A stretch of DNA of 64,000 bases from Devosia nitrariae (GTDB taxonomy: Bacteria; Pseudomonadota; Alphaproteobacteria; Rhizobiales; Devosiaceae): assembly GCF_030160115.1 (NCBI RefSeq), contig NZ_BSNS01000007.1, forward strand, positions 297,501-361,500, written 5' to 3'. The notes under the pieces were generated by a model. That model was given only the letters and a program-made list of their open reading frames with translations, had not been told where the DNA came from and searched no databases. Both the position numbers and the translations under genes were made by a program. Of this stretch, positions 1-64,000 are shown one piece after another (within the stretch, counting starts at the first letter, position 1; each line of letters begins with the position of its first letter).

Positions 1-2
1 TT

Positions 3-962
3 TCTCCTTATCGCATGAGCATCTATGCCCATGACTCAGAGACCGATGTCGACCTTCATGCGGTGACGGTTGCCCTGACCGACAAGGGCCAGTACGTGGT
101 ATCCATGGCCCCGCCAGAGATGGAGTTCCCCGAGGAGGACACCGAGGAGGTCAACGTCGCCAACCTGCCCAGCATCTACCGCTCGATCTGGGAGACCGGG
201 CGCAAACATGACCTCTCCGACGAGACCATTACCCGCATCATCGGCATGTTCGCCTACGACCTCGATATGACCAAGCGCATTGCGCCCGGCGATGCCATCG
301 AGATCCTCAAGACGGCGCCCGACGCCGAGGGCAGGCAGGACCTGCTCTATGTGGCCTTAACGCTCGGCAGCACCAAGCGCGAGCTCTACCGCTTCGTCAC
401 CCCCGACGGCGTTGCCGACTTCTATGACCCGAGCGGCGAGACCGGCAAGCGCTTCCTGGTGCGCCGGCCGCTCGAGGGCGGTGGCACGCTGCGTTCGCGC
501 TTCGGCTACCGCATCCATCCGATCTTCAAGTCGAGGAAGCTCCATACCGGCGTCGACCTTGCGGCGCGCACCGGCACACCGATCTACGCGGCCGGCGACG
601 GCGTGGTGCAGCTTGTCGGCTGGCAGTCGGGTTACGGCAACAAGATCGAGGTCCAGCACGTCAACGGCTACGAGACCGCCTACGGCCACATGAGCCGCTT
701 CGCCGACGGCATCAAGCCGGGCACGCGCGTGCGTCAGGGCCAGATCATCGGCTATGTCGGCTCGACCGGCTATTCGACCGGCCCGCACCTGCATTTCGAG
801 ATCCTGATCAACGGCAACCTCGTCGATCCATTGAGCGTCAAGCTGCCGCGCGAGAACTCGCTGGCTGACCAGTACCGGTCCCAGTTCGGCCAGGTCGTCG
901 CCCAGATCAACGACCTGATGCAGAAAGACCCCGCCCCGGTCGCTGTGGCTGCGAGCGAGTAG
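3..962 (+). CDS. M23 family metallopeptidase (3' part, 5' end outside window)
   Basis: C-terminal part of a LytM-type zinc endopeptidase acting on peptidoglycan in the cell envelope. The reading frame is open to the left edge of the window, and an ATG at 15 has no ribosome binding site, so the real start is probably upstream. Proteins of this type in Hyphomicrobiales are about 650 residues, and the visible 319 codons match their second half. Counting from the ATG at 15, a linker region (about 45-150) precedes the peptidase fold; HTGVD gives metal ligands H177 and D181, and HLH at 258-260 gives the catalytic and third-ligand histidines. All expected catalytic residues are present, so it should be active. 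Confidence 0.88.
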   Translation, partial: SPYRMSIYAHDSETDVDLHAVTVALTDKGQYVVSMAPPEMEFPEEDTEEVNVANLPSIYRSIWETGRKHDLSDETITRIIGMFAYDLDMTKRIAPGDAIEILKTAPDAEGRQDLLYVALTLGSTKRELYRFVTPDGVADFYDPSGETGKRFLVRRPLEGGGTLRSRFGYRIHPIFKSRKLHTGVDLAARTGTPIYAAGDGVVQLVGWQSGYGNKIEVQHVNGYETAYGHMSRFADGIKPGTRVRQGQIIGYVGSTGYSTGPHLHFEILINGNLVDPLSVKLPRENSLADQYRSQFGQVVAQINDLMQKDPAPVAVAASE

Positions 963-1294
963 TTGGCGGCTGTGCGAGGTGGTTGGGAGTCAAGGGACCC
1001 CGATACCCCATCCGTCCCACCCAACGGCTGCCATCGCGGCGCGCGGACCCAACTCTGAACACATCAACGAGCACGAGAAGATCGGCTTGACACCCCCTCT
1101 TGTGGGAGAGGGACCGCTTTTCCGTGTCCAGCGGAAAGGCAGGGTGAGGGGGGCGATGCTGCGACATACACGATGCTCGGTAGAGCCCCCTCATCCGGCG
1201 CTGCGCGCCACCTTCTCCCACGAGGGGAGAAGGGAAGGAGCGAACCCGCCAGCGCCGGAGCGACACCGAGGATGGAATTCGGAACACCAGCCTC
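963..1294. other. Intergenic region with family-C palindromic repeats
   Basis: 332 bases between the convergent M23 and MFS genes, with no credible gene. It holds two pieces of a palindromic repeat family seen again inside prmC: 1091-1153, with an inner hairpin (GCTTTTCCG / CGGAAAGGC), and 1187-1234, containing CCCTCATCCG and CTTCTCCCACGAGGGGAGAAGG. Short open frames here are translations of the repeats. Confidence 0.7.
1091..1234. repeat. Palindromic repeat, family C (two partial copies)
   Basis: Two adjacent pieces. The first (1091-1153) has outer arms of C-rich CCCCCTCT against AGGGTGAGGGGG and an inner stem-loop. The second (1187-1234) carries the left half CCCCTCATCCGGCG...CTTCTCCCACGAGGGG. 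The second is nearly identical to the left half of the 9159-9306 copy inside prmC. It lies between convergent genes, where it could also work as a terminator. Confidence 0.7.
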
Positions 1295-2812
1295 TTACCC
1301 CTTCTTCTCCAGCGTCAGCCAGGCGATCACCGCCGAGACGAACGACAGGCCCGCGTTGATATAGGCGATGACCGCGAAGGTTGCGTTGGTGGCGGCAAGC
1401 CTTGCTGCCTCCGCCTCCGGCGGCAGCGTGTCCTCCGGCTTTAGCCCGAAGAACATGCCGCTGCCGGCAGCATCGCCGAGGAACCGGTTGAAGGCGAAGG
1501 CGGCAACGAACCCCATGGTGGCAACGGCAAGGAGACCGGCGACGCGCGCCACCGCATTGTTGACACCCGAGGCGGTGCCGGTATCGGCGTCCTCGACCGC
1601 AGTCATCACCGCCGTCGACAGCGGCGAGACGACGAGCCCCATCCCCACCCCCATCAGCGCAATGAGCGGCAGCACCACTCCCCAGACGTTCTGCAAGGGC
1701 GCGGTGAGGCCGAGGCCCGCAAAGGCGAAGCCGACGAGCGTTGCGCCACCGGCAATGAGCGGCGCGGGCCCGAAGCGGTCGGCAAGCGACCCTGCCCAGG
1801 AGGAAAGGATGGTGAGTGCGATGCCCAGCGGCAGGAAGGAGATCGACACTTCCGCCGCCGAAACGCCCCAGCCGGCGATCATGGTCATGGGCAAAAAGAA
1901 CATCACTGCCGAAAGCGCGAAATAGAGCGTCAGGGTCAGCGCATTGGCGCCCGAGAAACCCATATTGGCAAAGAGCCGCAGTGGCAGCATCGGCTCCTTG
2001 CTGCGCGATTCCCAGAAAAGGAAGCCGATGAAGACGAGAAGGCCCGTGCCGGCATAGGAGAGGATATGGCTGACGGGCGGCACGCTCTCGCTGCTGCCTC
2101 CGGTGAGCCCGAAGGCGATGAGCATCAGTCCGAGGCTGGCAAGAAACGCCCCCGGCAGGTCGAGCGCCCGCGTGCCGGCAGGCTCGTCGGCCGGCACCCG
2201 CAGCCAGAGGAGCGCGAGCGCGATGGCACCCAGCGGCAGGTTGATGGCAAAGACCAGCCGCCAGCTCCAGTCGCCGAGCATGGTGAGCACGAACCCGCCG
2301 ATGACCGGGCCCAAAATGGTGGTCAGCGACGAGGCCGCCGCCCAGATGCCGATAGCCTTGCCCCGCTCGTCCTTGGGATAGGCCTTGGCGATGATGGCGA
2401 GGCTGCCCGGCACCATCAGCGCCGCCCCGACCCCCTGCACCGCACGCGCGACGATGAGGCTGAGGGGGGTCGGCGCCACGGCGCAGACGAGGGACGCGGC
2501 AACGAAGAGGCCAATGCCGATCCCGAACACGCGCTTGAGGCCGAAGCGGTCGCCTGCCGCCCCGCCGATCAGGATCAGCGAGCCGAGAAACAGCATATAG
2601 CTGTTGGAGACCCACTGCGCGTCGGCGAGCGTTGCCGACAGGTCCGCCCGCAGCGCCGGTATGGCGATCGAGAGCACCGAACCGTCGATGAACCCCATCG
2701 ATGAAGCAAGGATGGCCGCGACCAGCACGTAGCGCCGGCGCTCTCGGGGACAGAATGTGCGCGAGGGTACACCGGTCTCTGCCGCCGGCCCGGCAATCGA
2801 TTGATCGGTCAT
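1295..2812 (-). CDS. MFS drug:H+ antiporter, DHA2 (EmrB/QacA) type
   Basis: A 505-residue major facilitator, the length of the 14-helix DHA2 family, which exports drugs or other amphiphiles by proton antiport across the inner membrane. The N-terminus runs into helix 1 at about residue 28 (LVAAILASSMGFIDGSVLSI), followed by the motif D1-like segment LDxTIVNxALP variant and by GDRFGLKRVFGIG (motif A) near residue 85. Hydrophobic segments continue to the C-terminus. No partner membrane-fusion protein (emrA) or regulator lies beside it, so substrate is unknown. The ATG at 2812 gives the expected N-terminus. Confidence 0.85.
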   Translation of the reverse strand: MTDQSIAGPAAETGVPSRTFCPRERRRYVLVAAILASSMGFIDGSVLSIAIPALRADLSATLADAQWVSNSYMLFLGSLILIGGAAGDRFGLKRVFGIGIGLFVAASLVCAVAPTPLSLIVARAVQGVGAALMVPGSLAIIAKAYPKDERGKAIGIWAAASSLTTILGPVIGGFVLTMLGDWSWRLVFAINLPLGAIALALLWLRVPADEPAGTRALDLPGAFLASLGLMLIAFGLTGGSSESVPPVSHILSYAGTGLLVFIGFLFWESRSKEPMLPLRLFANMGFSGANALTLTLYFALSAVMFFLPMTMIAGWGVSAAEVSISFLPLGIALTILSSWAGSLADRFGPAPLIAGGATLVGFAFAGLGLTAPLQNVWGVVLPLIALMGVGMGLVVSPLSTAVMTAVEDADTGTASGVNNAVARVAGLLAVATMGFVAAFAFNRFLGDAAGSGMFFGLKPEDTLPPEAEAARLAATNATFAVIAYINAGLSFVSAVIAWLTLEKKG

Positions 2813-2873
2813 GGCGCGACCATAGGCCTGGTCCCTTTGTTTGGATAGATGGCGCGCTCAATCTTTTGCCGCT

Positions 2874-2903
2874 GCGGGATTTTCGGCCAAAACCGGTTCC
2901 CGC
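2874..2903. repeat. Short palindromic repeat, family D
   Basis: Contains GCGGGATTTTCGGCC and AACCGGTTCCCGC; the ends GCGGGA/TCCCGC are inverted. Related copies occur at 25612-25643 and 47591-47663. It sits between the VOC gene stop and the MFS start. Confidence 0.55.
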
Positions 2904-2904
2904 T

Positions 2905-3249
2905 TTAGGCCTCGCTCCAGACCGCCAGCTCATTGCCGCCCGGCTCCCGGAACTCGAACCGCCGCCCGCCCGGGAAGTTGAAAATCGGCTTGGTGACGAC
3001 CCCACCCGCGTCCTCCACCCGCTTCAGTGCCGCCTCGAGATCGTCGGCCTTGAGGATGACGAGCGGCGCCCGCGCCGGCCCATTGCTCGTCCCGTCGATG
3101 CCGCCGTCGATCCCGGCGTCGGCGAAGGCCTGATACTCCGGGCCGTAGTCGTCGAATCCCCAGCCGAAGGCGTTGGCAAAGAACTGTTTGCTGGCCGCGA
3201 TGTCGGGGCTGGCGAATTCGACGTAGTTGATCCTAAGGTCGCTCATCAT
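2905..3249 (-). CDS. VOC (glyoxalase/bleomycin resistance) family protein
   Basis: A 114-residue single VOC module (beta-alpha-beta-beta-beta repeats), often metal binding. Visible pattern: INYVEFASPDIAASKQFFANAFGWGF at the N-terminus (first beta-alpha unit) and GGRRFEFREPGGNELAVWSE at the C-terminus (last strand with a potential metal-ligand Glu). Enzymatic role cannot be told; relatives include lactoylglutathione lyases, dioxygenases and binding-only proteins. The start follows AGGAGAAGG. Same strand as the DUF6157 gene upstream, with 38 bases between them. Confidence 0.85.
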   Translation of the reverse strand: MMSDLRINYVEFASPDIAASKQFFANAFGWGFDDYGPEYQAFADAGIDGGIDGTSNGPARAPLVILKADDLEAALKRVEDAGGVVTKPIFNFPGGRRFEFREPGGNELAVWSEA

Positions 3250-3287
3250 CCTTCTCCTCTTGCGTCGTGGTTATCTGGTGGTCGTGA

Positions 3288-3689
3288 CTATCCCCGTTTC
3301 GAGCGCATGCCCGGAACCCTGGCGAGATCCTCGCGCGCGGCGAACACGCGATATTCAGGCGTATCGAGGCCATAGAGCGCGATGCGGCCTTCCTCGTCGT
3401 GATGGACGCCCCAACCGAAAGTCTTGACCAGCGGCGAAGAGCGCAGGCACGGCTGCCCCTTTGAGAAGAACTTTGCCCGCGCCGCGGGCTTCTCGGCCTC
3501 GGCAATGCCATTACGCTCACTAAAAACGGCAAAGATCAGGTCATTGCTGGTCATCGCGTAGGGCGCACCGACGAGCTTTTCATATTGCAGGGTTGCGATG
3601 GTGCCGGGCTTCTCCGGCACGCGCGCAACATCGACCGGGCAGTCGGGCGAGACGAGGATGAAGGTGTTGACGTAGTTGGTCGTGTGCAT
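3288..3689 (-). CDS. DUF6157 family protein
   Basis: A 133-residue protein beginning MHTTNYVNTFILVSPDCPVD, which matches the N-terminal signature of the uncharacterised DUF6157 family (TTNY.NTFI..A.DCPV). Later conserved-looking segments are TIATLQYEKLVGAPYAMTSNDLIFAVFSER and the C-terminal YGWGVHHD-like block. An open frame continues 57 codons further upstream, but the MHTTNY start fits the family length and lies after a weak AGAGAAC site. No membrane segment or signal peptide. Function unknown. Probably co-transcribed with the VOC gene. Confidence 0.75.
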   Translation of the reverse strand: MHTTNYVNTFILVSPDCPVDVARVPEKPGTIATLQYEKLVGAPYAMTSNDLIFAVFSERNGIAEAEKPAARAKFFSKGQPCLRSSPLVKTFGWGVHHDEEGRIALYGLDTPEYRVFAAREDLARVPGMRSKRG

Positions 3690-3772
3690 CGGATCAATGT
3701 TCTCTATTTGTTCTAAATTAGCGAGATGCTCGATCGAGTCAAGCGCGTAGAGCAACGGATCGAGTGGTGTCT

Positions 3773-3818
3773 GAATGTCACCCCGACGAATGGGCCCGCC
3801 CTTCGTTGGGTGACATTC
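3773..3818. repeat. Imperfect inverted repeat between divergent genes
   Basis: GAATGTCACCCC at 3773 pairs with GGGTGACATTC ending at 3818; the arms extend inward through GACGAA.GGGC / GCCCTTCGT. This gives an imperfect stem of about 20 pairs. It lies in the divergent promoter region of the DUF6157 and transglutaminase-like genes. It could be a palindromic repeat or a regulatory hairpin. Confidence 0.5.
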
Positions 3819-3946
3819 GGTAGTGGGGCTCGCTGGGTGCTCGACCGCCGCCGATTCCACTCACGCAGGTGTCCCCCGCAAGACCCGTCAAATCCCGCCG
3901 AACCGATCGTGCTAGCAACGAGCCGCCAACCACAAGGAGGTCCCTC

Positions 3947-4849
3947 ATGAACGTCGCCAGCTTCTACACCGCCCAGAGCACCTGGACCGATCCCGGGCGG
4001 TATGCGCCTCTGTTCGACGCGCTGCCGGACGATATCGCGGTGCTCTGCGCCGTGGTGCGCAACATCACTCTGCACTACCGCGCCGGCCCGCGGGTCGGCT
4101 TCGACATCCCCAAGGAGCGGCTCGCCGAGATCGACACCCGCTTTTGTGAACTGATGCTCGAGCGGATCATCGCGCTCGACGCGCGCCCGCTCGCCGAGCC
4201 GCGTGCGCCGACCCAACGTGTCATCGGCTGCTGCCGGGACGCTTCACTCCTCCTCTGCTCGATGTTGCGCCACAAGGGTGTTCCGGCGCGCATACGCTAT
4301 GGCTTTGCGCCATACCTCAGCACCAACCGCTTCAACGGCGACCATGCGGTGGTCGAATATTGGAATGGAACGCGCTGGCTCCTCGCCGATGCCGAACAGG
4401 CGGGACCCGAGATCGCGTTCGGGGGCACAGCGTTCAGCCCGCTCGACATACAACGCGGCCCATATCTCACCGCCGGCATGGCCTGGCATCTGGTCCGGAG
4501 CGGCCAGGCCAAAGAAGCCGACTTTGGCGTATCGCCCGAACTTCACGGTCTGCCCGAGATCCGGGTGGCGCTGCTCGTCGATATCGCCATGCTGAACAGG
4601 TGCGAGACGCTGCTCTGGGATGTGTGGGGGATCGGTGAGATCGAACACCAGAACAGCGCCGACGATCTCGCCCTTCTCGACAGGGCTGCTTCACTCTCCG
4701 CCGATACCGACGTCGAGGCCGGTTTCGCCGGGATCAAGGAGATCTTCCTGGACGAGCGGATGCGCGTGCCCCAAACCGTGACCAGCCTGAGCCCGGCCCA
4801 GGGGCCGCGCCAGGTTATGCACGCCGTGCTGGACAGCAACGCGGCGTGA
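3947..4849 (+). CDS. Transglutaminase-like domain protein
   Basis: A 300-residue cytoplasmic protein (no signal peptide) with a transglutaminase-like cysteine-peptidase fold. The probable triad is the Cys of GCCRDASLLLCSML (about residue 95), the His of GDHAVVEYW (about 132) and the Asp of LLADAEQ (about 146). The start at 3947 is set by a perfect AAGGAGG six bases upstream; a longer frame beginning at 3869 lacks such a site. The substrate is unknown; relatives are often annotated only as transglutaminase-like. It is divergent from the DUF6157 gene and ends in a strong terminator. Confidence 0.8.
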   Translation: MNVASFYTAQSTWTDPGRYAPLFDALPDDIAVLCAVVRNITLHYRAGPRVGFDIPKERLAEIDTRFCELMLERIIALDARPLAEPRAPTQRVIGCCRDASLLLCSMLRHKGVPARIRYGFAPYLSTNRFNGDHAVVEYWNGTRWLLADAEQAGPEIAFGGTAFSPLDIQRGPYLTAGMAWHLVRSGQAKEADFGVSPELHGLPEIRVALLVDIAMLNRCETLLWDVWGIGEIEHQNSADDLALLDRAASLSADTDVEAGFAGIKEIFLDERMRVPQTVTSLSPAQGPRQVMHAVLDSNAA

Positions 4850-4850
4850 C

Positions 4851-4881
4851 AAAAAAGGCCGGTCTGCCGACCGGCCTTTTT
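4851..4881. terminator. Bidirectional intrinsic terminator
   Basis: Perfect 8-bp stem GGCCGGTC/GACCGGCC with a TGCC loop, preceded by six A and followed by five T. It therefore serves both the transglutaminase-like gene (+) and clpB (-). Confidence 0.92.
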
Positions 4882-4905
4882 CGTTTCGATCGGATTTTTC
4901 GCGCT

Positions 4906-7527
<2,622 letters not shown>

Positions 7528-7636
7528 GCAACTCTCCTGTTTCGCCCGCGGACAGGCCTTCAACAAGCGCCTGATCCCACGTCGGAAGCGTTGGGTCTGA
7601 AACGCCCAAAGGTATGGCACGTTTCCGTTTCGATAA

Positions 7637-7667
7637 CGGATATAGGCAGCGCATGAAAAACTAAAAG
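7637..7667 (-). promoter_or_regulatory. Candidate sigma32 (RpoH) promoter of clpB
   Basis: Read on the minus strand: CTTT, 17 bases, then CCTATATCCG. The -10 matches the alphaproteobacterial RpoH consensus CYTATNTNNG at every specified base; the -35 matches CTTG at three of four. The -35 lies in the T tract of the terminator of the upstream DUF4167 gene. The leader to clpB would be about 100 bases. Confidence 0.65.
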
Positions 7668-7685
7668 GCCGGGCGATGCCCGGCC
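7654..7685 (-). terminator. Intrinsic terminator of the DUF4167 gene
   Basis: Minus-strand stem GGCCGGGC/GCCCGGCC with a short loop, followed by TTTTAGTTTTT, 27 bases after the stop codon of the DUF4167 gene. Confidence 0.85.
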
Positions 7686-7711
7686 TTGAGGAAAATCAAG
7701 TTCAGCCTGCT

Positions 7712-8344
7712 TTACTCGGCAGGCGTGGTGCCGCCGGCCGTAATGAAAGCGGGCAGTTCACCCACTTCCGGCTGGGGCGCATTGGCAGGATCCGCCCCGT
7801 TCTCGCCAGCGGCGGCCCGGCGACGACGCGGCCGCCGCTCGCGCTTGCGCGGCTGGTCGGCATCGCCTTCGCCGGCCGACTGGGCGTCGGCGGTCTCGGC
7901 AGGCGCCGCGTCGCTGCTGGCGTCAGCGTTGACGCTGGCGTTCGCACTGGCGTTGGCAGGTGCCGGTTCGGCCTCGCTCTCGGCTTCCTGGCGCTCGGGC
8001 ACACGCTCGGAGCGGGAGGCGAAGCGGTCGCCCCGATCCTCATCGCCCTCGAAATCGTCGTCGCTGTCCTGGCTGTTGTCGGGCCGGATGTTCTGCGGCT
8101 GGGCTGCCATGACGATGCGATAGTAGTGCTCGGCGTGCTGGAGATAGTTCTCAGCCATGACCGAGTCGCCCGAGGACTGGGCGTCGCGCGCCAGTTGCGT
8201 ATATTTCTCGGCGATGTGGGCGGCGTTGCCACGCACCTTCACGTCCGGACCGTTGCTCTCGTAATTACGCGAAAGCGGATTGGTATGCTTGCGTCCACCG
8301 TTGCGGTTGCGCGAGCGGTTCTTGTTTTGGCTGTTGGGTCTCAT
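7712..8344 (-). CDS. DUF4167 domain-containing protein
   Basis: A 210-residue protein with a basic, Asn-rich N-terminus (NKNRSRNRN) followed by the DUF4167 core at about 35-85, including AEKYTQLARDAQSSGDSVMAENYLQHAEHYYRI. The rest is low complexity: acidic (DSDDDFEGDEDRGD), Ala/Glu/Pro rich, and then a basic RKRERRPRRRR stretch near 185. The family is restricted mainly to Alphaproteobacteria and is commonly found beside prmC and clpB, as here. Its role is not established; the composition suggests nucleic-acid or ribosome contact, which is inference. Confidence 0.9.
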   Translation of the reverse strand: MRPNSQNKNRSRNRNGGRKHTNPLSRNYESNGPDVKVRGNAAHIAEKYTQLARDAQSSGDSVMAENYLQHAEHYYRIVMAAQPQNIRPDNSQDSDDDFEGDEDRGDRFASRSERVPERQEAESEAEPAPANASANASVNADASSDAAPAETADAQSAGEGDADQPRKRERRPRRRRAAAGENGADPANAPQPEVGELPAFITAGGTTPAE

Positions 8345-8682
8345 CTGGTCGCTTTGTAACTCTGAAAAGTAAGCGTCACATCACTGGCGGACAGGCAAAT
8401 GCCATGTCGGGCCATGGCCGAGCGGCACTCGGCCGCGTATCGGTCGCAGTCTGGCTTCATGAAGACCTAGAACTGTCTGGCGGGACCGCCACTGGCTCCG
8501 GATTCATCAAACGCGTGGGCCGGTCTGCGCCGGAGCCGCGCTGCGCCATGCAGCTTCATGATGATCGGGTGGCCATCACCGTGGCGCCCATGATGCGCCG
8601 TTGACAGCACCGGCAAACTATATTGTTCGGCTTGGGTTTCCAAGCACAAATTTCGCGTCTGCAGCGATATGCGCTTTCGGGC
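8345..8682. other. Intergenic region without recognised feature
   Basis: 338 bases between the prmC stop and the DUF4167 start, both on the minus strand. No family repeat, RNA gene or convincing promoter was found. A TTGACA at 8601 and TATATT at 8619 on the plus strand are only 12 bases apart, so they are not a promoter. Confidence 0.5.
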
Positions 8683-9849
8683 CTAAACATGGTGCCCCGA
8701 TACAACACGGTCAAGACCCGCAAGGTCTTTATCTACCGAAACCCCGGAAAAACCCGCTGCATCAAGCAGACCGGCGACCGCAGCCCCCTGCCCCGAGCCG
8801 ATCTCGACCATCAGCCAGCCGCCGGGCTTGAGGTAACGCGGCGCTTGCTTTGCGATGGTGCGATAGGGATCGAGCCCATCCGGTCCGCCATCGAGCGCCA
8901 GGCGGGGATCGTACTCGCGCACCTCAGAGCTGAGGCCGGCGATGGCGTCCGATTCGATATAGGGAGGGTTGGAGACGATGAGGACGAACGGTCCTTCGGT
9001 GGCACACCCCCTCCCGGCCTCCCCCATCAAGGGGGAGGTGTTGCCCGGTACATTTGGCAGCATCTCGCCAGAACCACCAGCGTCCCACCTCCCCCTTGAT
9101 GGGGGAGGCCGGGAGGGGGGTGACTCTCGGTCCGCACTAGTGTCCTGCTCAGTCGCCGCCCCCCTCATCCGCCCTTCGGGCACCTTCTCCCACGAGGGGA
9201 GAAGGTGGGAGGAGCCCTCCTCGCACCGAGCCAAGGATTGCCCCCCTTCCCTTCTTCCCTCGTGGGAGAAGGTGGATCGGCCGGAGGCCGAGACGGATGA
9301 GGGGGGCGACAGCGCCTCGAACCACGACCCTTGAGCAAACGCGATCCGCTCCGCCACCCCATGCCGCTGCGCGTTCTCGCGCGCCGCCGCCAGTGCCCGC
9401 TCGCTAAGGTCCGTTGCGACCGCCGCCACCCCCGGCGCGTTGGCAAGAACCGCGATCGGCAGACATCCGGTGCCGGTTCCGAGATCGAGGATAGTGGCCC
9501 CGACGCGGCCCTTAAGGACGGCGAGAGCCTTGTCGACGATCAACTCGGTCTCCGGACGCGGCACCAGCGTTGCCTCGTTGAGGACGAACGAAAGGCCGTA
9601 GAACTCCTTCTCGCCGAGGATGCGCGCCACCGGCTCGCGGGCAAGGCGGCGGGCAATGAGCGCATCGAGGGCGGCAACCGCTTCTCCGCCGGCCGTATGA
9701 CTTTCATGGGTTGCAAGCTCAAGGCGGCTAAGGCCGAAGGCCTTCTCCGCCAACAGCCGCGCATCCAGCGCCGCGCCTCCGATGCCAGCGGCTGCGAGCT
9801 TGTCGCGCGCGGCGCGCCAGGATTGCCCAAGGGTTGGGGCGCCGCTCAG
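8683..9849 (-). CDS. prmC: Peptide chain release factor N5-glutamine methyltransferase, with in-frame repeat insertion
   Basis: PrmC methylates the Gln of the GGQ motif of RF1/RF2; prfA is directly upstream. Visible: N-terminal helical domain ([19 protein letters not shown]), PRPETE, SAM motif LDLGTGTG and catalytic NPPY. The family is usually about 285 residues, but this product is 388. The excess is about 105 codons (bases 8995-9309), between SWFEAL and [11 protein letters not shown], made of two palindromic repeats read in frame without a stop. No ATG, GTG or TTG fits the N-terminal domain. I place the start at CTG 9849, seven bases after GGAGG and overlapping the prfA stop as CTGA; a TTG at 9753 would lose part of the domain. 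Confidence 0.88.
9004..9123. repeat. Palindromic repeat, family B, inside prmC
   Basis: An inverted pair: 9004-9040 (CCCCCTCCCGGCC...GGGGGAGGTG) against 9086-9123 (CACCTCCCCC...GGCCGGGAGGGGGG). The same unit occurs at 36942-36980, 58276-58390 and 62984-63102, always between genes. Here it is translated as part of PrmC. Confidence 0.88.
9159..9306. repeat. Palindromic repeat, family C, inside prmC
   Basis: The left half, CCCCTCATCCG...CACCTTCTCCCACGAGGGGAGAAGGTG, is mirrored by CCCTCGTGGGAGAAGGTG...CGGATGAGGGG on the right, so the termini are inverted. The left half recurs at 1187-1234. It lies 36 bases from the family-B copy, and both are in the prmC reading frame. Confidence 0.85.
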
Positions 9850-10922
9850 TTGCCCGCCTCCATGGCGGCGAGCTGGGCCGCCTGTGCCTCGGTGATCAGG
9901 GCCTCGACGATCTCGTCGAGCGCCTCGCCCTCCATCACCTTGTCGAGCTTGTAGAGCGTCAGGTTGATGCGGTGGTCAGTGACGCGTCCCTGCGGAAAAT
10001 TATAGGTGCGGATGCGCTCGCTGCGGTCACCCGAGCCGACTTGGGCCGAACGCGTCTCGGCCCGCGCCGAATCGCGCGCTTCGCGCTGCTGGTCGTAGAG
10101 CCGGGCGCGCAGCACCTGCATGGCGGTCGCCCGGTTCTGGTGCTGGCTCTTCAAGGCCGAGGTCACCACGATGCCGCTTGGCATATGGGTGATGCGCACT
10201 GCCGAATCGGTGGTGTTGACGTGCTGGCCGCCCGCCCCCGAGGCGCGCATGGTGTCGATGCGGATGTCTTCGGGCTTGATTTCGATATCGATGTCCTCGA
10301 CCTCGGGCAGCACCGCAACGGTCGCCGCCGAGGTGTGGATGCGCCCCGATGCCTCGGTCTCTGGCACCCGCTGCACCCGGTGCACGCCGGATTCGAACTT
10401 CATGCGCGCATAAACGCCCCTTCCGGTGACGTTGGCGATGACCTCCTTGAAGCCGCCGGCCTCGCCGGGGCTTTCCTCCATGATGGTCACCTTCCAGCCG
10501 TGATGGGCCGCATAGCGCTCGTACATGCGAAAGAGGTCGCCGGCGAACAGCGCCGCCTCGTCGCCGCCCGTGCCGCCGCGGATCTCGAGGATGATCGACT
10601 TCTCGTCCGCCTCGTCCCTGGGCAGCAGCAGGATGCGGATCTCGCCAGAGAGCGCTTCGATCTTTTCCGTCAGCTCCTCGATCTCGGCCTGCGCCATCTC
10701 GCGCAGTTCCGGATCTCCGGAACCGGCGAGCCCACGGGCGTCGTCGAGGTCCCTGACGGCTTTCTTATAGGCGCTGATCGGCGCAACGATCGGCGCGAGC
10801 TCGGCATGCTCTTTACTGAGCTTGACGAACTCGTCGGGCGCCGCGCCCCCCGAAAGCGCTGCTTCTACATATTGGAAACGCGTCTCGAGGGCGTCGAGCT
10901 TGTCCTGGGGTAGTGAAGCCAT
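9846..10922 (-). CDS. prfA: Peptide chain release factor 1
   Basis: 358 residues, the usual RF1 length. It reads UAA and UAG stop codons and triggers peptidyl-tRNA hydrolysis. The catalytic GGQ is at 231-233 in [15 protein letters not shown], and the stop-codon recognition tripeptide of PxT type is at 187-189 (RVPETE). The start MASLPQDK at 10922 follows AGGA; a longer frame begins 39 bases upstream without support. It is the first gene of a prfA-prmC unit, with the prmC start overlapping its stop codon, so enzyme and substrate are translationally coupled. Confidence 0.98.
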
Positions 10923-11125
10923 GAATCCTGAATGCGCCTTGCAGTACTGGTCGGCCCGCACTTACCCCCCTCGTGCGCCTCTCTGCAAGAGCCTGCGCTC
11001 GGGAGCGCGCACGTGCAATCTGAGTGGGGCAGGTCGAGAAGGACGATCGGCGCAGCCAAAACCACCTCCAAATAGGAGGGATGGCGAGATCGGCGACATT
11101 TGCCGCCGATCGAGGTCAGTCGCTG

Positions 11126-11641
11126 CTATTCGACTTCTTCAGCCCGATGCCGGGCCGACCACATGTACCAGCCGAGCACCGCACCGAAGAAGAAGGTGTG
11201 GGCGATGAACTGGATCATCGGGTTCGCCTCGGTGAACCAGGGGAACATCGTCGGCGCGATCACGTAGAAGTTGACCAGCCACAGTCCCAGACCATAGGCG
11301 CCGCCGACCGAGATATCGACGGCAGGCGATCTGAGGCCACCAAAGACCAGCGCGAACACCGCCCCATAGATGACGGCGAGCACCACATGGACGATGACCC
11401 CCGCGAGACCCACACCCAAGAGGTTATAGGTCGGCTCGAGCGCTGCCGGTCCCAAAGCAATGGCACCGATCATGCGCAGCGGCATAAAGAAGGCCTCCGG
11501 ACCCATCATCGCCGCGCTGGCGATCATCTCGAACGCGGCAAAGACGATGCCGGCAATAATGCCGCCGATCACGCCCTGGGTCAGTGCCCACGGGACTTCG
11601 GCGCGGGTGACGGGAACATGTGTTTCATGCAGAACAGCCAT
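11126..11641 (-). CDS. Small multi-pass membrane protein, unknown
   Basis: A 171-residue integral membrane protein with about four hydrophobic helices (roughly 20-45, 70-100, 105-130 and 145-165). The first is Gly/Ala rich (VIGGIIAGIVFAAFEMIASA). I do not recognise the family with certainty. A GGAAC-N16-CGTT element 42 bases upstream of the start suggests control by the general stress sigma factor EcfG. The Asn, Trp and Pro residues in the loops (NFYVIAPTMFPWF) are uncharged, giving no hint of a catalytic site. Confidence 0.72.
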   Translation of the reverse strand: MAVLHETHVPVTRAEVPWALTQGVIGGIIAGIVFAAFEMIASAAMMGPEAFFMPLRMIGAIALGPAALEPTYNLLGVGLAGVIVHVVLAVIYGAVFALVFGGLRSPAVDISVGGAYGLGLWLVNFYVIAPTMFPWFTEANPMIQFIAHTFFFGAVLGWYMWSARHRAEEVE

Positions 11642-11682
11642 GGCGGAATCCTTCCCAACTCCGGTTCTCCATCAAACATTCA

Positions 11683-11707
11683 AACGGAGAAGCGGACCGC
11701 CCGTTCC
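11683..11707 (-). promoter_or_regulatory. Candidate EcfG (general stress) promoter
   Basis: Minus strand GGAAC (11707-11703), 16 bases, CGTT (11686-11683). This equals the alphaproteobacterial EcfG/RpoE2/SigT consensus GGAAC-N16/17-CGTT. The -10 lies 42 bases before the start of the membrane protein gene at 11641. Confidence 0.62.
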
Positions 11708-11758
11708 TGGGGCGGCTTTCACCTTGGCGTGACGTGGTCCCGGTTTATGGGGCTGATC

Positions 11759-14023
11759 TCACACAGGCAGGTTCTGCCGGTCGATCCAGTCCTTGAGAAG
11801 CTCGCGGATCGTCACGCTCTCTGCCCCGTCGCTCATGGCGGCGGCGACCGAGCGCTTGATCGGCTCGAGCTCGAGGTTGAGGATCAGTTCCTTGATCGGC
11901 CCGATCGAGGCCGGACCCATGGAGAGCCGGTTCATGCCGATGGCCATCAGCGCCAGGGCTTCGGTCGGCCGGCCGGCGAGCTCCCCGCACATGGTGATCG
12001 GCAACCCATAGCGCCTGGCCGCGTCGACGACGAGCTTGATGGCCCGCAGCCGCGGCAAGGCGATCGGGTCGTAGGACGCCGAAACGCGCGGATTCGCCCT
12101 GTCGGCAGCGGTCAGGAACTGCACCAGGTCGTTCGAGCCGATCGAGACGAAATCGGCCTCGGGCAGCAGCTGATCGAGCTCGAAGAGCAGCGAAGGCACC
12201 TCGACCATGGCGCCGATCTCGAGCTCGACCGGGACCGGGTCGCCGGAGCGCTTCAGGCGTTCGACCTCGCGCCGTATCACGAGCTTGGTCTGCTGGAACT
12301 CGAAGGTCTCGGTGACCATGGGCACCAGGATCTTGAGCGGACGGCCGCGCGCGGCCATAAGCAGCGCGCGCACCTGCGTGCGTAGCAGCCCCGGCCGGTC
12401 GAGCCCCAAGCGGATGGAGCGATAGCCCATGGCCGGGTTCTCCTCGGCCATCGAGCGCAGATACGGCACCACCTTGTCGCCGCCGATGTCGAGGAGGCGG
12501 AAGACGATCGGCCGGTCGCCCGCAAGCCGCATCGCTTCGGCATAGAGATCGATCTGTTCGGCGAGGCGCGGCAGGCGCGACGCGATCATGAACTGCAGCT
12601 CGGTGCGGAAGAGTCCGACCCCGGCCGCGCCCGTGTCCTCGAGCATGGGCAGGTCCGCAACCAGCCCGGAATTATGCAGGAGCGTGATGTCGACACCGTC
12701 GCGGGTGACCGAAGGCTTGTCCTTGAGGGCCGCGTAATGAGCCCGGCGCCGGGCGCTGATCCGCACCTTGTCGATATAGGTCTGCTCGACATCGGGGGTC
12801 GGCCTGATATGCACGGTGCCCGCCGGTCCGTCGACGATGATGTCGTCGCCCGTCTCGCAGATCGAGACGATGGAATCGGCCTGGCCGACCGCCACCAGCC
12901 CCAGCGAACGCGCAACGATCGCGACGTGCGAGGTGGTGCCGCCTTCTTCGAGCACGACGCCGCGCAGCTTCGTCCGGTCGTATTCGAGAAGCTCGGCCGG
13001 GCCCATGTTGCGGGCAACGATGACGGCATTGTCGGGCAGGTTCCGTCCGATGCCCTGGTGGTCGCCGGTCAGCATCCGCAGCAGCCGGTTGGCGAGGTCG
13101 TCGAGGTCGTGCAGGCGCTCGCGGATATAGGGATCGGTCTGGCGGAGCATGCGGGCGCGCGTGTCGTTCTGCACGCGCTCAACGGCGGCCTCGGCCGTCA
13201 GCCCGTTCTCGATGGCTTCGGTGAGCCTGTGCACCCAGCCCCGGTCGTGGGCGAACATGCGGTAGGTCTCGAGGATCTCGCGGTGGTCCGTGGAGGACTG
13301 CATGTCGCCGTGGTCGAGCATGGCATCGATCCCGACCCGCATCTTCTCGAGCGCAGCATCGAGCCGGAGCTTTTCCTGCTCGACGTCCTCGGCGATGAAA
13401 TTGGTCACCACCACGCGCGGGTCGTGGAGCACGACCGTACCCAGAGCAATGCCGTCGGTAAGGCTGACGCCTGTGAACATGCGCGGACGCCTGAGGTCGA
13501 TGTCGGAGCCGGGCTTGATCAGGTTGTCGAAGTCCGAGGTGGCGATCATCTCGGCAAGGATCGTGGCCGTAGTGAGGAGGGCCTCGGTCTCATCCTCGCC
13601 GAAATGCCGCCGCTCGGCATTCTGCACCACCAGGACCCCGAGGGTCTGGCCGGCCCGCAGCACCGGCACGCCGAGGAAGGCGTTGTAGCGCTCCTCGCCC
13701 GTTTCGGGCCGGTAGGCGAAGCCCGGGTGCGAGGGCGCGTTCTCGAGGCTTAAGGGTTCCGCTTCCGCGGCGATGAGGCCGACAAGTCCTTCGCCGAGCC
13801 GCAGCGTGGTCATGTGCACGGCCTCGCGGTCGAGGCCTTTGGTCGCAAAGAGCTCGAGCGCGCCGTCGTCGCGCAGCACGTAGAACGAGCAGACATCCGC
13901 CCGCATGTTCTCGGCAATGACGTTGACGATCTTGTCGAGGCGTTCCTGGCTCGCCAAGGGCTCCGCCATGGTCTCGCGCAGTTGCCGCAGCAAGACGCGA
14001 GGCCCGCCAATTGTGGTGGCCAT
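11759..14023 (-). CDS. ptsP: Phosphoenolpyruvate-protein phosphotransferase PtsP (EI-Ntr)
   Basis: 754 residues, the length of the nitrogen-type enzyme I, which passes phosphate from PEP to NPr and on to EIIA-Ntr in the cytoplasm. A GAF domain occupies about 20-165 (in other species it senses glutamine and 2-oxoglutarate). Next come the PEP-utiliser N domain and the phosphohistidine domain with GGTTSHVAIV, active H366. A PEP-binding TIM barrel follows, with LFRTELQFM and CGELAG. All active-site motifs are intact. It is 63 bases downstream of lysC on the same strand, a frequent arrangement in Hyphomicrobiales. The first ATG, MATTIGGPRVLLRQL, fits the family. Confidence 0.95.
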   Translation of the reverse strand: MATTIGGPRVLLRQLRETMAEPLASQERLDKIVNVIAENMRADVCSFYVLRDDGALELFATKGLDREAVHMTTLRLGEGLVGLIAAEAEPLSLENAPSHPGFAYRPETGEERYNAFLGVPVLRAGQTLGVLVVQNAERRHFGEDETEALLTTATILAEMIATSDFDNLIKPGSDIDLRRPRMFTGVSLTDGIALGTVVLHDPRVVVTNFIAEDVEQEKLRLDAALEKMRVGIDAMLDHGDMQSSTDHREILETYRMFAHDRGWVHRLTEAIENGLTAEAAVERVQNDTRARMLRQTDPYIRERLHDLDDLANRLLRMLTGDHQGIGRNLPDNAVIVARNMGPAELLEYDRTKLRGVVLEEGGTTSHVAIVARSLGLVAVGQADSIVSICETGDDIIVDGPAGTVHIRPTPDVEQTYIDKVRISARRRAHYAALKDKPSVTRDGVDITLLHNSGLVADLPMLEDTGAAGVGLFRTELQFMIASRLPRLAEQIDLYAEAMRLAGDRPIVFRLLDIGGDKVVPYLRSMAEENPAMGYRSIRLGLDRPGLLRTQVRALLMAARGRPLKILVPMVTETFEFQQTKLVIRREVERLKRSGDPVPVELEIGAMVEVPSLLFELDQLLPEADFVSIGSNDLVQFLTAADRANPRVSASYDPIALPRLRAIKLVVDAARRYGLPITMCGELAGRPTEALALMAIGMNRLSMGPASIGPIKELILNLELEPIKRSVAAAMSDGAESVTIRELLKDWIDRQNLPV

Positions 14024-14086
14024 TCGTTTCCCGGCGGCCCGAAGCCGCCCCCCGCTTCCCGGGCGCGGCCGCTACCGGCTTTCCGC

Positions 14087-15352
14087 TCAGGAGTCCTTCT
14101 TGTCCAGACCGTAATACGTATGGAGCGCGCGAACCGCAAGCTCGGCATACTCGTCGTCGATGAGAACCGAGGTCCTGATCTCCGACGTGGTGATGAGCTG
14201 GATGTTGATGCCCTTGTCGGCCAAGGCCTTGAACATCGAGGACGCAACGCCTGCATGGCTGCGCATGCCGACTCCGATCACCGAGATCTTGGCCCCGCCC
14301 TTCGAGCCCGAGAGCCTCTCGAAGGCGATGGTACCGCGCGCCCCTTCTATGGCGCGGATGGCTTTGTCGTATTCGCTGTCGGGCACGGTGAAGGTGATGT
14401 CGGTGGTGCCGCCGTCTTCCGAGATGTTCTGGACGATCATATCGACGACGATGTTCTGGTCGGCGAGCGTCCCGAAGACCGAGGCGGCGACCCCCGGCTT
14501 GTCCGTAACGCCGCGCAGCGTGATCTTGGCTTCGCCACGCGCCAGCGTGATGCCCGAAACGATCTGCTTTTCCATGATCTCTTCCTCATCGCAAACGAGC
14601 GTCCCGGGCACGCCCGGCGTTCCGTCCGGGGCAAGTTGCGGCGCACCCGCATCGTCGAACGTCGAGCGCACGCACAGCCGCACCCCATGGGCCATGGCCA
14701 TCTCGACCGACCGGATCATCAAGACCTTTGCCCCGAGCGAGGCCATCTCCAGCATCTCCTCGAACGAGACCTTGGATAGCCGCCGGGCACGCGGCACGAT
14801 ACGCGGGTCCGTAGTATAAACGCCGTCGACATCGGTATAGATGTCGCAGCGGTCAGCCCGGACGGCGGCAGCGACCGCCACGGCGCTGGTGTCCGATCCG
14901 CCGCGCCCGAGCGTGGTGATGCGCCCGCTCGGCGCAACACCTTGAAACCCGGTGATGACCGGCACCCAGCGGGCCTTCATCCGTTTATCGAGCTCGCTCG
15001 GGTCGATCTCGGTGATGCGCGCCGCCCCGTGGGCGTCGTCGGTCTTGATGGGCACCTGCCAGCCGGCGAACGAGCGCGACTCGATGCCCATGTGTGAAAG
15101 CACGATCGCCATCAGCCCGGCGGTGACCTGTTCGCCCGAGGCCACGATCGCATCGTACTCGCGCGCGTCATGGAAGGGGGAGGCCTCCTCGACCCACCCG
15201 ACGAGCTCATTGGTCTTGCCGGCCATGGCCGAAACCACCACCGCCACCTCGTTGCCCGCATCGACCTCGCGTTTGACATGGGCAGCCGCCTGACGGATGC
15301 GTTCGACCGTGGCGACGGAAGTGCCGCCGAACTTGACGACTATGCGGGCCAT
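14087..15352 (-). CDS. lysC: Aspartate kinase
   Basis: 421 residues; phosphorylates aspartate, the first step to lysine, methionine, threonine and diaminopimelate. KFGGTS at 5-10 is the nucleotide/aspartate motif at the N-terminus, and GRGGSDTSAVA lies near residue 165. Two ACT domains at the C-terminus (from about 265, ending near 410) include the typical VGVGMRSHAGVAS and QLITTSEIRTSVLI segments, so feedback inhibition is expected. The start MARIVVKFGGTS follows GGGGAG. An in-frame extension of 77 codons upstream is shadow sequence. Confidence 0.97.
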   Translation of the reverse strand: MARIVVKFGGTSVATVERIRQAAAHVKREVDAGNEVAVVVSAMAGKTNELVGWVEEASPFHDAREYDAIVASGEQVTAGLMAIVLSHMGIESRSFAGWQVPIKTDDAHGAARITEIDPSELDKRMKARWVPVITGFQGVAPSGRITTLGRGGSDTSAVAVAAAVRADRCDIYTDVDGVYTTDPRIVPRARRLSKVSFEEMLEMASLGAKVLMIRSVEMAMAHGVRLCVRSTFDDAGAPQLAPDGTPGVPGTLVCDEEEIMEKQIVSGITLARGEAKITLRGVTDKPGVAASVFGTLADQNIVVDMIVQNISEDGGTTDITFTVPDSEYDKAIRAIEGARGTIAFERLSGSKGGAKISVIGVGMRSHAGVASSMFKALADKGINIQLITTSEIRTSVLIDDEYAELAVRALHTYYGLDKKDS

Positions 15353-15536
15353 GTAACTCCCCGGCAGGTGCCGGTTGATCCCGGCGTCAGGCTTGCTGTT
15401 CGGGCGCTGGCAATGCCACAAGCGGCCCGGCAAGGCAAGCGGCGTGGCCGAGGGACGACACATACCCGGGCCCGCCCCACTTGACTCCGGAACAAAGTGA
15501 GAACATTCTGCCACCCCATCACAAGAGGAGGGCCTC

Positions 15537-15989
15537 ATGAACGCAACGGCCAAGGACACGCGCGCCACCATCATCGCGGTCATGCGCTATCGCGATGCCG
15601 ACGCGGCGCTGAAGTTTCTGACCGACATCTTCGGCTTTGCCGAGCACACCGTCTACCGCGGCGAGGACGGCGAGGTGCAGCACGCCGAGTTGTCCTTCGG
15701 CAACGGCATGATCATGATCGGCCCGGTAGACGGTACGGCCTTCGGCCGCTTAATGCGGGAGCCGCGAGAGGCCGGCGGCGTGACCGGCGCCCTTTACGTC
15801 ATCGTCGCCGATCCCGACGCCCACCATGCAAAATCCGTCGAGGCCGGCTTCGACATCGTCATGGAGTTGCGTGACGTGTTCTATGGTGAGCGCGAATATT
15901 CGGTGCGCGATCCGGAGGGAAACATATGGACCTTCGGTACCTATGATCCGTGGGTGGCGCAGGAACCGGGCGACGCGCCGCCAGCGTGA
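15537..15989 (+). CDS. VOC / glyoxalase-like protein
   Basis: A 150-residue protein with one VOC module: [21 protein letters not shown] (first beta-alpha unit), [12 protein letters not shown] (strand with potential ligand) and [22 protein letters not shown] at the end. The type resembles PhnB/bleomycin-resistance-like proteins. No substrate can be named. It starts with ATG after AGAGGAGGG and lies upstream of ubiG, which begins 119 bases after its stop, so they may share a transcript. It is not closely similar to the VOC protein at 2905-3249. Confidence 0.85.
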
Positions 15990-16108
15990 GGGGAGCGCTT
16001 TCAGCAAAGGCAACTCCAGTTCGAGAACGCGACGCGTTCCATGCGACCTCGCAGCCCTTGCCGACGAGGGAACCTTCGCGGTCTAATGGAGCGACAGGAG
16101 TTGCTCTC

Positions 16109-16852
16109 ATGACCGCCACCACCGTCAATGACGAAGAGATCGCCAAATTCACAGCAATGGCCGAGGAATGGTGGGACCCGAAGGGGAAATTCCGGCCCCT
16201 GCACAAGTTCCAGCCGGTGCGGCTCGGCTACATCCGTGAGCATTTGATTGCCCATTTCGGCCGCGACGGCACGCTGCTTCGCCCGTTCGCGGGGCTGACG
16301 GTGCTCGATGTCGGCTGCGGCGGGGGGCTGCTCTGCGAGCCCCTGGCGCGGCTCGGCGCAACCGTCACCGGCATCGACGCCGCCGAACGCAATATCCGGA
16401 TCGCCAGCCTCCATGCCGAGCAATCGGAACTCCAGGTCGACTATCGCGCAACGACCAGCGAAGAGCTGGCCGCGGCCGGCGCCCGCTTCGACGTGGTGCT
16501 CAACATGGAAGTGGTCGAGCATGTCGACAACGTGCCGCTCTATATGAAGAGCTGCGCCGACCTCGTCGCCCCGGGCGGGCTGATGTTCACCGCAACCCTC
16601 AACCGCACCGCCCGCGCCTATGCGCTGGCCATTGTCGGGGCCGAATATGTCCTGCGCTGGCTGCCCAAGGGCACCCATGACTGGAAGAAGTTCCTGACCC
16701 CCGAGGAGATCACCGCCCTCGTGCGGCGCTTCGGCCTCCACCCTATCGACGAGACCGGCGTCGTCTACCACCCGCTCGCCGACGAATGGCGCAAGTCCTC
16801 CGACATGGGGGTCAATTATATGGTGCTGGCCGAAAAGCCGAAGGTGAATTAG
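16109..16852 (+). CDS. ubiG: Ubiquinone biosynthesis O-methyltransferase UbiG
   Basis: 247 residues; carries out both O-methylations of the ubiquinone ring. The N-terminus has the family signature [29 protein letters not shown], and the SAM motif I is [19 protein letters not shown] (about 68-86). Motif [10 protein letters not shown] follows, and the ending [20 protein letters not shown]...NYMVLAEK is typical. The start [10 protein letters not shown] follows ACAGGAG. It converges on epmB with only 27 bases between the stops. Confidence 0.97.
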
Positions 16853-16879
16853 GGGCGGCTCGGTGCTCCTCCGACCGCT

Positions 16880-17941
16880 CTACCCTTCGCCCCCAACCGG
16901 CGGATAGCGATGCTCCTCGCCGCGGTAGTCGGCGACCGAGTAGCAGCCCTCCTCCATCGGCCGGATGGAGGAGGCGCCGATGTCGGCCTTGCCATGGCCG
17001 CCGGGGATGTCGAGCACATAGGTCGGCTGGCAGAGGCCCGAGATGCGGCCCCGTAGCCCAGCGACCAGCGCCTGCCCTTCGGCGATCGAAAGGCGGAAAT
17101 GGCTGGTGCCGGGGGCAAGATCCGGATGGTGCAGGTAATAGGGCTTGATGCGGGCTTCGACGAACGCGCGCATCAGCGCGGCCAGCGTTTCCGGGTCGTC
17201 GTTGACGCCCTTCAACAGGACCGACTGGCTGACCATGACGATGCCGTTGTCGACGAGCAGCGTGCAGGCGTCGCGGGCGGCGGAGGTCAGCTCGCGTGGA
17301 TGGTTGGCATGGAGCGCCACATAGACGGCCTTGCCGCAGGATTTGAGTGCGGCGACGAGCCCGGCATCGATCCGCTCCGGCTCGACCACCGGTATGCGGG
17401 TGTGGAAGCGCACCACCTTGACGTGCGCGATCCCGGCCAACCGCGCCATCAGTTCGGCGAGGCGCCGGACCGAAAGCACCAGCGGATCGCCGCCGGTGAG
17501 GATCACCTCCCAGATCTCCTCATGGGCGGCGATATAGGCAAAGGCATCGTCGAGCGCCTGCGGCGACGGCGTGCCGAGCCCTGCCGGTCCCACCATCTCG
17601 CGGCGGAAGCAGAAGCGGCAATAGACCGGACACACGTGCACGGCCTTCAGCAGCACCCGGTCGGGATAACGATGGACGATGCCCTCGACCGGCGAATGGG
17701 CGAAGTCCCCGATCGGGTCGGCGCGCTCTTCCGGCAGGATGGCCAGCTCAGCCGGGTCCGGCACGAACTGGCGCGCGATTGGGTCGGCGGGATCGGCCGG
17801 ATCGATGAGCGCAGCCATCGCCGGCGTTACCGCGACCGCATAGCGCTCGGCGACCCGGGCGATTCCGGCAAGCCGTTCCGCCGGCACCAGCGCGGCGTCA
17901 ACGAGGTCGGCCGCCGATTTCAGCCCACGATCGACGCTCAT
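16880..17941 (-). CDS. epmB: EF-P beta-lysylation enzyme EpmB (lysine 2,3-aminomutase-like)
   Basis: A 353-residue radical SAM/PLP enzyme. CxxxCxxC is present as C104, C108 and C111 (CPVYCRFC), and the lysine-aminomutase pattern continues with ILTGGDPL, HTRIPV and KPYYLHHPDLAPGT. Its length is that of EpmB rather than the longer clostridial KamA. EpmB converts (S)-alpha-lysine to (R)-beta-lysine, which EpmA attaches to EF-P. The ATGA overlap with epmA and the divergent efp 1.2 kb away strongly support this role. The PLP-binding Lys is likely in VLDIPGGHGKADIG. Confidence 0.95.
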   Translation of the reverse strand: MSVDRGLKSAADLVDAALVPAERLAGIARVAERYAVAVTPAMAALIDPADPADPIARQFVPDPAELAILPEERADPIGDFAHSPVEGIVHRYPDRVLLKAVHVCPVYCRFCFRREMVGPAGLGTPSPQALDDAFAYIAAHEEIWEVILTGGDPLVLSVRRLAELMARLAGIAHVKVVRFHTRIPVVEPERIDAGLVAALKSCGKAVYVALHANHPRELTSAARDACTLLVDNGIVMVSQSVLLKGVNDDPETLAALMRAFVEARIKPYYLHHPDLAPGTSHFRLSIAEGQALVAGLRGRISGLCQPTYVLDIPGGHGKADIGASSIRPMEEGCYSVADYRGEEHRYPPVGGEG

Positions 17942-18990
17942 GCCGCCCCCTCGGCGACCGGCACCCAGATCACCTGCTCGATGCGCGTCGCGCCCGTCGC
18001 CAGCATCACCAGCCGATCGAAGCCCATGGCGATGCCGCTCGCCGCCGGCATCACTTCAAGCGCTGCCAGGAAATCCTCGTCGAGCGGATAGCGCTCGCCA
18101 TAGAGCCGCTGTTTTTCCGCCATCTCGGCTTCGAACCGGACGCGCTGCTCAGCCGCGTCCGTCAGCTCGCCGAAGCCGTTGGCAAGCTCGACGCCGCACG
18201 CATAGACCTCGAACCGCTCGGCGACACGCGCATCGTCCGGCGCGCGCCGCGCCAGCGCCGCTTCGCTCGCCGGATAGCGGTCGAGGATGGTGACCCGCCC
18301 CTGCCCCAGATGCAGCTCAATCTTTTCGGTGAGGACGCGGGTGAAGAGATAGGACCAGTCATGTTCCGCCGGCACGGCGATCCCCGCGGCTTCCATCTGC
18401 CGCACCAGCGCTGCCGCATCGGTTCTCCCCGCCTCGGTCATGGTCGCGAGCAAATCTATGCCCGCATAGCGCGAGAAGGCCTCGGCAACGCTCAATCGCT
18501 CGGGTTCGGCCAACGGATCGCATTCGCGTCCCCGCCAGCGGAATGCCGATACGCCCGTCGTTGTCGCAGCAAGGCGGAGCATGGCGATGCAGTCATCCAT
18601 CACTGCCTCGTAACGCTCTTGGACGCGATACCATTCGAGCATGGTGAATTCGGGGTGATGCAGCGCACCGCGCTCGCGGTTGCGCCAAACATGACCAAGG
18701 CTCGCGATCCGCGCCTCGCCGGCCGCCAGTAGCTTCTTCATCGAGAATTCCGGCGAGGTGTGGAGGTAGAAGGGGTGGCCAATGCCGTCATTGCCGATGG
18801 CCGTGGTGGAAAAAGCATGCAGGTGCGCTTCGTTGCCCGGCGAGCGCTGCAACCCGGGCGGATCGACGAGGATAAAGCCCTCCTGCGCGAGATACCCGCG
18901 CACGGCCGCTTCGATGCGGTTGCGCGCCAGAAGGACCGGCCGGCGGTCGGCATGGACGGAGGGCGACCACCAGGCTGAGACAGGCGGCAT
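17938..18990 (-). CDS. epmA: EF-P lysine ligase EpmA (PoxA/GenX)
   Basis: A 350-residue class II lysyl-tRNA-synthetase-like protein without the anticodon-binding domain. It transfers beta-lysine to Lys34 of EF-P. Motif 2 is [20 protein letters not shown] and motif 3 is [12 protein letters not shown] near the C-terminus. The start [11 protein letters not shown] is chosen because it matches the EpmA N-terminus (WxPS followed by R-rich helix); a start 84 bases upstream would run into the efp promoter region. It overlaps epmB by four bases (ATGA). Confidence 0.95.
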
Positions 18991-19146
18991 GTTGGAGCTG
19001 GCAGACAAGAGCGTCGTCTTTCGGGACTGGCGGATTTCGGCAAATTGCGCTATCGGGCGGCACCGAACACGCAATCGACTTGCGTGCGGCCGGCCGGTCT
19101 TGCCGCAGGTTTAAGCCGCCGCCGACACGCGAACAAGGAAGAATTC

Positions 19147-19716
19147 ATGGTCAAGGTCATCGCATCGTCCCTGCGTAAGGGCAATGTCGTCGAGCAGGAC
19201 GGCAAGCTCTATGTCGTGCTCACCGCCGAGAACGTCCACCCGGGCAAGGGCAACTCGGTCACCAACGTCGATATGCGCCGCATCTCCGACGGCGTAAAGG
19301 TGACGGAGCGCTGGCGGACCACCGAGCAGGTCGAGCGCGCCGAAGTAGACGATCGCGACTACACTTTCCTCTATGAGGATGCCGAAGGCTTCCACATCAT
19401 GAACCCGGAGAATTATGAGCAGATGGTCGTCTCGCCCGACGTCATCGGCGATCAGAAGCCTTATCTCCAGGAAGGCATGAGCCTGATGGTTTCGACCTAC
19501 AACGGCGTTGCCATCGCCATCGAGCTGCCGCAGCGCGTCAGCCTCGAGGTGGTTGACACCGAGCCGGTGGTCAAGGGCCAGACTGCGGCCTCGTCCTATA
19601 AACCGGCCGTGCTCGAGAACGGCGTCAAGACCATGGTGCCGCCCCATATCGGCACCGGCACCCGCATCGTCGTGCTCACCGCCGACAACTCCTACGTCGA
19701 GCGCGCCAAGGACTGA
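19147..19716 (+). CDS. efp: Elongation factor P
   Basis: 189 residues; relieves ribosome stalling at polyproline. The modification loop [10 protein letters not shown] holds the acceptor Lys34, consistent with the epmA/epmB genes opposite. KOW-like N domain (1-65) and two OB folds end with [25 protein letters not shown], the standard EF-P terminus. The start [12 protein letters not shown] follows AAGGAAG; an upstream in-frame extension of 34 codons is not EF-P-like. Divergent from epmA, with 156 bases for both promoters. Confidence 0.98.
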
Positions 19717-19762
19717 TCCTCGGCGCGGCTCGCACCTCTCGCATCACTTCATCGGTTCCACC

Positions 19763-19846
19763 GGGTCATCCCCGCGAAAGCGGGGACCTCCGTTTGGGCC
19801 TGCGCAAGAGCAACAGAGGTTCCCGCTTTCCGCGGGAATGACCCTG
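19763..19846. repeat. Palindromic repeat, family A, copy 1
   Basis: An inverted repeat of about 84 bases: GGGTCATCCCCGCGAAAGCG...GACCTCCGTT mirrored by ACAGAGGTTCCCGCTTTCCG...GAATGACCC. It lies between efp (+) and the convergent gene at 19881 (-). Each half also contains an inner hairpin (CCCCGCGAAAGCGGGG). Confidence 0.88.
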
Positions 19847-19880
19847 TGAATGGTTGGGAACAAGCGCAGGACTGCACCCC

Positions 19881-20255
19881 TCAATGCGTCTTCATCAGCG
19901 CCGATTTGGGCACGCTGAGCAACAACCGGTCGCCGTCCGCGCCCTCGATCTGGTCGGGCGTGATGTAGCGGTCGGCCGCGAACAGCCCCTCGGCATCGAG
20001 GCGCACGAACCCCTCGCGCAATAGTTTTTCCTTGAGCTCGTCCGATAGATTGTCCTCGCCGGCAAAGGCGCGGGCCATGATGGTGACGAGATCGTCGTCG
20101 CGATCGACATCCGTCGGATTGACGTCCGTCTGCTCGAGGCCTGGGGTCGACGGATCCTCATCGCTGAACTTGAAGTCCTCGACGACGCCAATCTCGTCAT
20201 TGGTGCTGTCGTAGACCTTCATGCCCTTGTGCAGGGTTTCTGGCAGGGTGTGCAT
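19881..20255 (-). CDS. PRC-barrel-like small acidic protein, unknown
   Basis: A 124-residue acidic soluble protein. The opening GMKVYDSTNDEIGVVEDFKFSDED resembles the first strands of a PRC-barrel (V.D..G..IG.V.D); the middle is Asp-rich (NPTDVDRDDDLVT) and the end YITPDQIEGADGDRLLLSVPKSAL resembles the barrel's final strand. PRC-barrel proteins are often stress-induced in Hyphomicrobiales. It starts with ATG after GAGGAGG and has an EcfG-like promoter upstream. A role in general stress is inference. Confidence 0.7.
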   Translation of the reverse strand: MHTLPETLHKGMKVYDSTNDEIGVVEDFKFSDEDPSTPGLEQTDVNPTDVDRDDDLVTIMARAFAGEDNLSDELKEKLLREGFVRLDAEGLFAADRYITPDQIEGADGDRLLLSVPKSALMKTH

Positions 20256-20308
20256 GGTTTACCTCCTCATTGCTTCGCGGCGGCCCTTGCGCCGCCCCGG
20301 CTGACTAA

Positions 20309-20336
20309 GGAACGGGAAACAGTCCCGCCGCGTTCC
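20309..20336. promoter_or_regulatory. Mirror-symmetric EcfG promoter elements (bidirectional)
   Basis: Plus strand: GGAAC 20309-20313, 17 bases, CGTT 20331-20334. Minus strand: GGAAC 20336-20332, 17 bases, CGTT 20314-20311. Both fit the EcfG consensus GGAAC-N16/17-CGTT. The block is bounded by GGAACG and CGTTCC, so one element can serve the divergent genes at 20255 (-) and 20405 (+). Confidence 0.62.
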
Positions 20337-20404
20337 CGTGAGCGCTGGCAAACGAGTGCCTGCCGGGTAAGATCGGCGCAATCGTTTCAAGGGAGTTTCA
20401 GCCA

Positions 20405-20905
20405 ATGCGCATCATCGCCCCGCTCGCCTTCGCCGGCCTCGCACTCTTTTCCGTCCCGGCCTTTGCCCAGGGCGATTTCGTTGCCCAGTTCAATGGCGCA
20501 TTTTCCGGCGGCGGGCAGGTGCGCACCGAGGCCGATGGCAACCCCTGGAACGTCGATTGCGACATGACCGGGCAGGCATCCGAGAGCGCCCTCTCCTTCG
20601 ACGGACGCTGCCGCACGGCGTTGATCTTTTCGCGCCGGGTCGGCGCCCAGATCCAGATCGACGGCAACGGGCGCTATACCGGCACCTATATCGGCTCGAC
20701 CATCGGTCCCGCCGCCCTTTCGGGCACCCGCTCGGGCAACACCGTGACCCTCGAGATCACCTGGCCGGAGGCGGTCAACGGCGACACCTCGGCCACCATG
20801 ACCATCACCGCAACCGGCAGCGGCTTCCACTTCGCCGTCGACGACCTCGACCAGCCCGGCGGCCAGACGGTGCGCATGACCGATATCCAGATGACGCGCC
20901 GGTAG
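20405..20905 (+). CDS. Secreted protein of unknown function
   Basis: 166 residues with a clear Sec signal peptide (MRIIAPLAFAGLALFSVPAFAQ, cleavage likely after AFA). The mature part is predicted to be all beta and rich in Gly, Thr and Ser. It has two Cys (NVDCDMTG and DGRCRTAL, about residues 52 and 68) that could form a disulfide in the periplasm. I do not recognise the family. It is preceded by AGGGAG and by an EcfG-type promoter shared with the divergent PRC-barrel-like gene, so a stress-related envelope role is possible but unproved. Confidence 0.75.
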   Translation: MRIIAPLAFAGLALFSVPAFAQGDFVAQFNGAFSGGGQVRTEADGNPWNVDCDMTGQASESALSFDGRCRTALIFSRRVGAQIQIDGNGRYTGTYIGSTIGPAALSGTRSGNTVTLEITWPEAVNGDTSATMTITATGSGFHFAVDDLDQPGGQTVRMTDIQMTRR

Positions 20906-21034
20906 GGCGTTTATGGCCGGCTTCACGCGGCTGCGCAGGTTTGGCTCGAAGGGCATGTCGATTCCTCCTCTCTGGGCTCGTCGTACGGGCAAGGCGAGGG
21001 CAGCGGGCCCTCGCATTCGAGAGGAACCGACCAG

Positions 21035-21949
21035 ATGCGCAGAAGAACTTTCATTGCCGCCGCGACCGCGACCGTCGTAGCGCCGGGCCTTGCTGAAACC
21101 CAGGCCCAGACCCAGGCACCGAGCACCGAGGAGAGACCCATGAGCCCTGCCCCGACCACCGGCCATGTCGATGTAAACGGCGCTCACATGTACTACGAGA
21201 GTCACGGCGAGGGCGGCACGCCGCTGGTGCTGCTGCACGGCGCCTTTTCTTCGATCTACAACTCGTTCGGCACCATCATCGAAGGCCTTGCCGCGACCCG
21301 CCGGGTGATTGGTTTCGACTATCAGGGCCACGGGCGCACCGCCGACATCGATCGGCCGATGAGCATCGAGGCGATTGCCGCAGACATCGTTGCCGCGCTC
21401 GACGAACTGGGGATCGATAAGGCAGATGTCCTCGGCTATTCGACCGGCGCCGCCATTGCGCTGCGCATCGCCATCGCCCATCCGGAACAGGTGAGAAAGC
21501 TCATTCCGATGTCGGCGACCTATCGCCTCGACGGCATCCATCCGGGCCTGATGGAAGGGCTCGGCGAGATGGACGCCTCGATGATGTACGGCTCGCCCTG
21601 GCACAGCAACTATCTCGAGCTCAACCCGGAGCCTGATTTCGACCGGCTCTTTGCCAAGAAAACCGAGATGGACAAGGGCATCAAGGACATCCCGGACGAG
21701 GAGATCAGCGGCCTCACACAACCGGTGCTGCTGATCGCAGGCGACTCCGACCTCCCGACCATCGAGCACCTCGCCAAATTCTTCCGGCTTCTCGGCGGCG
21801 GCATCTTCGGCGACACCCCCGCCGGCTTGCCGAGATCCCAGCTCGCGATCCTGCCCGGCGCCTCGCACGTCACCGCGCCGTTCCAGAGCGAAGTGCTCCT
21901 CGCCATCATCCCCGCCTTCCTCGACCGCGAGGAAAAGCCGGCCACGTAA
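21035..21949 (+). CDS. Alpha/beta hydrolase, probably exported by Tat
   Basis: 304 residues. The N-terminus MRRRTFIAAATATVVAPGLA has a twin-arginine-like signal (RRRTF followed by a hydrophobic stretch). The hydrolase fold starts at about residue 45: oxyanion HG in LVLLHGAFSS, nucleophile elbow GYSTGAA (Ser near 137), acid Asp probably in LLIAGDSDLPT, and His in LPGASHVTAP. The family covers esterases, haloperoxidases and lactonases; the substrate is not inferable. A second ATG at residue 36 would give a cytoplasmic form. No obvious operon partner. Confidence 0.82.
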   Translation: MRRRTFIAAATATVVAPGLAETQAQTQAPSTEERPMSPAPTTGHVDVNGAHMYYESHGEGGTPLVLLHGAFSSIYNSFGTIIEGLAATRRVIGFDYQGHGRTADIDRPMSIEAIAADIVAALDELGIDKADVLGYSTGAAIALRIAIAHPEQVRKLIPMSATYRLDGIHPGLMEGLGEMDASMMYGSPWHSNYLELNPEPDFDRLFAKKTEMDKGIKDIPDEEISGLTQPVLLIAGDSDLPTIEHLAKFFRLLGGGIFGDTPAGLPRSQLAILPGASHVTAPFQSEVLLAIIPAFLDREEKPAT

Positions 21950-22052
21950 GTGGCGCGAGAGTGGTGGGGACGGTTGCGCAGGACCTGCAACGGCAGCGCG
22001 TCACCCCACCACCCACTCGCAACTCGTTGAGTCCCCGCGCGCCTGCCGCGCT

Positions 22053-22079
22053 TTGGCACTCCCTCCCGCCGAGTGCTAA
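22053..22079. promoter_or_regulatory. CIRCE operator (HrcA binding site)
   Basis: TTGGCACTC, nine bases, GAGTGCTAA. This matches the CIRCE consensus TTAGCACTC-N9-GAGTGCTAA at 17 of 18 positions. It lies 110 bases before groES and 18 bases upstream of the candidate sigma32 -35. Confidence 0.95.
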
Positions 22080-22096
22080 AAAATCTTTCTCCTCCT

Positions 22097-22127
22097 CTTG
22101 AAGCCGTTTTCTTCCGCCCTACCTGAT
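22097..22127 (+). promoter_or_regulatory. Candidate sigma32 (RpoH) promoter of groESL
   Basis: CTTG, 17 bases, CCTACCTGAT. The -35 is a full match to the alphaproteobacterial RpoH consensus CTTG-N17-CYTATNTNNG; the -10 keeps CYTA and the later T. It is positioned about 60 bases before the groES start. Confidence 0.65.
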
Positions 22128-22188
22128 CTAGTGCTTCCTCCCGGGGATGCCGGGAGGACCGACATCACCATTCGATATGGAGGATGGG

Positions 22189-22503
22189 ATGGCTTTCCGT
22201 CCCTTGCATGATCGCGTGCTCGTGCGCCGCATCGAAGCCGATGAGAAAACGGCTGGCGGCATCATCATTCCCGACACTGCCAAGGAAAAACCCCAGGAGG
22301 GCGAGGTCATCGCCGTTGGGCCGGGCGCTCGTGACGAGAAGGGCGAGCTTGTCGCCCTCGACGTCAAGTCCGGTGACCGCGTGCTGTTCGGCAAATCGAG
22401 CGGCACCGAGGTTCGCATCGATGGGCAGGATCTCCTCATCATGAAGGAGTCCGACATCCTGGGTGTGGTTGAGAGCGCCGAACCGGCTCAGCAGGCCGCG
22501 TAA
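22189..22503 (+). CDS. groES: Co-chaperonin GroES
   Basis: 104 residues; forms the heptameric lid of Gro[35 protein letters not shown] covers the start and the mobile loop, and the protein ends with the expected [13 protein letters not shown] block plus a short tail. The start MAFRPLHD follows GGAGG at six bases; a frame 14 codons longer is not part of the family. groEL begins 35 bases after the stop. CIRCE and a sigma32-type promoter precede it. Confidence 0.97.
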
Positions 22504-22538
22504 GGCGCTTTTCTTTTTGGAGGAGCAGAAAGAAGAAA

Positions 22539-24167
<1,629 letters not shown>

Positions 24168-24499
24168 CATGTGGCGCCCGGCCCGTCTGACGAGTGGGCC
24201 GGGCCAGAATGCGACAAACCCGACATTCCCAGCAAAGCGAACACCACTTTCGCGGTTCGAGAACGCAACCGCCACGAACACCAGCGTTCTCAGACGGTGG
24301 ATCGCAATTGTGAAGTTCGGGAACGCGACTAAAAAGATCCTGGAGCGTTTAGCAGCGCCCGTTGCGATGCCCTTGGAATGCGAAGCGCTCCAGCAGGCCG
24401 CCCGGCGGACACGGTCCGGCGGGCGCAGTTGCCGGTTCCGGGCAGCAGCGCCCGGGCGGCACATTCATTGTCGATGCTTCACAACCAGAGGTCTTGCCG
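24168..24499. other. Intergenic region between groEL and the glycosyltransferase gene
   Basis: 332 bases without a gene. It holds a strong hairpin just after groEL (about 24176-24206) and, further on, CTGGAGCG at 24341 paired with CGCTCCAG ending near 24393. GGAAC at 24325 and a downstream CGTT are 21 bases apart, which is too far for an EcfG promoter. The promoter of the next gene is not clear. Confidence 0.5.
24176..24206 (+). terminator. Hairpin after groEL, probable terminator
   Basis: GCCCGGCCC, 11 bases, GGGCCGGGC: a perfect 9-bp GC stem starting about ten bases after the groEL stop. There is no T tract, so termination may need Rho or be partial; it could also protect the mRNA end. Confidence 0.55.
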
Positions 24500-25594
24500 A
24501 TGAAAATTGCCCAGATCGCTCCGCTCACTGAACGCGTTCCCCCTCGGCTCTACGGGGGCAGCGAACGCATCGTTTCCTATCTCACCGAAGAGCTCGTCCG
24601 GCAGGGTCACGACGTGACCCTCTTTGCCAGCGGTGACTCGCGCTCCACCGCCCGGCTTGTACCCTGTTCGCATGTGGCGCTGCGGCTCAATCCCCAGGTC
24701 AGGAATCACGTTCCCTATCAGGTCATGATGCTCGAGCAGGTGCGCCAGCGCGCCGACGAGTTCGACGTGCTGCACTTCCACATCGACCTGGTGCACTTCC
24801 CGCTGGTGCGTGACTTCGCCGATCGCACCCTTACCACTCTGCACGGGCGATTGGACCTTCCCGACCTCAAGCCCTTCTACCGGGCCTTCCCGGAATTTCC
24901 GCTGGTGTCGATCTCTAACGATCAGCGCAAACCCATGCCACCGGTCAACTGGATGGGGACGGTCTACCACGGCCTGCCCAAGGACCTGTTGCCGTTTTCG
25001 GCCGAGCCGGGCGAAGGATACCTGGCGTTCCTCGGTCGTATCTCACCCGAAAAGCGCCCCGACCGCGCTATCGAGATCGCGGCGCGCAGCGGCATGAAGC
25101 TCAAGATCGCCGCCAAGGTCGACAAGGTCGACCAGGACTACTGGAACGAGACCATCGCGCCGATGATCGCCCGTCACCCGAATGTCGAGTACATCGGCGA
25201 GATCGACGACAGCCAGAAGGGCCAGTTCCTCGGCAACGCCCTCGCCCTGGTCTTCCCGATCGACTGGCCGGAGCCTTTCGGCCTCGCCAGCATCGAGGCC
25301 ATGGCCTGCGGCACGCCGGTCATCGCTTTTGATTGCGGCTCGGTTCCCGAGGTCGTCGACCATGGCGTTTCCGGCCTCATCGTCTCGAGCCTCGACGAGG
25401 CTGTGGCCGCCGTCGGACACGTTGGCTCGCTCGACCGCCGTCTGGTGCGCGCCACCTTCGAAACGCGCTTCAGCGTCGAGCGCATGGCGCGCGACTATGT
25501 CGCGATCTATGAGCGGCTGACCGGCACCGATACCACTAACGACTTGCGCGGCATCGCCCCCGGACAGAAGTTGGACATCCATGCAGTGGCCTAG
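24500..25594 (+). CDS. GT4 family glycosyltransferase
   Basis: A 364-residue GT-B retaining glycosyltransferase. The N-domain begins IAQIAPLTERVPPRLYGGSERIVSYL, with the Gly-rich acceptor loop. The C-domain has LGRISPEKRPDRAIEIA and the nucleotide-sugar EX7E motif in EPFGLASIEAMACGTPVIAF (about residues 253-272). The start at MKIAQIAPL follows AGAGGT; an upstream extension of 46 codons is not homologous. The next gene on the strand, 72 bases on, encodes a glycogen-debranching type hydrolase. A role in a storage or compatible alpha-glucan or a glycoside is inferred from that pairing; the sugar donor is unknown. Confidence 0.88.
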   Translation: MKIAQIAPLTERVPPRLYGGSERIVSYLTEELVRQGHDVTLFASGDSRSTARLVPCSHVALRLNPQVRNHVPYQVMMLEQVRQRADEFDVLHFHIDLVHFPLVRDFADRTLTTLHGRLDLPDLKPFYRAFPEFPLVSISNDQRKPMPPVNWMGTVYHGLPKDLLPFSAEPGEGYLAFLGRISPEKRPDRAIEIAARSGMKLKIAAKVDKVDQDYWNETIAPMIARHPNVEYIGEIDDSQKGQFLGNALALVFPIDWPEPFGLASIEAMACGTPVIAFDCGSVPEVVDHGVSGLIVSSLDEAVAAVGHVGSLDRRLVRATFETRFSVERMARDYVAIYERLTGTDTTNDLRGIAPGQKLDIHAVA

Positions 25595-25611
25595 AAGCGA
25601 AAGGCGAAAAA

Positions 25612-25643
25612 GTGGGAAACGCTTCTCGCGAAGAATCCCGCGG
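25612..25643. repeat. Short palindromic repeat, family D
   Basis: GTGGGAAACGCTTCTCGCG followed by AAGAATCCCGCGG; resembles 47633-47663 (GGGAACCGGTTTTCGCG...AATCCGCG). It lies between the GT4 and debranching enzyme genes, in the region where the ribosome would reach the second gene. Confidence 0.5.
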
Positions 25644-25666
25644 CAACAAAAGTTAGAGCGGGAAGT

Positions 25667-27880
25667 ATGATGGCGCCGGCGTTCCCCTCGGTTGCGGCGG
25701 CGACGGAAAACCCCGTCGCCGGCAAGCCGGCTGCCCAGTTCTTCATCCCGGCGACCGCCTCGCTGCAGGAGCGGCGCCCGCGTACGCTAAAACACGGCGA
25801 TACCTTCGCCGTGTTCGACCACAATGGCGATGCGCTTTCGGGGCCGGGCAGCCCCGAAGGCGTCTATTATCGCGACACCCGCTATCTCTCGCACTTCTAC
25901 CTGACTATCCAGGACCTGCGCCCGATCCTTTTGAGCTCGACCCTTCGCGACGATAACGCGACGCTCACCTGCGATCTCACCAACCCCGACATCTCCGATG
26001 TCGAGGGCCGCAGGATCCTCGATCACGACCTCATCCACCTGCGCCGCTCGCGATTCCTCTGGCAGGGGATGTGCTTCGAGCGCATCTGGGTGCGCAATTT
26101 CGACGACAAGGCGCACACCACTTCGGTGGCGCTGCATTTCCAGGCGGACTTTGCTGACCTCTTCGAGGTCCGCGGCAGCCGGCGGGAGAGGCGCGGTGAG
26201 GTGCATGACCCGGTGGGGGACGCGAGTTCGGTGCTCCTGCATTATACCGGCCTCGACGGCCAGCACCGCAAGACACATCTAAGCTTCGATCCGGCCCCGG
26301 CCGTGCTCACCGGCAGCCACGCGAGCTTTGATATCTATCTGCCGCCGCAGGGCTCGACCTCGCTGTTCCTGCGCATCGCCTGCGCCGCCGAACCCCCGGA
26401 GACCAACCCCCGGCGCGCCTTCTTCATTGCCATGCGCGATGCGCGCCGGGCCTTGCGCATCTCCTCCTCGCGCGCCTCCTCGATCGTCACCTCCAATGAA
26501 ATCTTCAACGAAGCCCTGCGCCGCAGCGTCTCGGACCTCTATATGCTGATCACCGACACGCCCGAGGGTCCCTACCCCTATGCGGGCATCCCCTGGTTCA
26601 GCACCGTATTCGGGCGCGACGCACTGATCACCGCACTCGAAACGCTCTGGCTCGACCCGGCCATCGCCCGCGGCGTCCTCAGGCACCTGGCCGCCAACCA
26701 GGCAACGCATGTCGATCCGGCCTCGGACGCCGAGCCCGGCAAGATCCTGCATGAAGTGCGCCATGGCGAGATGGCCGAACTCGGCGAGGTGCCCTTCCGC
26801 CGCTATTACGGCAGTGTCGACTCGACGCCCCTCTTCGTCATGCTGGCGGGCGCATATATGCGCCGCACCGGCGACCGCGACACCGTCAGCCATCTCTGGC
26901 CCAACATCGAGGCGGCGCTCGAGTGGATGGACGTCCACGGCGACCGCGACCGCGACGGTTTCCTCGAATATGGACGCCTGACCTCCGAGGGCCTCGTCAA
27001 CCAGGGCTGGAAGGACAGCCACGATTCCATCTCGCACGCCGACGGCACCCTGGCGCGCGGACCGATCGCCCTCGTCGAGGTGCAGGCCTATGCCTATGGC
27101 GCCTGGGAGGCGGCCGCCGAGATCATCGCGGCCCTGGGCGATGTGGAGCGCGCCGCGACTTACCGGCAGCGCGCCGAGAAGCTCCGTCAGGCGTTCGACG
27201 AGAAGTTCTTCGACGAGGCGCTCGGCACCTATGTGCTGGCCCTCGACGGAAACAAGAATCCCTGCCGGGTGCGCGCCTCCAATGCCGGTCATGCGCTGAT
27301 GACCGGCATTGCCTACCCCGAGCGCTCCGGCGCGGTAGTGCGCACCCTGTTGTCCAACGAATCGTTCTGCGGCTGGGGCATCCGCACCCTGGCCTCGGGC
27401 GAGAAGCGCTACAATCCGATGAGCTACCACAATGGATCGCTCTGGCCGCACGACAACGCCCTCATCGCCGCGGGCTTTGCCCGCTACGGCTTTCGCCGCG
27501 AGGCGGCGCGCATCTTCGAGGGGCTGTTCGCCGCCTCGACCTATATCGACATGCGCCGTCTGCCCGAGCTCTTCTGCGGTTTTTCCCGCCAGGGCACCCA
27601 GGGCCCGACCTTCTATCCCGTCGCCTGCTCGCCCCAGGCCTGGGCAGCCGCCACTCCGCTCCTGCTGCTGCAATCCTGCCTCGGCCTCGGGTTCGATGCC
27701 GAGCGCCGCCAGATCGTCTTCGAGCATCCGAGCATGCCGGCCTTTCTCGATGAGGTTTTCCTGCGCAATCTGCGCATCGGAAGCGAAAGCGCCGACATAG
27801 CGCTGCGCCGTTCCGGATCGCAGGTCGTCGTTGACGTCCTCAACCGCACGGGCGAAATGCGGGTGATTTCGATCGGGTGA
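25667..27880 (+). CDS. Amylo-alpha-1,6-glucosidase / glycogen debranching type
   Basis: A 737-residue cytoplasmic protein. The N-terminal bis-domain (about 25-245) opens with LKHGDTFAVFDHNGDAL...GVYYRDTRYLSHF, the GDE_N_bis signature. An (alpha/alpha)6 catalytic region follows from about 275: GIPWFSTVFGRDALITALETLWL, WMDVHGDRDRDGFLEY, NQGWKDSHDS and the Asp/Glu-rich active-site loops. Family members hydrolyse alpha-1,6 branches or related glucosides; activity on glycogen is not assured. It forms a two-gene cassette with the GT4 enzyme upstream. No glycogen synthase, glgX or glgP is in the window. Confidence 0.9.
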   Translation: MMAPAFPSVAAATENPVAGKPAAQFFIPATASLQERRPRTLKHGDTFAVFDHNGDALSGPGSPEGVYYRDTRYLSHFYLTIQDLRPILLSSTLRDDNATLTCDLTNPDISDVEGRRILDHDLIHLRRSRFLWQGMCFERIWVRNFDDKAHTTSVALHFQADFADLFEVRGSRRERRGEVHDPVGDASSVLLHYTGLDGQHRKTHLSFDPAPAVLTGSHASFDIYLPPQGSTSLFLRIACAAEPPETNPRRAFFIAMRDARRALRISSSRASSIVTSNEIFNEALRRSVSDLYMLITDTPEGPYPYAGIPWFSTVFGRDALITALETLWLDPAIARGVLRHLAANQATHVDPASDAEPGKILHEVRHGEMAELGEVPFRRYYGSVDSTPLFVMLAGAYMRRTGDRDTVSHLWPNIEAALEWMDVHGDRDRDGFLEYGRLTSEGLVNQGWKDSHDSISHADGTLARGPIALVEVQAYAYGAWEAAAEIIAALGDVERAATYRQRAEKLRQAFDEKFFDEALGTYVLALDGNKNPCRVRASNAGHALMTGIAYPERSGAVVRTLLSNESFCGWGIRTLASGEKRYNPMSYHNGSLWPHDNALIAAGFARYGFRREAARIFEGLFAASTYIDMRRLPELFCGFSRQGTQGPTFYPVACSPQAWAAATPLLLLQSCLGLGFDAERRQIVFEHPSMPAFLDEVFLRNLRIGSESADIALRRSGSQVVVDVLNRTGEMRVISIG

Positions 27881-27894
27881 GGGGAGTTCTCCAG

Positions 27895-28923
27895 TCAGAC
27901 TAGGCGCGATTCCGCCGCCAGTGGAACGACGACCTCGAACGCCGCCCCGGTCTGGGTGTCCAGCAAACGGATCGAGCCGCCATAGGCGCCGAGCATGGTG
28001 CGCACGATCTCAAGCCCCATGCCGGTTCCGCCCTCTTCCCGCCGCGTCGTGAAGAACGGCTGGAACACCAGGTTGCGGTTGCCTGGTGAGATACCGCTGC
28101 CATCGTCGGCGACGACGATCGTGGCTATGCCCTCGCTGACCTGCGCACCGATCTCGAGCCTGGAGGCGCCGTGGCGCGCGGCGTTCTCGGCGAGGTGCCC
28201 GAAGACGACCTGGCCCGCCTCGATGGGAAGTGCGAGCGCAGGTTCGGTGGCTCCCGAGAGGCGCAGCTCGAGTTGCGTGAACCGGCCCTCCAGCGCGTCG
28301 GCGATCGCGATGAGCGACGCCGGGGCTCCCGTCGCCGGGGTATCGGCGCGCGCCAGCTCGCGCAGGCGATCGAGCAGCGCAGTCAGCCGATCTACATCAG
28401 CTATGATGTGGTCGAGAAAACGCCGGCGCTCCTCCTCATTGAGCGCCTGGCCCTCTTCGGCATCGAGCAGCAGCTCGGCGGCCCCCTTGATTGAGGTCAG
28501 CGGGGATTTGAGCTCGTGCGAGACATGGGCAGCAAAGGATTGCACGTATTCGGTGCGGTCGACCAGCCGGCTGGCCAGCCCGAGCAGGCTCTGCGCGAGT
28601 AGCGCCGTTTCCCGGGTGCCGTAGCGGTCGAGCGGCCGGATGGCCGTGCGCCCTCCCCTGCCGATCGCCTCGGCCCGCGCCACCAGTGCATCGATCGGGC
28701 GCGTGATAGTGCGCGTCAGCACATAGGCGATCACCAGGGTGAGCGCGAACGCACCCGCCAGCGCCCCGATTTCCAGGGGAGCAAGGCTTCTGCCCGGCCC
28801 TTCAAGCGCGCGGAACCAGACGACGAGTGCCACCGGTAAGCCCAGGACGCTGAGCAACACCGAAACGACGATGAGACCCAGCGACGGGCGCCATTTGGGC
28901 GCGATCTTCGGTGCAAGCGTCAC
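27895..28923 (-). CDS. Sensor histidine kinase (CreC-like)
   Basis: 342 residues with two membrane helices (about 15-40 and 50-72), a HAMP-like linker (TRTITRPIDALVARAEAIG), the phosphoacceptor in SHELKSPLTSIKGAAELL (His136) and an HATPase domain with NAARHG, DDGSGI and GTGMGLEIV. There is no large periplasmic sensor domain. GTG at 28923 is chosen as start: it overlaps the regulator stop by one base (TAGTG) and follows GGAGGG, whereas the ATG at 28953 lies inside the regulator gene. Cognate to the adjacent response regulator. Confidence 0.9.
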   Translation of the reverse strand: MTLAPKIAPKWRPSLGLIVVSVLLSVLGLPVALVVWFRALEGPGRSLAPLEIGALAGAFALTLVIAYVLTRTITRPIDALVARAEAIGRGGRTAIRPLDRYGTRETALLAQSLLGLASRLVDRTEYVQSFAAHVSHELKSPLTSIKGAAELLLDAEEGQALNEEERRRFLDHIIADVDRLTALLDRLRELARADTPATGAPASLIAIADALEGRFTQLELRLSGATEPALALPIEAGQVVFGHLAENAARHGASRLEIGAQVSEGIATIVVADDGSGISPGNRNLVFQPFFTTRREEGGTGMGLEIVRTMLGAYGGSIRLLDTQTGAAFEVVVPLAAESRLV

Positions 28924-29621
28924 TATAGGCTGCCCTCCGAAGCCGGACCGCATTTGAAGCCGACACCATGCACCGTGGTGACAACACCGGAATAGCCTGC
29001 GGCCGCGAACTTGGCGCGGATGTTGCGGATATGGCTGTCGATGGTACGTTCGGACACGTAGACCCCCGGGCCGTAGGTTATGTCCATCAGCTGTTCACGG
29101 CTGAATACGTTCTCCGGCCGGGCGAGCAGCGCTGCAAGCAGATTGAATTCACGCGCCGTAAGCTCAATCGGCACCCCACCGGCTGCAACGCTGTGGCTCT
29201 GCCGGTCGAGCCTTATCCTGCCGTGTTCGAGTGCGGCGGGCGTCGCGCCACCACCTCCCGCCATCCGCTTGAGGATCGCGCGCACCCGGGCAACGAGTTC
29301 ACGCGGGCTGAAGGGCTTGGTCACATAGTCATCGCCGCCGATCTCGAGACCAACTACACGGTCCACCTCCTCGTCGCGGGCCGAGAGGAAGAGAATGGGG
29401 ACCTGCGACGTCTTGCGGACCTGACGGCATACTTCCAGGCCATCCATCTCCGGCATGCCGATATCGAGAACGATGAGATCGATCCTGTTGCGGCGCAATG
29501 CGACCAGTGCCTCGGCGCCATTGCGCGCCGTGGTCGTGACGAGGCCGGCACGCTCCAGCGCGAAAGTGACGACTTCCCTGATATGCGGTTCGTCATCGAC
29601 GACCAGTATGCTCTGGGCCAT
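28923..29621 (-). CDS. OmpR/PhoB-family response regulator
   Basis: 232 residues. The receiver domain has acidic pocket D9/D10, phosphoacceptor D53 (VLDIGMPEMDG) and K102 (TKPF). The winged-helix DNA-binding domain (about 130-228) has the usual LTAREFNLLAALLARPENVFSREQLM, SERTIDSHIRNIRAKF and VHGVGFKC. The gene is directly upstream of its kinase gene and 24 bases downstream of the DUF4173 gene, all on the minus strand, so the three are probably one transcript. The order suggests the membrane protein is either part of the sensing system or a target. Confidence 0.94.
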   Translation of the reverse strand: MAQSILVVDDEPHIREVVTFALERAGLVTTTARNGAEALVALRRNRIDLIVLDIGMPEMDGLEVCRQVRKTSQVPILFLSARDEEVDRVVGLEIGGDDYVTKPFSPRELVARVRAILKRMAGGGGATPAALEHGRIRLDRQSHSVAAGGVPIELTAREFNLLAALLARPENVFSREQLMDITYGPGVYVSERTIDSHIRNIRAKFAAAGYSGVVTTVHGVGFKCGPASEGSL

Positions 29622-29645
29622 GATCCAGCCTGCGATGGTTGCCCG

Positions 29646-31163
29646 CTAGTTGTTATCGGACTGCGGAGACGTTGCAACCTGTGGGTGCTGCAATAGATAA
29701 TCCTGTAGACGCGCGTCACGGAACGACCAGCCGCGCCAGCCATCGGACCTTCTTGCAAAGGAGGTGGCGAGGTGAGCTCGCGTCCGGGCAGCCTCCATCC
29801 TCGCCTCCGCCCCCTCAACCCGGGCGATATAGACATCGAGGGCAGGAATGGCGTCGGGACCGAGGCGCCAGACATAATCGAGATCAAGCGCGACACCGCC
29901 GCCGCCCAATTCCGCACTCTGCTCGACATTGTAACGGGCAATGACGGCGGCAAAATCAACAAACGCGCATACATAGAGCACTATCCCGAGGGCTGTGAGA
30001 TTGGCGGTCACGAGCCAGGCGTTCGACCGATGCTGGAGGATGCGCACAAGGATGAGGATGAGGCCGAGGGCGACGAGCGCCATCCACAAACCTGCCGCGA
30101 TGCGCATTTCCGTCAGCAGGTAAGTTTCGACATAAAGCTTCAAGCGCAGCATTGAGGAGAGGCAGAGCAGGACGTTCTGGCCGATCCAGGCATACACCAG
30201 CACGCGGATGAGGCCGCTCTTCTCGCCGGGTCCACCCTCGCGCATCGCAGCCAGCACGAAGCCGGCGGCCAGCAACGCCGTTGCCACCAGCGGATAGGCG
30301 CCACGATGGGCATATTCGGCATAGGTCATGCCCTCGGGCAGGGCCATGCCGCCCCAGAGATAGGCAACATCGAGCAGGGTCTGCACGGCAAAGAGCGCGT
30401 TGAAGACGATGAGGGAGCGCGTGATCGCCGCCTCGCCGAAGAGGACGCTGGCTTTCTGCTCGGCAGGTTTGGAAGTGACCGCTGCCAGTTGAGAACGACG
30501 CAGGAGCCTGGGCGCAAGCAGCGGCCAGACAAGGGCAGCGGCAAAGAGCCAGAAAAACATCCGCCCTGGATCGAGCAAGGCGAGCGCCGTTTCCGGCGTG
30601 AACCGCCGCAGTGTCTGCTCGATCACCGGATTGGCCATGCCGAAGAGCGATAGGAACACGATGCCGAACAACACCGGTACCAGCCAGACCACGATGCCCT
30701 GCATGGCCCGGGGCATGACGCCTACCCACCATTGCGATCTGAAGGCGCGGGCCACATCCTGGAGCAGGCGCACCGGCGCAAGCAGCCCGTAGCGCAACAG
30801 GATCTCCGGCAGTCCGGTCAACCTGCCGGGCAACAGATCGCCGCACGCCAGCGCCAGGATCGAGAGACCGAACAGTGCCGACAACCAGCCGGGTAGACTC
30901 GGCGCCTCGACCAGCGGCAAGGCGGCCACAAGGACTCCGGCAGCCGGCCAGAAGAGCCGTTGCGGGCCGACGGAACGCCCGCACGAACCAACGATGCAAG
31001 CCGCGACCACCAGCGTCCAGATGAAGAGGTTGATCCCGGGTCGTTGAACGAAGAGCAGATAATCGCTGGCGGCGACCGCAAGGACCCCGAACGCTACGGT
31101 TGTCGCGGCGCCAAACGGGACCTGCTCAGCGGGAATTGCGTCCTGATTTTCCGTCTGGCTCAT
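29646..31163 (-). CDS. DUF4173 (DUF4153-like) polytopic membrane protein
   Basis: A 505-residue integral membrane protein with about twelve hydrophobic segments across residues 20-420. A polar C-terminal part follows, with [24 protein letters not shown], and a [11 protein letters not shown] motif near the end. These features match the DUF4173 family, whose function is unknown. The start MSQTENQ follows GAGAGGG. It is the first gene of a probable operon with a response regulator and sensor kinase, like the inner-membrane protein CreD next to CreB/CreC in enterobacteria, though it is not a CreD homologue. Confidence 0.85.
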
Positions 31164-31406
31164 GCTTGCCCTCTCTGAGACCGCCCGTGATCAATTGCAG
31201 GTCGCAACGCCGCTGCCGCGGCGGTGGGAGGCGTTCTTCACCACTCTCGATAAGCCACCAGCCGTCCTCGCGAATGCGGGTAGGAATTTCTACGAAGCGG
31301 GAGCGACGGGGCTGTTCGATGTTGCGCATGCAGACAAGCTGGTCCAGCCGCTTGCAGTTTCTGTGCAGGACATCAGGAACATTTCAGGCTGGAAGACGCA
31401 CGCTAT

Positions 31407-31427
31407 CGTACCGTACGTTACGGTACG
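31407..31427. promoter_or_regulatory. Perfect 9-3-9 palindrome, operator-like
   Basis: CGTACCGTA, CGT, TACGGTACG. The arms are perfect complements. It ends eight bases before the candidate -35 of ilvD. Size and symmetry suit a dimeric TetR- or LacI-type regulator. No regulator gene is adjacent. Confidence 0.6.
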
Positions 31428-31434
31428 GTTTTCC

Positions 31435-31463
31435 TTGCCTCGCTCCCGGATTGGGTCTAAACA
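31435..31463 (+). promoter_or_regulatory. Candidate sigma70 promoter of ilvD
   Basis: TTGCCT, 17 bases, TAAACA. The spacing is optimal; the -10 is a weak match to TATAAT. The ilvD start is 67 bases downstream. Confidence 0.45.
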
Positions 31464-31530
31464 GGACCCTCAAAACACCCGCGCCGGCCGCTTAGGCCGT
31501 GATGCCGTTGCGAAAACACCCGAGGACACC

Positions 31531-33372
31531 ATGCCAGCATATCGTTCCCGTACCACCACCCATGGCCGCAACATGGCGGGCGCGAGAGGGCTTTGGCGGG
31601 CGACGGGGATGAAGGACACCGATTTCGGCAAGCCGATCATCGCTGTGGTCAACTCCTTCACCCAGTTCGTGCCGGGGCACGTACACTTGAAGGACCTCGG
31701 ACAGCTGGTGGCGCGCGAGATCGAGGCGGCTGGGGGCGTTGCCAAGGAGTTCAACACCATCGCGGTCGACGACGGCATCGCCATGGGTCATGACGGCATG
31801 CTCTATTCCTTGCCAAGCCGAGATCTCATCGCCGACAGCGTCGAATATATGGTCAACGCCCATTGCGCCGACGCGATGGTGTGCATCTCCAACTGCGACA
31901 AGATCACTCCCGGCATGTTGATGGCGGCCATGCGCATCAATATCCCGGTAGTCTTCGTTTCGGGCGGGCCGATGGAAGCCGGCAAGGTCGTGCACCAGGG
32001 CAAACTGCAGGCCGTCGACCTCGTCGATGCCATGGTCGTCGCCGCCGACGAGCACTATAGCGACGCCGAGGTGCAGGCCTTCGAGGAGAACGCCTGCCCG
32101 ACCTGCGGCTCGTGCTCGGGCATGTTCACCGCCAATTCGATGAATTGCCTGACCGAAGCCTTGGGCCTGTCGCTGCCAGGGAACGGATCGACCCTTGCCA
32201 CCCACTCCGACCGCAAGCGCCTCTTCCAGGAGGCCGGGCACCTGATCGTCGATCTCGCCCGCCGCTGGTACGAGGAGGACGACGAAACCGCTCTGCCGCG
32301 CAATATCGCGACGAAAGCCGCCTTCGAGAACGCCATGACCCTCGACATCGCCATGGGCGGCTCGACCAACACGGTGCTGCATATCCTCGCCGCCGCCCAC
32401 GAGGCCGGCGTCGACTTCACCATGGACGACATCAACGCGCTCTCGCGCCGGGTGCCGGTGCTCTCCAAGGTCGCGCCGGCCAAGGCCGACGTCCATATGG
32501 AGGACGTGCACCGGGCCGGCGGCATCATGGCCATCCTCGGCCAGCTCGACCGGGCGAATCTCCTCAACCGCGACGTGCCGACGGTGCACACCAAGACCAT
32601 CGGCGACGCGCTCGACCGCTGGGACATTTCCCGCACCAATTCGGAAAGCGTGCGCCAGTTCTATATGGCCGCTCCGGGGGGCGTCAGGACCACGCAGGCC
32701 TTCAGCCAGTCCAACCGCTGGGCCGAGCTCGACCTCGACCGCAAGGACGGCGTCATCCGCTCGGCCGAGCATCCCTTCTCGCGCGACGGGGGCCTGGCAG
32801 TCCTCAAGGGCAACCTTGCCGTCGACGGCTGCATCGTCAAGACTGCCGGGGTCGATGAATCGATCCTCAAGTTCACCGGACCCGCGCGCGTGTTCGAGAG
32901 CCAGGACGCCACGGTCAAGGCGATCCTCTCCAACGAGATCCGCGAAGGCGACGTCATCGTCATCCGCTATGAGGGTCCGCGCGGCGGACCGGGCATGCAG
33001 GAAATGCTCTACCCGACGAGCTACCTCAAATCGAAGGGCCTCGGAAAGGCCTGCGCCCTCGTCACCGACGGGCGCTTCTCGGGCGGTACCTCGGGGCTCT
33101 CCATCGGCCACGTCTCCCCGGAAGCCGCCGAGGGCGGCCTGATCGGGCTTGTGCGCGAGGGCGATATCGTCGAGATCGACATCCCCGGCCGTACCATCAA
33201 CCTCAGAGTGGCCGAAGGGGAGCTGGAGAAGCGCCGCGCCGAGCAGGAGACCAAGGGCTGGAAGCCCGAGCATCCAAGGAAGCGCAATGTGACGACGGCT
33301 CTCAAGGCCTATGCGGCCTTCGCGACCAGTGCCGCACGCGGTGCCGTGCGCGACTTGGGCGATCTGGGATAA
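31531..33372 (+). CDS. ilvD: Dihydroxy-acid dehydratase
   Basis: 613 residues, the normal length. Dehydrates 2,3-dihydroxy acids to 2-oxo acids in valine, leucine and isoleucine synthesis. Iron-sulfur cysteines are visible in [12 protein letters not shown] (near 125) and [17 protein letters not shown] (near 195), and the C-terminal motif [19 protein letters not shown] is complete. The start [22 protein letters not shown] is the family N-terminus, although the preceding ribosome site (GAGGA) is close to the start. An upstream palindrome may regulate it. Confidence 0.97.
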
Positions 33373-33428
33373 TCGACGCTCTGAGCGCGCGCTCGGCTGG
33401 ATCGGAACGCGCGCTCCATCCACCGTCC

Positions 33429-34301
33429 TCAGGCGCCGGCGCGTCCGATCGCATCGAGCGTGGCAAAGTCCTCGTCCGAGAGATCGAGCGCAGCGGCCGC
33501 CACGTTTTCCTCCAGATGCGCGACCTTGCCCGTTCCGGGAATGGGCAGCATCACCGGCGAGCGCTTGAGCACCCATGCCAAGGCGATCTGACTCGGCGTT
33601 GCGCCGTATTTGGCAACGATCTGGCCAAACGCCTCGTTGGTCTTGGCGAGTTCGCCGCCCGCCAGCGGGTACCACGGAATGAAGCCGATGCCGTTTGCCG
33701 CGCAATAGTCGAGCACCGCTTCGCTGACACGATGGGTGAGGTTGTAGTGGTTCTGCACCGTCGTGACCTTGAAGTGGGTGCTGGCCTCCTCGATGTCGGC
33801 AACGCTGACTTCCGAGAGGCCTACGTGGCGGATGAGGCCTTCCTTCTGCATGTCGGCGATGACGCCGAATTGGTCGGCGCGCGGCGTGTTGGCGTCGATC
33901 CGGTGCAGTTGCCAGAGATCGATGCGCTCGAGCTTGAGGCGCCGCAGGCTCATCAGCACCCCCTGGCGCAGGAATTCAGGTCGGCCGTTCGGGGGCCATT
34001 GCCCCGGGCCGGTACGGGTAAGACCGCCTTTGGTTGCGATCACCGTACCCTTCGAATAGGGCGCCAGCACCTCGCCGATCAGTTCCTCACTGACATAAGG
34101 ACCGTAGCTCTCGGCGGTGTCGACGAAATCGACGTTGAGTTCGGGCAAGCGCGAAAGCGTGGCGCGCGCCTCGGCCGGATCGGCAGGATCGCCCCATATC
34201 CCCGAACCGGTAATGCGCATGGCGCCGAAACCGAGCCGGTTGACCGTAAGGTCGCCACCAATAGTGAATGTGCCCGCGAGGGCCGCGTTGAGTTCTGCCA
34301 T
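33429..34301 (-). CDS. Aldo/keto reductase
   Basis: A 290-residue (alpha/beta)8 NAD(P)H oxidoreductase. Catalytic Asp/Tyr are in [15 protein letters not shown] (about residues 52-66), Lys in [11 protein letters not shown] and His in [11 protein letters not shown] ([10 protein letters not shown]). The coenzyme loop is [16 protein letters not shown] near the C-terminus. The family is YdbC/pyridoxal-reductase-like rather than the larger potassium channel beta type. The start MAELNAAL follows GGAGA. The substrate is unknown. Convergent with ilvD. Confidence 0.92.
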
Positions 34302-34448
34302 GAAGGTCTCCGATGAGGCTGGGCCGGGAAGGATCGAGAGCGGCCCGGAGGTGAGAACGTTCAGGCATATCGTGAGAACCGCGCGCGCGATCAAGTCCCA
34401 CGACCGAACCTAAGTATTCGAAAAGGCAGCTGAAAAACGCAACACACC

Positions 34449-34874
34449 CTAATTGTGCTCGTCCGGGGCACCTGGGAGCGGCATGAAGTCGACGCCATCC
34501 TCGATGAGGCCGCTGACCTCCTCACGCGAGGCTTCGCCGTAGATGCCGCGCGGATCGACCTCTCCGAAATGGATCTTGCGCGCCTCCTCGGCGAACTTGT
34601 CGCCGACATAGTCGGCTTCGCTTGTCACCTTCTCGCGCAATGCCTTCAGCGCCTCGCGGATCTTGGCGTGCTCGGGATGGCCGATGGAGAGCGCGACCTT
34701 TTCGGAATTGGCGCGGCTGACGGCGGGGGCCATCAGCGCCTTGTCGACGCTGCGGCTGTCGCACACCGGGCAGAAGACGATGCCGCGCTGATGCTGCTCG
34801 TCATAGGCGGCAGCACTCTTGAACCAAGCGTCGAACTGGTGACCGTTTTCACAATGGAGCGAATACTGGATCAC
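34449..34874 (-). CDS. DUF1178 family protein
   Basis: 141 residues. The start is taken as GTG 34874 (VIQYSLHCENGHQFDAWFKS), the family N-terminus, after AAGGAAG ten bases upstream; no ATG fits. Two cysteine pairs, C-x2-GH and FCPVC, suggest a zinc site similar to a zinc ribbon. The middle part is charged helix, and the end is GIYGEASREEVSGLIEDGVDFMPLP, a conserved block. The function of DUF1178 is unknown. It follows the nitrilase-like gene in the comF-grxC-nit-DUF1178 order typical of Hyphomicrobiales. Confidence 0.93.
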   Translation of the reverse strand: MIQYSLHCENGHQFDAWFKSAAAYDEQHQRGIVFCPVCDSRSVDKALMAPAVSRANSEKVALSIGHPEHAKIREALKALREKVTSEADYVGDKFAEEARKIHFGEVDPRGIYGEASREEVSGLIEDGVDFMPLPGAPDEHN

Positions 34875-34929
34875 AGGGGCTGTACTTCCTTTGTTGGTCC
34901 AGTTTGGACCACTTTGGTTAAGGGTTATC

Positions 34930-35769
34930 TTAAATCGCCGCTTGCGGCAAAACCGGATGGGCGGCGAACTCGCGCTCATTGGCCAATACCGGTATGCGCG
35001 TGCGCGCATCGGTGACCTTTGTGAGGTCGACCTCGGCGATCGCAACGCCAGGCGCATCGCCGTCGATCTCGGCAACGATCCGCCCCCAGGGGTCGATGAT
35101 GAGCGAGTGGCCAAAGGTCGCCCGTCCATTGGCATGCTGCCCGCCCTGAGCGGCGGCGATGACGTAGGAACCCGTCTCGATGGCGCGCGCCCGCAATAGC
35201 ACATGCCAGTGCGCCTCGCCTGTCGGCACGGTGAACGCCGCCGGCACCGCGATCACCTGCGCCCCGTTCTTGGCCAGCGCGTTGAAGAGAAGCGGGAAGC
35301 GCATGTCGTAACAGATGGCAAGTCCCAGGGTGAAGTCGCCGACCGGCGCCGTCACGGCCCGGTCGCCACCCCTGTAGGTCGCGCTCTCGCGATAATCGCG
35401 GAGGCCAGAAAGCGTGGCATCGAAGAGGTGGATCTTGTCGTAGGTCGCCTTGACCACACCGTCGGGGCCGAAGAGCACCGAGCGGTTGGCGAAGCGCCCG
35501 TCCGGCAGGGCCGTGGCGAGTGAGCCGATATGGAGGTGGACGCCCAAGCGCCGGGCGATGCCGGCAGCGCGGGCAAGGTGCGGATTGCCTTCGTAAGGGC
35601 CGGCGATCTCTGCCAACTGCTCGCGGTTCTCGGCAAAGACCACGGTCACCTCGGGCGAGAGCAAGTAGGTCGCGCCCTGCTCGGCCGCCTCTTCGGCGAG
35701 CGCCTCGAGCGCATCCATATTGGCCTCGGGCTCTACCCCCGAACGCATTTGCAGAGCGGCGATCTTCAT
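34930..35769 (-). CDS. Carbon-nitrogen hydrolase (Nit/omega-amidase-like)
   Basis: A 279-residue nitrilase-superfamily amidase. The triad is Glu in LLSPEVT (E40), Lys in YDKIHLFD and Cys in LAICYDMRFPLLF. The protein resembles Nit1/omega-amidase enzymes, which hydrolyse deaminated glutathione or alpha-ketoglutaramate; this fits the neighbouring glutaredoxin gene, five bases upstream, but the exact substrate is inference. The start MKIAALQM is standard. Confidence 0.93.
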   Translation of the reverse strand: MKIAALQMRSGVEPEANMDALEALAEEAAEQGATYLLSPEVTVVFAENREQLAEIAGPYEGNPHLARAAGIARRLGVHLHIGSLATALPDGRFANRSVLFGPDGVVKATYDKIHLFDATLSGLRDYRESATYRGGDRAVTAPVGDFTLGLAICYDMRFPLLFNALAKNGAQVIAVPAAFTVPTGEAHWHVLLRARAIETGSYVIAAAQGGQHANGRATFGHSLIIDPWGRIVAEIDGDAPGVAIAEVDLTKVTDARTRIPVLANEREFAAHPVLPQAAI

Positions 35770-35774
35770 GGGGA

Positions 35775-36032
35775 TCAGGCGTTGGTCAGTAGCGGGTCGA
35801 GCTTACCCTGGCGCTCGAGTGCGGCCATGTCGTCATAGCCGCCCACATGCGTCTCGCCGATGAAGATCTGCGGCACGGTGCGCCGTCCATGGGCGCGCTG
35901 GGTCATGACGGCGCGCAACTCCGGGTCGAGCACAGTGATCTCGGTATAGTCGGCGCCTTTGTCCTCGAGCAGGTGTTTGGCGGCATGGCAATAGGGGCAG
36001 GTCGGTGTTGTATAGATCTCGATCTTGGCCAT
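35775..36032 (-). CDS. grxC: Glutaredoxin 3
   Basis: 85 residues, the length of Grx3. The redox active site CPYC is at residues 12-15 (TTPTCPYCHAAK), followed by the cis-Pro in TVPQIFIGETHVGGYDDM, which binds glutathione. Reduces disulfides and mixed glutathione adducts in the cytoplasm. The start MAKIEIYTT follows CGGAG. It lies five bases before the nitrilase gene and 26 bases after comF, so all are probably co-transcribed. Confidence 0.96.
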   Translation of the reverse strand: MAKIEIYTTPTCPYCHAAKHLLEDKGADYTEITVLDPELRAVMTQRAHGRRTVPQIFIGETHVGGYDDMAALERQGKLDPLLTNA

Positions 36033-36058
36033 CGGAAAACTCCGGTGAAGTTTGCACC

Positions 36059-36871
36059 TTATATGGGTATTTCGCCGTTTGTGACAACGCGGGCGAAGGT
36101 CACGACGTCGACAGATCCCGCACCGGCCCGCTTCAAGGCCCGGGTCGCCGCCTTGATCGTGGCGCCGGTGGTATAGACGTCGTCGACCAGCACCACCGGC
36201 CGGCCGGCGAGGCGCCGCAGCAGCTCGGGATGAGGCTGGAACGCCCCGGCCACATTGCGCGCCCGCGCATCGCGGGTGAGGCCAACCTGCTGCCGCGTAC
36301 GGCGCACGCGCTTCAGGAGCGCCGGGTCGACGGCAAGCCCCGAGAGTCGGCCGATAGCGCGGGCAAGCTCGCCCGACTGATTGTAGCGGCGGCGCAGATG
36401 CCGCATCGCATGCAGCGGCACCGGCACGAGCACGGGCCTTGCGGTCCAGAGCTCGGCGCCAGCCAGCACCATCAGCCGCCCCAAAAGCAGCGCGAGCTCG
36501 GTACGGTCGCCATATTTCAGCCGCGACACCAGCGTGCGGGCGATGTCGTTGTAGACGACCGCCGCTCGTGCCCGCTCGAACGGCGGCGGATCGGCCAGCG
36601 CCTCCGCCGAGAGTGCATCCGGCCCGATCGAGACGGTGAACGGCAACCCCAGCCGCGGGCAATAGGGCGCAGTGATCGGCCGCAGTTTGCCAAAGCAGTC
36701 GGGGCAGAGCGTATCGGCATCGGCAACCGGCCGCTCGCAGGCGAGGCACACCGGCGGATAGAGGCTGTCGAGCAGCCAGCGCCCGACCGCCCGCGGCCAG
36801 CGGGCAGTCGCCCGCCAGAGTCTGCCGCCCTGCTCGGCGCCCGATGTGTCGCTCACAATCCCAGCCCCCAT
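36059..36871 (-). CDS. comF: ComF family phosphoribosyltransferase-like protein
   Basis: 270 residues. A zinc-finger part with CLAC (about 42-45) and CPDC (56-59) precedes a type I phosphoribosyltransferase fold with PRPP loop VVLVDDVYTTGATIK (about 223-237). YNQSGELARAIG is the family's other signature. ComF proteins are linked to DNA uptake in Firmicutes and Haemophilus; in Alphaproteobacteria the role is not established. It is first in the comF-grxC-nit-DUF1178 run. Confidence 0.93.
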   Translation of the reverse strand: MGAGIVSDTSGAEQGGRLWRATARWPRAVGRWLLDSLYPPVCLACERPVADADTLCPDCFGKLRPITAPYCPRLGLPFTVSIGPDALSAEALADPPPFERARAAVVYNDIARTLVSRLKYGDRTELALLLGRLMVLAGAELWTARPVLVPVPLHAMRHLRRRYNQSGELARAIGRLSGLAVDPALLKRVRRTRQQVGLTRDARARNVAGAFQPHPELLRRLAGRPVVLVDDVYTTGATIKAATRALKRAGAGSVDVVTFARVVTNGEIPI

Positions 36872-36941
36872 GCCCGGATGAGCGAGCGTCGCCGAAGTGC
36901 GGCGGGTTGTCGAGGGTGAAAGCGCTGGTTTTCACCGGACC

Positions 36942-36980
36942 GGCACCTCCCCCCTTGTGGGGGAGGCTGGGAGGGGGGTA
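36942..36980. repeat. Palindromic repeat, family B (single arm)
   Basis: CACCTCCCCCCTTGTGGGGG followed by AGGCTGGGAGGGGGGTAA. It is the right arm of the family seen in prmC and contains its own small hairpin (CCCCCTTGTGGGGG). It lies between the divergent comF gene and the next gene, so this copy is near promoters. Confidence 0.8.
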
Positions 36981-37024
36981 AGCCCCAAGAGCAAAAGCGC
37001 AAAGCTCAGAGGCACAGAACGCCC

Positions 37025-37876
37025 ATGACCGTTCCGCAGATCTTCGACCGCACGCTGATCGCCCGCAACCTTGCACGGCGGCCGGAGGAACGCGACGACT
37101 TCGTCACCCGATTGGTGGTGACCGATCTCGAAGAGCGTCTCGCCACCTTGAGCCGAAAGATCGGCAAGGCGCTCGTGCTGGGGCCTGATCTTGAGGCGTT
37201 GCCCGCCCATGGCCGCACCGCCGTCGCGCCGTTCAGCTTCAAGCGCCTCGCAACCCTCAGCCCCAAGGCGACCGACGGCCGCGAACCACCCCAACTCCCC
37301 GACAGCGGCTACGACCTCATCGTCTCGCTGCTCGACCTGCAGGTGGTCAATGACGTGCCCGGATATCTGGCGCAGCTGACGCGTGCGCTCGCTCCCGACG
37401 GCCTGCTGCTGGCGGCGGCCCTTGGCGGCGAGAGCCTGACGGAACTGCGCAACGCATTCCTCACCGCCGACACCGAGATAACCGGCGGCGCCTATGCGCG
37501 GGTCGCCCCGTTCATCCCGCTGCGCGACGGGGGCGGCCTCCTGCAGCGCGCGGGGCTCGCGCTGCCCGTCGCCGACATCGAAACGCATGTGGTGCGCTAT
37601 TCAAGTCCGCTGGCACTGATGCGCGAGCTCAAGTCCCTGGGCGCCGCCAATCCGCTCTTCGACCGGCCCGGCCGCATGGTCACCAGACACCTTCTCGCCG
37701 CAGCCTGTGAGGCCTATTCAATGGTCGCCGGCGACCACGACGGACGAGTGCGCGCCACTCTCGAGATCCTGTGGCTTTCCGGCTGGGCCCCACATGAAAG
37801 CCAGCAGAAACCCCTGCGTCCCGGCAGTGCCAAGGTGAGCCTGACGAAGGTTCTTGGCGACAAGACGGAGGAGTGA
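37025..37876 (+). CDS. NDUFAF5/BioC-like methyltransferase-fold protein
   Basis: A 283-residue class I methyltransferase-fold protein. FDRTLIARNLARRP at the N-terminus, the DLIVSLLDLQVVNDVPGYLAQLTRALAPDGLLLAA core with LGGESLTELR, and the ending HESQQKPLRPGSAKVSL identify the NDUFAF5 type, an assembly factor for respiratory complex I that hydroxylates a subunit arginine in mitochondria. The usual SAM motif I (D.GCG.G) is replaced by ALVLGPDLEALP, so cofactor binding may be altered. The start ATG at 37025 fits family length. Confidence 0.85.
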   Translation: MTVPQIFDRTLIARNLARRPEERDDFVTRLVVTDLEERLATLSRKIGKALVLGPDLEALPAHGRTAVAPFSFKRLATLSPKATDGREPPQLPDSGYDLIVSLLDLQVVNDVPGYLAQLTRALAPDGLLLAAALGGESLTELRNAFLTADTEITGGAYARVAPFIPLRDGGGLLQRAGLALPVADIETHVVRYSSPLALMRELKSLGAANPLFDRPGRMVTRHLLAAACEAYSMVAGDHDGRVRATLEILWLSGWAPHESQQKPLRPGSAKVSLTKVLGDKTEE

Positions 37877-37900
37877 AAGCCCGGGACCTTGTAATTACCA

Positions 37901-37987
37901 CAGGGTCATCCTCGCGAAAGCGGAAACCTCCGTTTCCTTTACCGACGCTCTAAACAGAGGTCCTCACTTTCGCGAGGATGACCCTGT
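37901..37987. repeat. Palindromic repeat, family A, copy 2
   Basis: CAGGGTCATCCTCGCGAAAG...AACCTCCGTT mirrored by AACAGAGGTCCTCACTTTCG...GGATGACCCTG. It lies between the convergent NDUFAF5-like gene (+) and mutT (-). Confidence 0.88.
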
Positions 37988-38017
37988 GGGTGAGGTTGGG
38001 AGAGGTGCCCACCATCC

Positions 38018-38416
38018 CTAGAGCAAATCACACAGCGGGGCGATCAGCGGTTCGTCGGCAGGCGGCATCGGATAGTCGCGCAGCTTTTGCGGGCGCACCC
38101 ACTTGAGCGCGGCGTGCTCGCGCGGCTGCGGCAGGCCCTGCCATTTGCGGCAGACATAGAGCGGCATCAGGAGGTGAAAGCTGTCATAGGCGTGGCTGGC
38201 AAAGGTCAGCGGGGCAAGGCACGCAGTCTTCGTCGAGACGCCGAGCTCCTCCTCGAGCTCACGTATCAGCGCGTCCTCCGGGCTCTCGCCTGGCTCGAGC
38301 TTGCCGCCGGGGAACTCCCACATGCCGGCCAGTGCCTTACCCTCGGGCCGCTGGGCGATCAGCACTCGCCGGTCGGCATCGACCAGCGCGCATGCAACGA
38401 CGAGGAGAATGCTCAT
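38018..38416 (-). CDS. mutT: 8-oxo-dGTP diphosphatase MutT
   Basis: 132 residues; removes oxidised guanine nucleotides to limit A:T to C:G mutation. The Nudix box is complete at 38-60 (GGKLEPGESPEDALIRELEEELG). Family sites AQRPEGKALAGMWEFPGGK and the C-terminal ALKWVRPQKLRDYPMPPAD match MutT rather than general Nudix hydrolases. Its start overlaps the stop of the GNAT gene by four bases (ATGA), so the two are translationally coupled. Confidence 0.94.
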   Translation of the reverse strand: MSILLVVACALVDADRRVLIAQRPEGKALAGMWEFPGGKLEPGESPEDALIRELEEELGVSTKTACLAPLTFASHAYDSFHLLMPLYVCRKWQGLPQPREHAALKWVRPQKLRDYPMPPADEPLIAPLCDLL

Positions 38417-39168
38417 AACGGCGCCCGCCGGTAGTGGTAGCCATAGATCTCTTCAAAGCCGAGGGATTTGTAGAGCGGCACCGCCCGTTCGTTATTGGCG
38501 AGTACCTGGATGGCGTGCCGGTGCGCGCCGTTCTGCACGGCCCAGTTGAGCGCCGCATGCATCAGCGCCCTTCCATAGCCCTTGCCGCGCGCTGCAGCGT
38601 CGACCACCACGTTGTTATAGACCGCGATGCCGTCGGCGATCATCGAAAGCGCAGCGCCGACCGGCTGCTGCGCCTCGTCGTAAACGAGGATGCCGGCCGC
38701 CTTTTCGGGCAGGCGCGCCCGCACCAGGGCAAAGACGTCCTGCGTTTCCTGCGAATAGTCGGCCATGCGGGCCTGCGCCTCTGCCCAGGCCTGATCGGTG
38801 GGGGGAAGCGTCTGGCTGACCGCCGCGACCGCACGCAGCTTCCCCGGCTCTGGCATGAAAAGAACGAGGCTCGGCTCGTAGACGTCCCAACCCTGCGCAT
38901 CGAGCTCGGCGGTGATGGCAGGTCCGGTGAGCGGATTGACCCGGAAGGTCGGCCGCAGGTTACGTGCCCGATAGGCTTCGGCGAGCTCTGCAAGGCGCGA
39001 TCCGGCGTCGGCCTCGTCGGCCGGATCGAAGGCGTGGATGGAATTGGCCCGCTTGGTGTAGCCGCGCGAAAAACGCGCCTTCCAACTCTGCTGCTCGATG
39101 GTCTCGAGCGCCGGCCAGGCGGCAAGGTACGCGGTTTCTATGGCGAGGACGGTAGAAAGATCGGGCAT
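38413..39168 (-). CDS. GNAT family N-acetyltransferase
   Basis: A 251-residue protein with an N-terminal helical part and a C-terminal GNAT domain (about 130-250). The acetyl-CoA loop is ARGKGYGRALM (Q/RxxGxG/A), with VYNNVVVDAAARGKGYG as strand 4 and helix 3, and ALNWAVQNGAHRHAIQVLANNERAVPLYKSLGFEE as the rest. The acceptor is unknown. The start MPDLSTVLAIE is preferred over an extension of 38 codons. Coupled with mutT by an ATGA overlap. Confidence 0.87.
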   Translation of the reverse strand: MPDLSTVLAIETAYLAAWPALETIEQQSWKARFSRGYTKRANSIHAFDPADEADAGSRLAELAEAYRARNLRPTFRVNPLTGPAITAELDAQGWDVYEPSLVLFMPEPGKLRAVAAVSQTLPPTDQAWAEAQARMADYSQETQDVFALVRARLPEKAAGILVYDEAQQPVGAALSMIADGIAVYNNVVVDAAARGKGYGRALMHAALNWAVQNGAHRHAIQVLANNERAVPLYKSLGFEEIYGYHYRRAPL

Positions 39169-39256
39169 GACGAGATTGGCGGGTCTCAGGATGGGAGGTG
39201 ACACCGAGCACGGCGGAGGTCGCCCGGTCAAGCCGCGGCCGCTGTGGCGCTCCTGG

Positions 39257-39316
39257 GTGTGCTGGGATTCAGGTCGAGGCATTTGCAGACCGGCATCACC
39301 TGAATATTAGTACACC
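39257..39316. repeat. Terminal-inverted repeat element, family E, short form
   Basis: TGTGCTGGGATTCAGGT ... ACCTGAATATTAGTACACC. The centre retains the CATTTGCAGACCGGCATC block of the 48855-48994 copy, but about 80 internal bases are missing. The right end touches the argJ stop codon (39316-39318). Confidence 0.8.
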
Positions 39317-40551
39317 TAGCTGCGGTAGTCGCCGTTGATGGCGATATAGCCGTGGGTGAGGTCGCAGGTATAGACCGTGGCCCTTCCCTCGCCGAGCCCT
39401 ATGCCGACTGTCACTTCCAGTTCGTCGCCCTTCATATAGGCGCTGACCGCCGCCTCGTCGTAGCTGCCGGCGCGCTCGCCGTCCCGGGCAACGAGGATAT
39501 CACCGAAGCGGATCGAGAGCCTGTCGCGGTCGGCCGGCTCCCCGGCCTTGCCGACGGCCATGACCACACGCCCCCAATTGGCGTCTTCGCCGGCAATTGC
39601 GGTCTTGACCAGCGGGGAGTCTGCGACCGACTTGGCGATGCGGAAAGCGCTCTCGTCCGAGACCGCGCCCTCGATATTGACCGTCACCTGCTTTGTCGCC
39701 CCTTCCCCGTCGCGCACCACCTGAATGGCAAGCTCGAAAAGCACATCGGCAAGGGCGGCGCCGAACACCTCCGCGCGTGGATCTTCGATGTCGGTGATCG
39801 GCTCGACGCCCTCGGCCTTGCCGGTGGCAAAGGCCAGGAGTGTGTCGGAGGTCGAGGTGTCGCTGTCGACGGTGACGGCATTGAAGGTCGTCTTGACGTG
39901 CCTTGCGACGAGCGCCTGCAACACTGGCGCGGCGACGGGCGCATCGGTAAAGACGAAGGAGAGCATGGTGGCCATATCAGGCGCGATCATGCCTGAGCCC
40001 TTGGCGATGCCGGCGATGTTGATGACGTGTCCATCGATGTCGGCAGTGGCGCCGGCAAGCTTGGGGAAGGTGTCGGTGGTCATGATCGCCTTGGCCGGCT
40101 CCAGCCAGGGCGCATCGGCAAGGCGCCCGGCCATTGTCTCGAGGACGCCGGCGAACTTGCCGGCATCGAGCGGTTCGCCGATGACCCCGGTCGAGGCAAG
40201 GAACACCTCGGCCGGCGTGCAGCCGACGGCTCCAGCGGCAATGCCGGCGGTGATCCGCACGCTCTCGCGGCCTTTAAGGCCGGTAAAGGCATTGGCGTTG
40301 CCCGAATTGACGACGAGCGCCCGCGCCGTGCCGCCGGCAAGATTGTCCCGGCACCAGTCGACGGCGGCCGAGGGGCATTTGGAGCGGGTTAGCACCCCGG
40401 CAACGCTTGTTTCCGGCGCGAACGAGACCAGCAACACGTCGGTGCGGTTCTTGTATTTAATGCCGGCCTCGGCGGTGGCGAAGGCCACGCCCGCAATGGC
40501 GGGAAGCTCCGGATAGAACTTGGGCGCGAGGGGGGAAACGGGGTGGGCCAT
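39316..40551 (-). CDS. argJ: Bifunctional glutamate N-acetyltransferase / ornithine acetyltransferase
   Basis: 411 residues; recycles the acetyl group in arginine synthesis and may also make N-acetylglutamate. The precursor self-cleaves before the nucleophile Thr195, in [29 protein letters not shown] and the C-terminal [12 protein letters not shown] match the family. The start [16 protein letters not shown] is the usual one, preceded by a weak GGTC site. A family-E repeat abuts the stop codon. Confidence 0.96.
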
Positions 40552-40621
40552 GAGGAGACCTTGGGACGGGACTGCCGCCCCGGTGTGCCTCAAAGCCCGC
40601 CCGTTCGCAAGGGCCGGCGTG

Positions 40622-40885
40622 TTACTCGGCCGGCTGTGCGGTCGGCTGCGCGACCGGAGCCGGACGCTTGCCGGCAATGAAGCCGCCGAAGCGCTTCTGG
40701 ATGACAGGCATGACGACGAAGACGATGGTCAAGACCATCAGCGGTACCAGCACCACGGTGCGCTGCCAGAGTGCCCAGCCCTCGGTGAACGGGAAGAGCG
40801 CATAAAGATAGAGGGTGATGACTGGATAGACGCCGAACACCAGCAGCAGGGCGAGGCGCAGGCGTGAAGCAAGGGACGGTTGCAT
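40622..40885 (-). CDS. Small two-helix membrane protein, unknown
   Basis: 87 residues with two hydrophobic helices (about 10-30 and 43-62) separated by a short loop containing [11 protein letters not shown], followed by a Pro/Ala-rich tail. I do not recognise the family. It starts 99 bases from the divergent TetR gene with a palindromic operator between them, so it is a plausible target of that regulator. No partner exporter is present. Confidence 0.75.
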
Positions 40886-40921
40886 GTCGGTTCTCCATAT
40901 GAACGGAACGTGTCGTTATAT

Positions 40922-40942
40922 AACGAAACGATCCGTTTCGTT
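40922..40942. promoter_or_regulatory. Perfect 9-3-9 palindrome, probable TetR operator
   Basis: AACGAAACG, ATC, CGTTTCGTT. It lies in the divergent region between the TetR gene and the small membrane protein gene, next to GTTATATAAC, which may hold a -10 for either gene. The layout is typical for an auto-repressing TetR protein. Confidence 0.78.
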
Positions 40943-40984
40943 CAAGTCTGTTTTTTCGCGCTTGGCTGCGCTATCTTGTGTCGC

Positions 40985-41584
40985 ATGACAGACAGTGAAT
41001 ACGACGAACGCCGCCGTTCGATCGGCGCGCGCCGCAATCCGGAGGCTCAGGAGGCGATCCTCGATGCCGCCGAGGCTATCCTCATCGAAGATGGCGCGGC
41101 CGCGTTCTCGATCGAGGCCGTCGCCCGGCGGGCCCGCGCCGGCAAGCCGACGATCTATCGCTGGTGGCCGACCCGCGGCACGCTGCTCCTCGACATCTAC
41201 CACCGCCAGAAGCCTGCCGTGATCCATGCCGATACCGGCTCTCTCGAAGAGGACGTGACGCTCTTCATCGAACGCTTGCTCGAGTATTGGAAGGGAGGCG
41301 CGGGCCAGGTATTCCGCGTTGTCGTCGCTGAAGCCCAGCGCGACGTGGCCTGCGCCGAGGCCCTGCGCACCTATGCGGCCGGGCGGCGCCGGCAGACCGC
41401 GGCCATGTTCGAGCGCGCCATCGCGCGCGGCGAGATCTCGCCCGATACCGATTCGCTGCTGGCCGCCGAGATGCTCGCAGCGCTCGCCTGGCACCGGCTG
41501 CTGACCGACCGACTCGCCATCGACCGGAACGAGGCGAAAACGGTCGCCCGGCAGGTGGTGCGGGGGCTGAAGGTGTCGGACTAG
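40985..41584 (+). CDS. TetR/AcrR family transcriptional regulator
   Basis: 199 residues. The TetR helix-turn-helix is at about 20-65: AILDAAEAILIEDGAAAFSIEAVARRARAGKPTIYRWWPTRGTLLLDIY. The all-helix C-terminal ligand domain is of the TetR_C_11-like kind (AEAQRDVACAEALRTYAAGRRRQTAAMFERAI). The start MTDSEYDERR is chosen after the operator; a longer frame would translate it. The ligand is unknown; it probably represses itself and the divergent membrane protein. Confidence 0.9.
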   Translation: MTDSEYDERRRSIGARRNPEAQEAILDAAEAILIEDGAAAFSIEAVARRARAGKPTIYRWWPTRGTLLLDIYHRQKPAVIHADTGSLEEDVTLFIERLLEYWKGGAGQVFRVVVAEAQRDVACAEALRTYAAGRRRQTAAMFERAIARGEISPDTDSLLAAEMLAALAWHRLLTDRLAIDRNEAKTVARQVVRGLKVSD

Positions 41585-41699
41585 AGAACCCAATACCTCC
41601 TCCCCAGCGCCCAACCCTGATGTCATGCCAGCGACAGGTGATCCTGAATATTTCGCGGCCGCAAGATGCGCGTGCGAGCGACGAAAGCATCACCAACTC

Positions 41700-41782
41700 G
41701 GGTCATTCCCGCGAAAGCGGGAACCTCCGTTTCCCATTGCCGCCATCGCCAACAGAGGTCCCCGCTTTCGCGGGGATGACCC
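41700..41782. repeat. Palindromic repeat, family A, copy 3
   Basis: GGGTCATTCCCGCGAAAGCG...GAACCTCCGTT mirrored by AACAGAGGTCCCCGCTTTCG...GGGATGACCC. It lies between convergent genes, as all other family-A copies do. Confidence 0.88.
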
Positions 41783-41842
41783 GGTGGTTGGGGAAGAAGT
41801 GTGCCATCATGCCCCGGGTGACCCGCACGCAGAAACCAGAAC

Positions 41843-41867
41843 GCCCGTTCCGATAATCGGAACGGGC
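41843..41867. terminator. Near-perfect hairpin, probable bidirectional terminator
   Basis: GCCCGTTCCGAT, one base, ATCGGAACGGGC. A 12-bp palindromic stem 35 bases after the parvulin stop codon (minus strand). The T-rich stretch after it is weak (GTTCTGGTTTC). Confidence 0.6.
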
Positions 41868-41901
41868 GCTCTGTAATCTTGAGTCTTTCGAACTCCAACC
41901 C

Positions 41902-42897
41902 TTATTGGGCAGGCGCCTCGGCAGGCGCTTCCTCGGCGGGGGCCGCCTCACCCTCGGTCGCCCCGTCCTCGAGGGCCTTCTGCGCCTCGACGGCGGCGGC
42001 GAGTTCGGGATCGGCGATCTCGACCGTGGCATTGTTCATCAGCGTATCGACCGTCGAACTGAAGGCGCGGATCATCGCTTGCTGCTGCAGTTGCTGGCCG
42101 AGTTGCTGCATCGAGGGCGGGCTCGACTGACGCTTTTCCTCGAGCTTGATGAGGTGCCAGCCGAAGTCTGACTGCACCGGCTCGGAAACCTGGCCGGCTT
42201 CGGTCAGCGCGGACGCCGCGTCCGCGAAGGGCTTGACCATCCTGTCGCTGGTAAAGAAGCCGAGGTCGCCGCCCTTGGAAGCGCTGCCCGGATCGATGGA
42301 ATGCTCTTCGGCAAGCGCGGCGAAGTCGGCGCCGCCGTCGATCTCGCCCTTGAGCTGGCGGGCCTCCTCCTCGGTCTCGACGAGGATGTGGCGAGCGTGG
42401 ATCTCCTCCTGCGACTGGAACTCGGCGACGTACTCGTCATAGAGCGCCTGCACCGCCTCGGGCGTGACCTGCGCGGCGATGACGTCGGCGAAATAATCCC
42501 GGCGCAGGGCCTGGTCCTCGAGATAGGCGAGGCGCTGCTGGAAGAGCGGCTCCTGGTCCATGCCCTCGGCCTTGGCCGCGCCTGCCATGACCTTCATGTC
42601 GATAAGGACGCGCACGAGGAATGCCCGGCGCTCCTCGGGAGGCATCTGCTGCAGTTCCTGGGCGAGGTCCTCGGCGGCAAAAGACAGGTCCGCCTCGGTG
42701 ATCTCATCGCCGTCGACCGTAGCAACGACCGCCGCCGGGTCGGCCTGGGCAGCACCGGCCGGCTGCCCGGCGGCATCTGCCGGTGCCTGCGCTGGCGCGG
42801 CGTCCTGCGCCATGAGTTGCGGGGCGACTGCGGATCCCAGAAGCGCGATGACCAGCGCACCGGCGACGGGCGCGAAACGCTTGGAGACTTTGAACAT
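41902..42897 (-). CDS. Parvulin-type peptidylprolyl isomerase, exported
   Basis: 331 residues with an N-terminal signal sequence (hydrophobic stretch 11-30, ending LMAQDAAP). A Pro/Ala-rich linker follows, then a SurA/PpiD-like N-terminal helical part and a PpiC parvulin domain at about 160-265 (IHARHILVETEEEARQLKGEIDGGADFAALAEEHS...GGDLGFFTSDRMVKPFADA). The C-terminus is acidic and Ala rich. Likely periplasmic folding factor for outer membrane proteins. Divergent from secA. Confidence 0.92.
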   Translation of the reverse strand: MFKVSKRFAPVAGALVIALLGSAVAPQLMAQDAAPAQAPADAAGQPAGAAQADPAAVVATVDGDEITEADLSFAAEDLAQELQQMPPEERRAFLVRVLIDMKVMAGAAKAEGMDQEPLFQQRLAYLEDQALRRDYFADVIAAQVTPEAVQALYDEYVAEFQSQEEIHARHILVETEEEARQLKGEIDGGADFAALAEEHSIDPGSASKGGDLGFFTSDRMVKPFADAASALTEAGQVSEPVQSDFGWHLIKLEEKRQSSPPSMQQLGQQLQQQAMIRAFSSTVDTLMNNATVEIADPELAAAVEAQKALEDGATEGEAAPAEEAPAEAPAQ

Positions 42898-43345
42898 AAA
42901 GGGAATTCTCCTTAACCGGCACGCGTTCTAGCGCCGGAGACGATGGGGGTCTTGAAAAAGACCTGGATCTCTGACGATGGCTCGTCCGGGCTCGTGGCCC
43001 TTGCGGCCTGCCCTGTCATGACAACGGGGCCAAAGTATGCCCGCCGACCGGCGCGGCGTTCACGATCGCGGCAAGTTGCGGCCGGGACGGGGTCCCGCTG
43101 GTGTCGCCCATTTCGGCGGCGTTGACAAGGCACCGGCGCACTCTTACATCTTCGGCGCTTTTCATGAGCATGGCCCGACCGGCGCCGAAGAGGCTTTATC
43201 CGGCAGGTCGTGCGGTCATCACCTGAGGCCCGGCAAGGGCGCTGACGCGGGCGGCAAGACCGGGCCCTCCTGTGCCCGAATGCCTACCCGACCCGCGCAG
43301 TTCGGCCCCGCCGGTCGCGGTGAAGTTGAAAAAGGACAAACTTAC
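42898..43345. other. Divergent region between the parvulin gene and secA
   Basis: 448 bases. The secA frame stays open for 103 codons upstream of its start, but that product is not SecA-like and is not annotated. A candidate promoter for secA is at 43122-43150. No palindromic repeat was found. Confidence 0.55.
43122..43150 (+). promoter_or_regulatory. Candidate sigma70 promoter of secA
   Basis: A perfect TTGACA, 17 bases, TACATC. The leader to the secA start would be about 190 bases, long enough for post-transcriptional control, but I see no SecM-like gene. Confidence 0.5.
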
Positions 43346-46120
<2,775 letters not shown>

Positions 46121-46143
46121 CTCGGCGGAGTCATCGGCTCTTT

Positions 46144-46172
46144 GAATATGGACCATTGAATGGTCCATATTC
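46144..46172. promoter_or_regulatory. Perfect 13-3-13 palindrome, probable toxin-antitoxin operator
   Basis: GAATATGGACCAT, TGA, ATGGTCCATATTC. It lies 22 bases before the antitoxin start. Antitoxins of the Phd/VapB type bind such sites with the toxin to repress their own operon. TATGGACC...CCATAT may also include the -10. Confidence 0.75.
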
Positions 46173-46194
46173 ACCGTAGCCAAGTGGTGAAACC

Positions 46195-46452
46195 ATGCAG
46201 ATTTCGGTAACCGCCGCCAAAGCCCAGCTGACCGAACTTGTCCGTCGCGCCGAGGCGGGCGAGGACGTTGTGCTGACGCGGCATGGACAGCCGGTATTGC
46301 GTTTCGTGCCGGTCAAACCTGTGCCGACGGCAGAAGAAAAGCGCGCTGCTATCGATCGTATACTCGCCAAGGCAGCCAAGCGTCCGAAGTCCGACGTAAG
46401 CGCGGCGCGTAGTCAGGACTTTCTCTATAACGAGAACGGCCTGCCTGAATGA
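46195..46452 (+). CDS. Phd/YefM family antitoxin
   Basis: 85 residues; the N-terminal Phd/YefM fold MQISVTAAKAQLTELVRRAEAGEDVVLTRHGQPVLRFVP binds DNA. The C-terminal half (about 45-85), with RAAIDRILAKAAKRP, wraps the toxin. It is followed by a PIN toxin with an ATGA overlap (46449-46452), the usual antitoxin-first order. A perfect palindrome upstream supports autoregulation. Confidence 0.93.
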   Translation: MQISVTAAKAQLTELVRRAEAGEDVVLTRHGQPVLRFVPVKPVPTAEEKRAAIDRILAKAAKRPKSDVSAARSQDFLYNENGLPE

Positions 46453-46862
46453 TCGTTGTCGATACGTCCGCCCGCATCGCCATTATCCAGGGCGAGGAGG
46501 AGGCAGCTCGGTTGCGCGCGATCCTGGAGCGTGAAACATCTCTTGTCATCTCCGCAGGCACTCTGGCCGAAGTGCTGGTTGTCGCCACACTCCGCGATCT
46601 TCTGGACGATACGAGCGAACTCATCAAAGCGCTGGGACTCGAGGTCGTGCCGGTGACCGATTCTACGGCCGACCTCGTGCAACAGGCCTATTCGCGGTGG
46701 GGTAAGGGTAGAGACAGCGCCAAGTTGAATCTGGGAGATTGCTTTGCCTACGCCCTCGCCAAGGAGCGCAACTGCGCCCTTCTCGTTGTCGGCAACGATT
46801 TTTCCAGAACGACATCGAGGCGGCTATCTAGCCCTCAACAACTAACCCGCACTTCTCCATAG
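46449..46862 (+). CDS. PIN domain toxin (VapC type), frameshifted at the C-terminus
   Basis: 137 residues as read. PIN ribonuclease with acidic sites D5 (MIVVDTSA), E41 (AGTLAEVLVV) and D99 (NLGDCFAYALA). Family proteins end GNDFxxxDIEAA; here the frame turns at a five-T run (46799-46803) and reads on to 46862 as TSRRLSS.... With six T the product would be GNDFFQNDIEAAI ending at 46831, the expected length. So the last acidic motif is missing and the toxin may be weak or inactive, unless the change is a sequencing error. Confidence 0.85.
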   Translation: MIVVDTSARIAIIQGEEEAARLRAILERETSLVISAGTLAEVLVVATLRDLLDDTSELIKALGLEVVPVTDSTADLVQQAYSRWGKGRDSAKLNLGDCFAYALAKERNCALLVVGNDFSRTTSRRLSSPQQLTRTSP

Positions 46863-47497
46863 CCCGAAAGCCCGTCGGCATTGGCTGAGAGCACCGCGAC
46901 GATGCAGCTGGTGCCCTCGAGCGCCATCGAACCGCCCACAACAATGGCCCTGTCGCCGGCAAAGGTGATCTCGGACTGGCCGACGCCCGCGACCGTGACC
47001 CGGCTCTCGGTGCCGCAGACCGCATAGTCGTCGCCGGCGGTGACGAGGAACCGCGTATCCTGCGGCACGCAATCGGTCAGCGGCCCGGCGCTGGCGTCCG
47101 TCGCCGCCTCGGCCGGCACAGCCGCTGCCGGTGTGCTTCCCGCCCGCCAGCTCTCTTCGAGGATCGCTAGCCGGTTCTCCAGCGCCTCGAGCACGGAGGT
47201 GTCCGCGCCCGTATCGGCCGGCGCCGGCGACGCGCTCACCTGCTGGCGGCCGAAGAGCTCGAGGCTGAGCTTGATCTGGGCGATGTCGGCAGCCATCCGC
47301 CGCATGTCGCGCTGCGTTTCGGTATAAACCCAGGCGGCCGCCGCGATGGCCGCCACCGCCACCAGTCCGACGACGAAGACGATGACCGCCGGCGTGCGCG
47401 AAGGGCGGGCGGCAGCGAGCGGAGGTCCGGCCGGCTCCACGGCCGCAGGGGGATCGTCGTCCCGACTGACGCCCCCGATAACCGACTTGTCCTCCAC
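46835..47497 (-). CDS. Membrane-anchored protein of unknown function
   Basis: 220 residues from a GTG start at 47497 (VEDKSVIGG), preceded by GGGGG; an alternative GTG at 47548 would add 17 residues. A Pro/Ala-rich cytoplasmic part, one transmembrane helix (about 36-58), a short coiled-coil segment (MRRMAADIAQIKLSLELFG and VLEALENRLAILEESW) and a C-terminal beta-rich domain with three Cys (CVPQDTRFL, VCGTESRV, TSCIVAVL). The domain is probably periplasmic. Family not recognised. Its 3' end overlaps the extended toxin frame by 28 bases. Confidence 0.72.
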   Translation of the reverse strand: MEDKSVIGGVSRDDDPPAAVEPAGPPLAAARPSRTPAVIVFVVGLVAVAAIAAAAWVYTETQRDMRRMAADIAQIKLSLELFGRQQVSASPAPADTGADTSVLEALENRLAILEESWRAGSTPAAAVPAEAATDASAGPLTDCVPQDTRFLVTAGDDYAVCGTESRVTVAGVGQSEITFAGDRAIVVGGSMALEGTSCIVAVLSANADGLSGYGEVRVSC

Positions 47498-47590
47498 GCA
47501 ACATACCCCCGTGTTTGGCGGACGCGCCAGGAAAGCGCGGCTGGCCACCCTAATAGCGCGACTGCGCCAGAATAATGATGGGTATCGCTA

Positions 47591-47663
47591 GAGCATGATA
47601 CGAAAAAAGCCTGTCCCGGACTTGATCCGGAATGGGAACCGGTTTTCGCGAAAAATCCGCGCC
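47591..47663. repeat. Palindromic repeat, family D, with nested insert
   Basis: GAGCATGATACGAAAAA at the start and GGGAACCGGTTTTCGCGAAA near the end. Between them lies TGTCCCGGACTTGATCCGG, which looks like another repeat unit. It is between two minus-strand genes. Confidence 0.55.
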
Positions 47664-47671
47664 ACACACCC

Positions 47672-48688
47672 CTAGCCGCGGTTCAACCGCGGCATGGGAA
47701 TTGGCGGGGCCTTGCCGGTCATCACCGGCACGATGCCGGCGTCCTTGCCGCCGAAGATGCTGCCGATGCCGCCGAAAAAACCGTTGACCGCCGTGCTCAC
47801 CGCTTCGCCCCGTTGGGCGATGGCGACCCTTTCGGCCTCGGCCTTGTCGCGGCCGGCAAGGATATTGGCGACCTTGACCTCGTCCGCCTGCGTTTTGGCA
47901 ACGAGCGCCGCCGATCTATTGAGGGAGGGGCACGGCCCTGCGGCATTGAGCGGGGCGTTGGCGGCGACGTTGAACACGTATTGCCGCTCACACACATCCC
48001 AGACCGGTGGCGTGCGGTTGATCTCGAAGAGGTCGTACCCTTCCTTGAGGTTCTTCCAGAACGCCATGTGCTGGTTGTCGTGATTGGCAGCGATGTTCTG
48101 CGCCGTCATCCGGAAGGGGAGGATCTGCAGCTGAAAGCTGGGATTGCCACCCTTGAAGGTCTCGCGGGCCAGCGCGTAAATCTCCGATATGCCCTCGTCG
48201 GTCATGGCGTAGCACCCGCGCGACGAGCAGTCGCCATGCACCATCAGGTCCGATCCGGTACGTCCGTAGGCGCGGTCGAACTTGTTGGGAAAGCCGGTGT
48301 TGAACGCCAGGTGATAGTTGGATCTCGGGTTCATCAGCCCCGGTGTGATCGTATAGAACCCTTCCGGGCTCTGCCGGTCGCCTTCCCTAAACTTGGGGCC
48401 GAGGTCGCCCGAATACGCACAGATTTCGTAGGTCTTGAGCAGACGATACTGGCCAGTGGCCGTCGAACGCTTCCACACCTCGAGCTGCCGCTCCTGCTTG
48501 AACATGCGGATCAGCATGGCTTCGCCGGGCGCCGAGCCGATGCCCTTGAGCGCGGCATGCATGGTGCTCGACAGCGGCACATTGTGGCGGTTGTCGCCGG
48601 ACATGAACCCGCCGCAAGCTGCCAGCGACAGAGCGACCCAGACGAGGACGACAACCGACGAGATTTTGCGCAATAAGGACGAATGCAA
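47672..48688 (-). CDS. L,D-transpeptidase (YafK type), lipoprotein
   Basis: 338 residues. The lipobox SLAAC (Cys25) indicates a membrane-anchored lipoprotein. The YkuD/YafK catalytic motif HGDCSSRGC has His151 and Cys159, followed by YAMTDEGISEIY. Members cross-link or trim peptidoglycan, or attach or release outer-membrane proteins; the role here is unknown. The tail (about 255-338) has a helical part and a Gly/Pro-rich end. The start MHSSLLRK is the first ATG before the signal peptide. Confidence 0.93.
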   Translation of the reverse strand: MHSSLLRKISSVVVLVWVALSLAACGGFMSGDNRHNVPLSSTMHAALKGIGSAPGEAMLIRMFKQERQLEVWKRSTATGQYRLLKTYEICAYSGDLGPKFREGDRQSPEGFYTITPGLMNPRSNYHLAFNTGFPNKFDRAYGRTGSDLMVHGDCSSRGCYAMTDEGISEIYALARETFKGGNPSFQLQILPFRMTAQNIAANHDNQHMAFWKNLKEGYDLFEINRTPPVWDVCERQYVFNVAANAPLNAAGPCPSLNRSAALVAKTQADEVKVANILAGRDKAEAERVAIAQRGEAVSTAVNGFFGGIGSIFGGKDAGIVPVMTGKAPPIPMPRLNRG

Positions 48689-48997
48689 GGGAAAACCGGA
48701 CAGAAAAGGTGTGACTTTCTTTACCCTAACGCCCGGTTGGTTACGGGACCGTAAGAACTCACGGTGAACGGTTCCTTAACATGGCCTATGGAGCGCCGGA
48801 AGATGGCGGTTGCGTCATCACGACGGCGTGAGGGGAAACCCTTCGCGGACCAGGGTGTGTTGAGATTCAGGTCAGGCCGAGGCGAAAATGGTCGTTTTCG
48901 AGAACCGGAGCGCAGCGTACCTTGGGGTACGTGAGCACCGGAAGCGCAGAAAACGGGCATTTGCAGACCGGCATCACCTGAATATCAATACACCCGC
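48689..48997. other. Intergenic region with a long family-E repeat
   Basis: 309 bases between accA and the L,D-transpeptidase gene, both minus strand. More than half is the family-E element (48855-48994). The rest holds the transpeptidase promoter region, not clearly defined. Confidence 0.6.
48855..48994. repeat. Terminal-inverted repeat element, family E, long form
   Basis: About 140 bases bounded by GTGTGTTGAGATTCAGGT and ACCTGAATATCAATACACC. The inside has a further hairpin, GCGTACCTTGGGGTACG, and AAAATGGTCGTTTTCG. The short copy at 39257-39316 has the same ends. The right end lies three bases from the accA stop codon. Confidence 0.82.
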
Positions 48998-49954
48998 TCA
49001 GCCCAGGCTCTGCCCTATGGCGATGAACTTCTCGCGGCGATGCTCGCGCAGCTCCAGCCGACCGCGTCCTTCGAAATCCTTCAGGAACTGGCCGATGGCC
49101 TTGCCGGTCTCTTCCATCACCTCCTGGGCGTGGCGGTGGGCGCCGCCCGGCGGCTCGGGGATGACGCCGTCGATGACCCCGAAGCTCAGAAGGTCGGGCG
49201 CGGTGATCTTCATGTTGTTGGCAGCGTCCTGCGCCTTGCCGGCGTCGCGCCAGAGGATGGAGGCGCCGGCCTCCGGCGAGATCACCGAATAGATGGCGTT
49301 CTCGAGCATCAGCACCCGGTTGGCCGTGGCAATGGCGATGGCCCCGCCCGAGCCGCCCTCGCCGATGATGACGGCAAGGTTGGGCACGCCCAGTTCCAGG
49401 CACTTTTCGGTCGAGCGGGCGATGGCCTCGGCCTGGCCGCGCTCCTCGGCGCCGATCCCGGGATAGGCCCCGGCCGTATCGACGAACGAGATCAGCGGGA
49501 TGTTGAAGCGGTCCGCCATATCCATGATGCGCACTGCCTTGCGGTAGCCCTCGGGCCGAGCCATGCCGAAGTTATGCTTCAACCGCGTTTCAGTCGAATT
49601 GCCCTTCTCCTGGCCCAGGACCGCCACCGGCTGACCGGCAAAGCGCGCGAACCCGGTCTGCACGGCCGGATCCTCGGCGAATTTGCGGTCACCCGCGAGC
49701 GGCGTCCATTCGGTCAGGAGCGTCCTGGCATAGTCGGAAAAGTGCGGACGCTGCGGGTGGCGCGCGACCTGCGTGCGCTGCCACGGCGTCAGGCGCTTGT
49801 AGATATCGGAGAGCGCCTCCTCGGCGCGGGCGGAGAGGCGCGTGACTTCCTCGTCGATCGAGACGGCCTGGTCTGTCGTAGCAAGCGACTTCAGTTCCGC
49901 GATCTTGCCCTCGAGATCGGCGACCGGCTTTTCAAAATCGAGATAAGTCTGCAT
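48998..49954 (-). CDS. accA: Acetyl-CoA carboxylase carboxyltransferase subunit alpha
   Basis: 318 residues. With AccD it transfers carboxyl from biotin to acetyl-CoA, the first step of fatty acid synthesis. The N-terminal helix LDFEKPVADLEGKIAELK, PHFSDYARTLLTEW, the oxyanion region SFVDTAGAYPGIGAEERGQAEAIA and EGGSGGAIAIA are all as expected. The length is normal. It stands alone, as is typical (accD is elsewhere). A family-E repeat abuts its 3' end. Confidence 0.97.
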   Translation of the reverse strand: MQTYLDFEKPVADLEGKIAELKSLATTDQAVSIDEEVTRLSARAEEALSDIYKRLTPWQRTQVARHPQRPHFSDYARTLLTEWTPLAGDRKFAEDPAVQTGFARFAGQPVAVLGQEKGNSTETRLKHNFGMARPEGYRKAVRIMDMADRFNIPLISFVDTAGAYPGIGAEERGQAEAIARSTEKCLELGVPNLAVIIGEGGSGGAIAIATANRVLMLENAIYSVISPEAGASILWRDAGKAQDAANNMKITAPDLLSFGVIDGVIPEPPGGAHRHAQEVMEETGKAIGQFLKDFEGRGRLELREHRREKFIAIGQSLG

Positions 49955-50123
49955 TCCACCTGCCCGTTTGGGGACTTGTTTGCGCGTGGGCGCTAAACCT
50001 TCGCGTCCACGCCGCTTGCCGGCGCGGCGATCTACAAGCGCCCTAAAGTGGCCGGAAAGTGGCGGGCCGGCAACAGCAAGTCAAGGCTGGCGGTTAACGC
50101 AGCAGGCAAACACATGGCTGCAT

Positions 50124-51041
50124 CTAACTATCGGCGAGCGGATGGTGGCTCTCGACCAGTTCGCGCAGCTTCTCGTCGAGGACATGGGTATAGATCTGCG
50201 TGGTGGCGATGTCGGCATGGCCGAGCAGCGTCTGCACCACGCGCAAGTCCGCCCCGCCGGCAAGCAGATGGCTGGCGAAGGCATGGCGCAGGACATGGGG
50301 CGTCACCCGCTCGGCCGCGATGCCGGCGCGCCCGGCCAGCCCCTTGAGGTCGCGTCCGAACACCTGACGACTGAGATGCCCCTCCTCGCCATTGGCAGGA
50401 AACAGCAGCGGGCCGGGCGTGAGCGTCTCGACATAGGCTCGCACCGCATCGCGCGCCCGATCATTGATCGGCACCACCCGCTCCTTTCTGCCCTTGCCGA
50501 TGACGGTGAGGAACGTGGCATCCCGCATCACCGCCGTGCGCTTGAGCGTGACGAGCTCGGTCACGCGCATGCCCGTCGCATAGGCGAGCTCGAGCAGTAC
50601 GTAGAGCCGCAGCGCCGCCCGGCGTTTGGCCAGCGACAGCTCCGGCGCGCCGGCCTCCTGCTCGGCCAGTGCCAGCAGCCGGTCGACTTCGCCACGCGAG
50701 AGCACCTTGGGCAGGCCCCGGCGCGCTTTCGGCGAAGGAACGATCCGGGTCGGATCGTCGGGTCGCATCCCGTCGGACGCAAGGAACTTGTGGAATTGCC
50801 TGATCGCCGAGAGCCGGCGCGCGCTCGAGGAGGCGGCAAGGCCCTCCGCCTCGAGCGCGGCAAGATAGGCGGTGACGTGCTCGCGCCCAGCACCCTTGAG
50901 GCCCGTGCCCTTGCGGGCAAGATAGCCGGCATAGTCGGTAAGGTCGCGCCGATAGCTCTCGATGGTATTGGGCGCCGCGCCCCGCTCGGCACTCATCATC
51001 TCGAGGAAGGCTTCGACGAGATGGAGGTCGCGGGCGGTCAA
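50124..51041 (-). CDS. xerD: Tyrosine recombinase XerD
   Basis: 305 residues; resolves chromosome dimers at dif with XerC. The catalytic set is R159 (ATGMR), K183, H249, R252 (HVLRH), H275 (LLGH) and Y284 (QIYTHV), with an N-terminal SAM-like domain (1-100). I place the start at TTG 51041: six bases after GGAGG, directly overlapping the stop of the small upstream gene, and matching the N-terminal length. A longer frame lies over that gene and is rejected. Resident in the core context next to accA and divergent from aroK. Confidence 0.93.
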   Translation of the reverse strand: MTARDLHLVEAFLEMMSAERGAAPNTIESYRRDLTDYAGYLARKGTGLKGAGREHVTAYLAALEAEGLAASSSARRLSAIRQFHKFLASDGMRPDDPTRIVPSPKARRGLPKVLSRGEVDRLLALAEQEAGAPELSLAKRRAALRLYVLLELAYATGMRVTELVTLKRTAVMRDATFLTVIGKGRKERVVPINDRARDAVRAYVETLTPGPLLFPANGEEGHLSRQVFGRDLKGLAGRAGIAAERVTPHVLRHAFASHLLAGGADLRVVQTLLGHADIATTQIYTHVLDEKLRELVESHHPLADS

Positions 51042-51244
51042 TCCCCGCCTCCAACATTCGGGGCGAGGTCCGGCAGGCCACCGCCCGACTCCCGCTGGGG
51101 TTCGGCAAGGAGATCTCGCGTCGGGATGCGCACCCGCACTTCTTTCTGCGTCGGCTCCACCATCGAGACGAGGACGATCATGCCGCCATAGACGAGGCCG
51201 GCAAGGAACAACAGGACGATGACGAGGCGGATAAGGGTTGGCAT
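51038..51244 (-). CDS. Small single-helix membrane protein upstream of xerD
   Basis: 68 residues from ATG 51244: one transmembrane helix (about 6-28, LIRLVIVLLFLAGLVYGGMIVLVSMV) and a polar tail with VEPTQKEVRVRIPTRDLL. A similar small protein is commonly found before xerD in Hyphomicrobiales, and the VEP..ER/KE.RV motif looks conserved. Function unknown. Its stop overlaps the XerD TTG start, so the two may be translationally coupled. Confidence 0.75.
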   Translation of the reverse strand: MPTLIRLVIVLLFLAGLVYGGMIVLVSMVEPTQKEVRVRIPTRDLLAEPQRESGGGLPDLAPNVGGGD

Positions 51245-51359
51245 GGGCGCCCACAATGACAGTCGATGCAATCCGATACTATTATTGTAGCTAAATAGTT
51301 TCGATCCCGTAGGCGCCGCCGCGCTTCGTGATATATGACGTTGCCGCGACTGTCCCGAT

Positions 51360-52049
51360 GTGAACATGACCATTCCCGCCCCTCTCGACCCGGCAGCCTT
51401 CATCGAAAAGAACCTCAAGCTGCAGCCGGCCCCGGCCCTGCCAGAGATTCGCCTCTATGCGGCCCATTCCGGCAGCCGGCTGCGGCGGCTCGTCGAGGCG
51501 GGGCCCGCCGGCGCGGCCGAGCACCCGCCCTACTGGGCCTATCACTGGGCCGGCGGAACCGTGCTTGCCCGCCATTTTCTCGACCGGCCGCAGACCGTTG
51601 CCGGCCGCCGCGTGCTCGATCTCGGCGCCGGCTCGGGCGTTGTCGGCATCGCCGCCATCAAGGCGGGTGCCGCGAGCGCGCTTGCCGCCGAGATCGACGG
51701 CAACGGGTGCGTCGCCATCGGCCTCAATGCCGCCGCCAACGGCGTTTGCCTTGCTGTCACCGGGAAGGATCTGACCGCGAACGAGCCGCCCGATGTCGAC
51801 CTGGTGGCGGTCGGCGATCTCTTCTATGCGCGCGACCTTGCCCTTGCCGTCACCGCCTTTCTCGACCGGTGCCTCACGGCCGGGATCGAGGTTCTGATCG
51901 GCGATCCGGGCCGGGCGCACCTGCCCCATGCGCGGCTGCGGCGCATCGCGGAATATGCCGTGCCCGATTTCGGCGATGCCGTGCGGGGACCGGCCGGCGC
52001 GAGCGCCGTCTATGCCTTCGAGCCCGAGACTGCCGGACGCGCTGCTTGA
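51360..52049 (+). CDS. Class I SAM methyltransferase, ETFB-lysine type
   Basis: 229 residues. SAM motif I VLDLGAGSGVVGIAAIKAGA is at about 87-106, and the motif VGDLFYARDLA with IGDPGRAHLPHARL near 180-193 matches the group of electron transfer flavoprotein beta-subunit lysine methyltransferases and related enzymes. WAYHWAGGTVLARH before the core is another signature. Substrate in this organism is not proved. Divergent from the small membrane protein and xerD; two in-frame ATG at residues 1 and 3 are both possible starts. Confidence 0.85.
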   Translation: MNMTIPAPLDPAAFIEKNLKLQPAPALPEIRLYAAHSGSRLRRLVEAGPAGAAEHPPYWAYHWAGGTVLARHFLDRPQTVAGRRVLDLGAGSGVVGIAAIKAGAASALAAEIDGNGCVAIGLNAAANGVCLAVTGKDLTANEPPDVDLVAVGDLFYARDLALAVTAFLDRCLTAGIEVLIGDPGRAHLPHARLRRIAEYAVPDFGDAVRGPAGASAVYAFEPETAGRAA

Positions 52050-52140
52050 CAAGCTACCGCCCGACCGCTTGATACCGGCCCATGGACGATTTGCAAACGT
52101 ACGATTTGCCAGCAACTGCAACCGAAACCGAGTGGCGAAG

Positions 52141-52746
52141 GTGACGCGCACCGACAGGGCCGGGCGCGCTGAGCGCACGCAAAAGCTCCTGCACCTGCTT
52201 GACGGGCGCCCACTGGTGCTGGTCGGCATGATGGGTGCCGGCAAGACCACGGTCGGCCGGCGCCTCGCCGCCCGGCTCGGCCGCCAGTTCCTCGACAGCG
52301 ACGAAGAGATCGAGAAGGCCGCGCAGATGTCGATCCCGGAGATGTTCGCCGAACTCGGCGAGACCGAGTTTCGCTCGGGCGAGACACGGGTCATCGCCCG
52401 CATCCTTAGGGATAGCGACATCGTGCTCGCCACCGGTGGCGGCGCCTTCGTCAACGCCGAGACCCGCGCCCTCATCAAGTCGGTGGCGGTTTCGGTGTGG
52501 ATCAAGGCCGATTTCGAGCTGCTCTTTGCCCGCGTGTCGCGCCGCTCCAACCGCCCGCTGCTCAAGACCGCCAACCCGCGCGAAACGCTGAGGAAGCTGA
52601 TCGCGGAGCGCTACCCCGTCTACGAGCAAGCCGATGTAACAGTGGTCTCGCGCGACATGCCGCACGAGGCGGTGGCCAGCGACCTCGTCGAAGCGGTCAT
52701 CGCCCATTTCTCGAGACAGGACCAGGCGAGCGCCGATGCCCGATGA
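52141..52746 (+). CDS. aroK: Shikimate kinase
   Basis: 201 residues from GTG 52141 (VTRTDRAGR); no ATG fits, and an earlier frame runs through the methyltransferase gene. Walker A GMMGAGKTTVGRRLA is near residue 30, and FLDSDEEIE gives the shikimate site. GETEFRSGET, ATGGGAFVN and NRPLLKTANPRETL (lid) are present. Phosphorylates shikimate in the aromatic pathway. The final 11 bases overlap aroB. The ribosome site before the GTG is weak. Confidence 0.92.
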   Translation: MTRTDRAGRAERTQKLLHLLDGRPLVLVGMMGAGKTTVGRRLAARLGRQFLDSDEEIEKAAQMSIPEMFAELGETEFRSGETRVIARILRDSDIVLATGGGAFVNAETRALIKSVAVSVWIKADFELLFARVSRRSNRPLLKTANPRETLRKLIAERYPVYEQADVTVVSRDMPHEAVASDLVEAVIAHFSRQDQASADAR

Positions 52747-53851
52747 CCCCCAGACCGTCCACGTGCCGTTGGGCGAGCGCGCCTACGATATCCTCATCGG
52801 CGAGCGCCTCATCGACCAAGCCGGCGCCATCCTCAACGACCGCTTCCCCGGCCGCCGCTACGGCATCGTCACCGACGAGACGGTTGCGGGCGTCCAACTG
52901 CCGCGGCTCACAGCCTCGCTGGGTGCCGCCGGCATCGCCCATACCGAAATCGTGCTGCCGGAGGGCGAGGCCACCAAGTCGTGGGCGAGCCTGCAGACGG
53001 TCGTCGAAGGCCTGCTGGCGGCACGGCTGGAACGGCGCGACCTCGTTATCGCGTTCGGCGGTGGGGTCATCGGCGATCTTGCCGGCTTTGCCGCCGCCAT
53101 CACCCGGCGCGGCATGGACTTCGTCCAGATGCCGACCAGCCTTCTGGCCCAGGTCGATTCCTCGGTCGGCGGCAAAACCGGCATCAATTCCCCGCACGGC
53201 AAGAACCTGGTCGGCGCCTTTCATCAGCCAAGGCTTGTCCTTGCCGACCTTTCGGCGCTCGACACCCTCTCGCCCCGCCAGTTCGCCGCCGGCTATGCGG
53301 AAGTCGTCAAGTACGGCCTCATCGACGACGAGGACTATTTCTTCTGGCTTGAAGCCAACCGCGCCGAGATCTTTTCCGGCGGTCCGGCGCGCGCCGAGGC
53401 GGTCGCTCGCGCCTGCGCCGCCAAGACCCGTTTCGTTCTGGCCGACGAGAAGGAGACGGGCGTGCGCGCCCTGCTCAATCTCGGCCACACCTTCGGCCAT
53501 GCGCTGGAAAAAGACACCGGCTTTTCCGACCGTCTGCTGCACGGCGAGGGCGTCGCCATCGGCATGATGCTCGCCCACGCCTTCTCCGCACGGCTGGGGC
53601 TTGCGCCCTCGCAGGACACCGGCCGCATCGGCGCCCACCTCAAGTCCGCCGGCCTGCCGACGCAGCTTGCCGATATCGCGGGCGGCATCGGCTCGACCGA
53701 TGCGCTGATGGCCGCCATCGCCCAGGACAAGAAGGTCGAGCGCGGCGCTTTGACCTTCATCCTGACCCGGGGCATCGGCAGGGCGTTCATCGAAAAGAAC
53801 GTCGATCCACATTCCGTCACGCAATTCCTCGAGGAGGTGCGGACCAAATGA
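52736..53851 (+). CDS. aroB: 3-dehydroquinate synthase
   Basis: 371 residues; makes 3-dehydroquinate from DAHP, with NAD and zinc. The NAD loop is GGGVIGDLAGFAA near 100. QMPTSLLAQVDSSVGGKTGIN, the metal ligand in NLGHTFGHALE (H-x3-H region) and HGEGVAIGM are the expected sites. It overlaps aroK by 11 bases and the next gene by four, in an aroK-aroB-hemolysin operon that is conserved in Hyphomicrobiales. Confidence 0.97.
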   Translation: MPDDPQTVHVPLGERAYDILIGERLIDQAGAILNDRFPGRRYGIVTDETVAGVQLPRLTASLGAAGIAHTEIVLPEGEATKSWASLQTVVEGLLAARLERRDLVIAFGGGVIGDLAGFAAAITRRGMDFVQMPTSLLAQVDSSVGGKTGINSPHGKNLVGAFHQPRLVLADLSALDTLSPRQFAAGYAEVVKYGLIDDEDYFFWLEANRAEIFSGGPARAEAVARACAAKTRFVLADEKETGVRALLNLGHTFGHALEKDTGFSDRLLHGEGVAIGMMLAHAFSARLGLAPSQDTGRIGAHLKSAGLPTQLADIAGGIGSTDALMAAIAQDKKVERGALTFILTRGIGRAFIEKNVDPHSVTQFLEEVRTK

Positions 53852-55116
53852 ACCTCTGGCTGTCTTCAATCGCTATCGTCCTGCTCCTGGCCGTAAGCTT
53901 TTTCTTTTCCGGCTCGGAAACGGCGCTGACCGCCGCCTCGCGGGTGCGCATGCATCAGCTCGCGCGCGCCGGCGACCGGCGGGCCGGCATCGTCGAGACG
54001 CTCTCGATCGAGAAGGAACGGCTGATCGGCTCGCTGCTGCTCGGCAACAACATCGTCAACATCCTCGCCTCGGCGCTGGCGGCGAGCGTTTTGATCCAGA
54101 TCTTCGGCGACGCCGGCATCGCCTATGCAACGCTGGTCATGACCGCCGCAGTCGTCATCTTCTCGGAGGTGCTACCCAAGACCCTGGCGCTGATGCGCCC
54201 CGATGCCTTCGCGGTCACCGTCGCCCCGGTGATCCGCATCATCGTCATCGTCTTCGCCCCGATAACGCTCGCCGTGCAGGCGATCGTCAACACCATCCTC
54301 AAGGGCTTCGGGCTCGATGCCGACAAGGCCAGCGCCATTTCCGGGCACGACGAGATCCGTGGCACTGTCGACCTGCTGCATTCAGAAGGAGAGGTGGTCA
54401 AAGGCGACCGCGACATGCTGGGAGGCATCCTCGACCTCAAGGAGCTGGCGGTCAGCGATGTGATGGTGCACCGCACGCAGATGATGACGCTCGACGCCAA
54501 CCTGCCGCCGCCCGAACTGGTGCGCGAGGTGCTCGAGAGCGCCTATACGCGCATTCCCGTCTATGACGGCGAACAGGAGAACATCATCGGCGTTCTCCAC
54601 GCCAAGGACGTGCTGCGCGCGATCCTGCGGGCCAAGGGCGATCCGACGGGCCTCGACGTCCGCGAGATCATGACCAAGCCCTGGTACGTGCCCGAATCCA
54701 TGCCCGTCCAGACCCAGCTCGCCCAGTTCCTCAAGCGCCACATGCACATGGCGCTGGTGCTCGACGAATACGGCGTCGTCGAGGGCCTCGTCACTCTCGA
54801 GGACATCATCGAGGAGATCGTCGGCGACATCTCCGACGAGCACGACGAGCCGGACGACGAGGCCATGCACGGGGTCAAGCGCCAGCCGGACGGCAGCTAC
54901 GTCATGGACGCCTCGATCCCCATCCGCGACATCAACCGCGCCCTCGACTGGCAGCTTCCCGACGAGGACGCCAATACCGTTGCCGGGCTCGTCATCAACG
55001 CCGCCAAGATCATCCCCACTGTCGGCGAGGAGTTCGAGGCGCACGGGTTCCGATTCAAGGTGTTGGGTCGCGAACGGCAGCGGGTGACACGGGTCAAGGT
55101 CACGCCGCTGGGGTGA
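53848..55116 (+). CDS. CNNM/CorC-type membrane transporter (hemolysin family)
   Basis: 422 residues. The DUF21 (CNNM) domain with three to four membrane helices is at about 1-180 (LLLAVSFFFSGSETALTAASR, GSLLLGNNIVNILASALAASV, VIFSEVLPKTLAL). A CBS pair (about 200-320, VSDVMVHRTQMMTLD and YTRIPVYD...IIGVLHAKDVLRA) and a C-terminal CorC_HlyC domain follow. Members move Mg2+ or Co2+, or regulate such transport. ATGA overlap with aroB. Confidence 0.92.
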   Translation: MNLWLSSIAIVLLLAVSFFFSGSETALTAASRVRMHQLARAGDRRAGIVETLSIEKERLIGSLLLGNNIVNILASALAASVLIQIFGDAGIAYATLVMTAAVVIFSEVLPKTLALMRPDAFAVTVAPVIRIIVIVFAPITLAVQAIVNTILKGFGLDADKASAISGHDEIRGTVDLLHSEGEVVKGDRDMLGGILDLKELAVSDVMVHRTQMMTLDANLPPPELVREVLESAYTRIPVYDGEQENIIGVLHAKDVLRAILRAKGDPTGLDVREIMTKPWYVPESMPVQTQLAQFLKRHMHMALVLDEYGVVEGLVTLEDIIEEIVGDISDEHDEPDDEAMHGVKRQPDGSYVMDASIPIRDINRALDWQLPDEDANTVAGLVINAAKIIPTVGEEFEAHGFRFKVLGRERQRVTRVKVTPLG

Positions 55117-55203
55117 GCCGGACGAAGGCGTTCGGATGTCACGATTCGGTGCTGGCGTCCTTGCCCGCACTCGACCCTTTTCGCCGCCACCCTCACCGAG
55201 ATC

Positions 55204-56091
55204 CTAACGCCGCATATTACCCTCATCGAGCGACGGCAGCCCAAGAGCACGCTGCGCCCAGGGCAGCGCTGTGGATAGCTGCTCGCGTTGCACGCGGCGC
55301 ACATTGGGCGCATCGGGAATGATCGGCAGGCCCGCGCGGGCGGCAAAGAAGCCGGCAACGGTCGCCGCGATCGCCGGCGCATCGGGCAGGATCTCTTCCG
55401 GCGCCGGACCGCCCTCATAGGCAAGGCTGGGCAGCCAGAAGCCGAGATCGACTTGGCGGTTGGAAAGGCAAGCCTCGGCCCAGTCGACGAGCTTGGCGCG
55501 CCCACCGACAAAGCACATGTTGTCGCTGCGCAGGTCAAGATGGGTCAGGGCGCTGCCGGCGAGCTCGCACGACGCCTCGGCTGCCATGAGTGTCGGCAAC
55601 GCGGCCTCTAGCCAGTCCGCCGAGACCAGCCCAAGGGCAAGGAAGGGCGCCGGATCGGCCGCGACCGTCGGCCAGCCCGCCTCCCGTCCGGTGAGCAGGC
55701 CGCCGGCCGGCAGGTCGGCCGGTGTCTGATGCATGGACGCGATCGTATCGAGGGCGATGTCGATCGTCCGCCTCGTCCAAGGCGGCGGCCATGTCGCCCC
55801 GCTGAGGTCCTCGGTGACGAGAAGCGGGCGCTCGTCATCCGTGTCGCAGCCGACAAACCCGGGCATGAACGGCGCGGAAATCTGCTGATAGGCGTTGATC
55901 TCCCGGTTGAGGAGCCGCGCGGTCAGCGCCGTGGTGCCGGCCTTGACGAATGCCGAGCGCCCGCCACGAGCGACAACATATCGCGCCGCCGGCGTATAGC
56001 CTCCCCTGATCTCGCGCCAAGACTCCGGCTCCCAGCCGAGGATCGCGCCGACGCGGGCCTTGATCGAGAGGATGAACGGTTCGTCGCTCAT
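55204..56091 (-). CDS. Aminoglycoside phosphotransferase-fold protein
   Basis: 295 residues of the APH/choline kinase superfamily. The Gly-rich loop is REIRGGYTPAARYVVA with Lys in AFVKAGT, the catalytic loop HLDLRSDNMCF is near 185-195, and the Mg ligand Asp is in LVDWAEACLSNRQVDLGFWL. The substrate could be a small alcohol, choline/homoserine or a drug; the core-genome setting argues against acquired resistance. Start ATG 56091 is the usual family start. Confidence 0.87.
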   Translation of the reverse strand: MSDEPFILSIKARVGAILGWEPESWREIRGGYTPAARYVVARGGRSAFVKAGTTALTARLLNREINAYQQISAPFMPGFVGCDTDDERPLLVTEDLSGATWPPPWTRRTIDIALDTIASMHQTPADLPAGGLLTGREAGWPTVAADPAPFLALGLVSADWLEAALPTLMAAEASCELAGSALTHLDLRSDNMCFVGGRAKLVDWAEACLSNRQVDLGFWLPSLAYEGGPAPEEILPDAPAIAATVAGFFAARAGLPIIPDAPNVRRVQREQLSTALPWAQRALGLPSLDEGNMRR

Positions 56092-56182
56092 GGCGGCAGC
56101 TCATACGCGGCTGTAGGGGATGCCCCGGTTGCGCCAACCGGGGTTTCAATGCCTCTTGCATTCGGGGTACGGTGATCCCAAA

Positions 56183-56473
56183 TCACACGCGATCCGGCAA
56201 TTCATAGGGCCCGCCCGGCGGCAGCACCTCGATCGCCAGGGCGTGCACGCGCCCTTTCAATTCGGCATCGAGCGTTTCCATCACCTCGCGGTGTTGCGCA
56301 ACGCGGCTCGAACCCGCAAAATGGCGGGTCGCGATTCTGACACGGAAATGGGTTTCACCACCTTCACGCCAGCCGGCATGGCCGAAGTGCCGGCTGGATT
56401 CGTCGATCACTTCGAGATGGTCGGGCTGGAAACGGCCGGAAAGCTTTTCGATAATGGTGTCGCGCACGGTCAT
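56183..56473 (-). CDS. BolA family protein
   Basis: 96 residues, normal length. The class II KH-like fold has RDTIIEKLSGRFQPDHLEVIDESSRHFGHAG and the conserved histidines in FGHAGWREGGETHFRVRI, with the invariant H in RVAQHREVMETL. BolA proteins work with monothiol glutaredoxins in iron sensing and Fe-S handling. The start MTVRDTIIEK is preferred; an upstream frame would run into the divergent gene promoter. Divergent from the J-domain gene. Confidence 0.95.
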   Translation of the reverse strand: MTVRDTIIEKLSGRFQPDHLEVIDESSRHFGHAGWREGGETHFRVRIATRHFAGSSRVAQHREVMETLDAELKGRVHALAIEVLPPGGPYELPDRV

Positions 56474-56531
56474 GACTGGCCTGAATTGAGTGTTTGTGAC
56501 TTTTGAACCAACTGGACTGTAACTAGGCGCT

Positions 56532-57161
56532 ATGAAGTTCGAATCCAAGCTCTTCGATGGGATCCGCATCCGCCCCCGGCGCGAGGAGAAGCCGCGGGTG
56601 GAGACCCCGCGCTGCGCCTGGGAAGGCTGCGACCAGCCCGGGCTCTACAAGGCCCCTAAGGGCCACCGCGCCGAAGGCCAGTACCATAATTTCTGCCTCG
56701 AGCACGTGCGCCACTACAACACCGCGTTCAACTTCTTTGCCGGCATGAGCAAGGAGGAGCTGGAGGAAACGCTGCATGCCCCGCCGCGTCCGGAAGGCCG
56801 CCCGAGCTTTGCCACCGGCCAAGCGGGGATGCGTTCCTCGAGCACGGCCCGCACTGCCGGCATGCGTCCGGGAGACAAGTTCGGCGACCCCTTCGGGGTC
56901 TTTGCCCGCTATCGCTGGCGTCAGGGCAAGACCGAACCGAGTGAGCGCGTCCGGCCGCTCAACGAGCCGGACCGGCGTGCGCTCGAAACCCTCGGCATCA
57001 CCGGCCGGGCCAAGTCCGACGAGATCAAGTCCGCCTACAAGGCCCTCGTCAAGCTGCACCATCCGGACGCCAATGGCGGTAACCGGGCCTCCGAGGATCG
57101 CCTGCGCGCCATCATTGCGGCCTACTCGCACTTGAAGAAAGCCGGTTTCGTCGCCCGATGA
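56532..57161 (+). CDS. J-domain (DnaJ-like) protein
   Basis: 209 residues. Residues 1-120 have RCAWEGCDQPGLYKAPKGHRAEGQYHNFCLEHVRHYN, with Cys and His positions that could bind zinc. The C-terminal J domain (about 150-205, ALETLGITGRAKSDEIKSAYKALVKLHHPDANGG) has the HPD motif needed to stimulate DnaK. This type of protein lies next to bolA and cobS in many Hyphomicrobiales. Client unknown. Confidence 0.93.
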   Translation: MKFESKLFDGIRIRPRREEKPRVETPRCAWEGCDQPGLYKAPKGHRAEGQYHNFCLEHVRHYNTAFNFFAGMSKEELEETLHAPPRPEGRPSFATGQAGMRSSSTARTAGMRPGDKFGDPFGVFARYRWRQGKTEPSERVRPLNEPDRRALETLGITGRAKSDEIKSAYKALVKLHHPDANGGNRASEDRLRAIIAAYSHLKKAGFVAR

Positions 57162-57271
57162 ACGTTTGGGCCCCATCCGCGCCCGGCGCTATCCCCCCAA
57201 CAGCAATACTGCTATAGAGCGCGGCGACATTTTAGGATTTGCCGCCTGTCCCTTCCCAAGAGCCTGCCGAT

Positions 57272-58252
57272 ATGACTGAATTCACCAACCTGCCGGACAC
57301 CCAGTTCAAGGCCCGCGACCTGTTCGGCATCGACACCGACATGGTCGTGCCCGGTTATGCCGCAGCCACCGAACACGTGCCGCCGATCGATCCGGATTAC
57401 CTCTTCGACCGCAACACCACGCTCGCCGTCCTTGCCGGCTTCGCCTTCAACCGGCGCGTGATGGTGCAGGGTTATCACGGCACCGGCAAATCCACTCACA
57501 TCGAGCAGATCGCCGCCCGGCTCAACTGGCCGCTGGTACGCGTCAACCTCGACAGCCATGTCAGCCGCATCGACCTCGTCGGCAAGGACGCCATCGTCCT
57601 CAAGGACGGCCAGCAGATAACCGAGTTCCGCGACGGCATCCTGCCCTGGGCTGTGCAGAACAACATCGCGCTCGTCTTCGACGAATACGACGCCGGCCGC
57701 CCCGACGTGATGTTCGTCATCCAGCGCGTGCTGGAGGTCGCCGGACGCCTGACGCTGCTCGACCAGAACCGGGTGATCACGCCGCATCCGGCTTTCCGCC
57801 TGTTCTCGACCACCAACACCATCGGCCTCGGCGATACCTCCGGCCTCTATCACGGCACCCAGCAGATCAACCAGGGCCAGATGGACCGCTGGAGCCTTGT
57901 CGTCACCCTCAACTACCTGGCGCACGACAAGGAAGTCGGCATCGTTCTGGCCAAGGCCAAGAGCTATGCGACAACCGACAAGGGCAGAAAGACCGTCTCC
58001 AACATGGTGCGGATGGCGGATCTTACCCGCTCGGCCTTCATCAACGGCGACCTCTCGACGGTGATGAGCCCGCGAACGGTGATCACCTGGGCCGAGAATA
58101 CCGAGATTTTCGGCGACCTCGGCTTTGCCTTCCGCCTGACCTTCCTCAACAAGTGCGATGAGCTCGAGCGCCCGGTGGTGGCCGAATTCTACCAGCGCGT
58201 CTTCGGAGAGGACTTGCCGGAATCCTCCGCCAATCTGGCGGTGACGGCCTGA
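57272..58252 (+). CDS. cobS: Cobaltochelatase subunit CobS
   Basis: A 326-residue AAA+ ATPase subunit of the aerobic cobalt-insertion complex (CobN-CobS-CobT) for vitamin B12. Walker A is [13 protein letters not shown] near 70, and [17 protein letters not shown] is Walker B with the family's sensor region. [21 protein letters not shown] follows. The start [15 protein letters not shown] is preferred to an extension of eleven codons. cobT lies 1 kb further on the same strand, beyond one methyltransferase gene. Confidence 0.96.
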
Positions 58253-58275
58253 TCGAGATTGCAGCGCTCTTAGAT

Positions 58276-58390
58276 CGCCCTCTCCCAACCTCCCTCATCG
58301 AGGGGGAGGTGCCAGCCGGTGGTCCCTGCGCGATCCAGCCACATCCACGCAGCTCACCTCCCCCCTTGTGGGGGAGGCCGGGAGGGGGGT
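58276..58390. repeat. Palindromic repeat, family B, copy between cobS and the methyltransferase gene
   Basis: CCCTCTCCCAACCTCCCTCA...GGGGGAGGTG mirrored by CACCTCCCCCCTTGTGGG...GCCGGGAGGGGGG. It has the same two-armed structure as the copy in prmC. This copy is between co-oriented genes. Confidence 0.85.
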
Positions 58391-58447
58391 AATCCCAAAG
58401 CCACGACGGCCCGACATAAAGCCGTCAACGCCCAACGAGCAACAGCC

Positions 58448-59206
58448 ATGGCCCAGAACATCTACGACGATGCGGCCTTTTTCGAAGGGTACAGCCAGTT
58501 CCCGCGCTCGCGCGAGGGCTTAGCCGGTGCACCCGAATGGCCGGCGCTGAGGGCCATTCTCCCGCCCGTGCGGGGCAAGCGCGTGCTCGATCTCGGCAGC
58601 GGGTTCGGTGCCTTCTGCCGCTGGGCAGTCGAGGAAGGTGCCATCGAGGTCACCGGCGTCGACCTTTCGCGCAAGATGATCGCAGCGGCGAGAGACCGCG
58701 GTCCGGGCCTTCCGATCCACTATATTGAGGCGGACCTCGAGACCTTTGAGCCCGAGGCGGACACCTACGACCTCGTCTACTCCTCGCTCGCGGTACACTA
58801 CCTTGCCGACTTCGGCGCGTTCTGTCGGAAGGTGCGCAGGGCGCTCTCGCCCGACGGGCGCCTGGTCTTTTCCATGGAGCACCCTATCTTTGCCGCGCGC
58901 GCCGAGCCCGAATGGATGACCGACGCCAGTGGCGAGCGGGTCTTTGCGCTTAGGGACTATGCCCGCGAGGGCGAGAGGGTGACCAATTGGGTCGTCGATG
59001 GCATCGTCAAATATCACCGCAAGATCTCTACGGTGATCATGACGCTTCTTGCCAGCGGCTTTGCCATCGATGCTATGGATGAGTGGAGCCCCGATCAGGT
59101 GGCGCTCGCCGCCAATCCCGCTCTTACAGACGAAATCGTGCGGCCGATGCTGCTGCTTATTGCAGCGCGTCCGGTCGCGCCCGCAACCATCGATCCCGGA
59201 CCGTAA
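58448..59206 (+). CDS. Class I SAM-dependent methyltransferase
   Basis: 252 residues. SAM motif I RVLDLGSGFGAFCRWAVEEGA is at about 41-61, GVDLSRKMIAAARDR is motif post-I, and DLVYSSLAVHYLADF with the Arg/Pro region LSPDGRLVFSMEHPIF follows. The fold is UbiE/COQ5-like or Methyltransf_11; substrate unknown. The start MAQNIYDDAAFFEGYSQFPRSREGL matches known relatives. It is three bases before cobT and after cobS, so it may be co-transcribed, but a role in B12 synthesis is not indicated. Confidence 0.87.
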   Translation: MAQNIYDDAAFFEGYSQFPRSREGLAGAPEWPALRAILPPVRGKRVLDLGSGFGAFCRWAVEEGAIEVTGVDLSRKMIAAARDRGPGLPIHYIEADLETFEPEADTYDLVYSSLAVHYLADFGAFCRKVRRALSPDGRLVFSMEHPIFAARAEPEWMTDASGERVFALRDYAREGERVTNWVVDGIVKYHRKISTVIMTLLASGFAIDAMDEWSPDQVALAANPALTDEIVRPMLLLIAARPVAPATIDPGP

Positions 59207-59209
59207 GCC

Positions 59210-61096
59210 ATGGCCCAGCGACTGCCGCCGAGCAAACCCAACAAACCCGATACCACCCAGGCGTTCAAATCAGCCGTGGGCGCGACGGTGCGTGCGGTGG
59301 GCGGCAAGGCGGACCTCGAGGTTTCCTTCACCGCCGACCGGCCGCTGCTGACCTCCGACAAGGCCCGGCTCGCCAACCTGCCGCGCCTGCCCACGCGCCG
59401 CGACATCGCAATCGCTCGCGGTCAGGGCGACGCCATGGCCATGCGGCTGGCGAGCCACGACCCCGACACCCACCGCCGCCGTGCGCCTGCCGATCCGGAC
59501 GCGCGCGCCGCGTTCGATGCGCTCGAGCAGGCACGCGTCGAAGCCCTCGGCTGCATCCGCATGCCGGGCATGACCGGCAATATCGGCGAGATGCTCGAGG
59601 ACAAGCTCTTTCGCGCCAACATGGCCGAGGTTTCCGACAAGGGCGATGCGCCGATCGCCGAGGCGCTCGGCCTGATGCTGCGCGAAAGGCTCGCGGGCCT
59701 GCCCGTGCCGCCCTCGGGCCATGCGCTGGTCGATCTCTGGCGCGCCGAGGTCGAGGACAAGGCTCAGGGCTCGCTCGACTCGCTTTTGACCCGTTTTGAG
59801 GACCAGGACGAGTTCGCCAAGGCGGCAAGGGCCCTGCTGCGCGATCTCAACCTCGTGCCCGACAGCGAGCTCGACAACGAGGAAGGCGACGAGGGCGAGG
59901 GCGACGAGCAGCAGCCCGATCAGGCCCAGGGCTCGGAAGAGGCGCCCGAGGAAGGCAAGGGCGAGAACGAGAGCCAGGACGCCGACCAGGACGATGCCTC
60001 GGGCGAGAGCCAGGAGACCGGCGACGTCGAGGGCATGGAAGCCGAAATGGCCGACATCGACGAAGATGCGGCGAGCGAAGCCGGCGAGGACGCCCCCATG
60101 CCTCCGCCGGCCAAGGACGGCGGCGAGCGCGGCACCAACCAGTTTCAGTACAAGGTCTTCACCACCAAGTTCGACGAGATCGTCAAGGCCAGCGAGCTCT
60201 GTCCCGCCGACGAGCTCGACCAGTTGCGGGGGCTCCTCGACAAGCAACTCGAGAACCTGGCCGGGGCAGTCGCGCGCCTTGCCAACAAGCTGCAGCGCCG
60301 CCTCATGGCCAAGCAGAATCGCTCGTGGACCTTCGATCTCGAGGAGGGCCTGCTTGATACCGCCCGCCTCACCCGCGTCATCATCGATCCCCTGGCCGCC
60401 CTCTCCTTCAAGGTCGAGAACGACACCGATTTCCGCGACACGGTGGTGACGCTCCTCATCGACAATTCCGGCTCGATGCGCGGCCGGCCGATCACCATCG
60501 CGGCCATCTGCGGCGATATCCTGGCCAGGACCCTCGAGCGTTGCGGCGTCAAGGTCGAGATCCTCGGCTTTACCACCCGCGCCTGGAAGGGCGGCAAAAG
60601 CCGGGAAGCCTGGCTCGAGGCCAACCGCCCGGCCAACCCCGGACGCGTCAACGACGTCCGTCACATCATCTACAAGGCCGCCGACGAGCCCTGGCGCCAT
60701 GCGCGGCGTAACCTCGGCCTGATGATGCGCGAGGGGCTCCTCAAGGAAAACATCGACGGCGAGGCCCTGCAATGGGCCGAGAAGCGCCTGATGGGACGCC
60801 CCGAGAACCGCCGCATCCTGATGGTTATTTCGGATGGTGCGCCGGTCGACGACTCGACCCAGTCGGTCAATGCCGGCAACTACCTCGAAGCCCATCTGCG
60901 TCAGGTGATCGAGGAGATCGAGACCCGCTCGCCCATCGAGCTGGTCGCCGTCGGCATCGGCCATGACGTCACCCGCTACTACCGGCGCGCAGTGACGCTC
61001 CTCGACGCTGAAGAGCTGGCTGGGGCGCTGACCGACGAGTTGGCCGCTCTCTTCGACGAACCGCCCCCGGGTTACAGCCGCCGGAGCAGCATCTGA
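59210..61096 (+). CDS. cobT: Cobaltochelatase subunit CobT
   Basis: 628 residues. The N-terminal domain (about 1-220) is followed by a long acidic stretch (about 222-300, rich in Asp and Glu), then a von Willebrand A-like domain (about 395-625). It has a MIDAS site [11 protein letters not shown] (DxSxS), as needed to work with the AAA+ CobS. With CobN the complex inserts cobalt in the aerobic route. The start [13 protein letters not shown] is standard and the length is normal. Overlaps the next gene by one base. Confidence 0.96.
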
Positions 61097-62100
61097 TGCA
61101 GGATCGGTGCCGGCGGCGCCTCGTTCATCTCGCTTGCGCCGCTCTCCTTATCCCCGCCGGTCTCGAGGCGGCCGAGGTTGCCGTGCAATCGCGCCAGCTC
61201 GAGCGGTTCGAGGGGGTTGCGGCCGGCGAGCAGATCGGCGGCCTCGTCTGGCGCGGCGGCATCGAGATGATAAGCCGCGACGACGCCTTCGGCGGCTTTT
61301 CCGGTATCGGCTTCGTCAGTCCCGCCCACCATCTCGTCATGGTCTCGGACCGCGGCAATTTTGTTTCCGGGCAGTTGATCTACGACGATGCCGGCCATCC
61401 GTTGGCGCTTATCGGCGTCGAGGTCGAGGCCATCCAGAACTCGCAGGGCGCCCCGCTGCCGCGCGCCTTCAGCCGCGACGCCGAGGCGCTCGACGTCATC
61501 TACCGCGATGGCCGTCCGGCGGCGCTCCGCGTCGGCTACGAGAACCTGACGCGCGTCGCCGACTTCGCCCTCTCCGGCAACCGGCCCGGCGGGCCGGCCC
61601 GCGAGATTCCCATTCCCGACTGGCTGGCCGGCACGCGCACCAATCAGTCGCTGGAATCGGTCTGCATTGCCCCGCCAGCTTCCCCCATCGCCGGGTCGAC
61701 GCTGCTGTTGACCGAAGGGGTGACGGACCGGAACGGTGACCATGTCGGCTGGTTCCTCGGCAACCGCGACAAAGGTCCAGTCACCTTCCGTGGCACGCTC
61801 GATCTCAGCCCCAGCGACTGCGCATTCCTGCCCAATGGCGACCTGCTGGTCCTCGAGCGCGGCACGGGCATGCTGAGCTTCACCATGGCCCTGCGGCGCG
61901 TTCCCGCCACTAAGGTGCGGCCCGATACGCTGATGGAAGGCGAGGTGCTGTTGAGCGCTGCGGGCAGTGGCATCGACAACATGGAAGGGATCGCCGTCCA
62001 CACCGCACCCGGCGGCGAAACCCGCATCACCCTCGTCTCCGACGACAATTTCAACGGCTGGCAGCGCAACCTGCTGCTGGAGTTCGCGCTGGCCCGATAG
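61096..62100 (+). CDS. Phytase-like esterase domain protein
   Basis: 334 residues with a signal peptide (hydrophobic 10-24, cleavage near LEAAE). The mature part is a beta-propeller of the 'esterase-like activity of phytase' family: GGIEMISRDDAFGGFSGIGF at the start, LVMVSDRGNFV, RDAEALDVIYRDG, ESVCIAPPASP and NMEGIAVHTAPGGETRITLVSDDNFNGWQRNLLLEF at the end. Gene order after cobT is common in the order. Substrate and phytase activity are unproved. Its ATG overlaps the cobT stop by one base. Confidence 0.9.
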   Translation: MQDRCRRRLVHLACAALLIPAGLEAAEVAVQSRQLERFEGVAAGEQIGGLVWRGGIEMISRDDAFGGFSGIGFVSPAHHLVMVSDRGNFVSGQLIYDDAGHPLALIGVEVEAIQNSQGAPLPRAFSRDAEALDVIYRDGRPAALRVGYENLTRVADFALSGNRPGGPAREIPIPDWLAGTRTNQSLESVCIAPPASPIAGSTLLLTEGVTDRNGDHVGWFLGNRDKGPVTFRGTLDLSPSDCAFLPNGDLLVLERGTGMLSFTMALRRVPATKVRPDTLMEGEVLLSAAGSGIDNMEGIAVHTAPGGETRITLVSDDNFNGWQRNLLLEFALAR

Positions 62101-62147
62101 GGCGAGCTCGAAGGTCGGAAGGCGCGCGATAGTCTCACAAGCATAGA

Positions 62148-62228
62148 GTCATCCCCACGGAAAGTGGGGACCTCTGTTTGCGGGGCTGGCAGGGGAAACG
62201 GAGGTTCCCGCTTTCTCGCGGGAATGAC
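62148..62228. repeat. Palindromic repeat, family A, copy 4
   Basis: GTCATCCCCACGGAAAGTGG...GACCTCTGTTT mirrored by AACGGAGGTTCCCGCTTTCT...GGAATGAC. More diverged than the other copies. It lies between the convergent phytase-like and transporter genes. Confidence 0.85.
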
Positions 62229-62263
62229 GCCGTGGAAATTGGCTCCCTCCGCCGCAACACACC

Positions 62264-62902
62264 CTAGGCGAGTGCGGCGCTGCGGTCGGCTATCAGACTG
62301 CGCAGCACCCTGTACGGCGCCAGCAGCGCCAGGGCCACCAGCATCTTGACGATGAAATCGCCCGCCGCCAGCGACACCCAGAGCGGCACCTCGCCCCCGA
62401 CCCCGAGGAACGGCACGGGGAACGCGAGCGAGCCGTCCGACCGCCCGAGGCCGGTGTCGAGGACGGCAAAGCTTGCCGAAAAGGCGACCCCGAAGAAGAG
62501 GACAGTATCGATCACCGAGCCGAGGAGCGAGGAGGCGAGCGGCGCGCGCCACCAATGCGGCGAGGCGCGCAGGCGATCGAAGATGACGACGTCGAGGGTC
62601 TGGGCGAGGAGGAAAGCCGTGCCCGAAGCGATGGCGATGCGCGGGCTCGCCACCGCTACCGACCAGACAATGGCGATGGCAAAGCCGACATAGACCACGC
62701 GGCGCGCGATCACCGGGCCGAAATGCCGGTTGGTGAGGTCGGTGACGAGAAAGGCGACCGGATAGGTAAAGGCGCCCCAGGTAAGGATGTCGGCAAGGTT
62801 GATGGGGCCGAGCTGCGCCGCGACCGGGAATTGCACCAGGTAGTTGGAGGCCACGACAACTGCGACCATGGCGGCAACCGCCACCAGGAAACGAGAAAGC
62901 AT
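62264..62902 (-). CDS. Queuosine precursor transporter (YhhQ/VUT family)
   Basis: 212 residues, six predicted helices. Members import preQ0/preQ1-type bases for queuosine in tRNA. Signatures: NYLVQFPV near 22-29, ADILTWGAFTYPVAFLVTDLTNRHFGPVIARRVVYVGF and the end FIVKMLVALALLAPYRVL. The start MLSRFLVAVAAM follows AGAGGTG at some distance. Upstream frame extension is repeat sequence. No riboswitch was recognised in its leader. Confidence 0.9.
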   Translation of the reverse strand: MLSRFLVAVAAMVAVVVASNYLVQFPVAAQLGPINLADILTWGAFTYPVAFLVTDLTNRHFGPVIARRVVYVGFAIAIVWSVAVASPRIAIASGTAFLLAQTLDVVIFDRLRASPHWWRAPLASSLLGSVIDTVLFFGVAFSASFAVLDTGLGRSDGSLAFPVPFLGVGGEVPLWVSLAAGDFIVKMLVALALLAPYRVLRSLIADRSAALA

Positions 62903-62983
62903 CAGAATGCACCTCTTGTCTGACCGCTGGCCGGCATCAGACCGGGGCGGGGTGATGGACGCGGGCTCGTGCCCGCTCGGGAG

Positions 62984-63102
62984 ATACCCCCCTCCCAGCC
63001 TCCCCCACAAGGCGGGAGGTGTGGTTTGGTGCTCGTGGCACAATCTTGCCAAACCCACCAGACCGGCACCTCCCCCCTTGTGGGGGAGGTTGGGAGGGGG
63101 CC
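62984..63102. repeat. Palindromic repeat, family B, copy before the YhhQ gene
   Basis: ACCCCCCTCCCAGCCTCCCC...GCGGGAGGTG mirrored by GGCACCTCCCCCCTTGTGGGGG...GTTGGGAGGGGG. It lies between rpmB and the transporter gene, both minus strand. Confidence 0.85.
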
Positions 63103-63183
63103 CACACGGAGAACGCAGCCGACCAAAAACAAACCGCGCGAACCCGGACGGGGCCGCGCGGCCAAAGCCGTTGGCGCTTCGCC

Positions 63184-63468
63184 TTACGAAGCGAGGGTTG
63201 CGCGCACTTCCTTCTTGAGGCCGAGGGCGAGCGGGGAGAGGTCCGCATCGTCCTGCTTCAGGAGGAAGGCATCGAGCCCGCCGCGGTGCTCGACCGTGCG
63301 CAGGGCCGCGGCCGAGATACGCAGCTTGACCGGACGCGAAAGCGCATCCGAAATCAGCGTCACGTTGAGGAGGTTGGGCAGAAACCGACGACGGGTCTTG
63401 TTGACCGCGTGGCTGACGGTATTGCCGGTCATAACGCCCTTGCCGGTCAGTTCGCAGCGCCGTGCCAT
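63184..63468 (-). CDS. rpmB: 50S ribosomal protein L28
   Basis: 94 residues, the alphaproteobacterial L28 length. [34 protein letters not shown] is the family start, with the GN.VSHA...T.RRF.PNL pattern. Part of the large subunit, near the E site. The start follows AAGGA at ten bases. A longer open frame upstream is shadow of the divergent DUF3108 gene region. Confidence 0.97.
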
Positions 63469-63702
63469 TGGTGTTGTCCTTGTTCTAGCAAAACGGCCCT
63501 GCCGGCGGGACGAGCCCCGCAGCGGGCCTGAGGTGTTCTTGAAATCCGAGCGCGTGATAGTCAAAAGCGCCGTCCACGTCAAGCGCAGAGCGTGCTCGAG
63601 GGGGGTGTGCGGCTTGTAAATGCCGCTTTCTGCCGTAACCTGACGAGAACGGCTGATTCGCCCGCCGGCGGCCGGCCACGCCCCGAGTGCCCGAGGAAGT
63701 CC

Positions 63703-64000
63703 GTGCAGTTGCCCAAGCGTTTGCTCATCCGCCGCTTCGCCAGCGGCCTTGGCATCGGCCTTCTGGCCCTCCTCCCGCAGGCCGCATTGGCGCAGGTTGA
63801 CGCGCGCGCCAGCTATGTGGTCACGCTGGGCGGCATCAACATCGCAAATGTCGATGTCGGCCTCTCCGATGACGGGCATCGCTACAACATTGACTTGTCT
63901 GCCAGGGTCGCCGGCCTCGGCAACCTCGTCACCAGCGGCACGGCCAGCGCCTCCTCCAGTGGCCAAGCGACCATCCCGGCCCTGACCGCCGAGGAATTCG
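63703..64000 (+). CDS. DUF3108 domain-containing protein (5' part, cut by window end)
   Basis: Starts at GTG 63703 after GAGGAAG. 99 residues are visible: a signal peptide (hydrophobic [19 protein letters not shown], cleavage after ALA) followed by [28 protein letters not shown], which fits the DUF3108 family of periplasmic or outer-membrane-associated proteins of unknown function. The 3' end is outside the window. Divergent from rpmB, a common setting in Hyphomicrobiales. Confidence 0.8.

Follow-up and report, generated by a model that had tools for sequence, protein, structure and literature searches.

A 28-base block in the divergent gap between two small genes of Devosia nitrariae is a general-stress (EcfG) promoter that probably works in both directions. 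The gap is 149 bases long, flanked by a minus-strand gene of 124 aa and a plus-strand gene of 166 aa, and lies in the 64,000-nucleotide stretch of DNA analysed here (the window). The block reads GGAAC-N17-CGTT at 20309-20334 (+) and again at 20311-20336 (-), and the sequence-only reading, which had reported this motif on both strands of the same 28 bases, was confirmed, both matches being exact. The flanking open reading frames (19881-20255 and 20405-20905) were also as that reading had claimed, the second with a signal-peptide-like start. The coordinates of the features are listed in the table below.

EcfG-RNA polymerase bound one way would use the minus-strand GGAAC/CGTT pair and transcribe the 124-aa gene, referred to here as the PRC-like gene; in the opposite orientation, where the boxes swap roles, it would use the plus-strand pair and transcribe the gene of the exported, beta-rich 166-aa protein, referred to as the secreted-protein gene. 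The two binding modes would exclude each other because the same 28 bases are used. The PRC-ward promoter is well supported by conservation, while we infer that the mirror half is active, that it serves the secreted-protein gene and that the two modes exclude each other; the symmetry as such may be no more than chance. A chance origin of the symmetry in a one-way promoter, perhaps followed by its retention, is most likely, since the core of the EcfG -35 element (AACG) and that of the -10 element (CGTT) are reverse complements, which makes symmetry cheap.

Table. Features of the divergent gap and of the genes on either side of it
Feature	Position	Strand	Remark
Mirror-symmetric EcfG-type promoter block GGAACG-N16-CGTTCC	20309..20336	.	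exact on both strands; 26/28 kept in D. geojensis
-35 element GGAAC, PRC-ward promoter	20332..20336	-	exact site in 18/23 other Devosia loci
-10 element CGTT, PRC-ward promoter	20311..20314	-	55 nt 5' of ATG
-35 element GGAAC, putative mirror promoter toward secreted-protein gene	20309..20313	+	exact match
-10 element CGTT, putative mirror promoter	20331..20334	+	70 nt 5' of ATG
PRC-barrel-like / DUF2171-like protein, 124 aa	19881..20255	-	profiles; low-confidence model, weak Foldseek matches
Ribosome-binding-site-like AGGAGGT, PRC-like gene	20261..20267	-	read from sequence
Predicted exported all-beta protein, 166 aa	20405..20905	+	signal-peptide-like start; ten-strand low-confidence model
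Ribosome-binding-site-like GGGAG, secreted-protein gene	20391..20395	+	read from sequence
Candidate separate promoter CTGGCA-N17-TAAGAT	20345..20373	+	8/12 to TTGACA/TATAAT, by eye

Profile searches of the same genome found nepR (PF18557, E 7.7e-14), phyR (NF006623, 385 bits versus a cut-off of 240) and an ECF sigma factor gene (NF009169, 358 bits versus a cut-off of 321) in one cluster. We read the last as ecfG on account of its overlap with the end of nepR, and an exact GGAAC-N17-CGTT was found 42 nt 5' of phyR. Therefore, the general stress machinery that reads the GGAAC/CGTT motif is present. Genome-wide, the bare motif showed no enrichment over the reversed control (109 sites, 50 + 59, versus 113, 62 + 51); it is the position of the sites and not their number that is informative. 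Among 30 sampled exact sites, which were the first of the 109 in contig order (C1-C7) with the mirror site counting as two, 26 were intergenic by our gene calls and 23 stood 5' of a gene start and pointed toward it, and the exact motif is a good promoter predictor in this genome. Within the window, GGAAC-N16/17-CGTT has four exact matches versus 0.84 expected from shuffles, and none of 100 shuffles reached four; two of the matches are the mirror block itself, and the one at 61732-61756 is coding by our gene calls. A further exact site, GGAAC-N16-CGTT at 11683-11707 (-), was observed 42 nt 5' of the gene for a predicted membrane protein of 171 aa (11126-11641, -), for which no Pfam match was found at E 0.01.

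The name PRC-barrel-like, given by the sequence-only reading to the 124-aa protein, is weak by profile: the protein scores 18.4 bits for PF05239 (cut-off 21.2) and 14.1 for DUF2171 (cut-off 25), both below, and it is its D. pacifica ortholog that passes DUF2171 (26.3 bits versus 25). Foldseek with the structural model of the protein (pLDDT 64) gave no match at E 0.001, the best being 1pm3 (E 0.071), with the PRC-barrel 3htr at E 0.37. Relatives on 19 named contigs belonged to Devosia (16), an alphaproteobacterium (1) and Chloroflexi (2), and the nearest relative is that of D. geojensis, at 83%. A search of 121 genomes gave matches to the PRC-like gene in 23, all of them within the genus and ours among them, at 24 loci.

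An exact GGAAC-N16/17-CGTT lies 25-77 nt 5' of the PRC-like gene at 18 of the 23 other Devosia loci. Two of the remaining five have TGAAC for GGAAC, one has an exact site at 220 nt, and two have none. At these promoters the spacers vary in sequence and in length (16 or 17) and the boxes are constant; all 19 exact near sites, own included, are oriented toward the PRC-like gene. The minus-strand site, clearly beyond chance with exact counterparts at 18/23 other loci, is established as the EcfG promoter of the PRC-like gene as far as sequence allows. PRC-barrel genes are also listed as EcfG/RpoE2 targets of Sphingomonas melonis and Sinorhizobium meliloti in the available parts of the literature (PMC7083833, PMC6599016, PMC6180224): the S. 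melonis target carries GGAAC-N17-GGTT 27 nt 5' of the gene, and the S. meliloti target of RpoE2 is SMb20522 (PMC7083833/PMC6599016/PMC6180224). With the machinery present, the motif predictive of promoters and the site of the PRC-like gene conserved, the earlier identification of the motif as an EcfG promoter stands.

The neighbourhood of the PRC-like gene differs between loci. At 13 of the 23 other Devosia loci (L035-L037, L041-L045, L049-L053) it is divergent from a gene that we read as outer-membrane-barrel-like, for which the one hint from profiles is that a relative matches PagP below threshold, and at three (L046-L048) it is directly divergent from ilvD. In our genome, D. geojensis and D. 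pacifica (L032-L034) it adjoins efp. A rearrangement is likely, because in these three efp stands there instead of the barrel-like gene or ilvD. The segment 19755-19855, where the ends of efp and the PRC-like gene converge, has a folding energy of -60.8 kcal/mol (z -6.7), and REP-like inverted repeats (TCATYCCCGCG..AAGCGGG.ACCTC; five matches with at most three mismatches) were observed at 19764-19848, 37906-37981 and 41703-41779.

Comparison with D. geojensis (taken to be G056) bears on both halves of the block. Within the block 26 of 28 positions are the same in the two genomes, compared with 67 of 121 elsewhere in the gap (P 1.7e-5). Both genes and both promoter halves are kept in D. geojensis, and among the 121 genomes searched these are the only two that have the secreted-protein gene beside the site. 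The spacer itself (20315-20330) is kept at 14 of 16 positions (P 0.007), which is more than a plain EcfG promoter needs.

The mirror half requires a G after GGAAC and CC after CGTT, three extra bases in all. Among 21 promoters of the PRC-like gene, the G is present in 20 and the CC in four, namely our own and those of D. geojensis, G016 and G058; G121, outside the 21, also carries it. G016 and G058 have identical arms and differ at 7 of 16 spacer positions. A protein tree with 22 rows requires two changes to account for the mirror label of these four, a number that well-supported branches make unavoidable. Most simply, then, the mirror half before the PRC-like gene would have been gained twice; the alternative is an old mirror half with a larger number of losses. 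As its partner gene the mirror site has the secreted-protein gene in our genome and D. geojensis, and an outer-membrane-barrel-like gene in G016, G058 and G121. That a few base changes in a one-way promoter twice produced a two-way stress switch before the Devosia PRC-like gene, with different partners and with a single polymerase-sized site serving two genes in mutual exclusion, is quite possible, and we put it forward tentatively.

The secreted-protein gene was found in Devosia, among the 121 genomes searched, only in our own genome and D. geojensis. Profile searches with the 166-aa protein and its ortholog gave nothing above cut-off. Its structural model, built from a two-row alignment (best pLDDT 71, other models 42-53), has ten strands arranged in a nitrobindin-like barrel (match E 1.8e-3, TM 0.68); given this low confidence, the nitrobindin-like fold would be a lead only. 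Twelve matches to the protein were found in other families, one of which (L069) resembles an EPSP synthase fragment and is presumably a chance match. Eleven of the twelve have no EcfG-type site; the match in G094 has GGAAC-N17-GGTT 30 nt 5' of its likely start. The S. melonis promoter table includes GGTT -10 boxes, in the available parts of the sources (PMC7083833/PMC6599016/PMC6180224).

The gap also contains a second conserved block nearer to the secreted-protein gene. Windows of 20 bases within 20356-20380 match D. geojensis at 16/20, with CGGGTAAGATCG common to both, and the alignment of the two gaps shows CTGGC and TAAGAT conserved. A sigma-70 consensus scan of the divergent gap gave nothing above threshold, CTGGCA-N17-TAAGAT included. 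In this second block the secreted-protein gene may have a promoter to itself, or the block may be a regulator site.

Full mirror sites were surveyed across the genus, and 27 were found in 75 Devosia genomes. They are promoter-like in position: 24 of the 27 are not coding versus 4 of 30 for the reversed control (p 6e-9), and 20 have a called gene start adjoining. They are not enriched in the genus, with 27 versus 108 for the reversed mirror pattern and 106, 93 and 118 for the one-way variants. Multiplying the one-way totals by the promoter-like fractions of the samples predicts about 47 (25-82) mirror sites with promoter-like placement; 1.4% of simulations gave 20 or fewer and 4.1% gave 24 or fewer, the kinship of the genomes being uncorrected in these figures. 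On these figures the genus shows no general preference for symmetry and perhaps a mild avoidance of it.

All 27 mirror sites were used, and each one-way or reversed pattern was sampled at 30 sites. A gene start is faced by 24 of 30 GGAACG..CGTTGG sites (17 of these between divergent genes), by 15 of 30 GGAACC..CGTTCC sites (7 divergent) and by 21 of 30 GGAACC..CGTTGG sites (12 divergent). Mirror sites were considered as markers of divergent pairs and rejected as such, as the one-way GG sites lie between divergent genes just as frequently: 14/22 mirror versus 17/24 GG sites (p 0.75), and p 0.62 versus the three one-way sets pooled. Some of these sites belong to the PRC-like gene's own promoters, five among the 27 mirror sites and two (L152, L159) among the 30 GG sites, and without them the figures are 9/17 versus 16/23 (p 0.34). 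The gene calls come from our own codon model and are fallible, L152, called coding, being the PRC-like promoter of G032 (L053). The 0/30 divergent sites of the reversed control were rejected as a contrast, being explained by 26 of those 30 sites being coding. In the GGAACC-N15/16-CGTTCC sample, 15 of 30 sites are coding, and eight of these (L178, L181, L184, L185, L192, L193, L198, L204) begin GGAACCGACG and have similar spacers; one conserved gene family may carry this pattern within its coding sequence.

The sequence-only reading had one symmetric site driving both genes. For the PRC-like gene this was well supported; for the secreted-protein gene it is plausible, the mirror half being kept in D. 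geojensis, and the symmetry was not found in excess. The block may instead be a one-way EcfG promoter of the PRC-like gene, with an accidental mirror half and with the secreted-protein gene served by a promoter of its own, perhaps at 20345-20373, an explanation that we regard as possible though rather doubtful. It agrees with the fact that only three bases make the symmetry, the G already being present in 20/21 promoters of the PRC-like gene, and with mirror sites being neither in excess nor commoner at divergent pairs. The second conserved block, which matches D. geojensis at 16/20, and the 11 of 12 other-family matches of the secreted protein without EcfG-type sites point the same way. However, the mirror boxes and their spacing are perfect consensus and were kept in D. 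geojensis despite 54 changes in 121 flanking positions, and the sigma-70-like match is just 8/12, below the scan threshold. We know of nothing that would prevent EcfG from using the mirror boxes.

A palindromic operator for a DNA-binding regulator, in place of a sigma-factor site, is very unlikely. The 6-bp arms do have dyad symmetry, and the conserved spacer (14/16 with D. geojensis) would suit such a reading, but across the PRC-like promoters the boxes are constant, the spacer varies in sequence and length and the mirror CC is absent in 17/21, which fits a sigma-factor promoter, and every one of the 19 exact near sites faces the PRC-like gene. A chance occurrence without function, to which the genome total of the exact motif, no higher than that of the reversed control, might point, is hardly credible, being contradicted by the exact site at 18/23 other loci and by the 23/30 sampled sites that face a gene. 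A promoter read in both directions remains our preferred explanation of the block.

In its GGAAC -35 and CGTT -10 elements, its 16-17 nt spacing, its short distance to the start codon and a PRC-barrel gene among the targets, the site resembles the alphaproteobacterial EcfG/RpoE2 (ECF15) promoters, and the available parts of that literature do not describe one site read on two strands (PMC7083833, PMC6599016, PMC6180224). In the part available on Sphingopyxis, the AAC of the EcfG -35 element is nearly invariant and the -10 element flexible (PMC7083833), and therefore partial mirror sites would be usable too. The block also resembles the bidirectional promoters of E. coli and Salmonella, where, according to the available parts of the sources, pseudo-symmetric DNA is likewise bound by polymerase in either orientation, in a mutually exclusive manner; there the -10 elements are shared or overlapping and near-symmetric, with starts mostly 18 bp apart (PMC12825309, PMC10268837). 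The Devosia block differs from these in that the -35 element of one strand is the -10 element of the other, and the predicted starts would be about 36 bp apart; no -10 is shared among the EcfG boxes. As expected of a bidirectional promoter, the block lies between divergent genes. A near parallel is found in S. meliloti, where the promoters listed for SMa0139 and SMa_sRNA_10 in the available part of the source are, by eye, largely reverse complements, so that one stretch appears in the list for each strand; they lie near targets of RpoE6, an ECF sigma factor that belongs to ECF26 and not to EcfG (PMC6180224). Among the open-licence PMC papers listed, no description of a two-way EcfG promoter was found.

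These data place two unnamed Devosia genes in the general stress response, the PRC-like gene firmly and the secreted-protein gene tentatively; it is solely the promoter that suggests a stress role for the two proteins. Because its -35 and -10 cores are reverse complements, the EcfG consensus is inherently pseudo-symmetric and almost identical to its mirror image. If the mirror half is active, a few base changes could recruit neighbouring genes into the stress regulon, and they would do so through a role-swapped geometry unlike the shared -10 geometry of E. coli and Salmonella.
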